Origin: Bacteroides sp. Marseille-P3684
GTDB lineage: Bacteria; Bacteroidota; Bacteroidia; Bacteroidales; Bacteroidaceae
Direction: 5' to 3'
DNA length: 64,000 nucleotides
Assembly (NCBI RefSeq): GCF_900291465.1
Contig: NZ_LT985808.1
Coordinates: forward strand, 137,953 to 201,952
Part shown: positions 1-64,000 of the stretch, piece by piece
Numbering within the stretch: position 1 is the first letter of the stretch
How the letters are laid out: each line of letters starts with the position of its first letter
Position numbers and translations under genes: made by a program
Notes under the pieces: generated by a model
Databases searched by the model: none
Told to the model about the DNA's origin: nothing
The model's input: only the letters and a program-made list of their open reading frames with translations

Positions 1-22
1 AACCCCTAAACCTTAACAAGCC

Positions 23-895
23 ATGGGAAGATTCATCAACCCCTTTACAGATGTCGGATTCAAACGCATCTTCGGTCAGGAAATCAACAAAGACCTCCTC
101 ATCGATTTTCTGAACTCACTGCTGGTCGGCGAACGTCACATCGAGGACATCACCTTCCTTGATAAGGAGGTATTACCGGAAATGCTGGAGCAACGCGGCG
201 TCATCTACGACATCTATTGTACCGATACAAACGGGGAACAGTTTATTGTGGAAATGCAGAACCGCGAACAGACCTACTTCCGTGAACGCGCCCTGTATTA
301 TGTGTCACGAACCATCTCCCGCCAGGGAGAACGCGGGATGCACTGGCAGTTTGACCTCAAGGCCGTCTATGGAGTCTTTTTCATGAACTTCGTTTTGAAA
401 GGCTCCGCCCACAAACTACGGACCGACGTCATCCTCGCTGACCGCGACACCCATGAACAGTTCAGCGACAGGATGCGCATGATTTTCCTGGAGCTGCCGT
501 CCTTCACCAAGGAGGAAGATGAATGTGAGACCGATTTCGAACGTTGGATATATGTATTAAAGAATATGGAGACCTTACAAAGATTACCGTTTAAAGCCCG
601 TCAAGCCGTCTTCGACAAGCTGGAACAGATTGTCGACATCGCCTCATTGTCCAAAGAAGACCGCATGAAGTACGACGAGAGCATCAAGATTTACCGGGAC
701 AATCTTGCCGTCATGAGCTTTGCGGAAGCAAACGGAAGGGAGAAAGGCAGAGCCGAGGGTAGAGCCGAAGGTAAAGCTGAAGGTAAAGCTGAAGAGAAGA
801 TTTCCATAGCCCGCCAAATGAAAGCTAAAGGATTTCCAACAGAATTAATTGCTGAAATCACCCAACTTAGTAAAGAAGACATCGAACAACTTTAA
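23..895 (+). CDS. Rpn-family PD-(D/E)XK nuclease / transposase-like protein
   Basis: The 290-residue protein begins FINPFTDVGFKRIFG, the hallmark opening of the Rpn/PDDEXK_2 family (often annotated as a PD-(D/E)XK nuclease family transposase). The nuclease core is visible around residues 60-80 as an Asp in GVIYDIY followed by the E-x-Q of IVEMQ. Family members are recombination-promoting DNA endonucleases, and some may act in phage defence. The C-terminus carries four G-(R/K)-A-E units (about residues 242-257) encoded by a 12-bp tandem repeat, then a helical tail. Such tails are common in this family. It has no recognisable partner gene. The ATG at 23 is chosen because the family motif starts four residues later. 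Its 3' end is duplicated immediately downstream. Confidence 0.85.
   Translation: MGRFINPFTDVGFKRIFGQEINKDLLIDFLNSLLVGERHIEDITFLDKEVLPEMLEQRGVIYDIYCTDTNGEQFIVEMQNREQTYFRERALYYVSRTISRQGERGMHWQFDLKAVYGVFFMNFVLKGSAHKLRTDVILADRDTHEQFSDRMRMIFLELPSFTKEEDECETDFERWIYVLKNMETLQRLPFKARQAVFDKLEQIVDIASLSKEDRMKYDESIKIYRDNLAVMSFAEANGREKGRAEGRAEGKAEGKAEEKISIARQMKAKGFPTELIAEITQLSKEDIEQL
746..793 (+). repeat. 12-bp x 4 in-frame tandem repeat in the Rpn gene tail
   Basis: Four consecutive 12-base units, GGY-ARA-GCY-GAR, encode Gly-(Arg/Lys)-Ala-Glu. The downstream truncated copy of the gene has only one unit at the same place. The repeat number has therefore changed between the two copies, and changes would keep the frame. 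Confidence 0.85.
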
Positions 896-922
896 CTTCG
901 GACTTGCAAACCAAGACACACT

Positions 923-1210
923 ATGGAAGAATCACCACTCATCAAAATGATCAATGAGAAGTTCAAATGCATCTCACACATTACCGACATATCTGCACTG
1001 TCCAAAGAGGACCGCATGAAGTACGACGAGAGCATCAAGATTTATAGGGACAATCTTGCCGTCATGAGCTTTGCGGAAGCAAACGGAAGGGAGAAAGGTA
1101 GAGCCGAAGAGAAGATTTCCATAGCCCGCCGAATGAAAGCCGATGGATTACCGACTGAAATTATTATGAAATATACCCAACTTAGCAAAGAAGACATCGA
1201 ACAACTCTAA
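923..1210 (+). pseudogene. Truncated tandem copy of the Rpn-family gene 3' end
   Basis: This 95-codon frame repeats the last part of the preceding gene almost exactly. Both contain LSKEDRMKYDESIKIYRDN, FAEANGREKGRAE and the ending QLSKEDIEQL. Even the bases after the stop codon are duplicated (CTTCGGACTTG then A-rich sequence). The whole N-terminal nuclease domain, including the D and E-x-Q catalytic residues, is absent. The first 22 residues have no counterpart that I recognise. I read it as a remnant of a tandem duplication or recombination event, although the short frame is intact with an ATG and could still be translated. It ends 28 bases before a strong terminator. Confidence 0.7.
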
Positions 1211-1238
1211 CTTCGGACTTGTAAACCCAGACACATTG

Positions 1239-1298
1239 AGAAGGTGTGCCAACAATCTGTTCCCGGAAATGGATTGTTGGCACACCTTCTGTTTTTTG
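1239..1298 (+). terminator. Rho-independent terminator after the Rpn genes
   Basis: There is a perfect 19-bp stem (1239-1257 with 1272-1290), a 14-base loop, then GTTTTTTG. It would end transcription of the Rpn gene and its truncated copy before the glp promoter region. Confidence 0.9.
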
Positions 1299-1637
1299 CA
1301 TACTCTCATCCCAAACTGCTTCCCCGTTTCGCAATCTTACTTTCATAAAAGCCCTGAACAAGCATCCCAACAAAACAACGAAAGCGAAAACATTTCGAAA
1401 TATCACTTGTGAAATTATGTTTTAAAACATACTCCGCTTTGATAAGTCTCTGCTTATTCTATTATTATACAATAAATTACCTCACATATTTACCTATAAA
1501 ACAAGAAATATTTGTAGAATCTACACTTTCGAAAAAGAAGGAAAAAAGTTTTGTTTTAAAGAAATAATCTCTACTTTTGCTTTCGAAATAGAAACAACAC
1601 AAGAAAACAAACAGAAACCAACAAATCATAGAAAGCA
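1299..1637. other. Intergenic region upstream of glpA with three TTTCGAAA palindromes
   Basis: No gene is supported here. The region is AT-rich and holds the likely glpA promoter. The 8-bp palindrome TTTCGAAA occurs three times: at 1393-1400, 1527-1534 (just upstream of the -33 element) and 1581-1588 (at the expected transcription start). Its placement around the promoter suggests operator sites, but no regulator gene is present in the window. Confidence 0.5.
1550..1579 (+). promoter_or_regulatory. Bacteroides-type promoter of the glp operon
   Basis: TTTG at 1550-1553, 18 bases, then TACTTTTG at 1572-1579 match the Bacteroides -33/-7 consensus (TTTG, about 19 bases, TAnnTTTG). The leader to the glpA ATG would be about 50 bases. 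Confidence 0.7.
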
Positions 1638-3266
1638 ATGATTATGGGAAAAACAGGTAATGGAACAGAATTCGATGTCATCGTGATTGGCGGTGGTGCC
1701 ACCGGAGCCGGAACGGCACGTGACTGTGCGATGCGCGGCCTCCGTGTCCTGTTGCTGGAACGATTTGACTACACCAACGGAGCCACGGGACGCAACCACG
1801 GACTGCTGCACAGCGGAGCACGCTATGCGGTGAACGACGGAGAGTCGGCTGCCGAGTGCATCCGTGAAAACAGAATCTTACGCCGCATTGCCTCCCACTG
1901 TGTGGAGGAAAACGGCGGACTGTTCATTTCCCTTCCCGAAGACGACCTCTCCTACCAGGACAAATTCGTGGAGAGCTGTCGTAAGGCGGGCATTGAAGCC
2001 GAAGCAATCGACCCGAAAGAGGCCATTCGCCTCGAACCATCGGTCAACCCGTCGCTGACCGGTGCTGTCAAGGTACCCGACGGCTCCATTGACCCTTTCC
2101 GCTTGACCATTGCCAACATTCTGGATGCACGTGCACACGGTGCCGTCACCCTGACCTATCAGGAAGTGACCGGCTTCATCCGCGAACAGGACCGCATCGT
2201 CGGCGTGCAGACCTATAACTCCAAGACAAAAGAGCGCACGGAATTCCGTGCAGCCATCGTGGTCAATGCCTCCGGAATCTGGGGGCACCACATCGCCGGA
2301 CTGGCAGGAGTAACCGTGAACATGTATCCTGCCAAAGGTGCCTTGCTCATCTTCGGACACCGCGTGAACAACATGGTGCTGAACCGTTGCCGCAAGGCTG
2401 CCGATGCCGACATCCTCGTTCCGGGCGACACCATCACCGTCATCGGAACAACCTCAACCCGCATACCCTACGAAGAAATAGACCACATGCATGTCACCGC
2501 CGACGAGGTAGACCTTCTGCTGACCGAAGGCGAGAAGCTTGCACCTGCCCTTGCAGATACACGCATCCTGCGTGCCTATGCCGGCGTCCGTCCGTTGGTC
2601 GCTGCCGACAATGACCCGACGGGACGAAACATCAGCCGGGGCATCGTCCTGCTCGACCACGCTTCACGCGACGGGCTGGAAGGCTTCCTGACCATCACCG
2701 GAGGCAAACTGGTCACCTACCGTCTGATGGCTGAATGGGCGACAGACCTCGTATGCAAGAAACTGGGCGTGAATGCCGTCTGCCGGACTGCTGACGAAGC
2801 ATTGCCCGGCTCCCGCCTCACGAAGGAAGAAGAGAAACGCTACCCTGTCGGAAACGTCTACCGTGCCGCCGAAAGCCGCCACGGAGAACTCGCCCGACAA
2901 ATGGACCTGCATGACGCCTACGACAACAGCCTCGTGTGTGAATGCGAAGGCGTCAGCGTGGGTGAAGCCAACTATGCACTCCGCGCACTGGATGCAACCG
3001 ACCTGGCTTCGTTGCGTCGCCGTACCCGCATCGGCATGGGAACATGTCAAGGCGAACTCTGTGCCTGCCGGGCTGCCGGTCTGTTGGCTAAGGCGCACAA
3101 TTGTACCGAAAAGGCCAAGCACGAACTGGTGGACTTCCTCAATGAACGCTGGAAAGGCATGTCACCGGTCGCATGGGGTGAAAGCCTGCGCGAGAGTCAG
3201 TTCTCGGCATGGGTCTACGAAGGGAATTGTCAGTTGGGAAACAATAAGAAGGAGGTAAAACCATGA
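1638..3266 (+). CDS. glpA: Anaerobic glycerol-3-phosphate dehydrogenase subunit A
   Basis: This is the FAD-containing catalytic subunit that oxidises sn-glycerol-3-phosphate to dihydroxyacetone phosphate and passes electrons, through GlpB and GlpC, to the quinone pool. The Rossmann FAD motif VIVIGGGATGAG sits at about residues 13-24, followed by the DAO-fold motifs GRNHGLLHSGARY and GGKLVTYR. The C-terminal third carries the BFD-like iron-sulfur cysteines (VCECEG and CQGELCAC), which are typical of GlpA and absent from aerobic GlpD. Its 542 residues match the usual length. The ATG at 1638 is followed by a second in-frame ATG at 1644, and either could be used. The stop overlaps the glpB start by four bases (ATGA), which indicates translational coupling. 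Confidence 0.96.
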   Translation: MIMGKTGNGTEFDVIVIGGGATGAGTARDCAMRGLRVLLLERFDYTNGATGRNHGLLHSGARYAVNDGESAAECIRENRILRRIASHCVEENGGLFISLPEDDLSYQDKFVESCRKAGIEAEAIDPKEAIRLEPSVNPSLTGAVKVPDGSIDPFRLTIANILDARAHGAVTLTYQEVTGFIREQDRIVGVQTYNSKTKERTEFRAAIVVNASGIWGHHIAGLAGVTVNMYPAKGALLIFGHRVNNMVLNRCRKAADADILVPGDTITVIGTTSTRIPYEEIDHMHVTADEVDLLLTEGEKLAPALADTRILRAYAGVRPLVAADNDPTGRNISRGIVLLDHASRDGLEGFLTITGGKLVTYRLMAEWATDLVCKKLGVNAVCRTADEALPGSRLTKEEEKRYPVGNVYRAAESRHGELARQMDLHDAYDNSLVCECEGVSVGEANYALRALDATDLASLRRRTRIGMGTCQGELCACRAAGLLAKAHNCTEKAKHELVDFLNERWKGMSPVAWGESLRESQFSAWVYEGNCQLGNNKKEVKP

Positions 3267-4513
3267 AGTTCGATACTATCATCATAGGTGGCGGACTCGC
3301 CGGACTGGTCTGTGGCATCCGCCTGCAAGAAGGGGGACACAAATGTGCCATGGTGTCTACGGGACAAAGTGCCCTGCATTTCTCATCCGGCTCGTTCGAC
3401 CTGCTCGCGACACTGCCTGACGGAACTCCGGTGGAACATCCGCTGGAAGCTATGAGCCGCCTGGAATCACCACACCCCTACGCACGCATCGGCGCGGACA
3501 ACATAGCCCGTTATGACCGGGAATTTCCGGAAATGATGAAGCGTGCCGGCATCGGTCTCACAGGCTCCGCCACACGCAACCACTACCACTTCACCCCCAT
3601 GGGGACGATGAAAAAGACCTGGCTCACGCTGGATGAATTCGTCACCTTCGACGAACCTTCGCGCCTGCCGTGGCACAGGGTGGTCCTCGTCAACTTCCCC
3701 GGTTTCCTGGACTTCTACACGAAGTTCATTGCCGATGAATTTGAGAAAGCAGGCGTGTCCTGTACTCCGGTACAAGTGACGCTCCCCTTCATCGAGAAGC
3801 TGCGTTCCAACCCGACGGAAATGCGCTCTGCCAACATTGCACGCACATTCGACTCCACCGGACACATCGACGAGCTGCTCCGTGAACTGAAACCGCATTG
3901 CGGAGAGGCTGATGCCGTGGTGATGCCGGCAGTCTTCGGACTCTCATCCCCCGCTCCGCTGGAGTACCTCAAGGAACAACTGGGCAAACCGCTGTGTCCG
4001 CTTGCCACCATGCCCCCCTCGGTGCCGGGCATCCGGATGCAACAACAGCTGACGAAGCACTTCGTCCATCTGGGAGGAACATTCATGCTGGGAGACACGG
4101 TAGACCGCGCCGACATCGAAAACAACGAGGTCAAAGCCGTCTACACCACCAACCACGCCGACATACGGCTTACTGCCGACCACTATATCCTTGCCACGGG
4201 CAGCTTCTTCAGCCGCGGCATCATCGCACGCCCCGACTCTGTCTACGAACCGATTTTCGACCTGGACGTCTTCTATGACACCGACCGTTCGAAATGGTAC
4301 GACGCTGACGTATTCGCTCCGCAGCGTTACATGACTTTCGGCGTGATGACCACCGACAGCTTCCGTGCCCTGCGCAAGGGGGTCGAACTGACGAACCTGC
4401 ATGCCGTGGGGTCCGTGCTCTCGGGTCACAACGCCCTGCACGAAGGCTGTGGCGGAGGCGTATCCATCATGAGCGCCCTGCATGTGGCAGACAGTTTACT
4501 GAACGATAAATGA
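3263..4513 (+). CDS. glpB: Anaerobic glycerol-3-phosphate dehydrogenase subunit B
   Basis: The 416-residue flavoprotein subunit starts FDTIIIGGGLAGLVCG, a dinucleotide-binding motif at about residues 3-18. It contains the GlpB signature FSSGSFDLL near residue 38 and a glycine-rich GCGGGVS near the C-terminus. GlpB, with FMN in E. coli, links GlpA to the iron-sulfur subunit GlpC. It overlaps glpA by four bases and lies seven bases before glpC, so the three subunits are co-transcribed. Confidence 0.95.
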   Translation: MKFDTIIIGGGLAGLVCGIRLQEGGHKCAMVSTGQSALHFSSGSFDLLATLPDGTPVEHPLEAMSRLESPHPYARIGADNIARYDREFPEMMKRAGIGLTGSATRNHYHFTPMGTMKKTWLTLDEFVTFDEPSRLPWHRVVLVNFPGFLDFYTKFIADEFEKAGVSCTPVQVTLPFIEKLRSNPTEMRSANIARTFDSTGHIDELLRELKPHCGEADAVVMPAVFGLSSPAPLEYLKEQLGKPLCPLATMPPSVPGIRMQQQLTKHFVHLGGTFMLGDTVDRADIENNEVKAVYTTNHADIRLTADHYILATGSFFSRGIIARPDSVYEPIFDLDVFYDTDRSKWYDADVFAPQRYMTFGVMTTDSFRALRKGVELTNLHAVGSVLSGHNALHEGCGGGVSIMSALHVADSLLNDK

Positions 4514-4520
4514 GGAAGAC

Positions 4521-5768
4521 ATGAACTTGCAACAATATAACATCAGCGAAAACAACTTCGAGCAGTGCATCAAGTGTACCGTGTGCACCGTCTATTGCCC
4601 GGTCGTACCGCTCAATGAAGACTTCCCCGGTCCCAAACATGCCGGACCGGATGGAGAACGGCTTCGCCTGAAGGACCCCGACTTCTTCGAGAAGTCACTG
4701 AAATACTGCCTGAACTGCAAACGCTGCGAGGTGGCATGCCCGTCGGGCGTACGCATCGGCGACATCATCCAGTCGGCACGCATCAAGCACAACACCGACA
4801 CACCCAAGCTGCGGGACATGTTGCTTGCCAACACTGATTTCGTGGGCCGCATGTCTACCCCGCTGGCTCCGCTGGTGAACATGACACTGAAGCTGAAACC
4901 GGTAAAGGCAGTGATGGACTCCGTCCTGAAGATTGACCACCGGCGCGTGTTCCCGAGCTATGCCCGGCAGACGTTCGAGAGCTGGTACCGCAAGCATGCT
5001 GCCGAACAACAGCAGAACTTCCGCAAGCACGTGAGCTACTTCCACGGCTGCTATGCCAACTACAACTACCCGCAGTTGGGCAAAGACCTGGTGAAGGTCA
5101 TGAATGCCGCCGGATACGGCGTACACCTGCTGGAGAAAGAGAAGTGCTGCGGCGTGGCACTGATATCGAACGGCCTCATCAACCAGGCAACCCGTCAGGG
5201 CAAGCACAACATAGCCTCCATCCGCCGCTCGGTAGTGGAACAGGACATGCCCGTCATCGGAACCTCCTCGACATGCATCTTCACGCTGCGCGACGAATAT
5301 CCCCACCTGCTCCACATCGACAATGCTGACGTGCGCGACCGTGTGGAGCTGGCGACCCGCTTCCTCTTCCGCCTCATCGACGAGGGCAAGCTCAAGCTGG
5401 TCTTCCGCAAGGACTACAAGAAGCGCGTTGCCTACCACACCGCCTGCCACATGGAGAAGCTGGGATGGGCCATCTACTCCACGTCGCTGCTGCGGATGAT
5501 TCCGGGACTCGACTTCGTGATGCTCGACTCACAGTGCTGCGGAATTGCCGGGACCTATGGATTCAAGAAAGAGAACTACCGGACGTCGCAAGGCATCGGT
5601 GCCCCACTCTTCCGCCAAATCGAATCGCTGGGACTCGACTACGTGGCAACAGACTGCGAGACGTGCAAGTGGCAGATCGAGATGTCGACTTCCGTCCCGG
5701 TGATGAACCCGGTGTCCATCCTGGCCGAGGCACTCGATGTGGAAGCCACGATTCAGGCAAATCGGTAA
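4521..5768 (+). CDS. glpC: Anaerobic glycerol-3-phosphate dehydrogenase iron-sulfur subunit C
   Basis: The 415-residue protein has two 4Fe-4S motifs near the N-terminus (CIKCTVCTVYCP at about residue 16 and CLNCKRCEVACP at about residue 65). Two cysteine-rich CCG domains follow (HGCYANYN...EKCCG and TACHMEK...QCCG). This is the architecture of GlpC and other membrane-associated, quinone-linked iron-sulfur subunits such as heterodisulfide-reductase-D-like proteins. It anchors the GlpAB dimer at the inner membrane and delivers electrons to menaquinone. It directly follows glpB. Confidence 0.95.
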   Translation: MNLQQYNISENNFEQCIKCTVCTVYCPVVPLNEDFPGPKHAGPDGERLRLKDPDFFEKSLKYCLNCKRCEVACPSGVRIGDIIQSARIKHNTDTPKLRDMLLANTDFVGRMSTPLAPLVNMTLKLKPVKAVMDSVLKIDHRRVFPSYARQTFESWYRKHAAEQQQNFRKHVSYFHGCYANYNYPQLGKDLVKVMNAAGYGVHLLEKEKCCGVALISNGLINQATRQGKHNIASIRRSVVEQDMPVIGTSSTCIFTLRDEYPHLLHIDNADVRDRVELATRFLFRLIDEGKLKLVFRKDYKKRVAYHTACHMEKLGWAIYSTSLLRMIPGLDFVMLDSQCCGIAGTYGFKKENYRTSQGIGAPLFRQIESLGLDYVATDCETCKWQIEMSTSVPVMNPVSILAEALDVEATIQANR

Positions 5769-5835
5769 GGTGCTTTCCCGACACAAGAACCATCAGACGA
5801 ATATTCATTCAACACTCTATAAACTCATTAATACC

Positions 5836-7173
5836 ATGTCATTTCTAACTCCTCCTCCTCACAAGCCCGAGTTGCCCAAAGAGCAAATCGACTCGACTTA
5901 CAAGGCACTGCGATGGCAAGTATTCATCGGAATCTTCGTCGGCTATGCCGGCTACTACCTCGTACGCAAGAACTTCACGATGGCTATGCCCCAACTGGAA
6001 GAAATGGGCTACGAACATGCCGCCCTCGGCATCGCCATTTCAGCCAACGCCATCGCCTATGCGTTCTCCAAGTTCCTCATGGGCAGTGTGTCCGACCGCA
6101 GCGATGCACGCAAGTTCCTTCCGTTGGGACTGCTCCTCTCTGCCGGTGCAACCCTGCTGATGGGCACCGCCCTCGGTGTCTCCTCACTCGCCATGATGTT
6201 CATCCTCCAATTCTGCATCGGCTGGTTCCAAGGCATGGGCTGGCCTCCCTGCGGACGCGTCATGACCCACTGGTTCTCCATCAAGGAGCGCGGCACGAAG
6301 ATGTCCATCTGGAACTGTGCACACAACGTCGGCGGAGCCTTGGTCGGCCCGATGGCTGCCTACGGACTCATCTGGTTCGGCGGCTGGCAGGAAGGCACGT
6401 TCTGGTTCCCCGGAATCGTTGCCATCATCATCGCCCTCATCGCGTATGCACTGATTCGTGACACGCCGCAGTCATGCGGATTGCCCTCCATCGAGAAGTA
6501 CCGCAACGACTACCCGAAGAACTACAGCGCCAAGAGCGAGGAAGTGCTCACCACGAAGGAAATCTTCTTCAAATACGTGCTGAACAACAAGACACTCTGG
6601 TTCATCGCCTTTGCCAACGCCTTCATCTACATGGTGCGCTATGGCTGTCTGGACTGGGCACCGACCTACCTGCAGAACGTCAAAGGCTATAACCTGAAGG
6701 ACATCGGTTGGGCTTACTTCGCCTACGAGTTTGCTGCCATCCCGGGCACGATTCTCTGCGGCTGGTTGAGCGACAAGGTCTTCAAGGGACGCCGCGCCAT
6801 CACCACGATGATTTACATGGTGCTGGTAGCCGCCTTCATCCTCATCTACTGGTTCAACCCGGCAGGTCACCCGATGCTCGACACCATCTGTCTGATTGCC
6901 ATCGGCTTCCTGATTTACGGTCCGGTGATGCTCATCGGCGTACATGCGCTTGACCTGGCTCCGAAGAATGCAGCAGGAACAGCAGCCGGTCTGACCGGTT
7001 TCTTCGGCTACTTCTTCGGAACAGCTCTCCTGGCAAACATCTGCGTCGGCTTCGTTGTCGACCACTTCGGATGGAACTGGTATTTCATCCTGATGCTGGC
7101 AGCTTGTACCCTCGCCTTCCTCTTTATCAGTTTCACCTATAAAGAAGAACAATATCTGGTTAAAGGTAAATAA
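5836..7173 (+). CDS. glpT: Glycerol-3-phosphate transporter (MFS antiporter)
   Basis: An inner-membrane MFS antiporter of the organophosphate:phosphate family, 445 residues, about 12 hydrophobic segments. Three functional residues of E. coli GlpT are recognisable in context: Arg in YYLVRKNF (about residue 44), His in NCAHNVGG and Arg in VRYGCLDWAPTYL. The family signature FQGMGWPPCGRV is also present. An in-frame ATG at 5737 lies inside glpC. I choose ATG 5836 because the sequence from MSFLTPPP is hydrophilic and leads directly into the first membrane segment. It probably imports the G3P made by the phosphodiesterase encoded next. Confidence 0.93.
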   Translation: MSFLTPPPHKPELPKEQIDSTYKALRWQVFIGIFVGYAGYYLVRKNFTMAMPQLEEMGYEHAALGIAISANAIAYAFSKFLMGSVSDRSDARKFLPLGLLLSAGATLLMGTALGVSSLAMMFILQFCIGWFQGMGWPPCGRVMTHWFSIKERGTKMSIWNCAHNVGGALVGPMAAYGLIWFGGWQEGTFWFPGIVAIIIALIAYALIRDTPQSCGLPSIEKYRNDYPKNYSAKSEEVLTTKEIFFKYVLNNKTLWFIAFANAFIYMVRYGCLDWAPTYLQNVKGYNLKDIGWAYFAYEFAAIPGTILCGWLSDKVFKGRRAITTMIYMVLVAAFILIYWFNPAGHPMLDTICLIAIGFLIYGPVMLIGVHALDLAPKNAAGTAAGLTGFFGYFFGTALLANICVGFVVDHFGWNWYFILMLAACTLAFLFISFTYKEEQYLVKGK

Positions 7174-7183
7174 ATCTCAAATC

Positions 7184-7214
7184 GGGACGACGGCATTCTG
7201 ACAACCGTCGTCCC
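7184..7214 (+). terminator. Hairpin after glpT (terminator or attenuator)
   Basis: A perfect 10-bp stem GGGACGACGG / CCGTCGTCCC with an 11-base loop, beginning 10 bases after the glpT stop. It is followed by C-rich rather than T-rich sequence. It may protect the upstream mRNA or reduce read-through into the phosphodiesterase gene rather than act as a full intrinsic terminator. Confidence 0.5.
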
Positions 7215-7262
7215 CCTCCCTCCCCAAAAACGCATTACTAATTCAATCTAATATCAACAACT

Positions 7263-8696
7263 ATGTTTGGAAATCTGATCCGTTTAGGCCTCACTTGCAG
7301 TGTTGCCATGGCTATGTTCGCGTCCTGTGAACACCAAGACTTTACTAACACCTACGAAGATGTTGACCGCGTGCAAGTGAATCACATCTCCGACGAAATG
7401 GCCAAAGTGAGAGACTATGTCCCTCGCATGGCAGTCATCGCCCACCGTGGCTCTACATTCTGGACTCCTGAAGAAACTGAGGCTGCTTATCGTTGGGCTC
7501 GTGAAATGGGCGCCGACTATCTGGAAGCAGACTTGCAATGCTCAAAAGACGGAGTCGTACTGGCACTTCATGACGACAACCTCAGCCGTACAACAGACAT
7601 TGAAGACGTATACGGCGAGAGCTTCCCGACTGAAGTACGGCGTGCATTCTATAAAAAGCACTACAAAATGACTGATGCACAGGCAGACGCTCAGATCGAG
7701 AAGGATAAAGCTGCATTTGTTCCTTACTACGCCAAATCATACATGTACGAAGAACTGTTGGCACTGGATGCCGGCACATGGTTCAATGATGCTTCTCCCG
7801 AACAGGGTCGTACAGGTTTCTCCGCACGTGGCGGTGTACACCAATACATCTCGGCCCTGGCTGACTTGATCAACTATGCAAAAGGCAAAAAGCTGGACCG
7901 TGAGAATGGTACAGGTGAACGTATTTATACAATCACAAAGACCGGAGACCCTAACTCTTACACGGAAGGAGACAAACTGGTCTATACATTCAGCTATGTC
8001 AATGATGACGTGGACAGCGGTAACCGCCCGGGTATCTACATCGAGTTCAAGGAATCATGGCTGAACCCGACAACTTTTGAAAAAGACGTTTATCAGGAAT
8101 TGGCAAAGTATGACTATAACATCATCGAAAAGCCCTCAACTGAAACAGCTTTCTATAAGAATGGTAAAGTGAATGTAGGTAATACCAACGGTCGCGTTAT
8201 CCTGCAAACCTTCTCGCTGGAAAGCCTCCGTCGTACAGGAGATGTGTTCCAAGGCAAAATTCCCATGTGCTTCCTCTTCTGGGAAGGCACGGCTGCAACA
8301 GACCTTATCTATGACACCCCGTCAGGTTATGCATCCTTCATCAACTTGGGATTACAGCACAAAGCTCACATCATCGGTCCGAGTATCGCCGGTGCTCCCA
8401 ACAACTATCCTGAAATGAACGCTCCGTGGCAAGCTTATCTTATCAAGAAGTCCGGCATGCTGAACCACCCGTATTCATTCGACTCCCGCGAACAGATGGG
8501 CAAGTATTTCGGTGAATACAACTGGGGCAACGAAGGCGGCTCCCTCTTTGAACCTCCTTATCTCGACGGCGCATTCACCAACCGTACAGAGTTGACCCTG
8601 CAATATTTCATCGACAAAGGCGTACGCAACAAAGACGCCGTGCAGACAGTGCCCGATCCTCGTCAGCTCTTGGACAAACTGGGATATGTGAAGTAA
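7263..8696 (+). CDS. glpQ: Glycerophosphodiester phosphodiesterase lipoprotein
   Basis: The 477-residue protein has a lipoprotein signal ending FASC (Cys22). The GDPD catalytic pattern follows: IAHRGS (His at about residue 61), EADLQ with its acidic metal ligands, and LALHDD with the second histidine. Enzymes of this family hydrolyse glycerophosphodiesters, such as deacylated phospholipids, to sn-glycerol-3-phosphate and an alcohol. The protein is longer than E. coli GlpQ because of extra sequence after the HDD motif (about residues 110-240). No acidic surface-export motif follows the cysteine, so a periplasm-facing lipoprotein is more likely. Its product would feed GlpT and GlpABC. The symbol rests on family and context. 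Confidence 0.88.
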   Translation: MFGNLIRLGLTCSVAMAMFASCEHQDFTNTYEDVDRVQVNHISDEMAKVRDYVPRMAVIAHRGSTFWTPEETEAAYRWAREMGADYLEADLQCSKDGVVLALHDDNLSRTTDIEDVYGESFPTEVRRAFYKKHYKMTDAQADAQIEKDKAAFVPYYAKSYMYEELLALDAGTWFNDASPEQGRTGFSARGGVHQYISALADLINYAKGKKLDRENGTGERIYTITKTGDPNSYTEGDKLVYTFSYVNDDVDSGNRPGIYIEFKESWLNPTTFEKDVYQELAKYDYNIIEKPSTETAFYKNGKVNVGNTNGRVILQTFSLESLRRTGDVFQGKIPMCFLFWEGTAATDLIYDTPSGYASFINLGLQHKAHIIGPSIAGAPNNYPEMNAPWQAYLIKKSGMLNHPYSFDSREQMGKYFGEYNWGNEGGSLFEPPYLDGAFTNRTELTLQYFIDKGVRNKDAVQTVPDPRQLLDKLGYVK

Positions 8697-8727
8697 CGAA
8701 TACTAACCTCTTAAACGACAAAAAACA

Positions 8728-10068
8728 ATGAAAAGACATATATTATTCTCGACCCTGGTTGCTATGACTCTTGCCGGCACAGCCGTAGCACAAGACTTCG
8801 ATACCAACCCCGTCATCAAATACGAGAACAAGGAACAGAAGGTGAAATTCACCGTCGGTGCCCGTTTCATGGCTGATGCCGCTTATTACCACACGGACTT
8901 CACACCGTTGAAATCAGGTGTAGCTATCACCGACTCGCGTATCCGTACCTCCATGACATACGACAACTGGTACTTCTATGCAGATTTCGATTTTTCCAAG
9001 GGTAAGTTCTCCCAAAAGAATATCTTCCTGCAATATACGTTGAAGGATACAGACATGTGGAACCACTCGTTCAAAGCTGGTTACTACAACAATCCTTCAA
9101 CCATGGCAAACAACACCAGCCGTGGCAGTCTGCACTTCATTTCACGTGCCGCCTCTTCAAATGCTCTTTCAGCTGGACGTGAACTGGGTGTCAGCTACAA
9201 AGCATACAACAACAACTTCTTCTTCAATCAGGGAGTCTTTGCCGAAAACAAGTACAATGACCAAGTGGACGGCTATCAAGGAGTGACTTTCGGAGGCCGT
9301 TGGTTATGGCGTCCGGTGAACGACGAAGACCAGACATTCCACGTTGGTGCGACCTTCCGCTATGCACGTATCAATACAGGTGAAGAAGATGGCAATGTAT
9401 TGAAGACCAACCTGAAGTTCGGTTCTACCATGCAGACTTACGTAGACGACTTCCACTTTGCAAGTGCTGAAATTCCTTGGGCAAAGAATGTGTTTGATGC
9501 CGGTGCTGAAGCACTCTACCGTACACCCAAATTCTTTGCACGGGGCGAATACATGTACAAGCACGTCACCAAAGACCGTGACGACATGACTCTCTTCATG
9601 AACCAGCTCGGTGGCAGCCAGTCATGGACTACCTTGGAATCATGGCAAGCAGGCAATCCCCTGGCTTCAAACAGCTTCCACGGTGGATACGTAGAAATGG
9701 GTTACCAAATCTTCGGCAATGGCTACAAGTATGACAATGGAGAAGCTTTGCTGAAAGGTTGGGATGGCCGCTCACTGGAAATCGTTGCCCGTTACAATTA
9801 CCTTGGAATGAATGACATTAAGGACGGTGAGTTCTATTTACCGGGACGTGACCAGTATTATCCGACGGGTGAAGTACAGGATTATCCTGCCAAATCTACC
9901 AGCATCGGTGGTGGCAACATGCACTCCGTAACACTTGGCGCCAACTATTCATTCAACAAATACGCACAAGTGTTATTGGAATACACCTACAATCGCCTCG
10001 ATCGTGATAAATATCAATACGACAAGAACATCCATACCGTTCAGGCACGTTTGCTCTTCTCGTTCTAA
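8728..10068 (+). CDS. OprO/OprP-type phosphate-selective porin
   Basis: The 446-residue outer-membrane barrel has a cleavable signal peptide (AGTAVAQ, about residue 21), then alternating amphipathic strands and a C-terminal aromatic ending LLFSF typical of outer-membrane barrels. The sequence GARFMADAAYYH and the barrel that follows fit the phosphate-selective porin O/P family. It sits 31 bases after the phosphodiesterase gene with no intervening terminator. That position suggests it admits glycerophosphodiesters or other anionic phospho-compounds to the periplasm. The substrate is inferred from context only. Confidence 0.82.
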   Translation: MKRHILFSTLVAMTLAGTAVAQDFDTNPVIKYENKEQKVKFTVGARFMADAAYYHTDFTPLKSGVAITDSRIRTSMTYDNWYFYADFDFSKGKFSQKNIFLQYTLKDTDMWNHSFKAGYYNNPSTMANNTSRGSLHFISRAASSNALSAGRELGVSYKAYNNNFFFNQGVFAENKYNDQVDGYQGVTFGGRWLWRPVNDEDQTFHVGATFRYARINTGEEDGNVLKTNLKFGSTMQTYVDDFHFASAEIPWAKNVFDAGAEALYRTPKFFARGEYMYKHVTKDRDDMTLFMNQLGGSQSWTTLESWQAGNPLASNSFHGGYVEMGYQIFGNGYKYDNGEALLKGWDGRSLEIVARYNYLGMNDIKDGEFYLPGRDQYYPTGEVQDYPAKSTSIGGGNMHSVTLGANYSFNKYAQVLLEYTYNRLDRDKYQYDKNIHTVQARLLFSF

Positions 10069-10230
10069 AGAGACAATCTCTTGCCGCGAGGCAACAGTTT
10101 TCAATAGGTAATCCAACCAATAAGACAAGTGAGAATAAGAAGCTAATAGATATATCTCTCCAACCACTCATACTACTTTTTTAGCATACTTTCTATTCTC
10201 ACTTCCGTAAATCTTTTAGGTCATGAGTTG
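10069..10230 (+). other. Structured 3' region downstream of the porin gene
   Basis: No protein gene is supported. Two short hairpins follow the stop: AGAGA/TCTCT at 10069-10081 and TTGCC-GCGA-GGCAA at about 10081-10094, the latter with a GNRA-type loop. A perfect 11-bp inverted repeat has distant arms (AAGTGAGAATA at 10127-10137, TATTCTCACTT at 10194-10204). A terminator follows. It may be a structured 3' untranslated region or the source of a small RNA. Confidence 0.35.
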
Positions 10231-10274
10231 AAAAGGGATACGTCCAGTCGCCAGACAACGTATCCCTTTTCTTT
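10231..10274 (+). terminator. Rho-independent terminator of the glpQ-porin unit
   Basis: A perfect 13-bp stem, AAAAGGGATACGT (10231-10243) with its complement (10258-10270), and a 14-base loop. The 3' arm ends in TTTT and is followed by CTTT. Confidence 0.85.
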
Positions 10275-10567
10275 GGAACAAACGTACTGGCATCTACTTG
10301 TCTTATGAAAGGAAAAGCTTCAGCTACACATGCCATCTTATATTTTTGAACATTTACCGAATACCTCTATTTATTGACGATTATTTCATCTATTTCTGGA
10401 ATCATGATATGAAACAAGTATCAGAGCATGATGGAATTCTGCGACAAGCTGTCGCAGTTATTGACAGAACCAGAGCTATGGTAGCCACAGCAAGGCGTTC
10501 TGCCAAATACTCCTTGCCCATCTCCTTCTTCCGAGATGAAGCTGTACCATCATTCTTCTACATCCTC

Positions 10568-10848
10568 CGGACATTTGCGTTTGACCAAGCAAACACAAGC
10601 CTTCGAACGGACAAACACAAGCGTTTGACCTGACAAACTCATTGGTTTGATATAGGTAAGTATCATACTCAGCCTGTCAAAGTATTATACTTAGCTTAGA
10701 AAGGTATTATACTTAGACCACCTAAGTATTATACTTAGGGTGCCTAAGTATAATACTTTGGTCCATCAAACTACTATGTTTGTCAGGTCAAACACTTGTG
10801 TTTGGTGAGTCAAACCAATGTGTTTGGTGAATCGAGCACTTGTGTTTG
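10568..10848. repeat. Array 1 of 13 palindromic units at a 22-bp period
   Basis: Units of about 16 bp, each an inverted repeat, are separated by 6-base spacers of unrelated sequence. They start at 10568, 10590, 10612, 10634, 10656, 10678, 10700, 10722, 10744, 10767, 10789, 10811 and 10833. Two sequence types occur in blocks. The outer units resemble CAAACACTTGTGTTTG, although 10568 and 10590 are degenerate. The central five have the core AAGTATTATACTT, and the one centred at 10730 extends to a 19-base perfect palindrome about a single central base. The array lies between the two convergent terminators. The spacers are too short and the units too variable for CRISPR. Confidence 0.8.
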
Positions 10849-10907
10849 CCGCGATAAAGTCTGGGAAACGGAAGGGAACTCGACAGTCAGAGGCTTTGAA
10901 ACATACC

Positions 10908-10962
10908 AAAGGCGTAAAGACACGGAACGGACATACATCCGGTCCGGTGACTTTACGCCTTT
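10908..10962 (-). terminator. Terminator of the thioredoxin-SusC-SusD operon
   Basis: A perfect 12-bp stem (AAAGGCGTAAAG with CTTTACGCCTTT) extended by partial pairing in the loop, 32 bases after the SusD stop on the minus strand. The 3' arm ends in TTT. Convergent with the porin terminator. Confidence 0.75.
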
Positions 10963-10994
10963 GTGCATCAATCGCCTTCGGTCTTCCTCAGACG

Positions 10995-12506
10995 TCAGCG
11001 GTCATACTCCGGCATGGGGTTGAAGCTGATGACGCGTTCCGGTACGGGGAAGATGTAACGCGGGTCATTGGGTGGAAGCGTCCAGGAACCATCGTTTCCA
11101 GCAGTGTGGGTGATGGTCTTCGCAAACCAGGACTCGCGGTTCATCCGCTTCAGGTCGATGAGACGGTAGAGGCCTACGAAAGCGAACTCACGACGGCGCT
11201 CGTCGATGACCAGGCGGAGCACCTCTTCACGCGACAGCGACGTCGGTGTGGCATAGTGCACATTGTTGCGGATGCGCTTGTCACGCAGGGTGTTCAGACG
11301 CTCCAGAGCACGGTCGACATCGCCTACACGGGCTTCACATTCGGCTGCGATGAGGTAGATTTCCGGCGTCCCCAGACCCACGTTCATGTCGACATACGGC
11401 ATGTAGGTCGTAAAGCCGCGGAAGTAGTCAGGACGTCCACCGTTAATGGTACGGTCGCACGAGTCGGTGCAGTAGTACAACTCCTTACGCATGTCTGCCT
11501 GCCCCTCCGTCAGGTCCTTGCGGAAGGTCTCCAACAAGTCGTCGGAAGCCGCCACTACGGCGAAGAGGTAGGAAGTGTTGTTCGGCGTACGGGTATAGAT
11601 GTTCTCGTCATTGTCCTGCGGGTCGGGATACTCCTCGCCGTTGTCGCTGCGGACGATACGCCCGAACGTGCCGTGGTCGAGCACCTCATATTCCGTCAGG
11701 TCGATGAGGTAAGAGTTGGACTCCAGCGCAGCATTGGCATTCGTCAGTGCCTCCTCATAGCGGCCCATGTAGAGGTACATCCGTGAGAGGAACGCCTGGC
11801 CTACACTCTGGCTGGGAGCGAACGGATGGTTCACCACCTTGGCGAGACAGGGCACCGCCTCATTCAGGTCTTCCTCTATCTGACGGTAGACCTCCGCCAC
11901 GCTGGCACGCGGATATTGTTCACCCGTCATCACCTCGCTCAGCACCAGAGGCACGCCATAGTCCGTGTCGGCCGTCTCGGCGTCATAATGGTTGCCGTAG
12001 AGATTGACCAGATTCAGGTATTCGAAGGCACGCCCTACCAGCGCCTCGCCCCACACGCGCTTCCGGTCCGTATCCTTGCCGTCGGTCGTGGCAAGCACGT
12101 TGTTGATGATGGCATTGTAGGTGAAGATGTGTTCATAACCATCGTTCCAGATGGCGTCGTCGTCACTGGGCAGGAAGATGTCGCCCTCGGCAAACGAATA
12201 GGCGTTGCGCATCTCCTGGCTCTTGTCCATGTAGTCGAAAGAAGTATAGTTGGTCACCGCCCCGGTCGAAGCGTTCGTGTTCTGGATCTCGCCCCGTCCG
12301 GTGAGACGGATGTCGTCGGTGAAGAACAAGGGATACACGTCGAGCGAACGATAAAGAGACTGACCGTTGAGCAACATCTGATAGTCACTGAGTGTCTCGG
12401 GGATCATCTCGCCCTTGGGCTGGTTGCCCAGCCAGTCGTCGCATGCCGCCAGCGAGCACACCATGCCGGCACATGCCAGGTATTTCATTATAGTCTGTTT
12501 CATCAT
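10995..12506 (-). CDS. SusD/RagB-family outer-membrane lipoprotein
   Basis: The 503-residue lipoprotein has a signal ending SLAACDD (lipid-anchored Cys near residue 22), then the SusD N-terminal pattern (DWLGNQPKGE) and TPR-like helices with the RagB-type motif LVGRAFEYLNLVNLYG. The C-terminus has the SusD_RagB region with RRREFAFVGLYRLIDLKRMN. SusD proteins form the lid of a SusC barrel and capture ligand at the cell surface. It starts 12 bases after the SusC gene and is the last gene of a three-gene operon. No glycosidase accompanies it, so the ligand may not be a glycan. A second ATG lies directly after the first. Confidence 0.93.
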   Translation of the reverse strand: MMKQTIMKYLACAGMVCSLAACDDWLGNQPKGEMIPETLSDYQMLLNGQSLYRSLDVYPLFFTDDIRLTGRGEIQNTNASTGAVTNYTSFDYMDKSQEMRNAYSFAEGDIFLPSDDDAIWNDGYEHIFTYNAIINNVLATTDGKDTDRKRVWGEALVGRAFEYLNLVNLYGNHYDAETADTDYGVPLVLSEVMTGEQYPRASVAEVYRQIEEDLNEAVPCLAKVVNHPFAPSQSVGQAFLSRMYLYMGRYEEALTNANAALESNSYLIDLTEYEVLDHGTFGRIVRSDNGEEYPDPQDNDENIYTRTPNNTSYLFAVVAASDDLLETFRKDLTEGQADMRKELYYCTDSCDRTINGGRPDYFRGFTTYMPYVDMNVGLGTPEIYLIAAECEARVGDVDRALERLNTLRDKRIRNNVHYATPTSLSREEVLRLVIDERRREFAFVGLYRLIDLKRMNRESWFAKTITHTAGNDGSWTLPPNDPRYIFPVPERVISFNPMPEYDR

Positions 12507-12518
12507 TTGTCTGTTCGT

Positions 12519-15500
12519 TTAGAAGTTTAGCGATAAGCCGAGAGTCCATGTCGGCGGGATGCGGTAGCCGCGCGAGGGCGACAGTGTCCGTCCGCTCCAC
12601 ACCTCGGGGTCGAGGTGGCGCTTGTTGGCAGCCCAGTAGAAGAGGTTCTGCACCTGGAGGCTCACACGCAGGTTCTCGGCATAGAACTTGTTGACGAGCA
12701 CCTTAGGGAAGGTGTATGAGAGGGTCACGTCGCGGAGCTTGATGTAGTCGCCTTTCTGCACATGCTTGTCGGCAGCCGACCACAGATACTCCGAGTAGGT
12801 GTGGCTCGTGCCATAGAGGAATGCCGGAGCCATGTCGGGGTCCTTCTCGTCGCCCGGCTGTTGCCAGAACTTCAGCCTTCCGCGGTCCACCACGCCTGCA
12901 TAGTTCAGCACGGGGTAACGGTTCCACAGGTAACCGGCTGCCACGTCACGCAGGACATGTCCGCCATAGTAGACAAACATGAAGTCAAGGTCAAAGCCTT
13001 TATACGACAGGCGGTTCTGCAAGGCTGCCGAGTAGGGAGGGTCTGCCGTTCCGGCATACTTCAGGTCTTCCGGTTCCAGCTCGCTGTAGGACTTCACGAT
13101 GGTGCCGTCTGCCTTGTAGGCTGTCGGGTATCCCTCTTCGTCCAGTCCGGCATAACGGATGACCCACATGGCATTCATCGGCTTGCCTTCGCGGTTCTGC
13201 AGGCTGTAATAGTAGTCCATGGCCGAGGAGCCGCTCGCCTCCACACGGGTCAGCTTGTTCTTGTTGTAGCTGAAGGTGAAGTTGGTGGTCCAGGAGAAGT
13301 CGCGCCCGACGAAGTTCCTGCTTTCCAGGGTCAGTTCCACACCGCGGTTGTACATCTCGCCGTAGTTGAGCAGCAGCGACGGCCATCCGGTGGTGGGGTC
13401 GGTCTGCCGGTTGCCGAGCAGGTCGGAAGTCTTCTTGTTGTAGAACTCTAGCGTACCGTTCAACCGGTGTTTGAACAGGCTGAAGTCCACTGCCAGGTTG
13501 AACACCTTGGTCTTCTCCCAGCGCAGGTTCGGGTTGGGCGGTGTGCTGATGACGGCGTATGTCTCGTTGGTGTAGGAGTTCGGACGGCTGCTGACCGAAG
13601 CAATCATATAGGGACTGGTCACGGTGGTGGTGTTTCCGTTGATACCGTAAGTCGCACGCAGCGCCAGTCGGTCAATCACGTTCCAGTCCTCCAGTGCCAC
13701 ATACTGTGCACCTGCCGACCACAAGGGACGGTACTTGTACTTCGGGTCCATGCCGAAGAGGTTCGACTGGTCGATGCGGACGCTCGCCGTTCCTGTCAGC
13801 CGACGGTCAAAGGTGTAGGAGGCATTGGCATAGAAGGAGACGTAACGGCGGTCCACGTAAGAGAACGAGTCGCTCGCCGAGTCATAGTAATAGTAGTTGC
13901 CTGACACCGACTGCGTCCCATTGATGCCGTTTGCCGCCTCGATCTCGTCCATCAGCGTATAAGCCAGGGTCATGTCGTCATAGCCCACCTTGTTGAGCGA
14001 CGTCGCCTGCGTCACGACTTTCCGCCGTTCCGCACCGAGCAACGCCTGTACGCTGTGGCGTCCGTCGGTGAAGTCCTTGTTGAAGTTGAGCTGCATACGG
14101 AAGGTGTATGACTTCTTCTTCTGCCAATTCTCTGTCATCCGTCCGCCGACGGGGAAGTAGTGAGTGATGGCCCCGTTGTCCTCGATGACGGTGGCATCGT
14201 TGATTTCCGACTTCACATCGTAGTAGTCCTTCGAGTAATACTGCTTGTTATAGACGCTGGTGTTCTCCGTCTGGTAGAGCACGTCGAGGTCCAGTCCCTC
14301 CATGAACGTGAGCTTCATGCCGAGGTTGATGTTGTAGTACTTGGACTCATAGTTATAGTGCGCCTTGTCCATCTCGTTGACGGGGATGTAGGTCTCGTCC
14401 TGTAGACCCAGCTCGTTCAGGCGGTCCAGCTCATACTGGCTCTTGCCCATGTACCATTGCGCCGGGGTGCCGTCCTCGTTGTACAGCATGCGGTAGGAAG
14501 GACCGGAATAGAGGTTGCTGTACGCCGAGAAGCCGTTGTCATAGCTCCGGTCCACATTGCTGGTGAGCAGGCCGACGTTCACACGCATCCACTTGAAAAA
14601 GTCGAACTGGTTCTTCAGGTTGACGCCGATGCGCTGGGTCGACTGTTCCTTCTCGTAAGGCAGGTTCTCCTCGTAGTTGGCGGAGAAGGCATACTTGTAG
14701 ATGTCCGACCCTCCGCTGAAGGACAGGTTGTGCTGGTGGGTGATGTCCGCCTTGCGCAGCAGGCTCTTCAACTGACCATAGCGGTCGAGGCTGCGGTAAC
14801 GGTCCATCTCGGCATTGAAGTCCGCCTCGCTGATGACGCCCTGCTCCTTCTTATAGAGCAACGTATAGACCTCGTTGTACGAGCTGCGCTCCGTCAGGAT
14901 GTCGTTCACACTGTTGTGCTTGAGTCCGAAGAGAGTCTCCTGCAGGTCGACCAGCTCGGCACTCGACGTGAGATTCAGGTAGTCGCGGTCGGGCAACGGC
15001 TCGAACTTGATGCTTCCGTTGTAGCTGACACGGGTGCGTCCGTCTTGTCCCGAGCGAGTCGTGATGACGATGACGCCGTTTGCCGAACGGGCACCGTAGA
15101 TGGAGGCTGCGGTCGCATCCTTCAGGACGGTCACATTGACAATGTCTGATGGGTTGAGGGCTTCGATGTCGCCTTCAAAGGGAATGCCGTCGACCACATA
15201 AAGCGGAGTCTTCTCTCCCCTGAGGGTAGAGACACCACGGATCTGCGGCGTGCTGCCGGGTGTATGCTGCAAACCTGCCACCATACCTTCCATACGGTCC
15301 AGGATGTTGGTCTGCAGTTTCCCCTGCATGTCTTCGGGAGTAATGACAGAGAATGAACCGGCGGCACGCTCCTTGGAGATGGTCTGGTAACCGGTCACCA
15401 CCACTTCGCTCAGCTGGGTGTCGTCGGCATGCAGGGAGAGTTCCACGAAGGTACGTCCCGGTCTGACCGGTTCCTCGATGGTTTCATAGCCGATGAACGA

Positions 15501-15788
15501 CACCACCAGGATTTGCCCCGGAGCCACCTTCAACGAGAAGCGTCCGTCGATGTCGGTCACCGTTCCTATCTTATTGTTTCCTTTCACATAAACACTGGCC
15601 CCGGGCACCGGGTCACCATTTTCATCACGGACCACTCCACTGAGGGTCATCGTCTGCTGGGCCGCCTCCATGCCTGCCGCTACAGGCTCATGCAGAGACG
15701 CTTCACCCGGCATCGGCACTGTCAGTGCCAACATGGAGAAGAGCGCAAAAATCTTACCCCCCCCCACGGGTTTTCTAAAGCTGTTCAT
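12519..15788 (-). CDS. SusC-like TonB-dependent transporter, poly-G tract in frame (ON)
   Basis: The 1089-residue outer-membrane transporter contains, in order: a signal peptide (hydrophobic core IFALFSMLALTVPM), a carboxypeptidase-D-regulatory-like domain (VVRDENGDPVPGASVYVKG, about residues 50-130), a plug with the SusC motif LKDATAASIYGARSANGV, and the beta-barrel ending in LGLSLNF. It should import a SusD-bound ligand using TonB energy. The signal-peptide coding region contains nine G (15757-15765). They are read as GTG GGG GGG GGT AAG, which keeps the frame from ATG 15788. One extra G would read GGG TAA and stop at codon 12. The thioredoxin-like gene lies 38 bases upstream and SusD 12 bases downstream. 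Confidence 0.93.
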   Translation of the reverse strand: MNSFRKPVGGGKIFALFSMLALTVPMPGEASLHEPVAAGMEAAQQTMTLSGVVRDENGDPVPGASVYVKGNNKIGTVTDIDGRFSLKVAPGQILVVSFIGYETIEEPVRPGRTFVELSLHADDTQLSEVVVTGYQTISKERAAGSFSVITPEDMQGKLQTNILDRMEGMVAGLQHTPGSTPQIRGVSTLRGEKTPLYVVDGIPFEGDIEALNPSDIVNVTVLKDATAASIYGARSANGVIVITTRSGQDGRTRVSYNGSIKFEPLPDRDYLNLTSSAELVDLQETLFGLKHNSVNDILTERSSYNEVYTLLYKKEQGVISEADFNAEMDRYRSLDRYGQLKSLLRKADITHQHNLSFSGGSDIYKYAFSANYEENLPYEKEQSTQRIGVNLKNQFDFFKWMRVNVGLLTSNVDRSYDNGFSAYSNLYSGPSYRMLYNEDGTPAQWYMGKSQYELDRLNELGLQDETYIPVNEMDKAHYNYESKYYNINLGMKLTFMEGLDLDVLYQTENTSVYNKQYYSKDYYDVKSEINDATVIEDNGAITHYFPVGGRMTENWQKKKSYTFRMQLNFNKDFTDGRHSVQALLGAERRKVVTQATSLNKVGYDDMTLAYTLMDEIEAANGINGTQSVSGNYYYYDSASDSFSYVDRRYVSFYANASYTFDRRLTGTASVRIDQSNLFGMDPKYKYRPLWSAGAQYVALEDWNVIDRLALRATYGINGNTTTVTSPYMIASVSSRPNSYTNETYAVISTPPNPNLRWEKTKVFNLAVDFSLFKHRLNGTLEFYNKKTSDLLGNRQTDPTTGWPSLLLNYGEMYNRGVELTLESRNFVGRDFSWTTNFTFSYNKNKLTRVEASGSSAMDYYYSLQNREGKPMNAMWVIRYAGLDEEGYPTAYKADGTIVKSYSELEPEDLKYAGTADPPYSAALQNRLSYKGFDLDFMFVYYGGHVLRDVAAGYLWNRYPVLNYAGVVDRGRLKFWQQPGDEKDPDMAPAFLYGTSHTYSEYLWSAADKHVQKGDYIKLRDVTLSYTFPKVLVNKFYAENLRVSLQVQNLFYWAANKRHLDPEVWSGRTLSPSRGYRIPPTWTLGLSLNF
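15757..15765 (-). repeat. G9 homopolymer in the SusC signal-peptide region (ON)
   Basis: Nine consecutive G on the coding strand at codons 8-11, inside the core GTGGGGGGGGGTAA. This core is shared exactly with the second SusC gene near 44.9 kb. It is a candidate slipped-strand phase switch, here in the productive frame. Confidence 0.85.
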
Positions 15789-15826
15789 ACAGGTTCTTGT
15801 TTTTGATTATGATTGTTTTCCTTGAT

Positions 15827-17059
15827 TCATTTCCGCTTTGCCGCAGGCTTCGGCTTCAGCGCATCGGGGCGCATCGAGTAGGTCTTCTTGCCTTGTGCAG
15901 GTTCAGCCAGCAAGGCAGACGGCACATTGGCTCCTGCCGGCAGACGCTTCAGGAGCTTCTCCAGGGCGTCGGCATATTCCTGGTGGATGAAGGCATCGTC
16001 GCGGTCACTCTGGTTGTAGGCGATGTAGCGGAGGTATTCCACACACTTGTTGAACCACACGTCAGGCAGTTCCTCGCTACCGTAGCTCAAGCGCACCATG
16101 TACTTCAACCGCCCGATCAGCGTCTGCTGGTCGACCTGCGGATCCGCTATCAGTGCATCGATGCGCCGGATGGCATCGTCATAGTTCTTCTGACGGATGG
16201 CATCGTTGACGCGAATCAGCTCGCAATTGAACGCCTTCCCTTCGAAGTCGCACAATGCCTCGATGACGGCAAGGTCACCGTAGGTCGTCTCTTTCGCCAG
16301 TTTGGCATCGACTGCCTCCTTGCCGAGCAAGGCACAGTAATCGGCATAATGGTCCGACAGGTCTTTCAGGTAAGGCGTCATGCCTGTGATGACCTCCACA
16401 AAGACGGGCCATACATCGTCATCCGACAGCTTGGCTCCCCCCTTCATCAGTTCGTCAAAGGCAGCCGTCACATTCTTGTGCGCATAGATGGAGTGTTCGT
16501 AACGGATGTAGTCAAGCAGGAAAGCCCGTTCACGGTTGCCTGCAGCATACTGTTCCTCCAGGTAGAAAGAGCGCAATTCGGGCGTCAACGCGCTACGTCC
16601 CGTGCGGATGAACTGCTCCCCCGTCTGACGGCTGCTGCTCCGGTGTACCATCTCCCCGGTAGCAGGGTCCACGAAGGCATAGGTCGGATAGCTCCTTACG
16701 CCATACTTTCGGGCAAGTTCGACTCCTTCCCCGTGCTCCGCGTCAATCTTCGCGCAGACAAAGTGCTCGTTGTAGAACGCACCGACGTCCGGCAATGTAA
16801 ACACGGTCTGTGCCATGTTCAGGCAGGGACCACACCATTGCGTGTAGAAATCAATAAAAATAAGCTTGTTCTCGGCTTTCGCCTTTGCAACAACCTCTGC
16901 CCATGACTGATGGGTGAACCGGATGCCCGGTTCCTGTTCATCGCTCACCTGCATGATTTCAGCCGGCACCCCTAATGTGGTCTCGGCGCCCCTAACGCCG
17001 GAAGCCAATGCCGCTACAGTCAAAAGCATGCAAGCCCTTGAGCATAACATTCTTTTCAT
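15827..17059 (-). CDS. Thioredoxin-fold protein with C-terminal helical domain
   Basis: The exported 410-residue protein has a signal peptide (VAALASGVRGAE) and an N-terminal thioredoxin domain with the redox motif QWCGPCLNMA at about residue 72. The cis-proline region follows as SYPTYAFVD. The remaining ~270 residues are helical and not recognised. It probably acts as a periplasmic or surface thiol oxidoreductase. I choose the ATG at 17059. The longer reading begins one codon earlier at TTG. It is the first gene of an operon with SusC and SusD. Thioredoxin-like partners in carbohydrase-free SusCD loci suggest handling of cysteine-containing, peptide or metal ligands, which is inference. Confidence 0.82.
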   Translation of the reverse strand: MKRMLCSRACMLLTVAALASGVRGAETTLGVPAEIMQVSDEQEPGIRFTHQSWAEVVAKAKAENKLIFIDFYTQWCGPCLNMAQTVFTLPDVGAFYNEHFVCAKIDAEHGEGVELARKYGVRSYPTYAFVDPATGEMVHRSSSRQTGEQFIRTGRSALTPELRSFYLEEQYAAGNRERAFLLDYIRYEHSIYAHKNVTAAFDELMKGGAKLSDDDVWPVFVEVITGMTPYLKDLSDHYADYCALLGKEAVDAKLAKETTYGDLAVIEALCDFEGKAFNCELIRVNDAIRQKNYDDAIRRIDALIADPQVDQQTLIGRLKYMVRLSYGSEELPDVWFNKCVEYLRYIAYNQSDRDDAFIHQEYADALEKLLKRLPAGANVPSALLAEPAQGKKTYSMRPDALKPKPAAKRK

Positions 17060-17526
17060 CAATGTACAATTTTTATAGTAGGTTCTTTTTCTTTGTATAT
17101 TTATCGTTTAGCCTATTTATATCCTGCATCGCTTTCAGGTATCTTCTTTCCGAGGCTAAAATCTGACAGATTCAAAGATAATCCGTCTGTTTAGCATTTA
17201 TGTTGTGAGTGCAAAAGTAACATTTTTTCCTATTCGGAAGATTATTTACCCTAAAAAACATTCAGCTGTCACAAAAACAGTTACGAGCCTCCTCACATCG
17301 GGGCATCCCTGCGGCGCACGTTTTCAACTTACGCCCTCCCTGTCATCGCGTATAATAAGGTATATATCCCCCTGCCGACCTGCCACATCGGGCAAGCATT
17401 CAGTGTCACAGAGCCAGTCCCATAATCTACAATTATCCTTACATTTCATGCTCATTACAAAAACGGGGGCTTCATTGACCTACATCAAGAAAAAGGCTGT
17501 TTTTATGTTTTAAAGCATGTTTTCCC
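17060..17526. other. Intergenic region between divergent units, no gene recognised
   Basis: An AT-rich spacer between the thioredoxin-SusC-SusD operon (minus strand) and the small membrane peptide gene (plus strand). It holds promoter-like elements only. A 102-codon frame on the plus strand (17205-17513) has no protein-like composition and is not supported. Confidence 0.4.
17212..17219 (-). promoter_or_regulatory. Possible -7 element for the thioredoxin-SusC-SusD operon
   Basis: TACTTTTG on the minus strand fits the Bacteroides -7 consensus TAnnTTTG about 150 bases before the ATG. No good TTTG is found at the -33 distance, so support is weak. A second candidate, TATCTTTG, lies at 17173-17180. 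Confidence 0.35.
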
Positions 17527-17556
17527 TTGACACGAGCAAAAAATCCCCTATCTTTG
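17527..17556 (+). promoter_or_regulatory. Promoter of the 30-residue membrane peptide gene
   Basis: TTGA (in CTTGACAC) at 17527-17530, 18 bases, then TATCTTTG at 17549-17556, an exact match to TAnnTTTG. The start would lie near 17563, giving a leader of about 75 bases. Confidence 0.65.
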
Positions 17557-17639
17557 CAGCGTAATTCAGAAATGAGTTACGAAGGATAACAAGTAGATAG
17601 GATAATTAGTAAAGGTAAAAAGATTTAATTATTTTAATT

Positions 17640-17732
17640 ATGACAGCACAACTTTCTATTTTGGTTGCTATTGTAGCCGTGTTCGCTGTATTGAGCGTTA
17701 TCGCAGTGGTACAAACGAACGTTAAGAAGTAA
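17640..17732 (+). CDS. Putative 30-residue single-pass membrane peptide
   Basis: From ATG 17640 the peptide is 30 residues: a short polar start (MTAQLS), an uninterrupted hydrophobic helix of about 18 residues rich in Val, Ala, Ile and Leu, then a positively charged end (QTNVKK). This is the typical pattern of a small single-pass inner-membrane protein with the basic end in the cytoplasm. It has its own consensus promoter 84 bases upstream and a hairpin 17 bases downstream, so it looks like an independent transcription unit. I do not recognise the family. It could be a regulatory or toxin-like membrane peptide, but no antitoxin is visible. Translation is unproven. Confidence 0.55.
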   Translation: MTAQLSILVAIVAVFAVLSVIAVVQTNVKK

Positions 17733-17748
17733 ACGAGATTCAAAGTTT

Positions 17749-17774
17749 TCCTAGTGAGAATTTTCTCACTGGGA
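17749..17774 (+). terminator. Hairpin after the small membrane peptide gene
   Basis: TCCTAGTGAGAA (17749-17760) pairs with TTCTCACTGGGA (17763-17774) in a 12-bp stem with one G-T pair and a two-base loop. No long T-run follows. A second weaker structure ending in CTTTCTTT follows at about 17787-17829 and may be the actual stop. Confidence 0.5.
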
Positions 17775-17994
17775 ATAGTGTAAGGACAGGAAGCTCTTAA
17801 AATGCCAGAGCAAGCCTGCTTTCTTTAGAAATTACAGCATTCATTGAAATAAGCAAGAGGATGGGTCACAGCAGTGGCGCATCCTCTTTGCATTTTACCC
17901 CCATCAGACTTGTACACACGGACGGGGGAAACAGGGATCATACATGTCCCTGCAGAGACTGTCCGGACGGATATTCCAGAGATGTGTATATATG

Positions 17995-18025
17995 AAAAAA
18001 GGACAGCCTCACCAGGAGACTGTCC
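17995..18025 (-). terminator. Terminator of the ribosomal protein operon after rplQ
   Basis: On the minus strand GGACAG and CTGTCC form the outer stem of a hairpin with additional inner pairing, followed directly by TTTTTT. It lies 26 bases after the rplQ stop and ends the long ribosomal transcript. Confidence 0.85.
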
Positions 18026-18050
18026 TCTCTTCATATATAGTGTATCTATA

Positions 18051-18554
18051 TTATTCAGCTTTCGGGGCTTCTTCAGCCGGAGTTTCCACGGTAGCTGTTG
18101 CTTCAGTTGCAGGGGCTTCAGCAGCTGCAGCAGCACCACCCTTCTTCGAACGACGGGTACGCGTCTTCTTGGCAGCCTTGTCTTTTGCCATGTTCTCGTT
18201 GTAGTCAACCAGTTCGATGAAACAGATTTCTGCATTGTCACCGGCACGACGACCCAACTTGATGATGCGGGTGTAACCACCCGGACGGTCAGCCACTTTC
18301 ACAGAGATTTCCTTGAACAACTCTGTTACGGCATATTTATCTTGCAAGTAGCTAAATACGACACGGCGAGAGTTGGTCGTATCGTTCTTAGACTTGGTGA
18401 TCAAAGGCTCAACGTACTTCTTCAGCGCTTTAGCCTTTGCAAGAGTCGTAGTGATTCTTTTGTGCTTGATCAGAGAAATGGCCATGTTTGACAACATTGC
18501 GCTTCTGTGAGAAGCAGTACGACCCAAATGGTTGAATTTCTTATTGTGTCTCAT
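18051..18554 (-). CDS. rplQ: 50S ribosomal protein L17
   Basis: The 167-residue protein starts [13 protein letters not shown] and includes the L17 pattern [10 protein letters not shown]. The L17 core ends near residue 125. The remaining ~40 residues are a low-complexity tail with basic then Ala/Glu/Thr-rich sequence ([11 protein letters not shown], then [10 protein letters not shown]), an extension often seen in Bacteroidetes L17. It sits at the nascent-chain exit side of the large subunit. Last gene of the operon, three bases after rpoA. Confidence 0.96.
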
Positions 18555-18557
18555 TGT

Positions 18558-19550
18558 TTATTCTTTGTCTAATTTATATTTAGAAATGTCAGTTCCAAAC
18601 GACAGATTCAGACTTTCGAGCAAATCATCAAGCTCCGTAAGCGATTTCTTACCAAAGTTTCTGAACTTCAAGAGGTCGGTCTTGTTGAATTGAACCAAGT
18701 CACCCAGTGTCTCCACATCGGCAGCCTTCAAACAGTTCAAGGCGCGGACAGAGAGATCCATGTCAACAAGTTTGGTCTTCAACAGCTGACGCATGTGCAA
18801 TACCTCCTCATCAAACTCTTCATTGCCATCGGCGTCGGAGTTCTCCAACGTAATCTTCTCATCGGAGAAGAGCATGAAGTGGTAGATCAAGATTTTTGCA
18901 GCTTCTTTCAGTGCATCCTTCGGGTGAATGGAACCGTCCGTCGTAATTTCAAGAATCAGCTTGTCATAGTCAGTCTTCTGCTCAACGCGGAAAGGCTCAA
19001 TCTGATATTTGACATTACGGATCGGAGTATAAATTGAATCGATAGGAATTACATTAACATCGGTGCAGTATTCGCGGTTTTCGTCAGCGGGGACGTATCC
19101 ACGACCTTTGTTAATGGTCAAATCGATCTGCATGGTTGCTTTTGAATCTAAATGGCAAATAACTAATTCAGGATTTAACACTTCAAATCCAGTCAAATAC
19201 TTACCTATATCACCTGCCTTAAATTCATTTGAATTCTCGATAGTAATACTTACTTTTTCGTTCTCGAATTCCTCTACTATTTGTTTAAATCTGACTTGCT
19301 TCAGATTCAGGATAATATTGGTCACATCCTCTTTCACTCCCGGAACGGCTGCAAACTCATGCTCAACCCCCGCAATGCGGATGGTATTGATGGCAAACCC
19401 CTCGAGAGAGGAAAGGAGGATACGGCGCAAGGCATTACCGACGGTAATACCAAAGCCGGGCTCAAGCGGACGAAACTCAAATTTTCCATATTTGGAATCC
19501 GCCTCCAACATTAATACTTTATCAGGTTTTTGAAATGCTAATATCGCCAT
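18558..19550 (-). CDS. rpoA: RNA polymerase alpha subunit
   Basis: The 330-residue alpha subunit has both domains. The N-terminal assembly domain contains [20 protein letters not shown]. The C-terminal DNA- and activator-contacting domain (about residues 255-320) contains [16 protein letters not shown] and [13 protein letters not shown]. It dimerises to nucleate beta and beta' assembly. It lies between rpsD and rplQ, as in most bacteria. Confidence 0.98.
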
Positions 19551-19561
19551 GAAACTAATTA

Positions 19562-20167
19562 TTATTTAGAGTACAACTCAACGATCAATTGTTCTTTAAT
19601 GTTTTCGGGAATATCTGCTCTTTCAGGGATGTGCAAATATCTGCCAGCCTTTGTGTTTTCGTCCCACTCCAACCAGGGATACTTGCTGTGGTTGAAGCCA
19701 GCCAGAGAGTTGGCAATTACTTCCAAAGATTTAGATTTCTCGCGAACACCTACAATTTGACCCGGTTTAACGGCGTACGAAGGGATATTAACAACTTCAC
19801 CGTCTACCACAATGTGTCTGTGACCTACCAGCTGACGTGCTGCGGCACGGCTAGGAGCGATACCCAAACGATAGACGATATTGTCGAGACGAGATTCGAG
19901 AGACTGCAACAGGATCTCACCGGTAATACCGTTGGCACTGGCGGCTTTCTCGAACAAGTTTCTAAATTGTCTTTCCAACACACCGTAAGTGTATTTGGCC
20001 TTTTGCTTTTCAGCCAACATGACACCATACTCAGAAGTCTTTCTTCTTCTGGAGTTACCATGCTGTCCGGGAGGATAGTTTCTCTTAGACAAAACTTTAT
20101 CAGCACCGAAAATAGCCTCACCGAATTTACGTGCAATTCTTGATTTTGGTCCAGTATATCTAGCCAT
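19562..20167 (-). CDS. rpsD: 30S ribosomal protein S4
   Basis: The 201-residue protein starts [17 protein letters not shown] and has the S4 RNA-binding domain at about residues 92-155 ([27 protein letters not shown]). It is a primary 16S rRNA binder that nucleates body assembly and is often an autogenous regulator. The 124-base leader before it is unusually long for this cluster and could hold an S4 control site. No zinc-binding cysteine cluster is seen in the N-terminus. Confidence 0.97.
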
Positions 20168-20291
20168 TTTTACTTCTTTGATTTAATTGGTTTACTAATG
20201 AACTTAAATTGTAGCAGCCGCGAATTACAGAAAGGAAATGCAATCCATTATTAACCAATTCAAGTTACATCATTCTATTAGGTTATCTGTA
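20168..20291 (-). promoter_or_regulatory. Leader between rpsK and rpsD, possible S4 control region
   Basis: A 124-base spacer, against a typical spacing of 2-30 bases in this operon. It contains imperfect complementary segments (AATTGGTTAATAAT and ATTAGTAAACCAATT on the minus strand) that could fold. S4 is known to autoregulate translation in other bacteria. Its use here is inference. Confidence 0.3.
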
Positions 20292-20681
20292 TTATACTCT
20301 TCTTCTTTTGGGAGGACGACAACCGTTGTGCGGAAGCGGTGTTACGTCAATGATTTCAGTAACTTCAATACCAGCACCATGCACGGTTCTGATAGCGGAC
20401 TCACGGCCATTACCAGGACCTTTCACATAAGCTTTTACCTTTCTAAGACCCAGGTCATACGCAACCTTGGCGCAGTCTTGTGCTGCCATCTGTGCTGCAT
20501 ACGGGGTGTTCTTCTTCGAACCTCTGAATCCCATCTTACCTGCTGAAGACCAAGAGATGATCTGACCTTCACTGTTTGCAAGAGAGACAATGATATTGTT
20601 GAATGAAGAATGAACGTGCAATTGTCCATTAGCATCCACTTTCACATTTCTCTTCTTAGCTGCGACTGTTTTTTTTGCCAT
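20292..20681 (-). CDS. rpsK: 30S ribosomal protein S11
   Basis: The 129-residue protein has the S11 motifs [27 protein letters not shown] and the C-terminal [18 protein letters not shown]. It forms part of the 30S platform near the Shine-Dalgarno cleft. It lies 11 bases after rpsM. Confidence 0.97.
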
Positions 20682-20692
20682 ATCAACAATTA

Positions 20693-21073
20693 TTATTTAG
20701 TAGCTTTTTTCTTGTTTGCAACTGTTTTCTTTCTTCCCTTACGAGTACGTGCATTGTTCTTTGTGCTTTGTCCTCTTACGGGCAAACCGAGACGGTGGCG
20801 CACACCACGGTAACAACCAATATCCATTAATCGCTTAATGTTCAATTGTACTTCAGAACGAAGATCACCTTCCACCTTATATTCAGCACCAATGATTTCA
20901 CGAATCTTGGCGGCTTGGTCATCAGTCCAATCCTTCACCTTGATATCTCTATCAACACCTGCCTTGTCCAAGATTTTTGCTGAACTACTGCGACCTATAC
21001 CGTATACATAGGTCAACGCAATCTCACCTCTTTTGTTTTGAGGCAAATCTACACCAACTATTCTTATAGCCAT
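20693..21073 (-). CDS. rpsM: 30S ribosomal protein S13
   Basis: The 126-residue protein starts [22 protein letters not shown] and contains the helix-two-turn-helix motif and the basic tail motif [23 protein letters not shown]. The tail contacts P-site tRNA and S13 bridges to the large subunit. It follows rpmJ, the usual alpha-operon order. Confidence 0.97.
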
Positions 21074-21105
21074 ATACTAATTATTTTTTCTGCAAAAATA
21101 ATAAA

Positions 21106-21222
21106 TTATCCTTGACGTTGTTTATACTTAGGATTTTTCTTGTTAATAACATACAAACGGCCATTACGTCTTACGATCTTACATTCTGGCGTACGTTTTT
21201 TCAATGATGCTCTTACTTTCAT
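21106..21222 (-). CDS. rpmJ: 50S ribosomal protein L36, zinc-free form
   Basis: The 38-residue protein runs from [10 protein letters not shown] to KYKQRQG. Only one cysteine of the CxxC...C...H zinc ribbon is left (in PECKIV), so this is the zinc-independent (C-minus) form. It lies between infA (11 bases) and rpsM (32 bases), the conserved place for rpmJ. Confidence 0.95.
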
Positions 21223-21233
21223 ATCTTTATTTG

Positions 21234-21452
21234 TTATTTATATCTGAAAACGATTCTGCCTTTTGACAAATCGTAAGGTGACATCTCCACTCTTACCTTA
21301 TCTCCGGGCAGGATTTTAATGTAATGCATTCTCATTTTGCCGGAAATATGAGCCGTAATCTCATGCCCATTTTCCAACTCTACACGAAACATTGCGTTTG
21401 ACAATGCTTCAACAATCACTCCTTCTTGTTCTATTGCTGCTTGTTTTGCCAT
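21234..21452 (-). CDS. infA: Translation initiation factor IF-1
   Basis: The 72-residue OB-fold protein contains [30 protein letters not shown] and [20 protein letters not shown], all classic IF-1 motifs. It binds the 30S A site during initiation. It is eight bases after map and is followed by rpmJ. Confidence 0.97.
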
Positions 21453-21460
21453 ATAAATTT

Positions 21461-22258
21461 TTAAATTGCGTTATCTCCCAAAACTTCTTCTATAAAATCA
21501 AATGTTGACAATACTTCGGCTTTTCCCTTACGCACAGCCAACGTGTGCTCAAAGTGAGCCGCCCACTTGCCATCCCGTGTCCGGATCGTCCAACGGTCGG
21601 GTTCCATGTAGATTTGTGGGGAACCCAAGGTAATCATCGGCTCAATTGCAATGCACATGCCGCTCTTCAACAGCACACCCGAACCTCTCTTCCCGTAATT
21701 GGGGACAGGCGGTTCTTCGTGCATTTCCTTGCCGATTCCATGTCCGACAAACTCACGGACAACTCCATAGGCATGCTTTTCACAATGATCCTGAACCGCC
21801 GAACCGATGTCTCCCAGACGTTTTCCATGGACTGCATTCTCAATTCCCTTATACAGGGCTTCCTTGGTAACCTTGAGCAACTCCCTTACTTCAGGAGCTA
21901 CCTCACCTACACAGAAGGTGTAGGCTGAGTCACCACAGAAACCATTCATGTAAGTCCCGCAATCAACCGAAACAATATCACCCTCCTGCAGAGGCTTGTC
22001 ATTGGGAATGCCATGAACCACCTGGTCATTGACAGAGGCACAAATAGAGCCGGGGAAGGGTTGTCCATATTGATTCGGGAATCCCTTGAATGTCGGGATA
22101 GCCCCATTGTCACGGATGAACTCTTCGGCGACCCGATCAAGTTCCAGTGTTGTAACACCCGGTTTTATAAGTTTAGCTACTTCTGCCAAAGCTCTCCCCA
22201 CAAGGAGATTGCTTTGACGAAGTAACTCTATTTCATCATCAGTCTTAAGAAATATCAT
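21461..22258 (-). CDS. map: Type I methionine aminopeptidase
   Basis: The 265-residue enzyme removes the initiator methionine from nascent proteins. The metal ligands are visible in order: Asp in [10 protein letters not shown], Asp in FCGDSAYTF, His in [12 protein letters not shown], Glu in IEPMI and Glu in FEHTLAV. It lies between secY and infA. In many bacteria adk sits between secY and map, but here it is absent. Confidence 0.97.
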
Positions 22259-22269
22259 CTAATGAAAAC

Positions 22270-23619
22270 TTAATAGGCCGAAACATTAGCCGAACGACCC
22301 TTGATTCGTCCAGACTTCAGTAAACCGTCATAATGTCTCATCAACAAATGACTTTCAACTTGCTGTAAGGTGTCCAGAACAACACCGACAAGAATCAAGA
22401 GAGACGTTCCTCCAAAGAAGTGAGCAAATTCAGTCTTCACACCAAAGATACCGGCGAATGCAGGAAGGATGGCAACAATTGCAAGGAACAGAGAGCCCGG
22501 CAAAGTGATGCGCGACATAATGGTATCGATATACTCTGCAGTATTCTTACCCGGCTTGATACCCGGAATAAAACCATTGTTGCGCTTCATGTCCTCTGCC
22601 ATCTGATTCGGGTTAATCGTGATTGCCGTATAGAAGTACGTGAAAAGAATAATCAGTACGGCAAATGTCAGATTGTACCAGAACCCGGTATAATCGCTCA
22701 GAGCAACAGCAAGACTGCTGACCTCACCTTGTGCACCGGAATAATTGGCAAGTGCAGCCGGAATAAACATGATTGCTTGTGCAAAGATGATCGGCATCAC
22801 ATTGGCTGCATTCACTTTCAAAGGAATGTATTGTCTTGCGCCACCATATTGCTTGTTGCCAACGATACGCTTGGCATACTGCACCGGAATCCGGCGTGTG
22901 CCCTGTACCAACAGGATGGCCGCAGCGATAACCAGCAACAGGAATACGATTTCAAACAAGAACATAATCAAACCACCAGCACCCGGAGAAGCCATTCTCG
23001 AAACGACTTCCTGGAAGAGAGCCTGCGGCAAGCGGGCAATGATACCGATCATGATGATCAGCGAGATACCGTTACCCACGCCCTTGTCAGTGATTCTCTC
23101 ACCCAACCACAGGATGAACATACTTCCCGCAGCCAAGATGATGGTAGATGAAATCATAAATAACGTCCAATCTAATGAAGCATTTAATGAACCTCCGGCC
23201 TGTGACTTCAAATTCAACAAATAGGAAGGTGCCTGGAACAATAAAATGGCTATCGTTAGATAGCGAGTATATTGATTTATCTTTCTTCTGCCGCTTTCGC
23301 CTTCGCGTTGCATTTTCTGGAAATAAGGAACTGCAACGGCCAAAAGCTGGATGACGATGGAAGCCGAGATGTACGGCATGATTCCCAACGCAAAGATAGA
23401 AGCATTAGAAAATGCACCACCAGAAAACATGTTTAACAAAGCCAACAGACCTTCGCTTGTTTGTTCATGGAGCTTGGTCAACATGTTCGGGTCAATACCC
23501 GGAAGGACAATGTATGAACCAAAGCGATAGATAGCAACAAACAATACAGTGATGAGGATCCGTTTTCTCAGATCCTCAATCTTCCATATATTCTTTAATG
23601 TTTCAATAGATCGTCTCAT
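22270..23619 (-). CDS. secY: Protein translocase subunit SecY
   Basis: The 449-residue integral membrane protein has ten predicted hydrophobic segments. Motifs include LRKRILITVLFVAIYRFGSY at the first segment, the plug region GGAFSNASIFALGIMPYISASI and the cytosolic loop RRIPVQYAKR. It is the channel subunit of SecYEG and interacts with SecA and ribosomes. It starts four bases after rplO. Confidence 0.97.
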   Translation of the reverse strand: MRRSIETLKNIWKIEDLRKRILITVLFVAIYRFGSYIVLPGIDPNMLTKLHEQTSEGLLALLNMFSGGAFSNASIFALGIMPYISASIVIQLLAVAVPYFQKMQREGESGRRKINQYTRYLTIAILLFQAPSYLLNLKSQAGGSLNASLDWTLFMISSTIILAAGSMFILWLGERITDKGVGNGISLIIMIGIIARLPQALFQEVVSRMASPGAGGLIMFLFEIVFLLLVIAAAILLVQGTRRIPVQYAKRIVGNKQYGGARQYIPLKVNAANVMPIIFAQAIMFIPAALANYSGAQGEVSSLAVALSDYTGFWYNLTFAVLIILFTYFYTAITINPNQMAEDMKRNNGFIPGIKPGKNTAEYIDTIMSRITLPGSLFLAIVAILPAFAGIFGVKTEFAHFFGGTSLLILVGVVLDTLQQVESHLLMRHYDGLLKSGRIKGRSANVSAY

Positions 23620-23623
23620 TGAA

Positions 23624-24070
23624 TCAGAGTTTTACAGCGTTACCACCAACAGCTTCAATAGCGGCGACTGCACTCTTAGAAAAAGCATGTGCCTCTACAT
23701 CAACTTTTGTAGTCAATGTGCCGTTACCTAACACTTTAACCAATTGTTTTGAAGAAATAAAACCAGCAGCAATCAATTCCTCGATACCAACTTTGGTCAA
23801 GTTCTTGGCATCAACCAAAGCCTGGATAGTGCTCAGGTTGATAGCTTTATATTCTACTCTGTTTATGTTCTTAAAACCAAATTTCGGAGCACGACGCTGA
23901 AGCGGCATCTGTCCACCCTCGAAACCGATCTTACGGGAATAACCAGATCTTTGTTTTGCTCCTTTATGTCCTCTTGTAGAAGTTCCACCCAAGCCAGAAC
24001 CGGGACCACGACCAACTCTTTTTCTAGAGGTAGTTGAGCCGGCTGCGGGTTTCAAGTTATTCAATTTCAT
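23624..24070 (-). CDS. rplO: 50S ribosomal protein L15
   Basis: The 148-residue protein has the glycine-rich extended arm RKRVGRGPGSGLGGTSTRGHKG and the FEGGQMPLQRRAPKFGF motif typical of L15. It is a late assembly protein of the large subunit. It lies between rpmD and secY in the spc order. Confidence 0.97.
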   Translation of the reverse strand: MKLNNLKPAAGSTTSRKRVGRGPGSGLGGTSTRGHKGAKQRSGYSRKIGFEGGQMPLQRRAPKFGFKNINRVEYKAINLSTIQALVDAKNLTKVGIEELIAAGFISSKQLVKVLGNGTLTTKVDVEAHAFSKSAVAAIEAVGGNAVKL

Positions 24071-24100
24071 ATCGAAACTTAATTATTGTTCAACAATACA

Positions 24101-24277
24101 TTACTTAACGATGGCAACGAGGTGCTTTACCTTTTCCACCATTCCAAGAATTGAAGGAGTAGCTTCGTGTTCAACCACACGATTCATTTTACGGAGTCCC
24201 AGTGCATCGAGAGTTCTCTTCTGATCAACCGGAGCACCAATTCTACTTTTTACTTGCTTGATCTTAATAGTTGACAT
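24101..24277 (-). CDS. rpmD: 50S ribosomal protein L30
   Basis: The 58-residue protein runs from MSTIKIKQVKSRIG to HLVAIVK. It contains the L30 signature PVDQKRTLDALGLRKMNRVVEH. An unusually strong Shine-Dalgarno, AAGGAGGA, precedes the ATG and fixes the start. It lies 10 bases after rpsE and 30 bases before rplO. Confidence 0.96.
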   Translation of the reverse strand: MSTIKIKQVKSRIGAPVDQKRTLDALGLRKMNRVVEHEATPSILGMVEKVKHLVAIVK

Positions 24278-24287
24278 AATTTCCTCC

Positions 24288-24803
24288 TTATCCTCTAAAT
24301 ACTTTTTCCATACTTACACCTCTGTTCTGAGCGACAGTTCTAGCATCTCTCATCTCGCTCAAAGCCTGGATAGTAGCCTTCACGAGGTTGTGAGGATTGG
24401 AAGAACCCTTCGACTTAGCCAAAACGTCAGTAATACCAACACTCTCAAGTACGGCACGCATAGCGCCACCGGCAACCACACCGGTACCGGTAGAAGCCGG
24501 TTTGATGAAAACCTCTGCACCGCCGAACTTAGCAGTTTGTTCATGAGGAACAGTACCTTTCAATACCGGGACACGAGTAAGGTTCTTCTTGGCTGCCTCT
24601 ACACCTTTGGCGATGGCAGCAGTCACTTCACCAGCCTTACCAAGGCCCCAGCCGATAATACCATCTTCATTACCAACTACCACAATGGCAGAGAAGGTAA
24701 ACGTTCTACCACCCTTGGTCACCTTGGTAACACGATTGATAGCAACAAGTCTATCTTTCAACTCGATATCGTTCGTTATCTTAACTCTGTTATTAACTGC
24801 CAT
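24288..24803 (-). CDS. rpsE: 30S ribosomal protein S5
   Basis: The 171-residue protein has the S5 double-stranded-RNA-binding-like N-domain ([19 protein letters not shown]) and the C-domain motif [22 protein letters not shown]5 contributes to translational accuracy and mRNA helicase activity at the entry channel. It follows rplR by five bases. Confidence 0.97.
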
Positions 24804-24808
24804 GATCT

Positions 24809-25150
24809 TTAAAATTTAAGTCCACCGTTACGAGCAGCATCTGCCACTTCCTTAACTCTCCCGTGATACAAATAGCCGTTACGGTCGAATACGACAGTCG
24901 TAATACCAGCCTCTTGTGCTTTCTTTGCTATCAACTCGCCGACCTTTGCAGCTTGCTCTTTCTTAGGCATGGCTTCCATGCCCAGAGAAGAAGCGGCAGC
25001 CAAGGTTCTGCCCGACAGGTCATCCACAAGCTGAACATAGATCTGCTTGTTGCTTCTGAAGACCGTCATACGAGGACGTGCAGTCGTTCCGGAAATCTTG
25101 TTCCGTACTCTATATTTAATCTTGATTCGTCTTTCTATTTTTGTTGTCAT
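24809..25150 (-). CDS. rplR: 50S ribosomal protein L18
   Basis: The 113-residue protein contains [20 protein letters not shown], the 5S-rRNA-binding N-region, and [22 protein letters not shown] at the C-terminus. Together with L5 and L25 it forms the central protuberance. The spacing (21 bases after rplF) is typical of the spc operon. Confidence 0.97.
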
Positions 25151-25171
25151 AATAATACGATTTTATGTAAA

Positions 25172-25741
25172 TTACTTAGCACCGGCTGATTTACCCGACT
25201 TTCTACGAATTTCTTCGCCAACAAACTTAATACCTTTACCTTTGTAGGGTTCAGGTTTACGGAAAGAACGTATTTTTGAGCAAACTTGACCAAGCAATTG
25301 TTTGTCACAAGATTCCAATATAATAAGAGGGTTCTTATTTCTTTCTGATTTTGTTTCAACCTTGATCTCAGGAGGCATTTGGATAAAGATGTTGTGTGTA
25401 TAGCCTAATGAGAGTTCCATAATATTGCCGTTGTTGGATGCACGGTAACCTACACCCACCAGTTCCAACTCTTTCTTGTAACCTTCAGAAACACCAACAA
25501 CCATATTATGTACCAATGCACGATACAATCCGTGGTAAGCATGTCTTTGCTTGGGATCATCCTGCATCATATCTTCATTTTCTACAAAGTGTACATGACC
25601 ATCTTCGATAGAAACAGTAATAGCTGGATTTACATATTGGCTCAACTCGCCTTTGGGTCCTTTCACAGTGACCACATCATCCTTCAGAGTAACTGTCACT
25701 CCGGCAGGAATACTAATGGGTAATTTTCCTATTCTTGACAT
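25172..25741 (-). CDS. rplF: 50S ribosomal protein L6
   Basis: The 189-residue protein begins MSRIGKLPISIPAGV, the conserved L6 start. A longer in-frame start at 25771 would run into rpsH and is rejected. The signature PEPYKGKGIKFVGEEIRRKSGKS closes the second of the two L6 repeats. L6 sits near the factor-binding site and sarcin-ricin loop. Confidence 0.97.
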   Translation of the reverse strand: MSRIGKLPISIPAGVTVTLKDDVVTVKGPKGELSQYVNPAITVSIEDGHVHFVENEDMMQDDPKQRHAYHGLYRALVHNMVVGVSEGYKKELELVGVGYRASNNGNIMELSLGYTHNIFIQMPPEIKVETKSERNKNPLIILESCDKQLLGQVCSKIRSFRKPEPYKGKGIKFVGEEIRRKSGKSAGAK

Positions 25742-25755
25742 AGATAATCCTCCTA

Positions 25756-26151
25756 TTAATATACGTAGCAAAGCACTTCACCACCAATCTTCAGGGCAGC
25801 GGCCTCTTTGTCTGTCATTACACCTTTGGAAGTGGATATAATCGCAATACCCAAACCATTAATTACTCTCGGCATGTCTTTGTAGCCGGTGTACTTACGC
25901 AAACCCGGGGTAGACACCCTGATCAACTTCTTGATTGCGTTAACCTTGTTAACCGAATCATACTTCAAAGCTACCTTAATAGTACCCTGAGGACCATCTT
26001 CTACGAACTTGTAGTTCAAGATGTAACCTTTTTCAAAAAGGATCTTAGTGATTTCCTTTTTCAAGTTTGAGGCAGGAACTTCAACAACTCTGTGTTTTGC
26101 GCTGATGGCATTTCTCAACCTCGTCAGATAATCTGCTATTGGATCTGTCAT
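25756..26151 (-). CDS. rpsH: 30S ribosomal protein S8
   Basis: The 131-residue protein starts MTDPIADYLTRLRNA and includes the C-terminal motif GLGIAIISTSKGVMTDKEA. It is a primary 16S binder and the known translational repressor of the spc operon in E. coli. The 59-base spacer before it contains a TCAGGA/TCCTGA hairpin at 26172-26186. Confidence 0.97.
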   Translation of the reverse strand: MTDPIADYLTRLRNAISAKHRVVEVPASNLKKEITKILFEKGYILNYKFVEDGPQGTIKVALKYDSVNKVNAIKKLIRVSTPGLRKYTGYKDMPRVINGLGIAIISTSKGVMTDKEAAALKIGGEVLCYVY

Positions 26152-26210
26152 ATAATAAAAATTTAAATTAATCAGGACTCTCCTGACAATATTTAAAAAT
26201 AAAAACTTCT

Positions 26211-26510
26211 TTACCAGCTTGCTTTCTTAACGCCCGGGATCAATCCATTGGAAGCCATCTCACGGAACTGGATTCTGGAGATACCGAATTGACGGATATA
26301 ACCTCTGGGACGACCGGTCAACTTGCAACGGTTGTGCAAACGAATCGGGTTGGCATTCTTGGGAATTGCCTGGAGCTTCTGAGCAGCCTCATAAGCGGCA
26401 ACAGGATCACCCGTGTTGACAATCTTCTTCAGAGCGGCACGTTTTTCAGCATATTTGGCTACAAGTTTGGCTCTTTTTACTTCACGAGCCTTCATTGATT
26501 CTTTTGCCAT
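26211..26510 (-). CDS. rpsN: 30S ribosomal protein S14, long zinc-free form
   Basis: The 99-residue protein contains [21 protein letters not shown] and ends IPGVKKASW. Its length and the lack of the two CxxC pairs mark the long, zinc-independent form, as in E. coli. It lies between rplE and rpsH. Confidence 0.97.
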
Positions 26511-26516
26511 AATCTA

Positions 26517-27074
26517 TCAGTCTTTTTTAGCGTTTTTAAACGGTAAACCAAATTCCTTTAACAAAGCATAACCTTCTTCGTCTGTTTTGGCAGAGGTTAC
26601 AAAGGTAATATTCATTCCCAATATTTTAGTAATACTATCAATATTTATTTCAGGGAAAATGATTTGCTCTTGGATACCCAGCGTGTAGTTACCTCTTCCG
26701 TCGAACTTGCTTTCGATACCTTTGAAGTCACGGATACGGGGGAGAGCCACACGGACGAGCTTCTCCAGGAATTCGTACATTCTCTCGCGACGCAGCGTTA
26801 CCATCACACCGATCGGCATTTTCTTACGCAACTTGAAGTTTGCAATATCCTTGCGCGAAACAGTTGCAACGGCTTTCTGACCGGTAATGGCAGTCATCTC
26901 GTTAATGGCCACATCAATAATCTTCTTGTCGGCAACAGCCATGCCCAAGCCCTGATTGATGACAATCTTCTTGAGCACGGGGATTTGCATAGAAGAAGTA
27001 TACTGGAATTGGCTCTTCAATGCAGGAGCGATGCGCTCTGCATATTCTTTCTTAAGGCTAGCAGTATTACTCAT
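26517..27074 (-). CDS. rplE: 50S ribosomal protein L5
   Basis: The 185-residue protein has the L5 motifs [14 protein letters not shown]-like near residue 33 and [24 protein letters not shown]. It binds 5S rRNA and contacts P-site tRNA. Its ATG overlaps the rplX stop by one base, which suggests coupling. Confidence 0.97.
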
Positions 27075-27397
27075 TACTTGATCTCCTCTCCTGATTTTTT
27101 AGAATAACGCACTAATTTAGTTCCTTCTGAGTTCTTTCTTCTTCCCACGCGTGTCGGTTTGCCCGTCTTGGGGTCAACGACATTCAAGTTTGAGATGTGG
27201 ATAGGAGCTTCCTTGCTTACTATACCACCTTGAGGATTCTTTGCGCTCGGTTTGGTGCTCTTCTTTACGATGTTCACACCTTCAACCACAGCACGTCCTT
27301 CTTTCACAAGAACTTTCAACACAGTGCCGGTTTTACCCTTATCTTCACCAGAGTTAACGTAAACTGTATCGCCCTTTTTAATATGTAATTTGCTCAT
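27074..27397 (-). CDS. rplX: 50S ribosomal protein L24
   Basis: The 107-residue protein begins [24 protein letters not shown], which is the KOW motif, and contains [19 protein letters not shown]24 is an early assembly initiator near the tunnel exit. It lies 20 bases after rplN. Confidence 0.97.
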
Positions 27398-27417
27398 TAC
27401 TTAAATCCTTTACAAAA

Positions 27418-27783
27418 TTAAAGTACTTCAGGTGCCAATGATACAACTTTCATGTTTACAGCACGAAGTTCACGGGCTACCGGACCGAAAATACGACTAC
27501 CTCTAATTTCGCCTGCATTGTTCAGCAACACACAAGCATTGTCATCAAAACGAATATAAGAACCGTCAGCACGACGAATTTCTTTCTTAGTACGTACGAT
27601 CAAAGCCTTAGACACTGCACCTTTTTTAATATCACTTGAGGGGATGACGCTCTTTACAGAAACGACAATCACATCTCCCACAGTAGCGTAACGCTTTCTG
27701 GTACCGCCCAAAACGCGGATGCAGAGAGCTTCCTTTGCGCCACTGTTATCACATACCGTAAGTCTGGATTCTGCTTGTATCAT
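27418..27783 (-). CDS. rplN: 50S ribosomal protein L14
   Basis: The 121-residue protein begins [22 protein letters not shown], the standard L14 opening, and contains [18 protein letters not shown] and [13 protein letters not shown]. It forms an intersubunit bridge. It starts two bases after rpsQ. Confidence 0.98.
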
Positions 27784-27785
27784 AA

Positions 27786-28043
27786 TTACTTAGCTCTTTC
27801 GATTATTTCAACTAATCTCCATCTTTTAGTTTTGCTCAAGGGACGAGTCTCCATGATGCGTACGGTATCACCAATATTGCATTCGTTCTTCTCATCGTGA
27901 GCGTGATATTTCTTCGTCTTGCTGACGAACTTACCGTAAATCGGGTGTTTTTCCTTAAACTTGGCAGCAACGGTGATCGTCTTGTCCATTTTGTTGCTGA
28001 TGACAACACCCATTCTTTCTTTTCTTAAATTTCTAGCTTCCAT
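27786..28043 (-). CDS. rpsQ: 30S ribosomal protein S17
   Basis: An 85-residue OB-fold protein if started at [11 protein letters not shown] longer in-frame start at 28052 would overlap the rpmC stop, and I prefer 28043 because homologues begin with MEARN. The motifs [21 protein letters not shown] and [16 protein letters not shown] are diagnostic. Confidence 0.96.
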
Positions 28044-28051
28044 CAGGATCA

Positions 28052-28249
28052 TTATTTATTATTAAGTTCTCTCTGGCGCAACTCCGTCTTCATGCGTGCA
28101 ATAGTACGACGCAAGCTCTTGATTTGTGCAGGATTCTCCAACGGAGAGATAGAATGATTCAAAACCATCTGATTGTACTTGGCTACTTCAGCTTCGATTC
28201 TTTCTGCCAGTTCATTGGTAGCTATTTCTCTAATTTCTGCAATCTTCAT
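28052..28249 (-). CDS. rpmC: 50S ribosomal protein L29
   Basis: The 65-residue helical-hairpin protein has the L29 pattern [20 protein letters not shown]. It sits by the tunnel exit next to L23. It starts two bases after rplP and is followed by rpsQ, the S10-operon order. Confidence 0.96.
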
Positions 28250-28251
28250 AA

Positions 28252-28686
28252 TTATGCGTTTTGATTTTGGAAGTCGTAATCACGTCTAACAATAAACTTA
28301 GTAGTAATCGGAAGTTTCTGTGCAGCCAGGCGCAAAGCTTCTTTTGCGACTTCGTAAGAAACACCTTCCACTTCAATGAGGATGCGACCCGGAGTAACAG
28401 GGGCTACAAAGCCTTCGGGGTTACCTTTACCTTTACCCATACGTACATCAGCCGGCTTGCGAGTAATAGGTTTATCCGGGAAGATACGGATCCAAATCTG
28501 ACCCTGACGTTGCATATATCTGGTTACAGCAATACGGGCAGCCTCAATCTGGCGTCCTGTGATCCACTTAGTACCCAAGGACTTGATGCCGAAAGAGCCA
28601 AAGGCAAGCTGGTTACCTCTTTGGGCATTTCCTTTTTGACGGCCTTTCTGCTGTCTTCTGAATTTTGTCTTTTTCGGTTGTAACAT
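28252..28686 (-). CDS. rplP: 50S ribosomal protein L16
   Basis: The 144-residue protein begins [16 protein letters not shown] and contains the signature motifs [16 protein letters not shown] and [19 protein letters not shown]16 lies near the A-site tRNA. It is 21 bases after rpsC. Confidence 0.98.
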
Positions 28687-28707
28687 AGTTCCTAAAATTC
28701 AAATTCG

Positions 28708-29439
28708 TTAGCGATTGTTTTTCTTTCTTTTGAAGTTCTTGCCTCCATTGTTGCCGCCATTTCCACCACGACCATTTTCCTTGCTCTGCACGAAGTTCGG
28801 AGCGAGTTCTCTCTTACCGTAAACTTCGCCGCGGCAAATCCATACTTTGATACCCAGCAGACCTACCTTGGTCAATGCTTCAGCATGACAGTAGTCGATG
28901 TCTGCACGGAACGTATGCAACGGAGTTCTACCTTCTTTGTACATTTCAGAACGAGCCATTTCAGCACCGTTCAAACGGCCGGCAATCTGGATCTTGATAC
29001 CCTCGGCACCCATGCGCATCGTGTTGGCGATAGCCATCTTGATGGCACGACGGTATGCGATCTTGCCTTCTACCTGGCGTGCGATGTTGTTTGCCACGAT
29101 TACGGCGTCGAGCTCAGGACGCTTGATCTCAAAGATATTGATCTGGATATCCTTGTCGGTGATCTTCTTCAACTCCTCCTTCAACTTATCGACTTCCTGG
29201 CCACCTTTACCAATGATAATACCCGGACGAGCGGTACAAACAGTAATTGTGATAAGTTTCAGTGTACGTTCGATTACAATTCTCGAAACACTAGCTTTAG
29301 CAAGTCTGGCGTTCAAATATTTACGGATCTTGCTATCCTCCAGCAAAGCATCACCAAAGTCTTTGCCACCGTACCAATTTGAATCCCATCCTCTGATAAT
29401 ACCCAGACGATTGCTTATCGGATTAACTTTCTGTCCCAT
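28708..29439 (-). CDS. rpsC: 30S ribosomal protein S3
   Basis: The 243-residue protein has a KH domain with [15 protein letters not shown] at about residue 73 and the C-domain motif GAEIKIQ-like region followed by [14 protein letters not shown]. The C-terminus has a Gly/Asn-rich basic tail ([18 protein letters not shown]). S3 lines the mRNA entry channel. Confidence 0.97.
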
Positions 29440-29444
29440 TACTC

Positions 29445-29855
29445 TTAGTTTTGATTATCATTAGTATTAATCGTATCAACGAACAAAGTCACGTGGTTCG
29501 AACGTTTGCGGATTCTGTAACCTCTACCCTGCGGAGCCGGTCTCATGCGCTTCAGCGTCGGACCGCAATCAACAAAAATCTTCGTTACAAACAATTCGCC
29601 GTCTTCAGCCTTGCGATCGTTTTTCTGTTCCCAGTTAGCAATAGCAGAGCGCAACAGCTGTTCCACTCTGGCAGAAGCTTCTTTAGAAGAAAACTTCAAG
29701 ACACCAAGTGCTCTGTTCACTTCCATACCACGAATCATATCTGCAACCAAACGCATCTTACGCGGAGAGGTAGGAACATTTTGCAACTTTGCAAAATACA
29801 TGGTCTTAAGGGCTTCTTTTCTTTTTTCAGCCGAAATTCTTTTTCTTGCTCCCAT
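29445..29855 (-). CDS. rplV: 50S ribosomal protein L22
   Basis: The 136-residue protein contains [20 protein letters not shown] at the N-terminus and the tunnel-lining hairpin tip near [21 protein letters not shown]. It follows rpsS by 38 bases and precedes rpsC by five. Confidence 0.97.
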
Positions 29856-29893
29856 TATTTAGCTTTTCTTTATTATTTCAGATAAATGCCTGT

Positions 29894-30163
29894 TTATTTT
29901 TTCTTGTTGCCAGCGTGTCCACGGAAGGTACGTGTCGGAGCGAACTCGCCCAGCTTGTGACCTACCATGTTTTCTGTAACATAAACAGGGATGAATTTAT
30001 TTCCGTTATGAACTGCAATAGTATGCCCTACAAAATCAGGGGAAATCATTGAAGCTCTGGCCCAAGTCTTAACAACAGACTTCTTGCCGCTCTCATTCAT
30101 GGCGAGCACCTTCTTTTCAAGTTTGACGTTAATATATGGACCTTTTTTTAATGAACGACTCAT
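29894..30163 (-). CDS. rpsS: 30S ribosomal protein S19
   Basis: The 89-residue protein begins [15 protein letters not shown] and contains [20 protein letters not shown] and a basic GHAGNKKK end. It contacts S13 in the head of the 30S subunit. It is 23 bases after rplB. Confidence 0.98.
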
Positions 30164-30186
30164 AATTTACTCAATTAACCTTGTTA

Positions 30187-31008
30187 TTACTTTCTTCTTT
30201 CGATAATGTACTTAGAAGATTGTTTCTTCGGAGCTCTTGTCTTCAAGCCCTTAGCATACAATCCCTTACGTGATCTCGGGTGACCTCCAGAAGCGCGTCC
30301 TTCACCACCACCCATCGGGTGATCAACAGGGTTCATTACAACACCACGGTTGTGAGGACGGCGACCCAGCCAACGAGAGCGACCGGCCTTACCGGAGCTT
30401 TCCAACGCGTGGTCTGAGTTACCTACGCTACCAATGGTAGCTTTACAAGCGCTGAGGATCTGACGAACCTCACCTGAAGGCAATTTGATGACGCAATACT
30501 TACCTTCTCTTGAAGTCAATTGAGCAAAGTTACCAGCTGATCTTACCAGCACAGCACCCTGACCCGGACGCAATTCGATGTTGTGAATCACGGTACCAAC
30601 GGGGATGTTCTGGAGGGGAAGTGCATTACCAATCTCAGGCGCTGCATTCTCACCGGACATCAAAGTGCTGCCTACCTGCAATCCATTAGGAGCAATGATA
30701 TAGCGTTTTTCACCATCAGCGTAAAACAACAAAGCGATACGAGCCGAACGGTTCGGATCGTATTCAATTGTCTTAACCACTGCGGGAACACCGTCTTTGT
30801 TTCTCTTGAAGTCAATGAATCTGAATTTTCTCTTGTGGCCACCACCAATGTAGCGGACAGTCATCTTACCTACATTGTTACGACCACCTGAAGAACGTTT
30901 TCCACTTACAAGAGATTTTTCTGGTACCGATGCAGTAATCTCTTCAAAAGTACCAATAATCTTATGTCTCTGCCCCGGTGTTGTGGGCTTAAATTTACGT
31001 ACTGCCAT
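30187..31008 (-). CDS. rplB: 50S ribosomal protein L2
   Basis: The 273-residue protein has the L2 motifs [19 protein letters not shown] and, near the C-terminus, [19 protein letters not shown] followed by HPRSRKG. The latter contains the histidine linked to peptidyl-transferase function. It starts seven bases after rplW. Confidence 0.98.
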
Positions 31009-31015
31009 CTTCTAT

Positions 31016-31306
31016 TTAAATATTGCTATAAAAATCAATAGTATCGCCCTCTTTCAAAGTCACAATTGCTTTCTTATAAGCATTTCTACGACCTTTCACA
31101 AGTCCGGCTTTCGTATAACGAGTCTTGTTCTTACCGGAATAGTTCATCGTGTTGACACTCTCCACGGTCACGTTATACATCGCTTCTACTGCACTCTTAA
31201 TCTCAAGTTTGTTAGCCTCAGGACGCACAATAAATCCGAAACGATTGCTCTTTTCGGATATTGCGGTCATCTTCTCTGTCACTAACGGTTTTACAATAAT
31301 TCCCAT
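31016..31306 (-). CDS. rplW: 50S ribosomal protein L23
   Basis: The 96-residue protein begins MGIIVKPLVTEKMTAI and contains FIVRPEANKLEIKSAVEAMY and the KTRYTKAGLVKGRR loop. L23 is the docking site for trigger factor and SRP at the tunnel exit. It follows rplD by 13 bases. Confidence 0.97.
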   Translation of the reverse strand: MGIIVKPLVTEKMTAISEKSNRFGFIVRPEANKLEIKSAVEAMYNVTVESVNTMNYSGKNKTRYTKAGLVKGRRNAYKKAIVTLKEGDTIDFYSNI

Positions 31307-31319
31307 TATCTAAGCCTCC

Positions 31320-31946
31320 TTATTTTGCAAAGTTATCAATGCTCTTCAGCGAGCTTTCAGTAATCACGAGAGTATCTGCCTCCAAAACTTTGTAAGTATT
31401 CAGATCTGAAGCAATTATAACGTTTGCACGCTTGATGTTACGAGCTGACAAATATACATTTTTATTACTTTCCGGCAAAACGAGAAGCAACTTCTTATCA
31501 GAAACTTTAAGGTTATTTATCATTTCTACAAAGTCCTTAGTCTTAGGAGCTTCGAAGGTGAAGTCCTCAACTACGACGATGGCATTCTCACGTGCCTTGT
31601 ATGACAGAGCTGAGCGACGTGCCAAATCTTTTACTTTCTTGTTCAGCTTGAACCAATAGTCACGAGGTTTGGGACCGAACACGCGGCCACCACCTACCAA
31701 TACCGGTGAGTTGATGTCACCGCGACGAGCACCGCCGCCACCTTTCTGACGACCCAATTTACGAGTAGAACCGCTGATTTCGCTTCTTTCTTTTGATTTG
31801 TGAGTTCCCTGGCGTTGGTTTGCCATGTATTGTTTCACAGCCAAGTAAATAGCGTGATCATTGGGTTCAATTCCGAAGATAGATTCGTTTAACGCTACCT
31901 TTCTTCCGGTCTCCTGACCGTTAATGTTATATACGCTAACTTCCAT
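31320..31946 (-). CDS. rplD: 50S ribosomal protein L4
   Basis: The 208-residue protein has the tunnel-reaching loop around [19 protein letters not shown] and the C-terminal [16 protein letters not shown]4 regulates the S10 operon in E. coli, though no such leader can be identified here. Its start codon overlaps the rplC stop by one base. Confidence 0.97.
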
Positions 31947-32563
31947 TATTTCTCAATTATTACGATTGAACCTTTGTAACCCGGAACAGAACCTTTGATG
32001 AGCAGAAGGTTGTGCTCAGGAATCACTTTTAATACTTGCAAGTTGTGAGTAGTCACACGATCACCACCCATCTGACCTGCCATGCGCAATCCCTTGAATA
32101 CACGTGCGGGATATGAACAAGCACCGATAGAACCCGGTTTGCGGGCACGGTTATGCTGTCCGTGAGTAGTCTGGCCTACACCACCGAAGTGATGTCTTTT
32201 TACAACACCCTGGAATCCTTTTCCCTTAGAAGTTCCGATTACGTCCACGTAGGGAGCATCGTTGAACAGTTCTACGGTGATTACGTCACCCAAGTTTAAC
32301 TCGTTTTCAAATCCTTTGAACTCGGCCAAGTGGCGCTTCGGAGTTACTCCGGCTTTCTTAAAGTGACCCATCAGCGGTTTGCTGGTATTCTTCTCTTTTG
32401 CTTCCTGGAAGCCTACCTGAACAGCTGCATAGCCATCTTTTTCTACACTCTTAATCTGAGTAACTACACAAGGACCAGCTTCGATAACAGTGCATGGTAC
32501 GTTTTTACCATCAGCACTGAAGACGGATGTCATTCCGATTTTCTTTCCTAATAATCCTGGCAT
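31946..32563 (-). CDS. rplC: 50S ribosomal protein L3
   Basis: The 205-residue protein begins [15 protein letters not shown] and contains the L3 signature [24 protein letters not shown]. It reaches the peptidyl-transferase centre. It is 24 bases after rpsJ and overlaps rplD by one base. Confidence 0.98.
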
Positions 32564-32587
32564 TTCAGTTAATTTTTAATGGTTCGT

Positions 32588-32893
32588 TTAAACTTTAATT
32601 TCCACTTCTACCCCACTCGGCAGTTCCAACTTCATCAGTGCGTCTACAGTCTTTGCTGTGGAGCTGTAAATGTCAATCAGACGCTTGTAAGAAGAGAGCT
32701 CGAATTGCTCGCGAGACTTCTTGTTTACGAAGGTTGAACGGTTCACAGTGAAGATGCGCTTGTGAGTAGGCAAGGGAATCGGGCCGCTTACGATGGCGCC
32801 GGTTGCTTTCACTGTCTTTACAATCTTCTCAGCAGACTTGTCTACCAAGTTGTGATCGTAGGATTTCAGTTTAATTCTAATCTTTTGACTCAT
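32588..32893 (-). CDS. rpsJ: 30S ribosomal protein S10
   Basis: The 101-residue protein contains [20 protein letters not shown] and the signature [17 protein letters not shown]. It is both a ribosomal protein and the NusE transcription factor. It is the first gene of the S10 block, 100 bases after fusA. The spacer has a long hairpin. Confidence 0.98.
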
Positions 32894-32926
32894 TGTTTGA
32901 ATAAATTGTTATTGTTCTTTTATCAG

Positions 32927-32978
32927 GCAGGCAGGTGGGCAGGTTAAGAGTCATTCGCTAACCTGCCTCCTTGCTTGC
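32927..32978 (-). promoter_or_regulatory. Imperfect 20-bp hairpin in the fusA-rpsJ spacer
   Basis: Arms 32927-32946 and 32959-32978 are complementary at 16 of 20 positions, with a perfect central block (CAGGTTA/TAACCTG) next to a 12-base loop. No T-run follows on the minus strand. It may act as an attenuator or mRNA-processing site that sets the level of the S10 block relative to fusA. Confidence 0.45.
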
Positions 32979-32993
32979 GCTATTTTGTTTGTT

Positions 32994-35111
32994 TTAGATC
33001 AAGTCTACACGACCCTTGACTTCTTCAAGCACAGACTTGGCAATCGATGCCGAAACTTGTGCGTGGTGATCGTAGGTCATGGATGAAGTGGCACGACCGG
33101 AAGTGATGGTACGCAGAGCTGTCACGTAACCGAACATTTCTGCCAGGGGAACCATTGCCTTCACGATGCGGGCACCTGAACGGCTGGATTCCATACCTTC
33201 CACCTGACCGCGACGCTTGTTCAAGTCACCGATTACGTCACCCATGTTCTCTTCCGGAGTAACAACCTCCAGCTTCATGATGGGCTCCATCAGCACGGGA
33301 CCTGCCTTGGCACAAGCGTTCTTGTAAGCCTGAATGGCACAGATCTCGAACGACAGCTGGTCAGAGTCCACGGGGTGGAACGAACCGTCCTTCAAAACCA
33401 CCTTCAGCGAGTCGAGCGGGAAGCCGGCGAGGATACCGTTCTTCATGGCTGTCTGGAAACCTTTCTGTACGGAAGGAATGAATTCCTTGGGCACATTACC
33501 ACCCTTCACCTCGTCGATGAATTGCAGACCGCCCTGCTTCCAGTCTTCGTCAACCGGACCAACGGCTACGATGATGTCGGCGAACTTACCACGACCACCG
33601 GACTGCTTCTTGTAAACCTCGCGGAGTTCCACTGTCTTGGTGATGGCCTCCTTGTAGTTCACCTGCGGACGACCCTGGTTACACTCAACCTTGAACTCAC
33701 GTTTCAGACGGTCGATGATGATGTCCAGGTGAAGCTCACCCATACCGGAGATGACGGTCTGGCCGCTCTGCTCGTCGGTACGTACGGTGAAGGTCGGGTC
33801 TTCTTCAGCCAACTTGGCAAGACCGTTGGACAGCTTGTCGAGGTCCTTCTGAGTCTTCGGCTCAACGGCGATACCGATTACCGGTTCGGGGAAGTCCATA
33901 GACTCCAGCACAATCGGAGCAGTCTCGTCGCAAAGCGTATCACCGGTACGGATATCCTTGAAACCAACACCGGCACCGATATCACCGGCGCTGATCACTT
34001 CAACCGGGTTCTGCTTGTTGGAGTGCATCTGGAACAGACGAGATACACGCTCCTTCTTGCCCGAACGGGAGTTGTAGATGTATGAACCGGCCTCAATCTT
34101 ACCTGAATATACACGGAAGAAAGTCAGACGGCCTACATACGGGTCGGTAGCAATCTTGAATGCCAGAGCTGCAGTCTTCTCGTCTTCGCTCGGTACGCGG
34201 TCTTCTTCAGCACCGGTCGTCGGGTTCGTACCCACGATGTTCGGAGTATCCAGCGGAGAGGGCAAGAAGGCACAAACGTAGTCCAGCAAAGTCTGCACAC
34301 CCTTGTTCTTGAACGAAGAACCGCAGGTCATCGGAACAACCTCCATCTTCAGGGTAGCAGCACGCAGTGCACGGAGGATTTCGTCTTCGGTGATGGTCGA
34401 GGGATCGTCAAAGAACTTCTCCATCAACACGTCGTCGAATTCAGCCACCTTCTCCAGCATCTTTTCACGCCATTCGTTGGCTTCATCCTGCAGGTTTGCG
34501 GGAATCTCTTCTACGTCATAGTCAGCACCCATTGTCTCGTCGTGCCACAGGATGGCCTTCATCTTGATGAGGTCAACCACACCCTTGAAGTTTTCTTCAG
34601 AGCCGATAGGGATGACAATCGGACAGGGGTTTGCACCCAGCACGTCCTTCATCTGACGGACAACTTCAAAGAAGTCGGCACCCGAACGGTCCATCTTGTT
34701 CACATAACCGATACGGGGAACATTATATTTATCAGCCTGACGCCATACGGTTTCAGATTGGGGTTCCACACCACCTACCGCACAGTAGGTAGCCACAGCA
34801 CCGTCAAGCACACGCAGTGAGCGTTCTACCTCAGCGGTGAAGTCAACGTGTCCCGGAGTGTCAATCAAGTTGATCTTATAAGTATTGCCCGCATACTTCC
34901 AACGGGTGGTCGTAGCAGCCGAGGTGATGGTGATACCACGCTCCTGCTCCTGCTCCATCCAGTCCATTGTTGCAGCACCATCGTGAACCTCACCAATCTT
35001 GTGAGTCAATCCGGTGTAGAACAGGATACGTTCAGAAGTCGTTGTCTTACCGGCATCGATGTGAGCCATGATACCGATATTGCGGGTCAAATGCAAGTCT
35101 TGTTTTGCCAT
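32994..35111 (-). CDS. fusA: Elongation factor G
   Basis: The 705-residue translational GTPase has the G motifs AHIDAGKTT (about residue 18), DTPGH and NKMD, and the EF-G C-terminal domains including the conserved [14 protein letters not shown] and [13 protein letters not shown]. It catalyses ribosomal translocation and helps in ribosome recycling. It lies in the str block after rpsL and rpsG. The tuf gene that often follows is absent here. Confidence 0.97.
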
Positions 35112-35146
35112 TTTGCTTCCTTAATATTCAGTTTATTAATACTTGA

Positions 35147-35623
35147 TTAGAATCTGAAGTGAGCGAATGCACGGTTAGCTTCAGCCATACGGTGCATATC
35201 CTCCTTACGCTTGAAGGCACCACCTTGCTCGTTGAACGCATCGATAATCTCGGCAGCCAACTTGTCAGCCATTGATTTACCGCCACGCTTACGGGCAAAT
35301 GCAATCAAGTTTTTCATAGAGATCGATTCTTTACGATCGGGACGGATTTCAGTAGGAACTTGGAAAGTCGCGCCTCCGATACGGCGGGACTTAACCTCAA
35401 CTTGCGGAGTTACATTATCCAAGGCTTTCTTCCAGATTTCCAGCGGAGTTTTCTCTTCGTTGGGAAGCTTTGCCTTAACGGTCTCAAGGGCGGTATAGAA
35501 GATGTGATAAGAAGTATTCTTCTTTCCGTCGTACATCAAGTGGTTTACAAACTTAGAAACTTTTTGGTCGCCGAATACGGGATCCGGAAGAACCACACGT
35601 TTTTTTGGTTTTGCTTTTCTCAT
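35147..35623 (-). CDS. rpsG: 30S ribosomal protein S7
   Basis: A 158-residue protein started at [14 protein letters not shown]. The upstream in-frame extension to 35698 has no S7 similarity and is rejected. It contains [14 protein letters not shown], the core [16 protein letters not shown] and [11 protein letters not shown]7 nucleates the 30S head. A 145-base leader separates it from rpsL and contains a GCTTC/GAAGC hairpin at 35675-35688. The equivalent spacer is the S7 autoregulatory site in E. coli. Confidence 0.97.
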
Positions 35624-35768
35624 TTTGTTTGAACATAATGTTTTGTTTGAGGCTGCAATCTTGTTTTCTTCAACGCTTCCTCTGAAGCATTTACTCAACC
35701 TTTAAGCATTTTCCACCAAACCAAAACGATTTTAATAAATAAATTTCCTTTCCAGAAAAGTCGGTTGA

Positions 35769-36173
35769 TTACTTCTTACCCTTACCTGCAGGAGCCTGAC
35801 CCGGTTTCGGACGCTTGGCACCGTATTTGGAACGACGTTGGGTACGGTTAGCCACACCGGCAGTATCCAAAGTACCGCGAACGATGTGATAACGTACACC
35901 CGGAAGGTCTTTCACACGACCGCCACGTACCAGGACGATGGAGTGTTCCTGCAAGTTGTGACCTTCACCCGGAATGTAGGAGTTCACCTCCTTCTGGTTA
36001 GTCAGTTTCACACGGGCAACCTTACGCATTGCCGAATTCGGTTTCTTCGGAGTAGTCGTATAGACTCTGACGCAAACGCCACGTCTTTGAGGACAAGCGT
36101 TCAATGCCGGAGACTTACTTTTCTCAACCAGAACCTTTCTTCCTTTTCTTACTAGTTGTTGAATAGTAGGCAT
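35769..36173 (-). CDS. rpsL: 30S ribosomal protein S12
   Basis: The 134-residue protein begins [15 protein letters not shown]. The streptomycin-relevant motifs [10 protein letters not shown] (Lys43 region) and [13 protein letters not shown] are intact, so no resistance substitution is visible. S12 lies at the decoding centre. It is the first gene of the whole minus-strand ribosomal cluster, about 75 bases after a consensus promoter. Confidence 0.98.
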
Positions 36174-36586
36174 TTCTGTTCGATTTTAATTATTATATAT
36201 TGTTTTGTTACTTTTCTGTTGAAGCGAAAATATACTTTTCGGGCTGCAAAGTTACTAATAACATTTTAATTAGCAATAGGTTTGTAATCTTAAAATAACC
36301 GAGACTTCCGTTTTTATATTTTTTATAGGAGTTTGACACTTTGCAAGGAATAGTCAGGTTACAATCAGAGGGGTTCTTTTAGGATTCTGGAAGAAATCTC
36401 GCTTGGGTGATACTGAACACATGCGAAGGCAGATTCAATCTTCATGCATTATGACAATCACACAAGAAAAGTTTATGGCATCCGTCTCTTTTTTATATAT
36501 GACAAGACCTGGAGGCCACAGACAATATCCAACAACTGCCTTACGCCCCCAGGTCCAACTCTCAGAGTTAACCTAGAATGAATATA
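36174..36586. other. Intergenic region between the ribosomal cluster and the TlpA-like gene
   Basis: No gene is recognised. It holds the ribosomal promoter at the left. An imperfect inverted repeat (GACCTGGAGG at 36506-36515, CCCCCAGGTC at 36546-36555) may terminate the incoming SusC-SusD-TlpA operon on the minus strand, although no T-run is evident. Confidence 0.45.
36247..36276 (-). promoter_or_regulatory. Promoter of the ribosomal protein cluster
   Basis: On the minus strand, ATTG (36273-36276), 18 bases, then TAACTTTG (36247-36254), an exact TAnnTTTG -7 element about 75 bases before the rpsL ATG. Confidence 0.6.
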
Positions 36587-37696
36587 TCACTCATAAATTT
36601 CAGCCAACTTACGGCGAAGTGCATCTCCACGTAGTCCAAAAGCGACAATCTTTCCATCCGGACCTATCAAAAGGGTAGCAGGTATGGCACGTATATCATA
36701 CAATCGGGCGGCTTCGCTTTTCCAAGCCTTCAGGTCGGAAAGCTGCATCCAGACAATCTCCAGCTGCTCCACAGCCTTCATCCAGTCATCCTTGTTATTG
36801 TCCAAAGAGACACCGATTATCTCAAAGCCTTTCGGATGATATTCCTGATATAGCGTACTCATCTGCGGCATTTCAGCCCGACAGGGACCGCACCAACTGG
36901 CCCAAAAGTCAACAAGTACATAGTTCCCATGCCCGGCATAATCCGAAAGTTTATGAATCACGCCTTGTGAATCGGGTAAAGCAAAATCAGTAAAAGGAGC
37001 TCCCTCCGCTTTGCGCTTGGCTCCTTCCATTTTACGGCGGGTAGAAGCCAACAAGGGATTATCCTTATACGGATAGTCACGTAAGAATGACTCCAAAAAG
37101 TCCATACCCAACACATCATCATAGTTGAGAATAAAATAGGTAGGAATCAAATTGTCCCTATTATCCAAGATTCCCTGACGAAGGGCTTTCATCTGCCGTG
37201 TAGACGCTTCCTCCCATTCCTTATCCAAACGTCTGGCTACCGAATCAGGCAACTGCCCATTGTTTTCTTCAGTCTTTTGGACAGCCTCCTGCTGTATGCG
37301 GCGTTGCTCAACTCCTCCTTGATTGATGGCTGCAGTAATGGCCGCCATGCGTGCATTGATATCAGAGCCTTCCACTAGAACACCCCGATCAAGCGTCACC
37401 TTCACAGGCATGTCATCGAGAATAAAAGCCGCCACCACACTGTAACCGGTAGGAGTGCCACAAATAGAAGCCAATATGGGCAACTCAGCGCTTCCTTTAA
37501 ACGTATAAATACCATTCACACAAACAGCACTATCAATTGCCACCCTGTCAGCCAATGAAAACAGGTATACTTTCTCTAGATCAAAACCTGTATCCGATTG
37601 ATGGTTGACAAATGTCACCTCATAGGCAGACTGTGCCATCAATGGCAAGCAACAAATCAGGAAAGCTAGTATAATTATACAATTTCTCATATACAT
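36587..37696 (-). CDS. TlpA-like thioredoxin with N-terminal DUF4369-like domain
   Basis: The 369-residue exported protein has a signal peptide (LAFLICCLPLMAQ). The N-terminal beta-rich part (about residues 25-110) resembles the DUF4369-type domain common in Bacteroides TlpA proteins. A coiled/helical middle contains EQRRIQQEAV. The C-terminal thioredoxin domain contains FWASWCGPCRAEMPQ at about residue 262. These proteins reduce or exchange disulfides in the periplasm. It is the last gene of the SusC-SusD-DUF4843-PKD operon, six bases after the PKD-like gene. ATG 37696 or 37690 could be the start. Confidence 0.87.
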   Translation of the reverse strand: MYMRNCIIILAFLICCLPLMAQSAYEVTFVNHQSDTGFDLEKVYLFSLADRVAIDSAVCVNGIYTFKGSAELPILASICGTPTGYSVVAAFILDDMPVKVTLDRGVLVEGSDINARMAAITAAINQGGVEQRRIQQEAVQKTEENNGQLPDSVARRLDKEWEEASTRQMKALRQGILDNRDNLIPTYFILNYDDVLGMDFLESFLRDYPYKDNPLLASTRRKMEGAKRKAEGAPFTDFALPDSQGVIHKLSDYAGHGNYVLVDFWASWCGPCRAEMPQMSTLYQEYHPKGFEIIGVSLDNNKDDWMKAVEQLEIVWMQLSDLKAWKSEAARLYDIRAIPATLLIGPDGKIVAFGLRGDALRRKLAEIYE

Positions 37697-37702
37697 AATC
37701 GA

Positions 37703-39382
37703 TTAATCATTAAACTTGTCATTAGAGGGAGACTGCTGTCCAAGCTGACGAACCTTGAATACTTTAGCTCCAACATTTCCTTTAAACAACAGGACGGGCA
37801 GATCATAAGTCTTTATGTCATAAATCAGCACATCGCCATTCTCACAGCCTACAAATAACTGATTGCAATTATAATAAGCCAATGTCAAACAAGTGACTGG
37901 CGATGTGATATCAGGCAACGACATTGTTTTCGTTTGGGTCGAAGCAAATACAGTCCCGTCATAAATCATATAATGCACCTGATTATCTTTTGAATAGAAA
38001 ATCGTACGGGCTGCCGTTCGGCAAGTCGCCGGGAAACGGTTGCTTCCGCTGGAAACAAAACAAGAAGATGCATCAAAACGGTCTTCCAACATCCTATCGC
38101 TAAATTGGAATTGATAAGGAGACAGGTTGGGACGCAGTCCTTTCATATAAACACTGAAATGACGTAATTGAGTTCCACTTTCCCCTGGCAAATTATACAG
38201 ACAGACAAACACCATTTGCCCATTCATCGGATAAAACCGATTCAGACCAAGATAAAGGATCTCCGTGCCTTCAGGAAATTCACCAACCGGAGCCCCCTGA
38301 GTGGGTATGCCCGACAGGGCTACAATCTGCGGCTGCGATACGAGCAACTTGTCTCCCTCCGTACCCACAGAAACTTCCTGCAGGCTAACCGCTGCTATCA
38401 AGATACGACGGTTCAACTCATCATAACACGGTATCATGCCATTAAACAATGCATTGCCAAACTTGGAAACCTTGTACCCCTTTTCATCTATATAGTAAGG
38501 CTCACTCAGGTATTTGCCTCCCAAATAATTCTTTGACATCACACGGGTATAAATCTGTCCATCAGCTGAAGCCAAGAATGTAGCAGGCTGATACATATCT
38601 GTTCCATCGTGATCTGCACGTGCCTGTAATTTGAATCCTGCAGGAACTCCATTCAAAAATTGCTCTCCGCCAATCATGGCATGCAGCGTCAAGTCCTCAG
38701 CATTCAATTCATAACCTCCCCGATCGGTAACGACCGTGAGCGAACCGTTTTGTCCGACATGCCTATCAAGAGCCCAATTAAGGCCGATGGGCTTGCCTGC
38801 AATCGACTGTCCGGCATTAGCAGCCTCATAGGCATTTTTGACAACCTCATATTTGGCTACTTGCACACCATTCTCCATGACATTCATCTTCCGTACTGCC
38901 GCCATACCCGCTTTTCCTCCATTGTCCGTGAGAATCATCCAGTTTCCACTGGAATAACGAGGATAGCACCACAACATGATTTTTGCCATGTATTTCACCC
39001 CCGTCGATTTCTCCACCACATTGAAAGTGCCGTATGTTCCCATGGAACCGGAGAAACTTTCTATACCGGCTTTCTCCATCAGCTCTTCCGTTTTCATGGC
39101 AACTCTTATCCCTTCAGCCACAGTGTTTCCATTGACAACCCATTCATAGGACACTTCTTCTGAACGCTCCAGGGAGTCAGTATCCCAGGTAAAGAGCGGA
39201 GCACCATTCAGTATGACCTCACCATCCTGATAACCGACAAAGTAAGTTGGCTGAGTGTAATCCACCAACCAATGAGGCGGATTGGTCACTTCATAATCGT
39301 AATTTCCTTCATCTTCAAAGCAAGCGGTCAATACCAATACGCTTGCTAACAGACCATATATAAGTTTATTCATAATCAGCAT
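37703..39382 (-). CDS. PKD-like family surface lipoprotein
   Basis: The 559-residue lipoprotein has a signal ending LVLTACFEDEGNYDYE. The acidic stretch after the cysteine resembles Bacteroides surface-export signals, so a surface location is likely. Residues ~35-120 look like a PKD/Ig-like domain (EEVSYEWVVNG). The rest has repeated beta-strand blades, possibly a propeller. Proteins of this type regularly follow SusC, SusD and DUF4843 genes and probably bind the ligand. The function is unknown. Start at 39382 or 39373. Confidence 0.75.
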   Translation of the reverse strand: MLIMNKLIYGLLASVLVLTACFEDEGNYDYEVTNPPHWLVDYTQPTYFVGYQDGEVILNGAPLFTWDTDSLERSEEVSYEWVVNGNTVAEGIRVAMKTEELMEKAGIESFSGSMGTYGTFNVVEKSTGVKYMAKIMLWCYPRYSSGNWMILTDNGGKAGMAAVRKMNVMENGVQVAKYEVVKNAYEAANAGQSIAGKPIGLNWALDRHVGQNGSLTVVTDRGGYELNAEDLTLHAMIGGEQFLNGVPAGFKLQARADHDGTDMYQPATFLASADGQIYTRVMSKNYLGGKYLSEPYYIDEKGYKVSKFGNALFNGMIPCYDELNRRILIAAVSLQEVSVGTEGDKLLVSQPQIVALSGIPTQGAPVGEFPEGTEILYLGLNRFYPMNGQMVFVCLYNLPGESGTQLRHFSVYMKGLRPNLSPYQFQFSDRMLEDRFDASSCFVSSGSNRFPATCRTAARTIFYSKDNQVHYMIYDGTVFASTQTKTMSLPDITSPVTCLTLAYYNCNQLFVGCENGDVLIYDIKTYDLPVLLFKGNVGAKVFKVRQLGQQSPSNDKFND

Positions 39383-39451
39383 TTTTTATTATCACATTCA
39401 ACTTTCATACGCTCAAGTCACAGTGGAACACCGACAAAACTTGAGTCCTTT

Positions 39452-40201
39452 TTATACCGGGACGTCCAACAGAGATCCATCCTCATCGTAGGTAGGATTT
39501 TCTATGAGCCATTTCTTAAAGTCCAATGCCAGCTTACGCGCCCAGTCAGGAGAGTCCTCAATGATTTCCTTATTCAATTCTCTCGCACCCGGAACATTCT
39601 CCAGGAAGAGCTTATATTTCAAAGGTGAATAAGTGCCCAACAGGTAAGTTGAGACTTCAATGTTCCACCATTCGGGCCGAACCGGGTTCTTCGATACATA
39701 GATGATGGCCCGCGAACGTTCATACTGTCCAACTCCCAATGCTTCGGAAGGGACAATTTCAAGGACCAGACGGAACCCATCTTCCAGGCTCTGAAGATGT
39801 GAGGTACGATTGAGCTGAATCCGAATCGTGTCCTGCATCTGCAGAGCATCGTCCCGGACGGGCAATGCACGGAAGGTGTACTCATCCTGCAAAGTATAAT
39901 CTTCCGGGAGTGCTGTAGTCAATTCATCCACGACTCTCAAACGGAAGTGCGCGTCCCGTTCCAGTTTTCGTCCTGCCAGCACCACTACAAGCTCTGCATG
40001 TTGAGTGGTATTTGCAGCTTCATTAAAGTAGAATGTCACCTGAGTCGAATCCGACTTCTCATTACCTAGCATGGAATCATGCCAGAACTTCTCAAAATAG
40101 ACCATGTGTTCGTCACCAAACACCATTATATCTTGTTCCTCACAGGCCGTCATCAGCATTCCGCCAAGAACGGTCATCAAAAAGATTACTTTCTTTATCA
40201 T
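39452..40201 (-). CDS. DUF4843-like lipoprotein
   Basis: A 249-residue lipoprotein started at MIKKVIFLMTV (ATG 40201). A longer in-frame reading to 40285 lies inside the SusD gene and is rejected. The signal ends LMTACEEQD. The sequence VYFEKFWHDS near residue 35 and the beta-rich fold fit the DUF4843 family of small lipoproteins found in SusCD loci. Its role is unknown, but it may be an accessory surface component. It lies 19 bases after SusD and 69 bases before the PKD-like gene. Confidence 0.72.
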   Translation of the reverse strand: MIKKVIFLMTVLGGMLMTACEEQDIMVFGDEHMVYFEKFWHDSMLGNEKSDSTQVTFYFNEAANTTQHAELVVVLAGRKLERDAHFRLRVVDELTTALPEDYTLQDEYTFRALPVRDDALQMQDTIRIQLNRTSHLQSLEDGFRLVLEIVPSEALGVGQYERSRAIIYVSKNPVRPEWWNIEVSTYLLGTYSPLKYKLFLENVPGARELNKEIIEDSPDWARKLALDFKKWLIENPTYDEDGSLLDVPV

Positions 40202-40220
40202 AATCAGGCGAATTAAATGA

Positions 40221-41831
40221 TTACATCGTTTGATTGGCAGGGACAGGCAACATATATTCTGATTTGTTAAGCCTGCGTTCCCCATTAGCCGTCTTCACTT
40301 TAGCTCCCAGACGTTTATACAAATAGAAGAGTTGCCCTTCAGAGATCCATTCGCGTTGCGCATCGCGTGTCATATCTTGCAAGAAGCGCTCCAGGTTGTT
40401 AGACACATCCAAAGGCATATAGATTCCGCGACTGTTACGGATAGCGTTCAATATGTCATATGCCTCCATGAAATTGCCTTGGCGTGCATAGTGTTCCGCC
40501 ATGATATAGCGCATTTCAGTAGCTCTGATGACAGGCAATGTCTGTAGGTTCTTCGTGCGAATATCCTTGTCTTCACTACAATACCATTTTGTGGATATGC
40601 GATAGTCATCACCATAGTCAAATGCCGCATAATCAGGTTTGAACAACAAATACAGATACCGGTAATCCTGTTCCTTCTCATCAACACCTGCTCTGTTCTG
40701 GAATATCTCCTGCCCATTCACATCCACAGCCAGCCAACGGGCATTTCCACCTTGAGCCTCGGAACGCTTCTGAAAGAACGTACCCAAATCATAGTCGAGG
40801 TAGGAATCTTCGTTGTAAAGAGCAAATATCAGATTGGAGACAGTCTTCAAGTCCGTCCGTGCCTCATTGTTTTCTGCAGCAATCATCGTATACCAGTCAT
40901 CCTGTGTAAACATGTCGTAAACCATCCCGTTAGCTCCTTTAGCTTGAAAGGTCATCACCTCATCTGCACATTCGAATGCCAGAGCATCCTCACCCATGTA
41001 CTGATAGACACGCGCCAACAGGGCGGTGACGGCATAATAATTCAAACGATAGCCTCGCTCCAGAAAGAAGTCATCAAGCCCCGTACCATCCGGATGTCCT
41101 TCCATGCCATAATCCAATTGATTGTAGAAACGGGCATTGGCGGAAGAGTTGGCACTCATGCCGATGGCTGTCGTGTCAATACGTGCAGTCAGTTTTTGCG
41201 CTTCTCTGAGGTCATTGACCACTTTAGTCAAGAAAGTCCTGACATCAATGGCTTCCGGCTGGATATTAGGATACACATCCACATAGGGAAGATACTTCCC
41301 GCTTTCGTTTTCTATCGGTGCCGGCGCAAACAGACGGCACAAATCAAAATGCATCAACGCGCGACAGGCATAAGCCTCGCCCAGAATCATGTCACGTTCC
41401 AGTTCGCCCTCTGCAAACTTTTCAGGAGCTTCATCCCTCACGTTCTGGATGAGATTATTCGCATTGGCTATCACGTTGTAACCATCTTTCCAGATTGCAT
41501 CAATGAGCTCTCGCAAGCCTACATCATAATAGTTAAACGCCTTGGCAGCCTGATAAACCGTATTACCGGTTGTACCGTTAGCAGTCTGCCACGCCCACGT
41601 ATACTGCTGGGACATACAGTCCACAATGCCGAATTGCAACTCCCTCCCATACAGATTTGGAGAGGTCATCGCCTTATACACGCCACTCAACATCGTGCGG
41701 TACCCATCTCCCGTCTCAGTCAGTTTGTTATTGGTAGCTTGTCCATCCGGTTCTATGTCCAACCAACCCGAACAAGCCGTCACTACGCACAGCACCAATA
41801 ATAAATAAACGCTTGTATATACTTTTTTCAT
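40221..41831 (-). CDS. SusD/RagB-family outer-membrane lipoprotein
   Basis: The 536-residue lipoprotein has a signal ending CVVTACSGWLDIEPDGQ. The SusD N-domain includes LGEAYACRALMHFDLCRLFA. The C-terminal region contains RATEMRYIMAEHYARQG and REWISEGQLFYLYKRLG. It should bind the ligand of the adjacent SusC. It starts 13 bases after the SusC stop and depends on the same transcript, so SusC phase switching could affect it only through polarity. Confidence 0.93.
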   Translation of the reverse strand: MKKVYTSVYLLLVLCVVTACSGWLDIEPDGQATNNKLTETGDGYRTMLSGVYKAMTSPNLYGRELQFGIVDCMSQQYTWAWQTANGTTGNTVYQAAKAFNYYDVGLRELIDAIWKDGYNVIANANNLIQNVRDEAPEKFAEGELERDMILGEAYACRALMHFDLCRLFAPAPIENESGKYLPYVDVYPNIQPEAIDVRTFLTKVVNDLREAQKLTARIDTTAIGMSANSSANARFYNQLDYGMEGHPDGTGLDDFFLERGYRLNYYAVTALLARVYQYMGEDALAFECADEVMTFQAKGANGMVYDMFTQDDWYTMIAAENNEARTDLKTVSNLIFALYNEDSYLDYDLGTFFQKRSEAQGGNARWLAVDVNGQEIFQNRAGVDEKEQDYRYLYLLFKPDYAAFDYGDDYRISTKWYCSEDKDIRTKNLQTLPVIRATEMRYIMAEHYARQGNFMEAYDILNAIRNSRGIYMPLDVSNNLERFLQDMTRDAQREWISEGQLFYLYKRLGAKVKTANGERRLNKSEYMLPVPANQTM

Positions 41832-41844
41832 AACATTTCAAGAT

Positions 41845-44800
41845 TTAAAAGCCGAGGCTCAGAGTAAAACTATAATTCTTCGCATACGGATAACTCGTAC
41901 CCCTTTCCTCGCGGATGGTAGACCAACGAGCCAGGTCGTTGGCATTGAAACGAACCCCCAAGGAAGCAAGATGCAGCCGTTGCACAATCCGCTGATTGAA
42001 ATCATATCCCAGAGAAAGTCCACTGAAAGCGAGGTAATTGTTATCCTGCACAAAACGTGACGTAGGCTGTGTCTTCACCGTCGACTTCATGTCATAGTAG
42101 GGAGCCACATCCCCGGGATGTTGCCAACGCTGGGTCAACACACGCCGGTCTACATTACTGTTCTCAATATCGGCCTCTTCCACTTTTGACAGGAGTGTTT
42201 CATTATAGTCCTGCCCTCCCCATTGATAGAGAAAGGTCGTGTTCACATAGGCTCCCTTCCAGCCAATGTTGATACCAAATGAACCCTGCGCTTTCGGACT
42301 CTTGTCACCACACACCACTATGTCTCCCGAGTTCCAGGTATGCGTCACCGACCCATCGCGTTTACGGAACATCTCTTTACCCGTTGAAGGGTCGATGCCC
42401 AATGAAGGTACTGCGTAGATAGCCGTAGTGGATGCCCCGACGTAATACTGCGTCAGCGGCACATACTTCAGTTCAGCATACTCAGCATTGTCCGCATGTT
42501 CGCCTTTACCGGCATAGAAATCCTGTACCCTCTGGTTGTAGGCTGCCGCATCCTGTCCCAGCTCGGTAATGCGGTTTTTGTTGGCAGCCACCATCGCATT
42601 CAACGCCACCGTCCAGTCACGGTCCTGATAAGGCACCACGTTTATCTTCAATTCATAGCCCTTGTTCAATATCGTCCCTGCATTCGTATAGAATGTCTCG
42701 AAACCGGATGAAGTACGGATATTCAGCTGGGACAACTGGTCGGTAGTTTCCTTGCGGTAATAGTTCGCTTCGATGGACAAGTGACGTCTAAACAGTTCCA
42801 ACGCAATGCCAAAATCCCATGTTCCAGTCCTTTCCCATGTCAAGGCCGGATTACCCAACGCGATCAGCGTATTCGCCGGCGTGGAGGTGTACCAGTCATC
42901 CGACGTCTGATAAGTGGAGACTGCTGCATAGGACGGGAAACTGACATTACCCGTCACACCATAAGTAGCACGCACACGGAGAGTGTTGATGACCGGATTG
43001 TTACGAAGGAACTCATAGTTGTGGATATTCAGTCCCAAACCGGCTGACCAGAAAGGCGCAAAACGGTTGTCCTGCCCGAACTTGGACGAACCATCCATGC
43101 GAAATGAGAAATCGGCCAGATAAATATCGTCATAGGAATAATTCAATGCACCCAACAAGCCCACCAGACGGTCTTCATTCAAAGTCACCTGGGTTTTATT
43201 GGGCTGTTCAGCCGCGTAATTGGGCGAATGCAAATTGCTCAATTGGAATCCCCTGTATAAAACATTCGTATCAGTACCTTTGCTGGCCTGAGCATTCAGA
43301 CCTGCCGTTGCGTTGATAAAATGTTTCTTTATCGCCTTATTATAATAGAACAAGGCATTTACATTCCAATTATACGAGGTACTGCCCGCCGTTTGGAGTG
43401 TCCCCTTTTCTTTACTCGGAGCATTCAGGAAGGCGGGGTCCTTAGGATCAACATAAGATTCGGCATTGGAATCTGTACGGGTGACAGAAAACGAGCCTTT
43501 GAAAAAGAAGTCATCCGTGAAATACAGATTGACCATCAGGTTATCGGTCAGGTCATTCAAGGACGTACGCCCGGAGTAGCTGCCCAAATAGCGTACCTGA
43601 TAAAGCGGATTAGCTACATTGTTAGACGATATCAAAGTCTCCACCAGATTACCGTCATCATCATAAGGAGCATAGTAAGGTTTCAATATGGTATAACGCG
43701 AAAAGTCACCATAAGGCGAATTTTCAGACTTCGTCACCGTGTAGGTCACCTGATTCATGACCTGAAGCCACTTGTTGTAGCGATAGTCCAACGTAAGTCC
43801 CAATCCATACACATCCCTGAACGAGCCCTTCATGGCACCATTGTGCGTATTGTAGTTCAAGTCTACACTGTAACGAATGGATTCCACACCTCCCGAAAGG
43901 TTCATACTGTGAGTCTGGTTGAACACATTACGCACGGGTTGCGCCAGCCAGTCAGTCTGCACTCCGCGACGCACTTCATTCATCAGGTTATTATAGCGAA
44001 TATCCTGATCAATCTGCCCCGCCTTGTTTTCACCGGTGAAGTAACCGGCCAACCGTTCCACTTCCAGCATTTCTTCGGCATTACACAGGTTATAGTCTGA
44101 CAAATCCGGGAATTCCATTCCCCCTGTGAAATTATATGCCACACGAAGTTCACCCGGTTTGGGAGCAACCGTAGTCACCACAATGACGCCATTGGCTGCA
44201 CGTGAACCGTAAAGTGCAGTAGCTGCCGCATCCTTCAGGATGGTCATGTTCTCAATCCGGTTAATATCCATGTCATAGATCTTCTGGACACTCACCTCAA
44301 AACCATCCAAAATGAATATAGGCAAGTTGGGATTGTCTGCCAGATTCGTACGCTGTGAACGACGGGCAGATTCCACATCCAACCCCCGGTTCATGCCGAT
44401 GCTACTCTCACCCCGAATGGTAAACTCAGGAAGATTATTCGGGTCAGAGCCCCAGAGGTTGGACTCTTTCAGACGGAAAGAAGGCTCGAAAGCCTGCAGA
44501 GCCGCAATCGCATTCTTGTTGTTGGTTTTCAGCAATTCATCCTTGGTAACCACGGTGGCATTACCTGTGAAAGCATTTTTCTTCAATTGCTGATAGCCCG
44601 TCACCACGATTTCATCAATCTTCGAATTGTTTTTCAGTGTGACGGAGTAGGCATTCTTTTTGCCCAACATCAATTCAAACGACTCATAGCCCACATAAGA
44701 AATCACCAAGACCTTCACATCATCCGGCACACTGATGGTAAATTTACCATCTAGATCGGCTATTACTCCCTTGAAGTTCCGACCCTTTACCGTGACAGTC

Positions 44801-45022
44801 GCCCCAGGCAATGTTTCTCCGTCAGAGCCATAAACTACTCCGGTCACCACACGGTTCTGCTGCTGAGATACGCTTGTTACCGGAGCTTGACCAATAATCG
44901 CAGATGGGAATTTACCCCCCCCCACTAGGACTTGAAACAACCGTCTGTGTCACAAATAAATAACAGACACAGAGCAATGGAACGCGCATCGTTCCTTTCC
45001 ATTCATTGTCTTTTCTTCTCAT
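41845..45022 (-). CDS. SusC-like TonB-dependent transporter, poly-G tract out of frame (OFF)
   Basis: The 1030-codon body is a full SusC protein without a start: carboxypeptidase-D-like domain (GVVYGSDGETLPGATVTVKG), plug with LKDAAATALYGSRAANGV, barrel ending FTLSLGF. Its frame opens only after a TGA upstream and has no ATG. An ATG at 45022 (or 44989) in another frame encodes a proper signal peptide (MRVPLLCVCYLFVTQTVVSS) that runs into nine G (44915-44923) and then TAA, giving a 36-residue peptide. Eight or eleven G would join the two frames into a protein of about 1058 residues. I therefore read it as a phase-variable gene captured OFF rather than as a decayed gene, because the remaining 1030 codons are intact. 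Confidence 0.85.
44915..44923 (-). repeat. G9 homopolymer at the SusC signal-peptide junction (OFF)
   Basis: Nine G on the coding strand begin exactly at codon 34 of the frame from ATG 45022, followed by TAA. The surrounding core GTGGGGGGGGGTAA is identical to that in the other SusC gene at 15.76 kb. Confidence 0.88.
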
Positions 45023-45649
45023 GGTAATTCTGGAAGATTTAGGTTTAAACTACTGTTAACTATTTTCAAAATAATTCTGTCAATGTCTCTCTATACTTTA
45101 ACATCATTTATTCTGAATGGCTTTAAACATACGACTATTTTTGCAATAGAAACAAATAATAATTATTATTTTTTGTATCTATATTCATTTTTAACACTAC
45201 TAACCTATCTTTTTCCCACACAGTCCGAATAGTCCGCCGCCCATCACAGCCCTCATCCCCCACTCACAGCACCCCTACACCTTATTATATATACGCGCAC
45301 GCCATCCAGACAGAGAAACCACCTGCCTACGCTCGTCAGTGACCCATCACTTTGTCATTTTGTCAAAATGTCAAATGAATCACTCCACAGAGGCCTTCGT
45401 TGGAGCTAAAGACGGGGACGATGATCTTGCGGGCATTCTCGGACGATTTGCAAAATACATTTTCACACCAAATCCAATCGTTTCCTTTCCCTATGCCCTG
45501 CATGCAGAGCAATTGGTAGCACACAGAGTACTCACAGGAGAAAATACTCCACATTATAACAGTTCAAAAATGAACGATCCTGCCCTTCTTCCAGAGAGCA
45601 AACGTCCGTATTTTTTCATTGCGATTCCATTTTCTTTACATTGAGAGAG

Positions 45650-45753
45650 CAAACAATATTGTTTCACTCTTCAAACAATATTGTTTGACGAACCAAACAC
45701 AAGTGTTTGAGATGCGAAACAATATTGTTTGGGACGTCAAACACTTGTGTTAA
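45650..45753. repeat. Array 2 of five palindromic units at an exact 22-bp period
   Basis: Units of 16 bp start at 45650, 45672, 45694, 45716 and 45738 with 6-base spacers. Unit 2 is the perfect palindrome CAAACAATATTGTTTG. Units 1 and 4 differ by one end base. Unit 3 is CAAACACAAGTGTTTG and unit 5 is CAAACACTTGTGTTAA. The architecture is the same as array 1 near 10.7 kb, with which it shares the CAAAC/GTTTG arms. Confidence 0.85.
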
Positions 45754-46188
45754 CCGTTAACTTATCAAAATGCAATGGGCCCTACAGAAGGAAAGTGCAA
45801 ATGCAATTTAACTTTCCATCGCTAGTTCAGTCGATTTTTCAAAAATGTGCGTTAGCTGAAAATGGCTTTTCAGGAAAATGGGAAAGTAAATAAGGCTTTT
45901 GACCTCACAAAATGTCAATCCATCCTTTGGTTCTGCCGATGTGCGGAGACTGTTCTCACCCGAGATGTCTTCCGAGTTGCTCCCGCAAACAGCACCGGGA
46001 ACTTTTCTTCTCAAAACAGAAAAAGCTTATTGTATATTCTACGAACAGAAAACAGACCTCAGAAGGGTTTGAAATCCGTGAAAGTAGAAAGATAAAGAAA
46101 AGGAACAATTTTCACAAGAAACCGGACCTGATACAAGTGCATCTAACTGTCAATCCAACACAAAGCCTCAAAAATCTGCCCGTATTCC

Positions 46189-46219
46189 TTGGAGAAATGA
46201 AGTAAATCTCTTACTTTTA
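46189..46219 (+). promoter_or_regulatory. Possible promoter of the xylan (xus) operon
   Basis: TTGG at 46189-46192, 19 bases, then TACTTTTA at 46212-46219. This is one base from the TAnnTTTG consensus. It would give a leader of about 930 bases, so a closer unrecognised promoter is possible. Confidence 0.3.
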
Positions 46220-46238
46220 TAGTGTTAGCATAACACTA
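46220..46238 (+). promoter_or_regulatory. Perfect 8-bp inverted repeat at the candidate xus start site
   Basis: TAGTGTTA-GCA-TAACACTA directly follows the candidate -7 element. It could be an operator or the 5' end hairpin of the leader RNA. Confidence 0.35.
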
Positions 46239-47153
46239 ACAATAAAAATAATAGACCTAGTCCATGAAAGAACCGACCTCGTTGAAGGTTTACATCTGTC
46301 AACAAAAAGGATAATAACCTCCAGCAGTAGGAAGGTCCGCTTAATAAATATACTTATGAAGATGTGTGTTAGACATAACCTGTTGAAGTCCGTCCGTGAG
46401 AAAGGCAGGACAAGCCATGAAAACCGACAAAGGCCGACAAGCATTCCTTACAATAAGGGTGCGGAGCGTCCGGCTGTTGTCCCTGCTGCATGTACAGCAC
46501 ATAGCCTGGCAGGCATCTATTGGCATCTGGAAGGACATCAACCTCTCAATCAAACATTTACCCCTCCCCACGAGCATTTAGGCAACAATTACAATATCTC
46601 TCCGGCAGACAACGTTTCCGTTCGTCCGCCCCACCTGCTCTTTACCACTACCCACCTCACCGATGCAGCCGCTCTCCATCTGCTGCATCCATCTCGTTGC
46701 ACCTTCTCCACTGGCCCGGCAATGTCTCGAAATATGAACATCTGCGCGGCCGCCACGAAAATGCATGAGAATGGTAAAATAAAGAGTGCACGTCCGGCAT
46801 CCCTTCCGTCGGTAAAACCACAAAAGGGTCGCCTCGAAAGCCTGAGTCCTCCACCGTGTGCGCAACCGGACAGGCAACACATCGGGAGAGCCGCCGAGCA
46901 GGGAACGATTTATAATCCGATAACCATTTTAATCCTTTTTTCAGACACTACCGACTTACTCCCCGAGGGCAATCCATCTTGTCATTTTTACGCATGAGAC
47001 CGGAACGCCCCGTACACGTGAAAATAAACCATGCAAGTATTAACTAACGAATGTTGAACCATGAAACAGAAGGATGTGCTCGACAGCGGCTAGACAAACT
47101 CCCCAACCGCTGATGACTAGCAAACAATGTGAAAAAACAAACATCTTAAACTA

Positions 47154-50100
47154 ATGGAAATGAAAAATGTAGGAATACAAAAACGTTATCCTTGCCTGTT
47201 CCTGCTCCTGCTGTTCTGCTGCCTGGGAGCATTTGCCCAAAAGGGGCCGACGGTCAAAGGAATTATCTTCGACAGCAACGGGGAGACCATCATCGGCGCC
47301 TCGATTGTCGTGAAAGGCAATACATCAATCGGTACGATTTCCGACCTCGACGGCCAATTCTCGCTGAACGTGCCGTCATCAAACTCCGTTCTGGTGGTGT
47401 CCTTCGTGGGCATGAAATCAAAAGAGGTGAAGGCTACCCCCAACACCTTGATGCGCATCACCCTGGAAGATGACACCAAACAACTCGACGAAGTGGTCGT
47501 CGTGGGTTACGGCCAACAGAAAAAGGCTTCCGTGGTGGGGGCGATTACACAAACTACAGGAAAAGTGCTGGAACGTGCAGCAGGTGTGTCAGACATCGGA
47601 GCGGCCCTGACCGGTAACCTCCCTGGCGTGGTGACCATGACAGGCAGCGGTATGCCGGGAGATGAAGAACCGAAAATCACCATTCGCGGTGCCAGTTCCT
47701 GGAACGACAATGAAGCTCCGCTGATTCTGGTCGACGGCATCGAACGTCCGATGAGTTCAGTAGACATCAACTCCGTGCAATCCGTATCCGTCCTGAAAGA
47801 CGCATCTGCCACAGCTGTCTATGGTGTAAAAGGTGCCAACGGTGTCATCCTCATCACCACCAAACGCGGCGCGGAAGGTAGTGCAAAAATCGACATCGGT
47901 TTTAATGCAACACTGAAATCGCCGTCCAAACTGCCTAATAAATATGATTCGTATGATGCACTCATGCTCCGCAACACAGCCATCGAGCACGAACTGGCTC
48001 TCCGTCCTGACTCTTGGGAATATGTGCGTCCGCAATCATTCATCGACAACTACCGCAACCAGACAACTCTAGAGCAACGCGAACGCTACCCGAACGTCGA
48101 CTGGCAGAAGGCCCTGTTCAAGGACAACACCATGTCCTACCGTGCAAACATGAGCATCAGTGGCGGTACAAACTTTGTGAAATATTTTGCATCCGCCGAA
48201 TATGTGAACGAAGGAGACCTCTTCAAAATCTATGATAATGGACGAGGCTATAATTCCGGCTACGGATACAACCGACTTAACGTGCGCAGTAACCTGGATT
48301 TCAACTTGACCAAGACGACAGTCCTCAAGGTCAATCTTGCCGGTTCTAACGGCATCCGCAAGGCGCCCTGGCAAAACACCGGGCAATCGGAATGGCAAAT
48401 CGGCCAGCAGTGGTCGGGAGCCTATAACATTGCCCCCGATGTATTTCTCCCGCAATATTCCGATGGAAGTTGGGGTATGTACCCGCTGGTATCGAATACG
48501 ACGAACTCTGCCGAAAACATCTCACTGGGTGGTACCATGCGACTCACCACAACCCGCATCAACACGGATTTCACACTGGAGCAGGACCTGAAATTCATCA
48601 CTCCGGGTCTATCAGCCCGTGCCACCATCTCCTGGGACAATGAGTTTGTAGAAAACAACCGCGGTATCAACGACCTCTATAACGACGCACAACGCAAATG
48701 GATCGATCCGGACACCGGTCAGGCACGCTACGAACAATCTTACGACACCAACAATGGCTTTGACTGGCATCAGGGCGTCAACTGGAGCACGGCTCCGGGT
48801 GAGGTGGACAACGGACAGACCGTCCGCAACCTCTATTACCAGGCACAGTTGAACTGGGTACGCAGCTTTGGCAAACACAACCTGACTGCCATGGGACTCT
48901 TCAGCCGTCAAGAGAATGCACGGGGAAGCGTGATGCCTGCCTATCGTGAAGACTGGGCATTCCGTACGACCTACAACTGGGCAGACCGCTACTTCGTGGA
49001 ATACAACGGTGCCTACAACGGTTCCGAGAAGTTCAGCCCGAAAAATCGTTTTGCCTTCTTCAACTCCGGCGCACTGGGATGGATGGTCAGCGAAGAGAGC
49101 TTCATGAACTACCTGCGCGAAAAGCACATCCTCGACATGCTGAAGATTCGTGTATCCTACGGCGAGATTGGTTCTGACCAGTTGGGTATCGACCCCTTCG
49201 ACTCCAACCGCCGTTGGCTGTACATGAGCCAATGGACTTACGGAGGGCAGACAACCATGGACCTCAACCATTCAACCCCGGGAAGTATCTATACCTGGTA
49301 CAGGGAGGCCACCATCAGCAACGAGGACATCCATTGGGAAGTAGTACGCAAGCTGAACGTCGGCATTGACTATTCGTTCCTGGACGGTCTGCTTGCTGGT
49401 AACCTGGAATTCTTCCGGGACATCCGCTCCAACATATTCGTCTTCGGTACGGACCGTTCCATCCCCTCCTATTTCGGAGGAACTCCCCCGACTGTCAACA
49501 AAGGAAAAATCCGCACCAGCGGTTACGAACTGGAGGTACGCCTCAACAAGACTTATGCCAATGGTCTCCATCTATGGGGCAATTTCAGCATGACACATGC
49601 TAAAAACACCGTATTGGTGAAAGATGACCAGGCACTGCGTCCTGCCTACCAGAAGGCTGCTGGACATGGTGTGGGACAATATAACTCTTACATCGACGAC
49701 GGCTTCATCCAGACCTACGACCAGCTGTATGCTGCTCCGGCCCACGATGCCAACGACAGCCAACGCCTCGTGGGAGACCACTATATCGTAGACTTCAACG
49801 GTGACGGTGTAGTGGATAACAAAGACTCTGCTCCCTATGGTTATACCAACCAACCGGAAAATACTTACAACGCAACCATCGGCTTCGAATGGAAAGGCTT
49901 CAGTGCTTTTGCCCAGTTCTATGGAGTAACGAATGTGACCCGCGACGTGACCCTGACCAGCTTCGGCAGCAAGCTGAATACGGTATATGACAACGGCACC
50001 TGGTGGTCCAAGGATACCCCAAATGCTGATGTGGTCGTTCCGCGCTGGAATTCTACACCCAATTACAACGAAGGTACTCAATTCCTGTATGACGGTTCAT

Positions 50101-50318
50101 ACATCCGTCTGAAGAATGTCGAGATTGCCTATACGTGGGACGGGGGATGGATTCACAAACTGGGGTTGAACAACCTGAAAATCTACCTCAATGGCAACAA
50201 CCTCTGGTTGTGGACACGCATGCCTGACGACCGTGAAGCCAATCTCTCCGGTGCCGGTTATCTGGGTGCCTACCCCACGGTGAAGCGTTATAACCTCGGA
50301 ATCAAATTCACTTTATAA
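47154..50318 (+). CDS. xusA: SusC-like TonB-dependent transporter of the xylan operon (first)
   Basis: The 1054-residue protein has a signal peptide (LFLLLLFCCLGAFAQ), a carboxypeptidase-D-like domain (IIFDSNGETIIGASIVVKG), a plug with LDEVVVVGYGQQKKASVVG and LKDASATAVYGVKGANGV, and a barrel. No homopolymer run is found near its start. It should import xylo-oligosaccharides captured by the SusD partner starting three bases downstream. The gene order SusC-SusD-SusC-SusD-lipoprotein-GH10 is that of the conserved Bacteroidetes xus/xyn10 xylan operon, on which the symbol is based. Confidence 0.9.
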   Translation: MEMKNVGIQKRYPCLFLLLLFCCLGAFAQKGPTVKGIIFDSNGETIIGASIVVKGNTSIGTISDLDGQFSLNVPSSNSVLVVSFVGMKSKEVKATPNTLMRITLEDDTKQLDEVVVVGYGQQKKASVVGAITQTTGKVLERAAGVSDIGAALTGNLPGVVTMTGSGMPGDEEPKITIRGASSWNDNEAPLILVDGIERPMSSVDINSVQSVSVLKDASATAVYGVKGANGVILITTKRGAEGSAKIDIGFNATLKSPSKLPNKYDSYDALMLRNTAIEHELALRPDSWEYVRPQSFIDNYRNQTTLEQRERYPNVDWQKALFKDNTMSYRANMSISGGTNFVKYFASAEYVNEGDLFKIYDNGRGYNSGYGYNRLNVRSNLDFNLTKTTVLKVNLAGSNGIRKAPWQNTGQSEWQIGQQWSGAYNIAPDVFLPQYSDGSWGMYPLVSNTTNSAENISLGGTMRLTTTRINTDFTLEQDLKFITPGLSARATISWDNEFVENNRGINDLYNDAQRKWIDPDTGQARYEQSYDTNNGFDWHQGVNWSTAPGEVDNGQTVRNLYYQAQLNWVRSFGKHNLTAMGLFSRQENARGSVMPAYREDWAFRTTYNWADRYFVEYNGAYNGSEKFSPKNRFAFFNSGALGWMVSEESFMNYLREKHILDMLKIRVSYGEIGSDQLGIDPFDSNRRWLYMSQWTYGGQTTMDLNHSTPGSIYTWYREATISNEDIHWEVVRKLNVGIDYSFLDGLLAGNLEFFRDIRSNIFVFGTDRSIPSYFGGTPPTVNKGKIRTSGYELEVRLNKTYANGLHLWGNFSMTHAKNTVLVKDDQALRPAYQKAAGHGVGQYNSYIDDGFIQTYDQLYAAPAHDANDSQRLVGDHYIVDFNGDGVVDNKDSAPYGYTNQPENTYNATIGFEWKGFSAFAQFYGVTNVTRDVTLTSFGSKLNTVYDNGTWWSKDTPNADVVVPRWNSTPNYNEGTQFLYDGSYIRLKNVEIAYTWDGGWIHKLGLNNLKIYLNGNNLWLWTRMPDDREANLSGAGYLGAYPTVKRYNLGIKFTL

Positions 50319-50321
50319 TAT

Positions 50322-52274
50322 ATGTACGCGATGAAACACTCTATATACAAGACGCTCTTCTGTGCAGGCTTGTTATCTGTGTCAGCAGGACTCCCCCTGA
50401 CCTCCTGCGAAGACTACCTGGACAAGGCCCCGGAATCGACGGTATCAGAAGACGACGCTTTCAAGAACTTCCGCAACTTCCAAGGTTTCATAGAAGAAAT
50501 CTACAACTGTATTCCGGACAAAGAGAAGAACAATTACTGTACTTCCTGGAACTGGGGAGATGATGAACTGTTCAACTCCATGGGAGATGCACACATGACC
50601 CACCAAGCTGATCTTGGCAACTTCCGTGCCTGGCAGACCAACGGACAATGCTGGCTGTACCGTAACCCAAGCAATCCGGCATCGACCGATAAGTTCCAAC
50701 ACTCACTCTGGCCTCACGCCTGGTATTGTATCCGTAAAGCCAACGTCGGCCTTGCCAACCTGGACAAAATGACCGGCACAGAAGAAGAGAAGAATCTCAT
50801 AGCCGGACAGCTCTATTTCTTCCGTGCATGGTGGCACTTCCAAATCATGATGTATTGGGGTGGAATGCCCTACATCGACCAGGTGCTCGACGCAACGAAA
50901 GAGCTGACTCTGCCCCGCCTCAGCTATCAGGAGTGTGCAACTAAAGCAGGCGAAGACTTCCGACGGGCAGCAGACCTGCTCCCTGTCAATTGGGACAACG
51001 TGGCTCCGGGAAAAGCTACGGAGGGAAAGAACCAGCTCCGCATCAACAAAATCATGGCACTCGGCTATCTGGGCAAGAATTATCTGTGGGCTGGCAGTCC
51101 GCTCATGAAAAACGGAGCACAGTTGGGCGGAACCAAGACCTACGATTATGACACAGAGTTCTGCAAAAAGGCAGCCAATGCCTTTGGCGAACTGCTCTCT
51201 TTGGTTGAAAGTGGACAGACACAGTACGCTCTAGCTGAATACAACTACAAAAATATCTATAATCACGAGAAGGCAACGTCAGCCAAAAGCTGTTTCACAG
51301 ACATCTTCTACACCGTCCGTCAGAACTGGCTGATGCCGGGTTCCGTGGAAGCAATCTTCCGCGGACCATCCTCGGACTATAACGGCAGTAACTGGAATAT
51401 GACAAAGCTATGGGGTCCAAAAGTCGCAGGACTGGTCGCCCATGACAAAATCATCCACCTGCCGACAGCGAACCTGGTAGACATGTACGGAATGGCAAAC
51501 GGACTTCCCATCGACGACCCAAACTCCGGTTTTGACAAACGCCATCCGTTCAAGAACCGTGATCCTCGCTTCTATCATGATATCGTGTTTGACGGTTTCC
51601 ATTATGTGCTGGCAGAAGACAAGCTGTCGGATGCCCAAAAGCCCTATGCTTACTGCAATCTCTCAACCGGTTCAGACATGCGCTCTGCCGACCTGGGCAG
51701 CCGTACCGGCTATTTCTTCCAAAAGCTCGTCCCCCACACCTGTAATGAAGGGGACAAGGAATATGACTGGGGAAGCAACCTGCACACTTACCTGCCCTAC
51801 ATGCGCCTCGCCGACATCTACCTGATGTATGCTGAAAGCTGTGCAGTACTGGGAGGTCCGTCCGCCAAAGCCGACAATTGCAAACTGACCGCTCTGGATG
51901 CCATCAACAAAATCCGCACCCGTTGCGGTGCCGAAGGTGTACAACCGGCATACTTGGCAGACAACCATAAGTTCATGGATGAAATACGTCGTGAACGCGC
52001 CGTCGAGCTGGCTATGGAAGGATTCCGCTTCAACGACCTGCAACGTTGGTTGCTGCTGACCGAATCGCCCTACACCGAAAAATATGCCGTGGAATTCGAC
52101 CGCGTTGAAAATCCCGACTTCTATAAGACGAATGACCCGGCTGATGCAGAAGTGGCAAACTGGCACAAGCGTCTGCTTGTAAAACGTGTATTCGGGACGA
52201 AACATTACTGGTTCCCCTTGCCTGACAATGATGTCTACCTTTATGGAGATTACGGGCAGAACCCTGGCTGGTAA
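50322..52274 (+). CDS. xusB: SusD-like xylan-binding lipoprotein (first)
   Basis: The 650-residue SusD-family protein has a signal ending LPLTSCEDYLDKAPES. The long TPR-like N-domain includes QLYFFRAWWHFQIMMYWGG, and the C-terminal region has ADIYLMYAESCA and RRERAVELAMEGFRFNDLQRW. It is longer than most SusD proteins because of inserted loops. It starts three bases after xusA. A second ATG three codons in could be used instead. By position it is the XusB-type partner that binds xylan fragments. Confidence 0.9.
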   Translation: MYAMKHSIYKTLFCAGLLSVSAGLPLTSCEDYLDKAPESTVSEDDAFKNFRNFQGFIEEIYNCIPDKEKNNYCTSWNWGDDELFNSMGDAHMTHQADLGNFRAWQTNGQCWLYRNPSNPASTDKFQHSLWPHAWYCIRKANVGLANLDKMTGTEEEKNLIAGQLYFFRAWWHFQIMMYWGGMPYIDQVLDATKELTLPRLSYQECATKAGEDFRRAADLLPVNWDNVAPGKATEGKNQLRINKIMALGYLGKNYLWAGSPLMKNGAQLGGTKTYDYDTEFCKKAANAFGELLSLVESGQTQYALAEYNYKNIYNHEKATSAKSCFTDIFYTVRQNWLMPGSVEAIFRGPSSDYNGSNWNMTKLWGPKVAGLVAHDKIIHLPTANLVDMYGMANGLPIDDPNSGFDKRHPFKNRDPRFYHDIVFDGFHYVLAEDKLSDAQKPYAYCNLSTGSDMRSADLGSRTGYFFQKLVPHTCNEGDKEYDWGSNLHTYLPYMRLADIYLMYAESCAVLGGPSAKADNCKLTALDAINKIRTRCGAEGVQPAYLADNHKFMDEIRRERAVELAMEGFRFNDLQRWLLLTESPYTEKYAVEFDRVENPDFYKTNDPADAEVANWHKRLLVKRVFGTKHYWFPLPDNDVYLYGDYGQNPGW

Positions 52275-52322
52275 TGGCAGAGACATCCCATCAACGTATG
52301 TTTAACCATAAATGAACAACTA

Positions 52323-55187
52323 ATGAAATATATACAATCCAAATTCATTCTTTGCAGCATGCTGGTCACTGCACCTGCCTTGACCTATGCACAAACACCC
52401 GACGAAGAAGGGACCGATTCGTTGGCTCGCAAGGAAAGTCCGGAGGTACAAGTCGCCTTCCGTAAGATGGCACAAAAGGACCTCTTGGGAGGAGTTTCTG
52501 TGGTCAATGTCGAAGAACTGACCAAAAAGAACTACAACACCTACAGCCTGGACAACATGCAAGGTTACATCGGAGGTTGGAACGGTAATTCCCTGTGGGG
52601 AATGGACGGAGACCATGCCGGCTATCTGGTTCTGGTCGACGGGGTACCCCGCGAAGCCAACAATGTCATGCCTTCGGAGATTGCACAAATCACCTTCCTG
52701 AAAGGAGCACAAGCGGTAGTCCTCTATGGCAGTCGTGCTGCCAAGGGCGCAATACTCATCAGTACCAAACGCGGCCATGCGGGCGGTCTGAGAGTCAGCC
52801 TACGCGCCAATACCGGTTTCAACGTGGCTAAGGCCTTCCCCGAATATCTGGGTTCTGCTGAATACATGACCCTCTACAACGAGGCATTGCTCAATGACGA
52901 CCCATCTGCCAAGCCCCTCTATTCAGCCGAGCAGATATACAACCACGGTTCCGGTATCAATCCGTACCGCTATCCGAACATCAACTACTATTCTTCTGAC
53001 TATGTGAAGAAGGCCTGCAACCGTTCGGAAGCGACAGCCGAAATTTCAGGCGGCGGACAGCGTGCCCGTTTCTACAGCAACGTCAGCTACTACCGTGCTG
53101 GGGACCTGCTCAATTTCGGTGAAGCCAAGGACAACATGATTGACCGCTTCAATGTGCGCGGCAATGTGGATGTGGACATCAACCGCTTCATCAGCACCCA
53201 CATCAATGCCAACGCCACTTTTTACAATGCACAAAATGCCAAAGGTGATTATTGGAATGCCGCAGCTACGGCACGGCCGAACTTTCCACAAAACGCCTCC
53301 CCGCTCATTCCGGTAGCTCTTATCGACCCGAATGCGACAAGCGCACTGGAACTGCTGAGCACAACATCCAATATCATTGACGGAAAATATTTCCTATCAG
53401 GCAGCCAGGCAAATTCAACAAACGTGTTTGCCGACAACTATGCAGCCGGCAGTAGCAAATGGACCAGCCGACAGTTCCAGTTCGATGCCGGACTCGACAT
53501 CAATCTGGACAAGGTGCTGAAAGGACTTTCATTCAACGCCCTGTTTGCAGTCGATTATGCAACGTCATACACAACGTCTTTCGACAACAAGTATGCGATA
53601 TTCGTTCCCACCTGGGCCAACTACAACGGAAAGGATGTCATCGTAGCTCTCTCCAAGGAAGGCAACGACGAAAAGCCCGGCACACAAAACATCAGTGGAA
53701 GCAGTGACAAGCAGACCATTGCTTTCAGCGGGCAGTTCAACTACCGGAATACATTCGGCGGTGTACACAATGTTTCAGGCATGCTTATAGCCAATGGCTA
53801 TCAGCAGACCATCTCACAGCAATACCACCGCATCAGTAATGCCAACCTTGCCCTGCAACTGGGTTACAACTACCGTCAGCGCTACTATGCAGACTTCGAT
53901 GCGGCCTTGGTCCACTCTGCCAAACTTGCAGAAGGACACCGCAATGCCCTATCGCCTTCATTGACCTTAGGCTGGCGGTTGAGTGAAGAAGGATTCCTGA
54001 AAGATTCTCCTGTCATTGATGACTTGATGCTCAGCGTTTCGGGAAGTATCCTGAACCAGGACATTGACCTGGCTGTCGGAGACAACGAGTTTTACCTCTA
54101 CAAAGCTGTATGGACCCAAAACGACGGTTATGCCTGGTATGATGGTCCTGCGGGTAAATACACCATCTCAACCCGCGGAGAGAATGACGACCTGTCTTTC
54201 ATCCAACGAAAGGAGTTCTCTGCCAACCTGAGAGCCTCCCTTTGGCAAAAACTGGTCACCGTAGACGCCTCTTTCTTTATCAACTCGATGGAAGGTTACC
54301 TGATCGACCAGCCGACGTTCTATCCATCGCACCTGAACACCGGTTATCCTGACGCCTCGTTCATGGCGGTACAGAACTTCAACAACAACCGTCGCATCGG
54401 CTTTGACTTCAGCATCAATGCCAACAAGCGGTTTGGCGAGGTTGACTTATCTTTGGGGGTATCCGGTACATACTACGACACCAAGATTACCAAGCGCGAT
54501 GAGATTTACGACAATGCATACCGTTATCGTCAAGGCAAACCCATCGACGGTATCTGGGGACTCCAAAGCGACGGTCTCTTCCGCAATGAAGAAGAAATTG
54601 CCGCTTCTCCGGAACAGAAGTTGGGCAGCACAGTACGTCCGGGAGATATCAAATACGTAGATCAGAACGGTGACAACGTAATTGACGACAAAGATGAAAT
54701 CTACCTGGGTAAAGGAGGATGGTACGGTTCACCTTTTACATTGGGCATCAACCTCACCGCCAAGTGGAAGGACTTCACATTCTTTGCACTGGGAACCGGT
54801 GGATTCGGAGGATATGGTATCAAGAACAGCTCCTACTATTGGGTAGACGGTGACGACAAATATTCTGCCATTGTCCGTGGACGCTGGACTGAGGCTACAG
54901 CCGAAACTGCCACATATCCTCGTTTGTCTGCCAAGAGTGCCAGCAACAACTTCCGTACGTCTGACTACTGGCTCTACAAGACCGACCGCTTTGATTTGGC
55001 AAAAGTACAGATTACGTATGACCTGCCTCAGAGCATCCTGCACAATACATTCATCCGCAACCTGTCCGCCTATGTCAGCGGCGCCAACTTGCTCACGTTC
55101 TCCAAAGAGCGCAAACACATGGAAATGAATGTAGGCAGTGCTCCTCAAACCAGATTCTACAATATCGGCGTCAAAGCTGTATTCTAA
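52323..55187 (+). CDS. xusC: SusC-like TonB-dependent transporter lacking the N-terminal regulatory-like domain (second)
   Basis: The 954-residue protein has a signal peptide (VTAPALTYAQT) that leads, after a short acidic linker, directly into the plug (GGVSVVNVEELTKKNY, VVLYGSRAAKGAILIST). The carboxypeptidase-D-like domain seen in the other three SusC proteins is missing, which accounts for its shorter length. The barrel is complete and ends FYNIGVKAVF. It is the second transporter of the xylan operon, 48 bases after xusB. Confidence 0.88.
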   Translation: MKYIQSKFILCSMLVTAPALTYAQTPDEEGTDSLARKESPEVQVAFRKMAQKDLLGGVSVVNVEELTKKNYNTYSLDNMQGYIGGWNGNSLWGMDGDHAGYLVLVDGVPREANNVMPSEIAQITFLKGAQAVVLYGSRAAKGAILISTKRGHAGGLRVSLRANTGFNVAKAFPEYLGSAEYMTLYNEALLNDDPSAKPLYSAEQIYNHGSGINPYRYPNINYYSSDYVKKACNRSEATAEISGGGQRARFYSNVSYYRAGDLLNFGEAKDNMIDRFNVRGNVDVDINRFISTHINANATFYNAQNAKGDYWNAAATARPNFPQNASPLIPVALIDPNATSALELLSTTSNIIDGKYFLSGSQANSTNVFADNYAAGSSKWTSRQFQFDAGLDINLDKVLKGLSFNALFAVDYATSYTTSFDNKYAIFVPTWANYNGKDVIVALSKEGNDEKPGTQNISGSSDKQTIAFSGQFNYRNTFGGVHNVSGMLIANGYQQTISQQYHRISNANLALQLGYNYRQRYYADFDAALVHSAKLAEGHRNALSPSLTLGWRLSEEGFLKDSPVIDDLMLSVSGSILNQDIDLAVGDNEFYLYKAVWTQNDGYAWYDGPAGKYTISTRGENDDLSFIQRKEFSANLRASLWQKLVTVDASFFINSMEGYLIDQPTFYPSHLNTGYPDASFMAVQNFNNNRRIGFDFSINANKRFGEVDLSLGVSGTYYDTKITKRDEIYDNAYRYRQGKPIDGIWGLQSDGLFRNEEEIAASPEQKLGSTVRPGDIKYVDQNGDNVIDDKDEIYLGKGGWYGSPFTLGINLTAKWKDFTFFALGTGGFGGYGIKNSSYYWVDGDDKYSAIVRGRWTEATAETATYPRLSAKSASNNFRTSDYWLYKTDRFDLAKVQITYDLPQSILHNTFIRNLSAYVSGANLLTFSKERKHMEMNVGSAPQTRFYNIGVKAVF

Positions 55188-55203
55188 CTTAAAACCGGAA
55201 CAA

Positions 55204-57012
55204 ATGAAACTAAAGTATATTTTATTGACCACCGCCCTGATGGCTTCCCTTTCCGCCTGCGACGACATGTTTGAACCGGCGCAGGAAAACAATCGCGGTG
55301 TGGAAGAAATGCTCACCGACCCCAACTACGCCGTAGGCCTGTTGGGCTATGGATACGCCATGTTGCCGTATGAAAATGCGAGTGTAAGCGACGTGGCAAC
55401 CGATGATGCTGTGACCAACGATAAAGAGAGTGCCTACTCCAAAATGGCACTCGGTGCATGGGCTGCCAATAACAACCCGATGGAACAATGGCAAGCACGC
55501 AAAGCTGCCATCCAATATCTGAATACTTTCCTCAGCATCGTCAAGAATGTCAATTGGGCAGCCAATGAAGTTACCAACGCTATGTTTATCGACAAACTGA
55601 GCGGAGAGGCTTACGGACTGCGTGCACTGAACTATTATTACCTACTGATGGCACATGCCGGACGTACGGAGAACGGAGAATTGCTGGGAGTTCCATTGCT
55701 ACTTGAACCCGAAAACAACTCTTCGAACTTCAATCAACCACGCGCACCGTTCGAGCAATGCGTCAAACAGATTTTCGAAGACTTGGACAGAGCGATCGAA
55801 CTGTTGCCTACAGACTACGAAAACATCAGTAGCGACAGTGATGTTCCTGCCAAATATCAGAATATGGGCGCCAAGCTGGGCAACTACAATCTGGTATTCG
55901 GAACCTACCAACGTGGACGGTTGACGGCTAAAATTGCAGAAGCCATCAAAGCACAAGTCGCATTGTTGGCAGCCAGCCCCGCTTACCGAGACGCTTCGGG
56001 CGTGACTTCCGAAACTGCAGCAAACTATGCAGCAACCGTCTTGAAACGTATCGGTGGCATTTCAGGACTTGACCTGAAAGGAAATACCTGGTACATGAAC
56101 ACCGATGAACTGGATAACCTGGGATCGGGTGAAGTGACAGCGGAAATCCTCTGGCGCGGGAACATCAGCCAAGGTACCGACGATTGGGATATCGGTATCA
56201 CACAAGAAAAGAATAACTTCCCACCTACGCTGTACGGCTCAGGGCGTATCAATCCGACACAGAACCTCGTGGATGCATTCCCCATGGCTAACGGATACCC
56301 TATCACCGACAAATCGAACAGCGGATACAATGCCAACAATCCCTATGAGAATCGAGATCCACGTCTGAGTAAGTATATCATCTACAACGGTGCAAAGTTC
56401 AAAGACAAGGCCATCATCACCGGACTCTATGCAGATGCTGACAACAAGCAAGACAACGGTTTGAACCAGTTGAACACTTCCACCCGGACCGGCTACTACC
56501 TGCGCAAACTTTTACGTGAAGACTGTAACCCGAACCCCAGTTCACTCAACGCGAAAAAGCATATCCCCGTACGTATCCGATATACGGAGATATTCCTCGC
56601 CTATGCTGAAGCTGCAAATGATGCTTGGGGACCGACCGGACAAGGAAGCAACGGATTCAGTGCGTACGATGTCATCAAGAAAATCCGTACTCGTGCCGGA
56701 GTGGGAACAGACAACGGAGATGCCTATCTGGAAAGCGTCAAAGGAGATAAAGAGAAAATGGCACAGCTCATCCGCAACGAACGCCGCATCGAACTTTGCT
56801 TTGAGAATAAACGTTTCTGGGATATCCGCCGTTGGAAGATGCCTCTGACCGAAGAAGCCAAAGGCATGCAAATCGAAAAAAACGGGAATGCACTGACTTA
56901 TAAAGTTATCAATGTAGAAGCCCGTAACTACAAGGATTATATGTACTACGGTCCTATCCCCTACAACGAGAAGTTAAAATGGAGTGAACTGAAACAGAAC
57001 CAAGGATGGTAA
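55204..57012 (+). CDS. xusD: SusD-like xylan-binding lipoprotein (second)
   Basis: A 602-residue lipoprotein started at MKLKYILLTTALMASLSACDD (ATG 55204). An in-frame ATG at 55138 lies inside xusC and is rejected. SusD features include EAYGLRALNYYYLLMAHAG and the C-terminal RYTEIFLAYAEAAND and RNERRIELCFENKRFWDIRRW. It pairs with the preceding transporter, from which it is separated by 16 bases. Confidence 0.9.
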   Translation: MKLKYILLTTALMASLSACDDMFEPAQENNRGVEEMLTDPNYAVGLLGYGYAMLPYENASVSDVATDDAVTNDKESAYSKMALGAWAANNNPMEQWQARKAAIQYLNTFLSIVKNVNWAANEVTNAMFIDKLSGEAYGLRALNYYYLLMAHAGRTENGELLGVPLLLEPENNSSNFNQPRAPFEQCVKQIFEDLDRAIELLPTDYENISSDSDVPAKYQNMGAKLGNYNLVFGTYQRGRLTAKIAEAIKAQVALLAASPAYRDASGVTSETAANYAATVLKRIGGISGLDLKGNTWYMNTDELDNLGSGEVTAEILWRGNISQGTDDWDIGITQEKNNFPPTLYGSGRINPTQNLVDAFPMANGYPITDKSNSGYNANNPYENRDPRLSKYIIYNGAKFKDKAIITGLYADADNKQDNGLNQLNTSTRTGYYLRKLLREDCNPNPSSLNAKKHIPVRIRYTEIFLAYAEAANDAWGPTGQGSNGFSAYDVIKKIRTRAGVGTDNGDAYLESVKGDKEKMAQLIRNERRIELCFENKRFWDIRRWKMPLTEEAKGMQIEKNGNALTYKVINVEARNYKDYMYYGPIPYNEKLKWSELKQNQGW

Positions 57013-57040
57013 TCCTACTAAAACCAATTACAAATTGATT

Positions 57041-58075
57041 ATGAATAAACTATTAACTGCTATAGCGTTGGGAAGCGTACTGACAGCTTTCTCCGCCTGC
57101 GAGAATGCAGACAACTCGTTTCCCGACTACGAAGGAGGCACCTCTGTCTACTTCGCTTACCAATATCCCGTACGTACGATTGTATTGGGGAATGATGAGG
57201 TCGTCAACAATTCACTTGACCGCGAGCATAAATGTGAGATCTATTCCACCATGGGAGGTTCCTATGGAGGAAGAAACATCACCATCGACATTGCGGTAGA
57301 CAACTCTCTTTGCGACAACCTGTTTTTCGAAAATGATTCACCGGTGCTCCCCATGCCTTCCAACTATTACAAGCTCGCCGGGAACAAAATTGATTATAAA
57401 GGTCAGCACTGGGGATGCGTAGAAGTGCAACTGACTGATGCCTTCTTTGCCGACGAAAAAGCCTTGGAGAACAATTATGTCATTCCCATTGTCATGAAAA
57501 GCCAAACCGGAGCAGACCGCATACTCACCGGCAAACCGTTAGTGGAGGGTGAAAGTCCCGTACGTACCAATTCTATTTATTGGGATGTACTCCCGATGGA
57601 CTATGTACTCTACTGCGTGAAATATATCAATCCTTGGCATGCCTCCTATCTCCGCCGGGGAACAGACAACATCACGGAAAACGGCAAGACTTCAACCATA
57701 AAACGTCATGGAGCCACCGTTGAAAAAGACGAAATCTGCAATGTCACCACACGTTCTCTGAAGACTTGCCATTTCCCTGTGAGCACCAAGCTCGCCGACG
57801 GAAGCAGCATAACCTGCAATCTGTTGCTTACGTTCGATGAAGAGAACAGATGCAGCATCACTTCTGACACGGAAGGCATCACTGCCAGCGGCAAAGGCCA
57901 CTTCGAGCCTAAAGGTGAAAAGAAAGCCTGGGGAAACAAAGACCGTGATGCCCTCTATTTGGATTACACCATCAACTATGGCATCAAACAAGTTGCAACA
58001 AAAGACACCCTTGTCCTACAGACAAGAGGTACCAACAAGATGGAACTGTTCACCCCTAAGTACATCGCTAAATAA
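57041..58075 (+). CDS. xusE: Surface glycan-binding lipoprotein (DUF1735/DUF5627-like)
   Basis: A 344-residue lipoprotein if started at ATG 57041. The reading from 57035 begins at TTG. The signal ends AFSACENAD. The N-terminal part (FPDYEGGTSVYFAYQYPVRT) and the following beta-rich domain resemble DUF1735-type domains of surface glycan-binding proteins. The C-terminal half (PMDYVLYCVKYINPWHASYL) resembles DUF5627. Its place between the second SusD and GH10 matches XusE. A role in holding xylan at the surface is inferred. Confidence 0.78.
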   Translation: MNKLLTAIALGSVLTAFSACENADNSFPDYEGGTSVYFAYQYPVRTIVLGNDEVVNNSLDREHKCEIYSTMGGSYGGRNITIDIAVDNSLCDNLFFENDSPVLPMPSNYYKLAGNKIDYKGQHWGCVEVQLTDAFFADEKALENNYVIPIVMKSQTGADRILTGKPLVEGESPVRTNSIYWDVLPMDYVLYCVKYINPWHASYLRRGTDNITENGKTSTIKRHGATVEKDEICNVTTRSLKTCHFPVSTKLADGSSITCNLLLTFDEENRCSITSDTEGITASGKGHFEPKGEKKAWGNKDRDALYLDYTINYGIKQVATKDTLVLQTRGTNKMELFTPKYIAK

Positions 58076-58092
58076 TTATTGAAGGACAGACT

Positions 58093-60393
58093 ATGAATAA
58101 CAAGATTTCAACATACATCGGCCTGGCATTGCTCACGGCATTCGCCTCATGCGCCGACGATAAGTTTGCCGACTTCCAAACGGAAAAGCCGGAAAGTCTG
58201 ACGCAATATGAATATCTGAATGCGTATGACAATTTGAAAAGCTACATAGACCGCAGTGCACATCCCGGTTTCAAACTGGGAGCAGGAGTCTCCGCCGATG
58301 ACTTTCTGAAGGGAGAACTGGTACGCAGCATGGTTGTCAGCAACTTCGACGAAATCACGGCAGGAAATGCCATGAAATATGCCTCCTGTGTGTCGGACAA
58401 CGGCATTATGGACTTTTCTAAAGTGACAAAGTTTGTAGAAGCTGCCAAGGCTGCCGGTGTGACCATCTACGGTCACACCCTTTGCTGGCACTCACAGCAG
58501 AACAACAAATACCTGAACAGCCTCATAGCCAACAAGCCTATTCCAGTAGACCCCACCGGCGGAAATAAAGCTCTTCACATCCACGCCGGAGATCCAAAAA
58601 CAAATGCTTGGGACTATGAAATCTACTATGACCTCGACCAGACATTGGAACCAGGAAAGTCTTATACACTGACCATTAAGGCCAAAGGTTCCAATCCGGG
58701 TACCATATCATTTTGGCCGGGTCTGAAAGACGGCAATAATACCCACTATGGGTTCTCAGGCATCACAGCCGGCGAAGACTTGACGGACAATACCATTAAC
58801 TTCACTCCCGAAAAAACAATTGACCGTCTGCGCTTCTGTTTTGGCAAGCTGGGAGGAGATCTGTATTTTGATGATGTCACACTGAAAGAGGCCGGTAGTG
58901 ACAAGAATCTGATTGTCAATTCCTCATTTGACAAGCAAGACATCAATCACTGGACTAAAGTGAGCTGGATAGACATCTCGTATGAAATCGAAACTTTGGG
59001 CAACTCCGGTACAACCACTTGGTATGAAGACATGCTCACCAACGGCAATGCAGAAGGTAGTGAAGCAGGTAGTTTCTTCGCGACTGAACAAGGTATTGGC
59101 GGTCCCCACGACGCAACCATCGGTGCAGCCGGAACGGGTGCTGACGGCAAGGGACATGCCTATGTCGTGAAATCAGGCAATGACCCGGCCAACAGCTACA
59201 GCACCCAGTTCTTTGTCAAGGCAAACCGGACACTGCACGCCGGAGACATCTGTAAACTGACATTCAAATACCGTGCCGATAAAGCTGCAGGTTCTGAATC
59301 GCAGGCTCACGCAGCGCCCGGTGCTTACATTCACTATGACATGGGTGTAAGCGTGAACTTCACCACCAAATGGCAGACCTTCGAAAAGGAATTTACCGTC
59401 AGTGAAGCGCAAGCCGGGACATCGGGCATGCAGACCATCGCCTGGAACCTCGCCGTGCTGAAAGAAGCCAATACGTACTATTTCGATGACATCGAGTTCG
59501 GGATTCAACGCAAGGTAGAAGGTATTCCTTTGACTGAGCAAGAAAAGAAAGACACCCTCACCTGGGCAATGGACCGTTGGATCAATGGTATCATGGAAGC
59601 CACCGGAGGATATGTCACAGCATGGGATGCTGTCAATGAATCCGTCTCCGGAGTAGACAATGACAACGATGGTTTCTATGACCTGCAATCCAATAAGAAT
59701 GTTTCCGCAGAGGATGCCAAAAACAACTTCTACTGGCAGGATTATCTGGGTGACCTCGATTACGTACGGATTGTCATCCGCTCAGCACGCAAGCACTTTG
59801 CCGAGCACGGTGGCAACCCCTCCGACCTCAAACTCTTCATCAACGACTACAACTTGGAATCCTGGTGGGACGACAACAAGAAAGCGAAGAGCCTCATCAA
59901 CTGGATCAAACGGTGGGAATCGGACGGAGCGACCAAGATTGACGGCATCGGTACGCAGATGCACGTGAGCTACATCCTCGACGAGGCTGACCAGAAACGG
60001 CAGGAGGCTTCCATCGTGAAGATGTTCGAACTGCTCGCCGCTTCGGGCAAACTCGTCAAAATCTCCGAGCTGGATATGGGCATCACCAAAAAGGCTTTCG
60101 GAGAGGCCATCAAGACAGAGGACGTCACCTATGAACAACAGCTGAAGATGGCGGAATTCTACCGCTTCATCATCGAGAAGTATTTCGAAATCATCCCGGT
60201 GGCACAGCAGTACGGCATCACTCAGTGGTGCACCACCGACAGTCCCGAGAGCTCTTCCTGGAGAGGCGGACAGCCCGTCGGACTCTGGACACTCGGCAAC
60301 AGCCGCAAACCGACCTACGGAGGGTTCGCCAACGGACTTGCCGGACGGGAGGTGGTCGTGCCTTACGCTGCCCCATCGGCTGAAGAAGAATAA
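58093..60393 (+). CDS. xyn10C: GH10 endo-beta-1,4-xylanase with CBM4/9-like modules inserted in the catalytic domain
   Basis: The 766-residue lipoprotein (Cys20 in FASCADD) is a GH10 xylanase split by an insert. The first catalytic segment reaches GHTLCWHSQQN (about residue 137). Residues ~150-475 hold two beta-sandwich modules of the CBM4/9 type (DDVTLKEAG marks the end of the first, FDDIEFGI of the second). The barrel then resumes near residue 483. The acid/base Glu516 lies in WDAVNES and the nucleophile Glu659 in ISELDMG. It cleaves surface xylan into fragments for the Xus transporters. This modular split is known from the conserved Bacteroidetes xylan operon enzyme. Confidence 0.93.
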   Translation: MNNKISTYIGLALLTAFASCADDKFADFQTEKPESLTQYEYLNAYDNLKSYIDRSAHPGFKLGAGVSADDFLKGELVRSMVVSNFDEITAGNAMKYASCVSDNGIMDFSKVTKFVEAAKAAGVTIYGHTLCWHSQQNNKYLNSLIANKPIPVDPTGGNKALHIHAGDPKTNAWDYEIYYDLDQTLEPGKSYTLTIKAKGSNPGTISFWPGLKDGNNTHYGFSGITAGEDLTDNTINFTPEKTIDRLRFCFGKLGGDLYFDDVTLKEAGSDKNLIVNSSFDKQDINHWTKVSWIDISYEIETLGNSGTTTWYEDMLTNGNAEGSEAGSFFATEQGIGGPHDATIGAAGTGADGKGHAYVVKSGNDPANSYSTQFFVKANRTLHAGDICKLTFKYRADKAAGSESQAHAAPGAYIHYDMGVSVNFTTKWQTFEKEFTVSEAQAGTSGMQTIAWNLAVLKEANTYYFDDIEFGIQRKVEGIPLTEQEKKDTLTWAMDRWINGIMEATGGYVTAWDAVNESVSGVDNDNDGFYDLQSNKNVSAEDAKNNFYWQDYLGDLDYVRIVIRSARKHFAEHGGNPSDLKLFINDYNLESWWDDNKKAKSLINWIKRWESDGATKIDGIGTQMHVSYILDEADQKRQEASIVKMFELLAASGKLVKISELDMGITKKAFGEAIKTEDVTYEQQLKMAEFYRFIIEKYFEIIPVAQQYGITQWCTTDSPESSSWRGGQPVGLWTLGNSRKPTYGGFANGLAGREVVVPYAAPSAEEE

Positions 60394-60695
60394 GCATACG
60401 AGGACCTAACCGGGTCATCGTCCATCCAAGACGCCCGGTCAGGACATCCCACCCGAATGGCACTGCACATTGCAGCCTGCAAACCGGAAGGATGCCTGAC
60501 CGGGCGTCTGACTTTTCCTTGCAACCCGTCCGCTACCACCTTACGAAAGTTGAGTGCATGATTAAACCTCCTGTACTCCCGAAAGTCTGATTTAAGATAC
60601 CTGACTAATGTTCCGCATACGCTCTCCGTATCAGTCGGCAAGAACCAACTCCTACCCGGGCTGGCGGAAAAATAGAACGCCTAAAAAATCCATCT
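60394..60695 (+). other. Spacer between the xylanase and the PL1 gene
   Basis: 302 bases with a strong terminator at 60429-60509 and no supported gene. No clear TAnnTTTG promoter is visible for the lyase gene. Its start has no obvious strong ribosome-binding site. Confidence 0.45.
60429..60514 (+). terminator. Terminator of the xus-xyn10 operon
   Basis: AGACGCCCGGTCAGGACATCC (60429-60449) pairs with 60490-60509 over about 20 bp with one bulged base, followed by GACTTTTCC. It closes the six-gene operon 35 bases after the xylanase stop. Confidence 0.8.
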
Positions 60696-63188
60696 ATGAA
60701 AACGAATGAAAGGAAAGCCAGACATTTGCTGCTGGGCAGCGCACTGCTTCTGACAGCTTGCGCCACCTCGGTACAGGATGCTCAACCGACGTACCGGATT
60801 GACTGCAACGTGGCACGACGCAGCGTGGCAGAAGTAAACGAAGTGAAATTCACACCGTGGGAAATCGACGGTGAAAAAACCGACACCCTGCAACTCTCCG
60901 GAGGTGTGCAGATCGTCATGGCGGTGAAAGGCAATGACGAGGCTACGCTGCACTCCGGCTACTACAAGGCAGGCGTACAGAACCCACTGGCAAAGCTCAT
61001 CAGCGACGGTGTCTATGTGGAAAACGGCGATGAGCTGGAGTTGCTCATCACCGGACTGCCCAAAGGGGAACATGTCGTACAGACTTATCACAACAACTTC
61101 TCGGCAACTGAAGGAACCACCGTCCCGGCATTCGACGTCTATGCCGGCGACCAGCTCGTCCACGAAAACCAGTCATGTCCCTGCCGGGTGCTGACGCGGG
61201 AAGACGGACTGGTGCTGAAGACCGTGGTCAACGTGGAGCAGGACGGACAGGAAGTCATGCTCCGCTTCAAGGCGCGGGAGGCTGAAGCCGAACAGCGTGC
61301 CGTCTACCTCAACGGTGTGGAGATTGACACACCCGACATCCTCCGTCAGGCTCAAAAGCCCGCACCTGCCGACGACGACATGCACGCTGATGCCGACAAC
61401 GGACTGACGCTGCAATGGACACCGGGCAAAGAAGCCGTGAAGCACCATGTCTATGTAGGCACCGACTCCCTCGCCGTGGCACAGGCATCGACCGGCGACC
61501 GGACCATCTATAAAGGAGTACAGGAACAGACCGGTTACGCCCTGAGCGACCTCTACAACCTGGACCGGTATTACTGGCGCATTGACGAAGAAGATGCTTC
61601 CGGCAACCTGACACGGGGTAATGTCTGGAGTTTCCGCCCGCGCCACCTCGCCTTTGAGGGAGCTGAGGGTTACGGACGGTTTGCCATCGGCGGACGCGGC
61701 GGCAAGGTGGTCCATGTGACCAACCTCAACGACGACGGTCCCGGCAGCTTCCGCGAAGCCATCACCAACGATATCGGTCCGCGCACCATCGTGTTCGATG
61801 TCTCGGGTGTCATCACGCTGAAGTCGCGCCTCACCTGCTCCTCACGCTATGTGACCATCGCCGGACAGACTGCCCCGGGTAAAGGCATCTGCATCAAGGG
61901 CGCACCCTTCGGAGTGGGTCCTGACGGCATCTGTCGCTTCATCCGTGTCCGTCTGGGTGGAGGAAAGACCTTCGACGGCATCGGTATGGCAGGAGCCGAC
62001 CACAGCATCACCGACCACTGCTCCATCAGCTGGACCATCGACGAGGCATTCAGCTCACGCAGCGCGAAGAACATCACCCTGCAACACACCCTCATCTCCG
62101 AAGCACTCAACGTCGCCGGGCACAAGAACTACGAGAAAGGCAAGGGACACGGCTATGCAGCCACCATCGGCGGCAACATCGGCTCCTTCCACCACAACCT
62201 CCTCGCCCACTGTGCAGGACGCAACTGGAGCATGGGCGGCGGACTCGACGGCAACGGATTCTATGCCGGAGCACTCGACATCTTCAACAACGTGGTCTAC
62301 AACTGGGCGGGACGTGCCACTGACGGCGGCGCCCATGAAGTGAACTTCGTGAACAACTTCTACAAGATGGGACCGTCGACCACTCAGAAGTTCATCCTCC
62401 GTGCACAGCTCGAAGGCGTCGGCAAGGGTTCCCAGAGCTACTACTGCGAAGGCAACGTCCGTCAGGACACTGACGGCAAGCTGGTGACCGACAACGAACA
62501 ACTCCGCCGCTACGAACTTTCGAACGGACAGGTGCTCGACTGGGAAGTGTGGGTAGACAAACCTTTCTTCCCCTCGTATGCCGAAGTAGAAAGTGCACAG
62601 GATGCCTACAAGTCGACACTCTCCGACGTGGGCTGCAACATGCCGCTCTTCGACGAACACGACCAACGCATCGTGCGTGAAACCCTCGAAGGGTCCTATA
62701 CCTACACCGGTAGCGTCGGCAAGACAAAAGGCATCATCGACAACGAACAGGATGCCGGCGGCTATGAGGAATATCCTGAGGAGAAACGGGCTGCCGACTT
62801 CGACACTGACGGTGACGGACTGCCCGACTGGTGGGAGGAGATGCACGGGACGAACCCGAAGTCTGCTGCCGGTGACTTCAGCGACTCTAACGCCGACCCC
62901 GACAAGGACGGTTATACCAACCTGGAGGAATACCTCGACTGGATGTCGGTGCCTCACTACTACGCCGACAATAACGAAGAAATCACCATCGATGCAGCCC
63001 CGTTGTTTGCAGGCTTTGAACAGCCGACATTCACTGTCGAGGGCGACAAGACCGTTGTCATCGAAGGCAGCCGTCTGACAATGGAAAGCACCGGCCTGGC
63101 AGAAGGTATCTTCTACTACAATGTGACGGCAACTGACGCCTCGGGCAGCAGTATGACCCGTCGCGTGGGTGTCTGCGTCCGTAAGTGA
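60696..63188 (+). CDS. Pectate lyase-like (PL1) multidomain lipoprotein
   Basis: The 830-residue lipoprotein has a signal ending LLTACATS. Residues ~30-230 are an unrecognised beta-rich region. Residues ~240-315 look like a fibronectin type III-like domain (TLQWTPGKEAVKHHVYVG, YYWRIDEED). Residues ~325-620 form a right-handed beta-helix of the PL1 pectate lyase type (GGRGGKVVHVTNLNDDGPGS, DHSITDHCSISW, NRWSMGGG-like RNWSMGGG). A calcium-binding TSP3-like segment follows (DTDGDGLPDWWEE, ADPDKDGYTN, about residues 700-745), then a C-terminal beta domain. Cleavage of pectate or another uronate polymer is likely but the exact substrate is uncertain. Confidence 0.8.
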   Translation: MKTNERKARHLLLGSALLLTACATSVQDAQPTYRIDCNVARRSVAEVNEVKFTPWEIDGEKTDTLQLSGGVQIVMAVKGNDEATLHSGYYKAGVQNPLAKLISDGVYVENGDELELLITGLPKGEHVVQTYHNNFSATEGTTVPAFDVYAGDQLVHENQSCPCRVLTREDGLVLKTVVNVEQDGQEVMLRFKAREAEAEQRAVYLNGVEIDTPDILRQAQKPAPADDDMHADADNGLTLQWTPGKEAVKHHVYVGTDSLAVAQASTGDRTIYKGVQEQTGYALSDLYNLDRYYWRIDEEDASGNLTRGNVWSFRPRHLAFEGAEGYGRFAIGGRGGKVVHVTNLNDDGPGSFREAITNDIGPRTIVFDVSGVITLKSRLTCSSRYVTIAGQTAPGKGICIKGAPFGVGPDGICRFIRVRLGGGKTFDGIGMAGADHSITDHCSISWTIDEAFSSRSAKNITLQHTLISEALNVAGHKNYEKGKGHGYAATIGGNIGSFHHNLLAHCAGRNWSMGGGLDGNGFYAGALDIFNNVVYNWAGRATDGGAHEVNFVNNFYKMGPSTTQKFILRAQLEGVGKGSQSYYCEGNVRQDTDGKLVTDNEQLRRYELSNGQVLDWEVWVDKPFFPSYAEVESAQDAYKSTLSDVGCNMPLFDEHDQRIVRETLEGSYTYTGSVGKTKGIIDNEQDAGGYEEYPEEKRAADFDTDGDGLPDWWEEMHGTNPKSAAGDFSDSNADPDKDGYTNLEEYLDWMSVPHYYADNNEEITIDAAPLFAGFEQPTFTVEGDKTVVIEGSRLTMESTGLAEGIFYYNVTATDASGSSMTRRVGVCVRK

Positions 63189-63203
63189 ACGCCGGGCATT
63201 AAG

Positions 63204-63368
63204 AAGTGTTTTTAGTTGACCGGGAGGACAAGAAAATAGGAGATAAGTGTGATATTCTCAATTATTCTCCGTACTTTCGTGAGTCAGCGGACAAGGAACA
63301 AGTAGACGGGTGGACCATCCTCCCCCGTCGGCTTGTTTCCTGTCCACCCGTCAACTAAAACAACACTT
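63204..63368 (+). promoter_or_regulatory. Nested inverted repeats in the PL1-GH51 spacer
   Basis: Three overlapping pairings are possible. The outer arms 63204-63232 and 63340-63368 pair imperfectly. The inner arms 63289-63310 and 63324-63345 pair at 18 of 22 positions. GACGGGTGGAC (63305-63315) is perfectly complementary to 63342-63352. They cannot all form at once, so the element could be an attenuator or terminator between the two genes. Confidence 0.5.
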
Positions 63369-63373
63369 ACATC

Positions 63374-64000
63374 ATGAAAATCTACTCAATTCTAGCCGGG
63401 CTGGCACTCGCAGCCACAGCTCCGGTCCTCCATGCACAAGAAAACACCGTGACGGTGCAGACCCGCCAGGTGGGTGCAGCCATCCAACCGACCATGTACG
63501 GTATCTTCTTTGAAGACATCAACTTCGGAGCAGACGGCGGTCTGTATGCCGAACTGGTCAAGAACCGCTCGTTCGAATTTACCCCCGACCACTACATGGG
63601 CTGGAAGATGTTCGGCAATGTCACCTTGCGCGACGACGGCCCCTTTGAACGGAACCCGCACTATGTCCGCCTTGCCTGGGCAGGACACAATGACATGTGG
63701 ACCGGCATCCAGAACGAAGGCTTCTTCGGCATCGGGCTGAAGACAGGCGACGACTACCGCTTCTCGGTGTGGGCACGTGTCCCCGACGGTAAGCCTGTGA
63801 CGCTCCTGGTGCAGTTCATCGACCAGAACACAATGGAGAACCGGCAGGCATTCGTCAGCCAAGACCTCACCATCGACTCCCGCGAGTGGAAGAAGTACAC
63901 CCTCGTGATGCGTTCTCCACGGACCATCGAAAAAGCCAACCTGCGCATCTTCCTCTCCAACCCGGAACACCGTTCGGGCACAGGTACCGTCGACCTGGAG
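63374..64000 (+). CDS. GH51 alpha-L-arabinofuranosidase, 5' part (runs off the window)
   Basis: 209 codons are visible from ATG 63374 with a signal peptide (LAGLALAATAPVLHAQ). The GH51 opening motif follows (PTMYGIFFEDINFGADGGLYAELVKNRSFE), then a CBM4-like beta-sandwich segment typical of the N-terminal half of these enzymes (YRFSVWARV). The catalytic glutamates lie beyond the window. Members remove arabinose from arabinoxylan, arabinan or pectin side chains, which fits both neighbouring loci. Confidence 0.9.
   Translation, partial: MKIYSILAGLALAATAPVLHAQENTVTVQTRQVGAAIQPTMYGIFFEDINFGADGGLYAELVKNRSFEFTPDHYMGWKMFGNVTLRDDGPFERNPHYVRLAWAGHNDMWTGIQNEGFFGIGLKTGDDYRFSVWARVPDGKPVTLLVQFIDQNTMENRQAFVSQDLTIDSREWKKYTLVMRSPRTIEKANLRIFLSNPEHRSGTGTVDLE

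Follow-up and report, generated by a model that had tools for sequence, protein, structure and literature searches.

The window analysed here, a stretch of 64,000 nucleotides from Bacteroides sp. Marseille-P3684, carries a gene for a SusC/RagA TonB-linked outer membrane protein on its minus strand (41845..44940). Its frame is open without a stop from a TTG at 44940 to 41845, corresponding to 1031 codons. Residues 31-1031 match TIGR04056 with 639 bits against a cut-off of 368, PF07715 is matched as well, and CarboxypepD_reg-like and plug domains are present. The SusD-like partner (PF14322) lies alongside at 40221..41831. It is followed on the same strand by genes for a DUF4843 protein (39452..40285), a PKD-like family protein (PF16407; 37703..39382) and a thioredoxin-like protein (AhpC-TSA; 36587..37696), all presumed to belong to the same operon. 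SusC/SusD pairs decide which nutrients are taken up by gut Bacteroidales, and TonB-linked surface proteins are common phage receptors.

The start of this gene was found in another frame. An ATG at 45022 opens 33 codons for a predicted signal peptide with a basic N-terminus and a hydrophobic core (44924..45022, minus strand; MRRKDNEWKGTMRVPLLCVCYLFVTQTVVSSPS), which are followed by GGG GGG GGG TAA. The G9 tract, the proposed slippage site, occupies 44915..44923 and the TAA stop 44912..44914, both on the minus strand. The initial annotation had described this signal-peptide frame meeting nine Gs at a codon boundary and then TAA, and its coordinates hold. It had also placed an intact SusC in a separate frame without an ATG. 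The 1031 open codons and the TIGR04056 match bear out the intact gene; the lack of an ATG applies only before codon 91, where the first in-frame ATG lies. The earliest possible initiation codon of the SusC frame is TTG 44940, 17 nt 5' of the tract, and a GTG overlaps the first G of the tract, but none of these three codons supplies a signal peptide. Arithmetic on the sequence gives a single continuous frame with one G less or two G more, in agreement with the earlier statement that G8 or G11 would fuse both parts, so that a change in tract length by one unit moves the gene between a full-length frame and an early stop.

In the assembled G9 state the SusC frame has no signal peptide of its own, whereas three orthologues have one in the same frame. 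Two Paraprevotella MAGs (L052 and L053) have a signal peptide of this kind (MREDKK...FASCLLAAQ...ASP) continuous with SusC and lack a long G run there. In a Phocaeicola MAG (G012, locus L063, 88% identical) it is joined to SusC through G9 and the gene is ON, the tract being followed by AATT rather than by TAAATT as in the window. In a second Phocaeicola MAG (G011, locus L055, 80%) the run is G7 with TAG behind it, and the gene is out of frame (OFF). The orthologue of P. coprophilus (L051, 83%) has a different N-terminus, seemingly including an STN domain, and lacks a G tract. These states were called by eye, and the genus label Phocaeicola was taken from named relatives of the window's genome. 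The comparison of the window SusC with that of G012 gave a dN/dS of 0.041 without an internal stop, a pairwise value in which the most recent branch is not separated out and dS is 1.7, near saturation. Because three relatives have the signal peptide and SusC in one continuous frame, the two parts are best read as one gene rather than two. The window SusC is thus a gene under constraint whose two parts fall out of frame at a G run that three species have retained. The count of G runs in related genomes, which the initial annotation had proposed as a check, gave different lengths and states at the same locus (G9 OFF, G9 ON and G7 OFF), but these differences are between species.

A second G9 tract of the window, also followed by TAA, lies at 15757..15765 on the minus strand. 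It begins in codon 8 of another SusC/RagA gene (12519..15788, minus strand; TIGR04056, 613 bits), which is in frame (ON).

Long G tracts in the genome and its relatives

Dinucleotide shuffling of the window alone gave a mean of 1.29 G8 matches, and 5 of 100 shuffles reached the observed 4 overlapping matches. By this measure alone the G9 run of the window is unremarkable. The statistics of G runs in the whole genome, in contrast, placed it beyond chance. The genome (3.71 Mb, 3 contigs) contains 20 overlapping G9 matches, which resolve into 16 tracts (12 G9, 4 G10), against only two runs of exactly eight G. In 400 kb of the same genome, taken as 20 spread stretches and counted on both strands, runs of 2, 3, 4, 5 and 6 G occurred 33590, 6499, 1517, 278 and 20 times, and runs of at least 7 G were absent. 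Since runs of 7 or more are absent from this sample and G8 occurs twice against 16 runs of 9-10, the long tracts form a population separate from the ordinary runs, with bimodal lengths.

Seven of the 16 tracts lie at SusC starts (153709, 182867, 1095497, 1102132, 1399796, 1767693 and 3351902; 182867 is that of the window gene), for which the binomial probability is about 3e-13 when the first 200 bp of 79 SusC-like candidate places are taken as the target. All seven are at most 124 nt from the ATG and within the first 42 codons. Two of these genes are OFF, namely the window gene and that at 1102132, and five are ON. Beyond the window, gene labels other than SusC were judged from translations and not from family searches. 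On this basis, hybrid two-component regulators carry tracts in frame at 1016499 and out of frame at 2976378. Tracts were also found upstream of an ECF sigma-like gene (1397569), of SusC genes (491702, 1863798 and 3619826, the last at about 1.4 kb) and of a gene for a small protein resembling an outer-membrane barrel (3338024). One adjoins a nucleotidyltransferase-like ORF (1838319), and another, a G9 at 1635253, is part of a leader ORF that precedes a SusC with a TAG inside its frame. In the latter SusC (L193, to about 1636000) the in-frame TAG stands directly before VVVTG. The SusC paralogue at 1102132, also OFF at G9, is interrupted by an ORF at 1103563-1105098 (L191) that is transposase-like by its translation, and appears to be an OFF copy heading to decay.

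Tract states were further determined in six genomes, the window's own (G000) and five relatives (G001, G011-G014). Among 30 tract-bearing SusC-type genes, 17 were ON, 11 OFF and 2 uncallable. The set consists of sampled loci with a CarboxypepD-like motif and does not comprise every tract of the six genomes; the window gene, the own gene at 1767693 and the orthologues in G012 and G011 did not match the motif and are not included. States were called by comparing the SusC frame with the upstream frame that has the most hydrophobic ATG-started peptide, a heuristic that is weak for L156, L164 and L170. Several tracts of different species occupy homologous places in DNA that is 65-79% identical, their lengths pairing as 9/10, 9/8 and 9/9, and the length differences compared were in every case between species or paralogues.

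Other genes carrying tracts in the relatives, as judged from translations, encode FecR-type anti-sigma factors (L120 and L171), an AraC-type regulator (L116) and a fimbrillin-like lipoprotein (L217). A row of four successive CMP-sugar cytidylyltransferase-like ORFs was present on contig C39 of G013 (L143/L144), again from translation, and the first three contain G9TAA. The first ORF is split between frames, and the other two tracts lie near the ORF ends. Surface-glycan genes are among the typical targets of poly-G tracts. Loss of mismatch repair, giving a hypermutator, was considered as a cause of the long tracts and is unsupported as far as mutS is concerned, mutS1 being above the cut-off in 15/15 genomes of the genus. 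Insertion of a cassette of fixed length was likewise unsupported by the one pair compared, a regulator and its homologue (39% identity), which have equal numbers of residues across the tract site.

Flanking sequence and orientation of the tracts

TAA follows ordinary runs of 2-4 G in 1.2-1.7% of cases and runs of 5 G in 1 of 278. After the long tracts it was found in 10 of 16 cases in the own genome and in 65 of 113 in five relatives, a sample drawn blind to TAA but with non-G letters required at two fixed outer positions. In the same 113 tracts the letter after the run was never C, which follows 2 of the 16 own tracts; A occupies positions -10 to -7 in 48-58%, and positions +4 and +5 in 60% and 50%. 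Most tracts thus share a common DNA signature of an A-rich stretch, T, G9-10 and TAA. TAA follows sense, antisense and intergenic tracts, in a set that was partly fetched by TAA. Because it is found in all three positions, neither codons nor OFF-frame stops can by themselves account for the flank, and selection for a stop codon was set aside as an insufficient cause.

TG9TAA occurred 7, 15, 13, 8, 3 and 2 times in G000, G012, G013, G014, G001 and G011, and the reversed pattern 0, 2, 2, 1, 0 and 1 times in the same order. Among the 15 genomes of the genus, HG10TAA has 27 occurrences spread over nine, and TG8TAA has 14, also over nine, with none in G000, G013 or G014. In a sample of the family, six genomes of the window's genus had 36 TG9TAA against 5 reversed patterns, and 145 other genomes had 48 against 29, with at most 3 in any one. 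In a sample of the order, 246 other genomes had 37 against 24, of which 14/37 and 8/24 were in family f22. TG9TAA is therefore strongly enriched in the window's genus, with a mild excess outside it. A phage-borne or generally preferred motif was rejected, as TG9TAAAA was present in 61 IMG/VR stretches and its reversal in 83. The f22 matches come from three genomes (G180, G283 and G364) with 14 TG9TAA but 8 reversed controls, and these possibly have an independent poly-G repertoire without a flank preference.

The replication arms of the own genome were taken from GC skew alone. Over spread stretches the skew was negative at 0.02-0.42 Mb, of unclear sign at 0.58-0.86, positive at 1.06-2.18 and negative at 2.34-3.58 Mb, a pattern as for two arms. 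The G strand of the own TAA tracts was on the leading-strand side in 10 of 10 cases, five of them with the adjacent gene and five against it. The six tracts without TAA were oriented with the leading strand in 2 cases and against it in 4 (one-sided Fisher test by hand, about 0.008). In relatives, two TAA tracts on one contig always pointed the same way (48 of 48 pairs on 11 contigs), which none of 10000 shuffles matched, and with TAG and TGA tracts added 54 pairs were concordant and 4 discordant. Tracts followed by A on contigs with TAA tracts showed no such lock (7 with, 4 against). The G strand agreed with the sign of the pooled GC skew in all eight contigs tested. Full concordance of the 11 contigs has a probability of about 5e-7 at a leading-strand fraction of 0.615 (that of n=5 runs), or 5e-5 without the clustered contigs C9 and C39. 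All these values have to be read with skew confounded by gene direction and with tracts on one contig not fully independent. The skew sign departed from that of the arm in several short SusC stretches, e.g. L082, L089 and L091, and was opposite in one of three stretches (L232) of contig C2 of G013.

The TAA tracts are thus oriented with replication, the arms being defined by skew, but ordinary G runs are also leading-strand-biased. This bias increases with length, from 61% at n=5 to 9/10 at n=6; short runs followed by TAA have little of it (215 to 182 at n=2 and 42 to 33 at n=3). It is conceivable, though rather unlikely, that the tracts represent copies of a single DNA element coupled to replication (roughly A-rich at -10 to -7, T, G9-10, TAAAAT), with its G strand on the leading side regardless of gene direction. 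A clade-specific factor at the fork would then either generate the tracts or determine how they slip and how long they are (9-10, rarely 8), which would amount to a dedicated switch generator and not passive slippage. Speculatively, flank and orientation may tune or create tracts, and an A/T-rich duplex beside the run might help strand realignment on one side of the fork. In a C. jejuni study the flank did not influence slippage in PCR products, according to the accessible part of that paper (PMC4965091). The common, replication-oriented flank raises the question whether slippage in vivo is tuned by the neighbouring sequence and by the direction of the fork.

At five intergenic tracts (L003, L119, L127, L154 and L157) roughly AAA-N-GTA-N-GTTAAAA was seen directly 5' of the G run, in L154 as GAAGGTACG. 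The opposite strand reads TTTTAAC-N-TAC-N-TTT adjoining a C run, which we take to resemble the Bacteroides -7 box.

Phase variation and alternative explanations

Poly-G contingency loci are known to switch by slipped-strand mispairing. The tracts described here very probably constitute a slipped-strand phase-variation repertoire of a Phocaeicola clade, in which the window SusC was caught OFF, and the G-run set of the own genome probably turns surface genes on and off. Mispairing of slipped strands would add a G to the G9 run or remove one as the DNA is replicated. With nine Gs, a ribosome that starts at ATG 45022 would stop at TAA after 36 codons and no SusC would be exported. One G shorter or two longer, the signal peptide would be fused to the intact SusC and the gene would be ON; two of three tract lengths would leave SusC without a signal peptide. 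The tracts of this repertoire, mostly G9-G10, lie in genes for SusC, for hybrid two-component regulators and for anti-sigma factors, in glycan genes and also in some regions upstream of genes. Reversible length change within a strain, and the switching of SusC protein that would result from it, we infer from the differences in length and state among orthologues and paralogues.

Homopolymers are the commonest place of length errors in sequencing and assembly, and the window gene was read from a single assembly. If the Gs had been miscounted, the true length would be ON, the gene intact and the switch absent. This is improbable, as it fails to explain 16 long tracts with almost no runs of 7-8 or the concentration of tracts at SusC starts, and OFF states were found in the assemblies G011, G012, G013 and G014 as well, the first two of which come from one MAG project. 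Still less probable is a fixed frameshift that has made the gene a recent pseudogene not yet decayed. The window gene is OFF, the transposase-broken OFF paralogue at 1102132 suggests that some OFF copies do decay, and the SusC behind the tract at 1635253 has its internal TAG. Against this stand the 1031 open codons and the pairwise dN/dS of 0.041, with the most recent branch not isolated, and G012 and G011 retain a G run at this position. The conserved long frame had already been taken in the initial annotation to argue against simple decay, and the low dN/dS and intact frame agree with this. Long homopolymers can slip at the level of RNA or the ribosome, and the two frames might be bridged without a change of the DNA if the ribosome shifted frame, or the transcript slipped, at the Gs, the gene being always partly on. 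The plain in-frame versions in relatives, with or without a tract, speak against this, the least probable of the alternatives, and it would be meaningless for the intergenic tracts. Because relatives have the gene in frame, the SusC frame is constrained and sister tracts occur both ON and OFF, decay or a stray indel explains the locus poorly, and the same observations favour the slipped-strand switch that the initial annotation had proposed.

A poly-G repertoire of this kind, if true, would be a second switch independent of DNA inversion and readable in metagenomes as tract length. Automatic annotation may then label switched-off transporters as pseudogenes.

Comparison with known switching systems

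The mechanism is of a known kind; new are the host group, the targets, the flank and the orientation. The haemoglobin receptors HmbR and HpuAB of Neisseria are also TonB-dependent. Their genes, hmbR/hpuAB, are phase-variable poly-G/poly-C loci (PMC3786947), and 29 such loci are given for Campylobacter jejuni NCTC11168 (PMC4965091), each in the accessible part of the paper. Common to these loci and the tracts described here are a G/C homopolymer of about 8-12, ON/OFF switching by frame, surface genes as targets and several loci per genome. They differ in that the targets here are SusC genes of Bacteroidales and regulators, and in the recurrent TAA flank and fixed replication orientation, which are not described in the accessible text of either paper.

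Phase variation of SusC/SusD and capsule by DNA inversion is known from Bacteroides fragilis, as stated in the main text of a 2025 review of Bacteroidales (PMC12632263), which cites a 2009 J Bacteriol paper on a SusC/SusD invertase. The target class (SusC/SusD) and the ecological idea of a mixed population are the same, whereas the switch there consists of a site-specific recombinase and inverted repeats and here of a homopolymer. The main text of that review names DNA inversion and contains neither 'slipped' nor 'homopolymer'. The accessible part of a 2025 phase-variation review (PMC11868660) names invertase-mediated switching for Bacteroides, and the main text of an article on phage and Bacteroidales (PMC12118408) contains none of 'homopolym', 'frameshift', 'slipped' and 'slippage'. 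An Ornithobacterium paper (PMC13183296) was discarded as a source on SusC, the text matches seen in it being to the word susceptibility. Titles and beginnings of abstracts, mostly from outside subscription journals, yielded nothing on poly-G phase variation of SusC or in Bacteroidales, or on a replication-oriented flank.

Within 44500-47200 of the window, a pair of inverted repeats of at least 14 nt bracketing the SusC promoter region was not found, and phase variation by an inverton was rejected for this interval. Scanning for promoters predicted 3 sites within 44900-45450, not a telling number beside the 1.5 of shuffled sequence. At 45650-45751, in the region separating the two divergent SusC operons, near-palindromes (CAAACAATATTGTTTG / CAAACACAAGTGTTTG) form a cluster that is perhaps a regulator site or a terminator.
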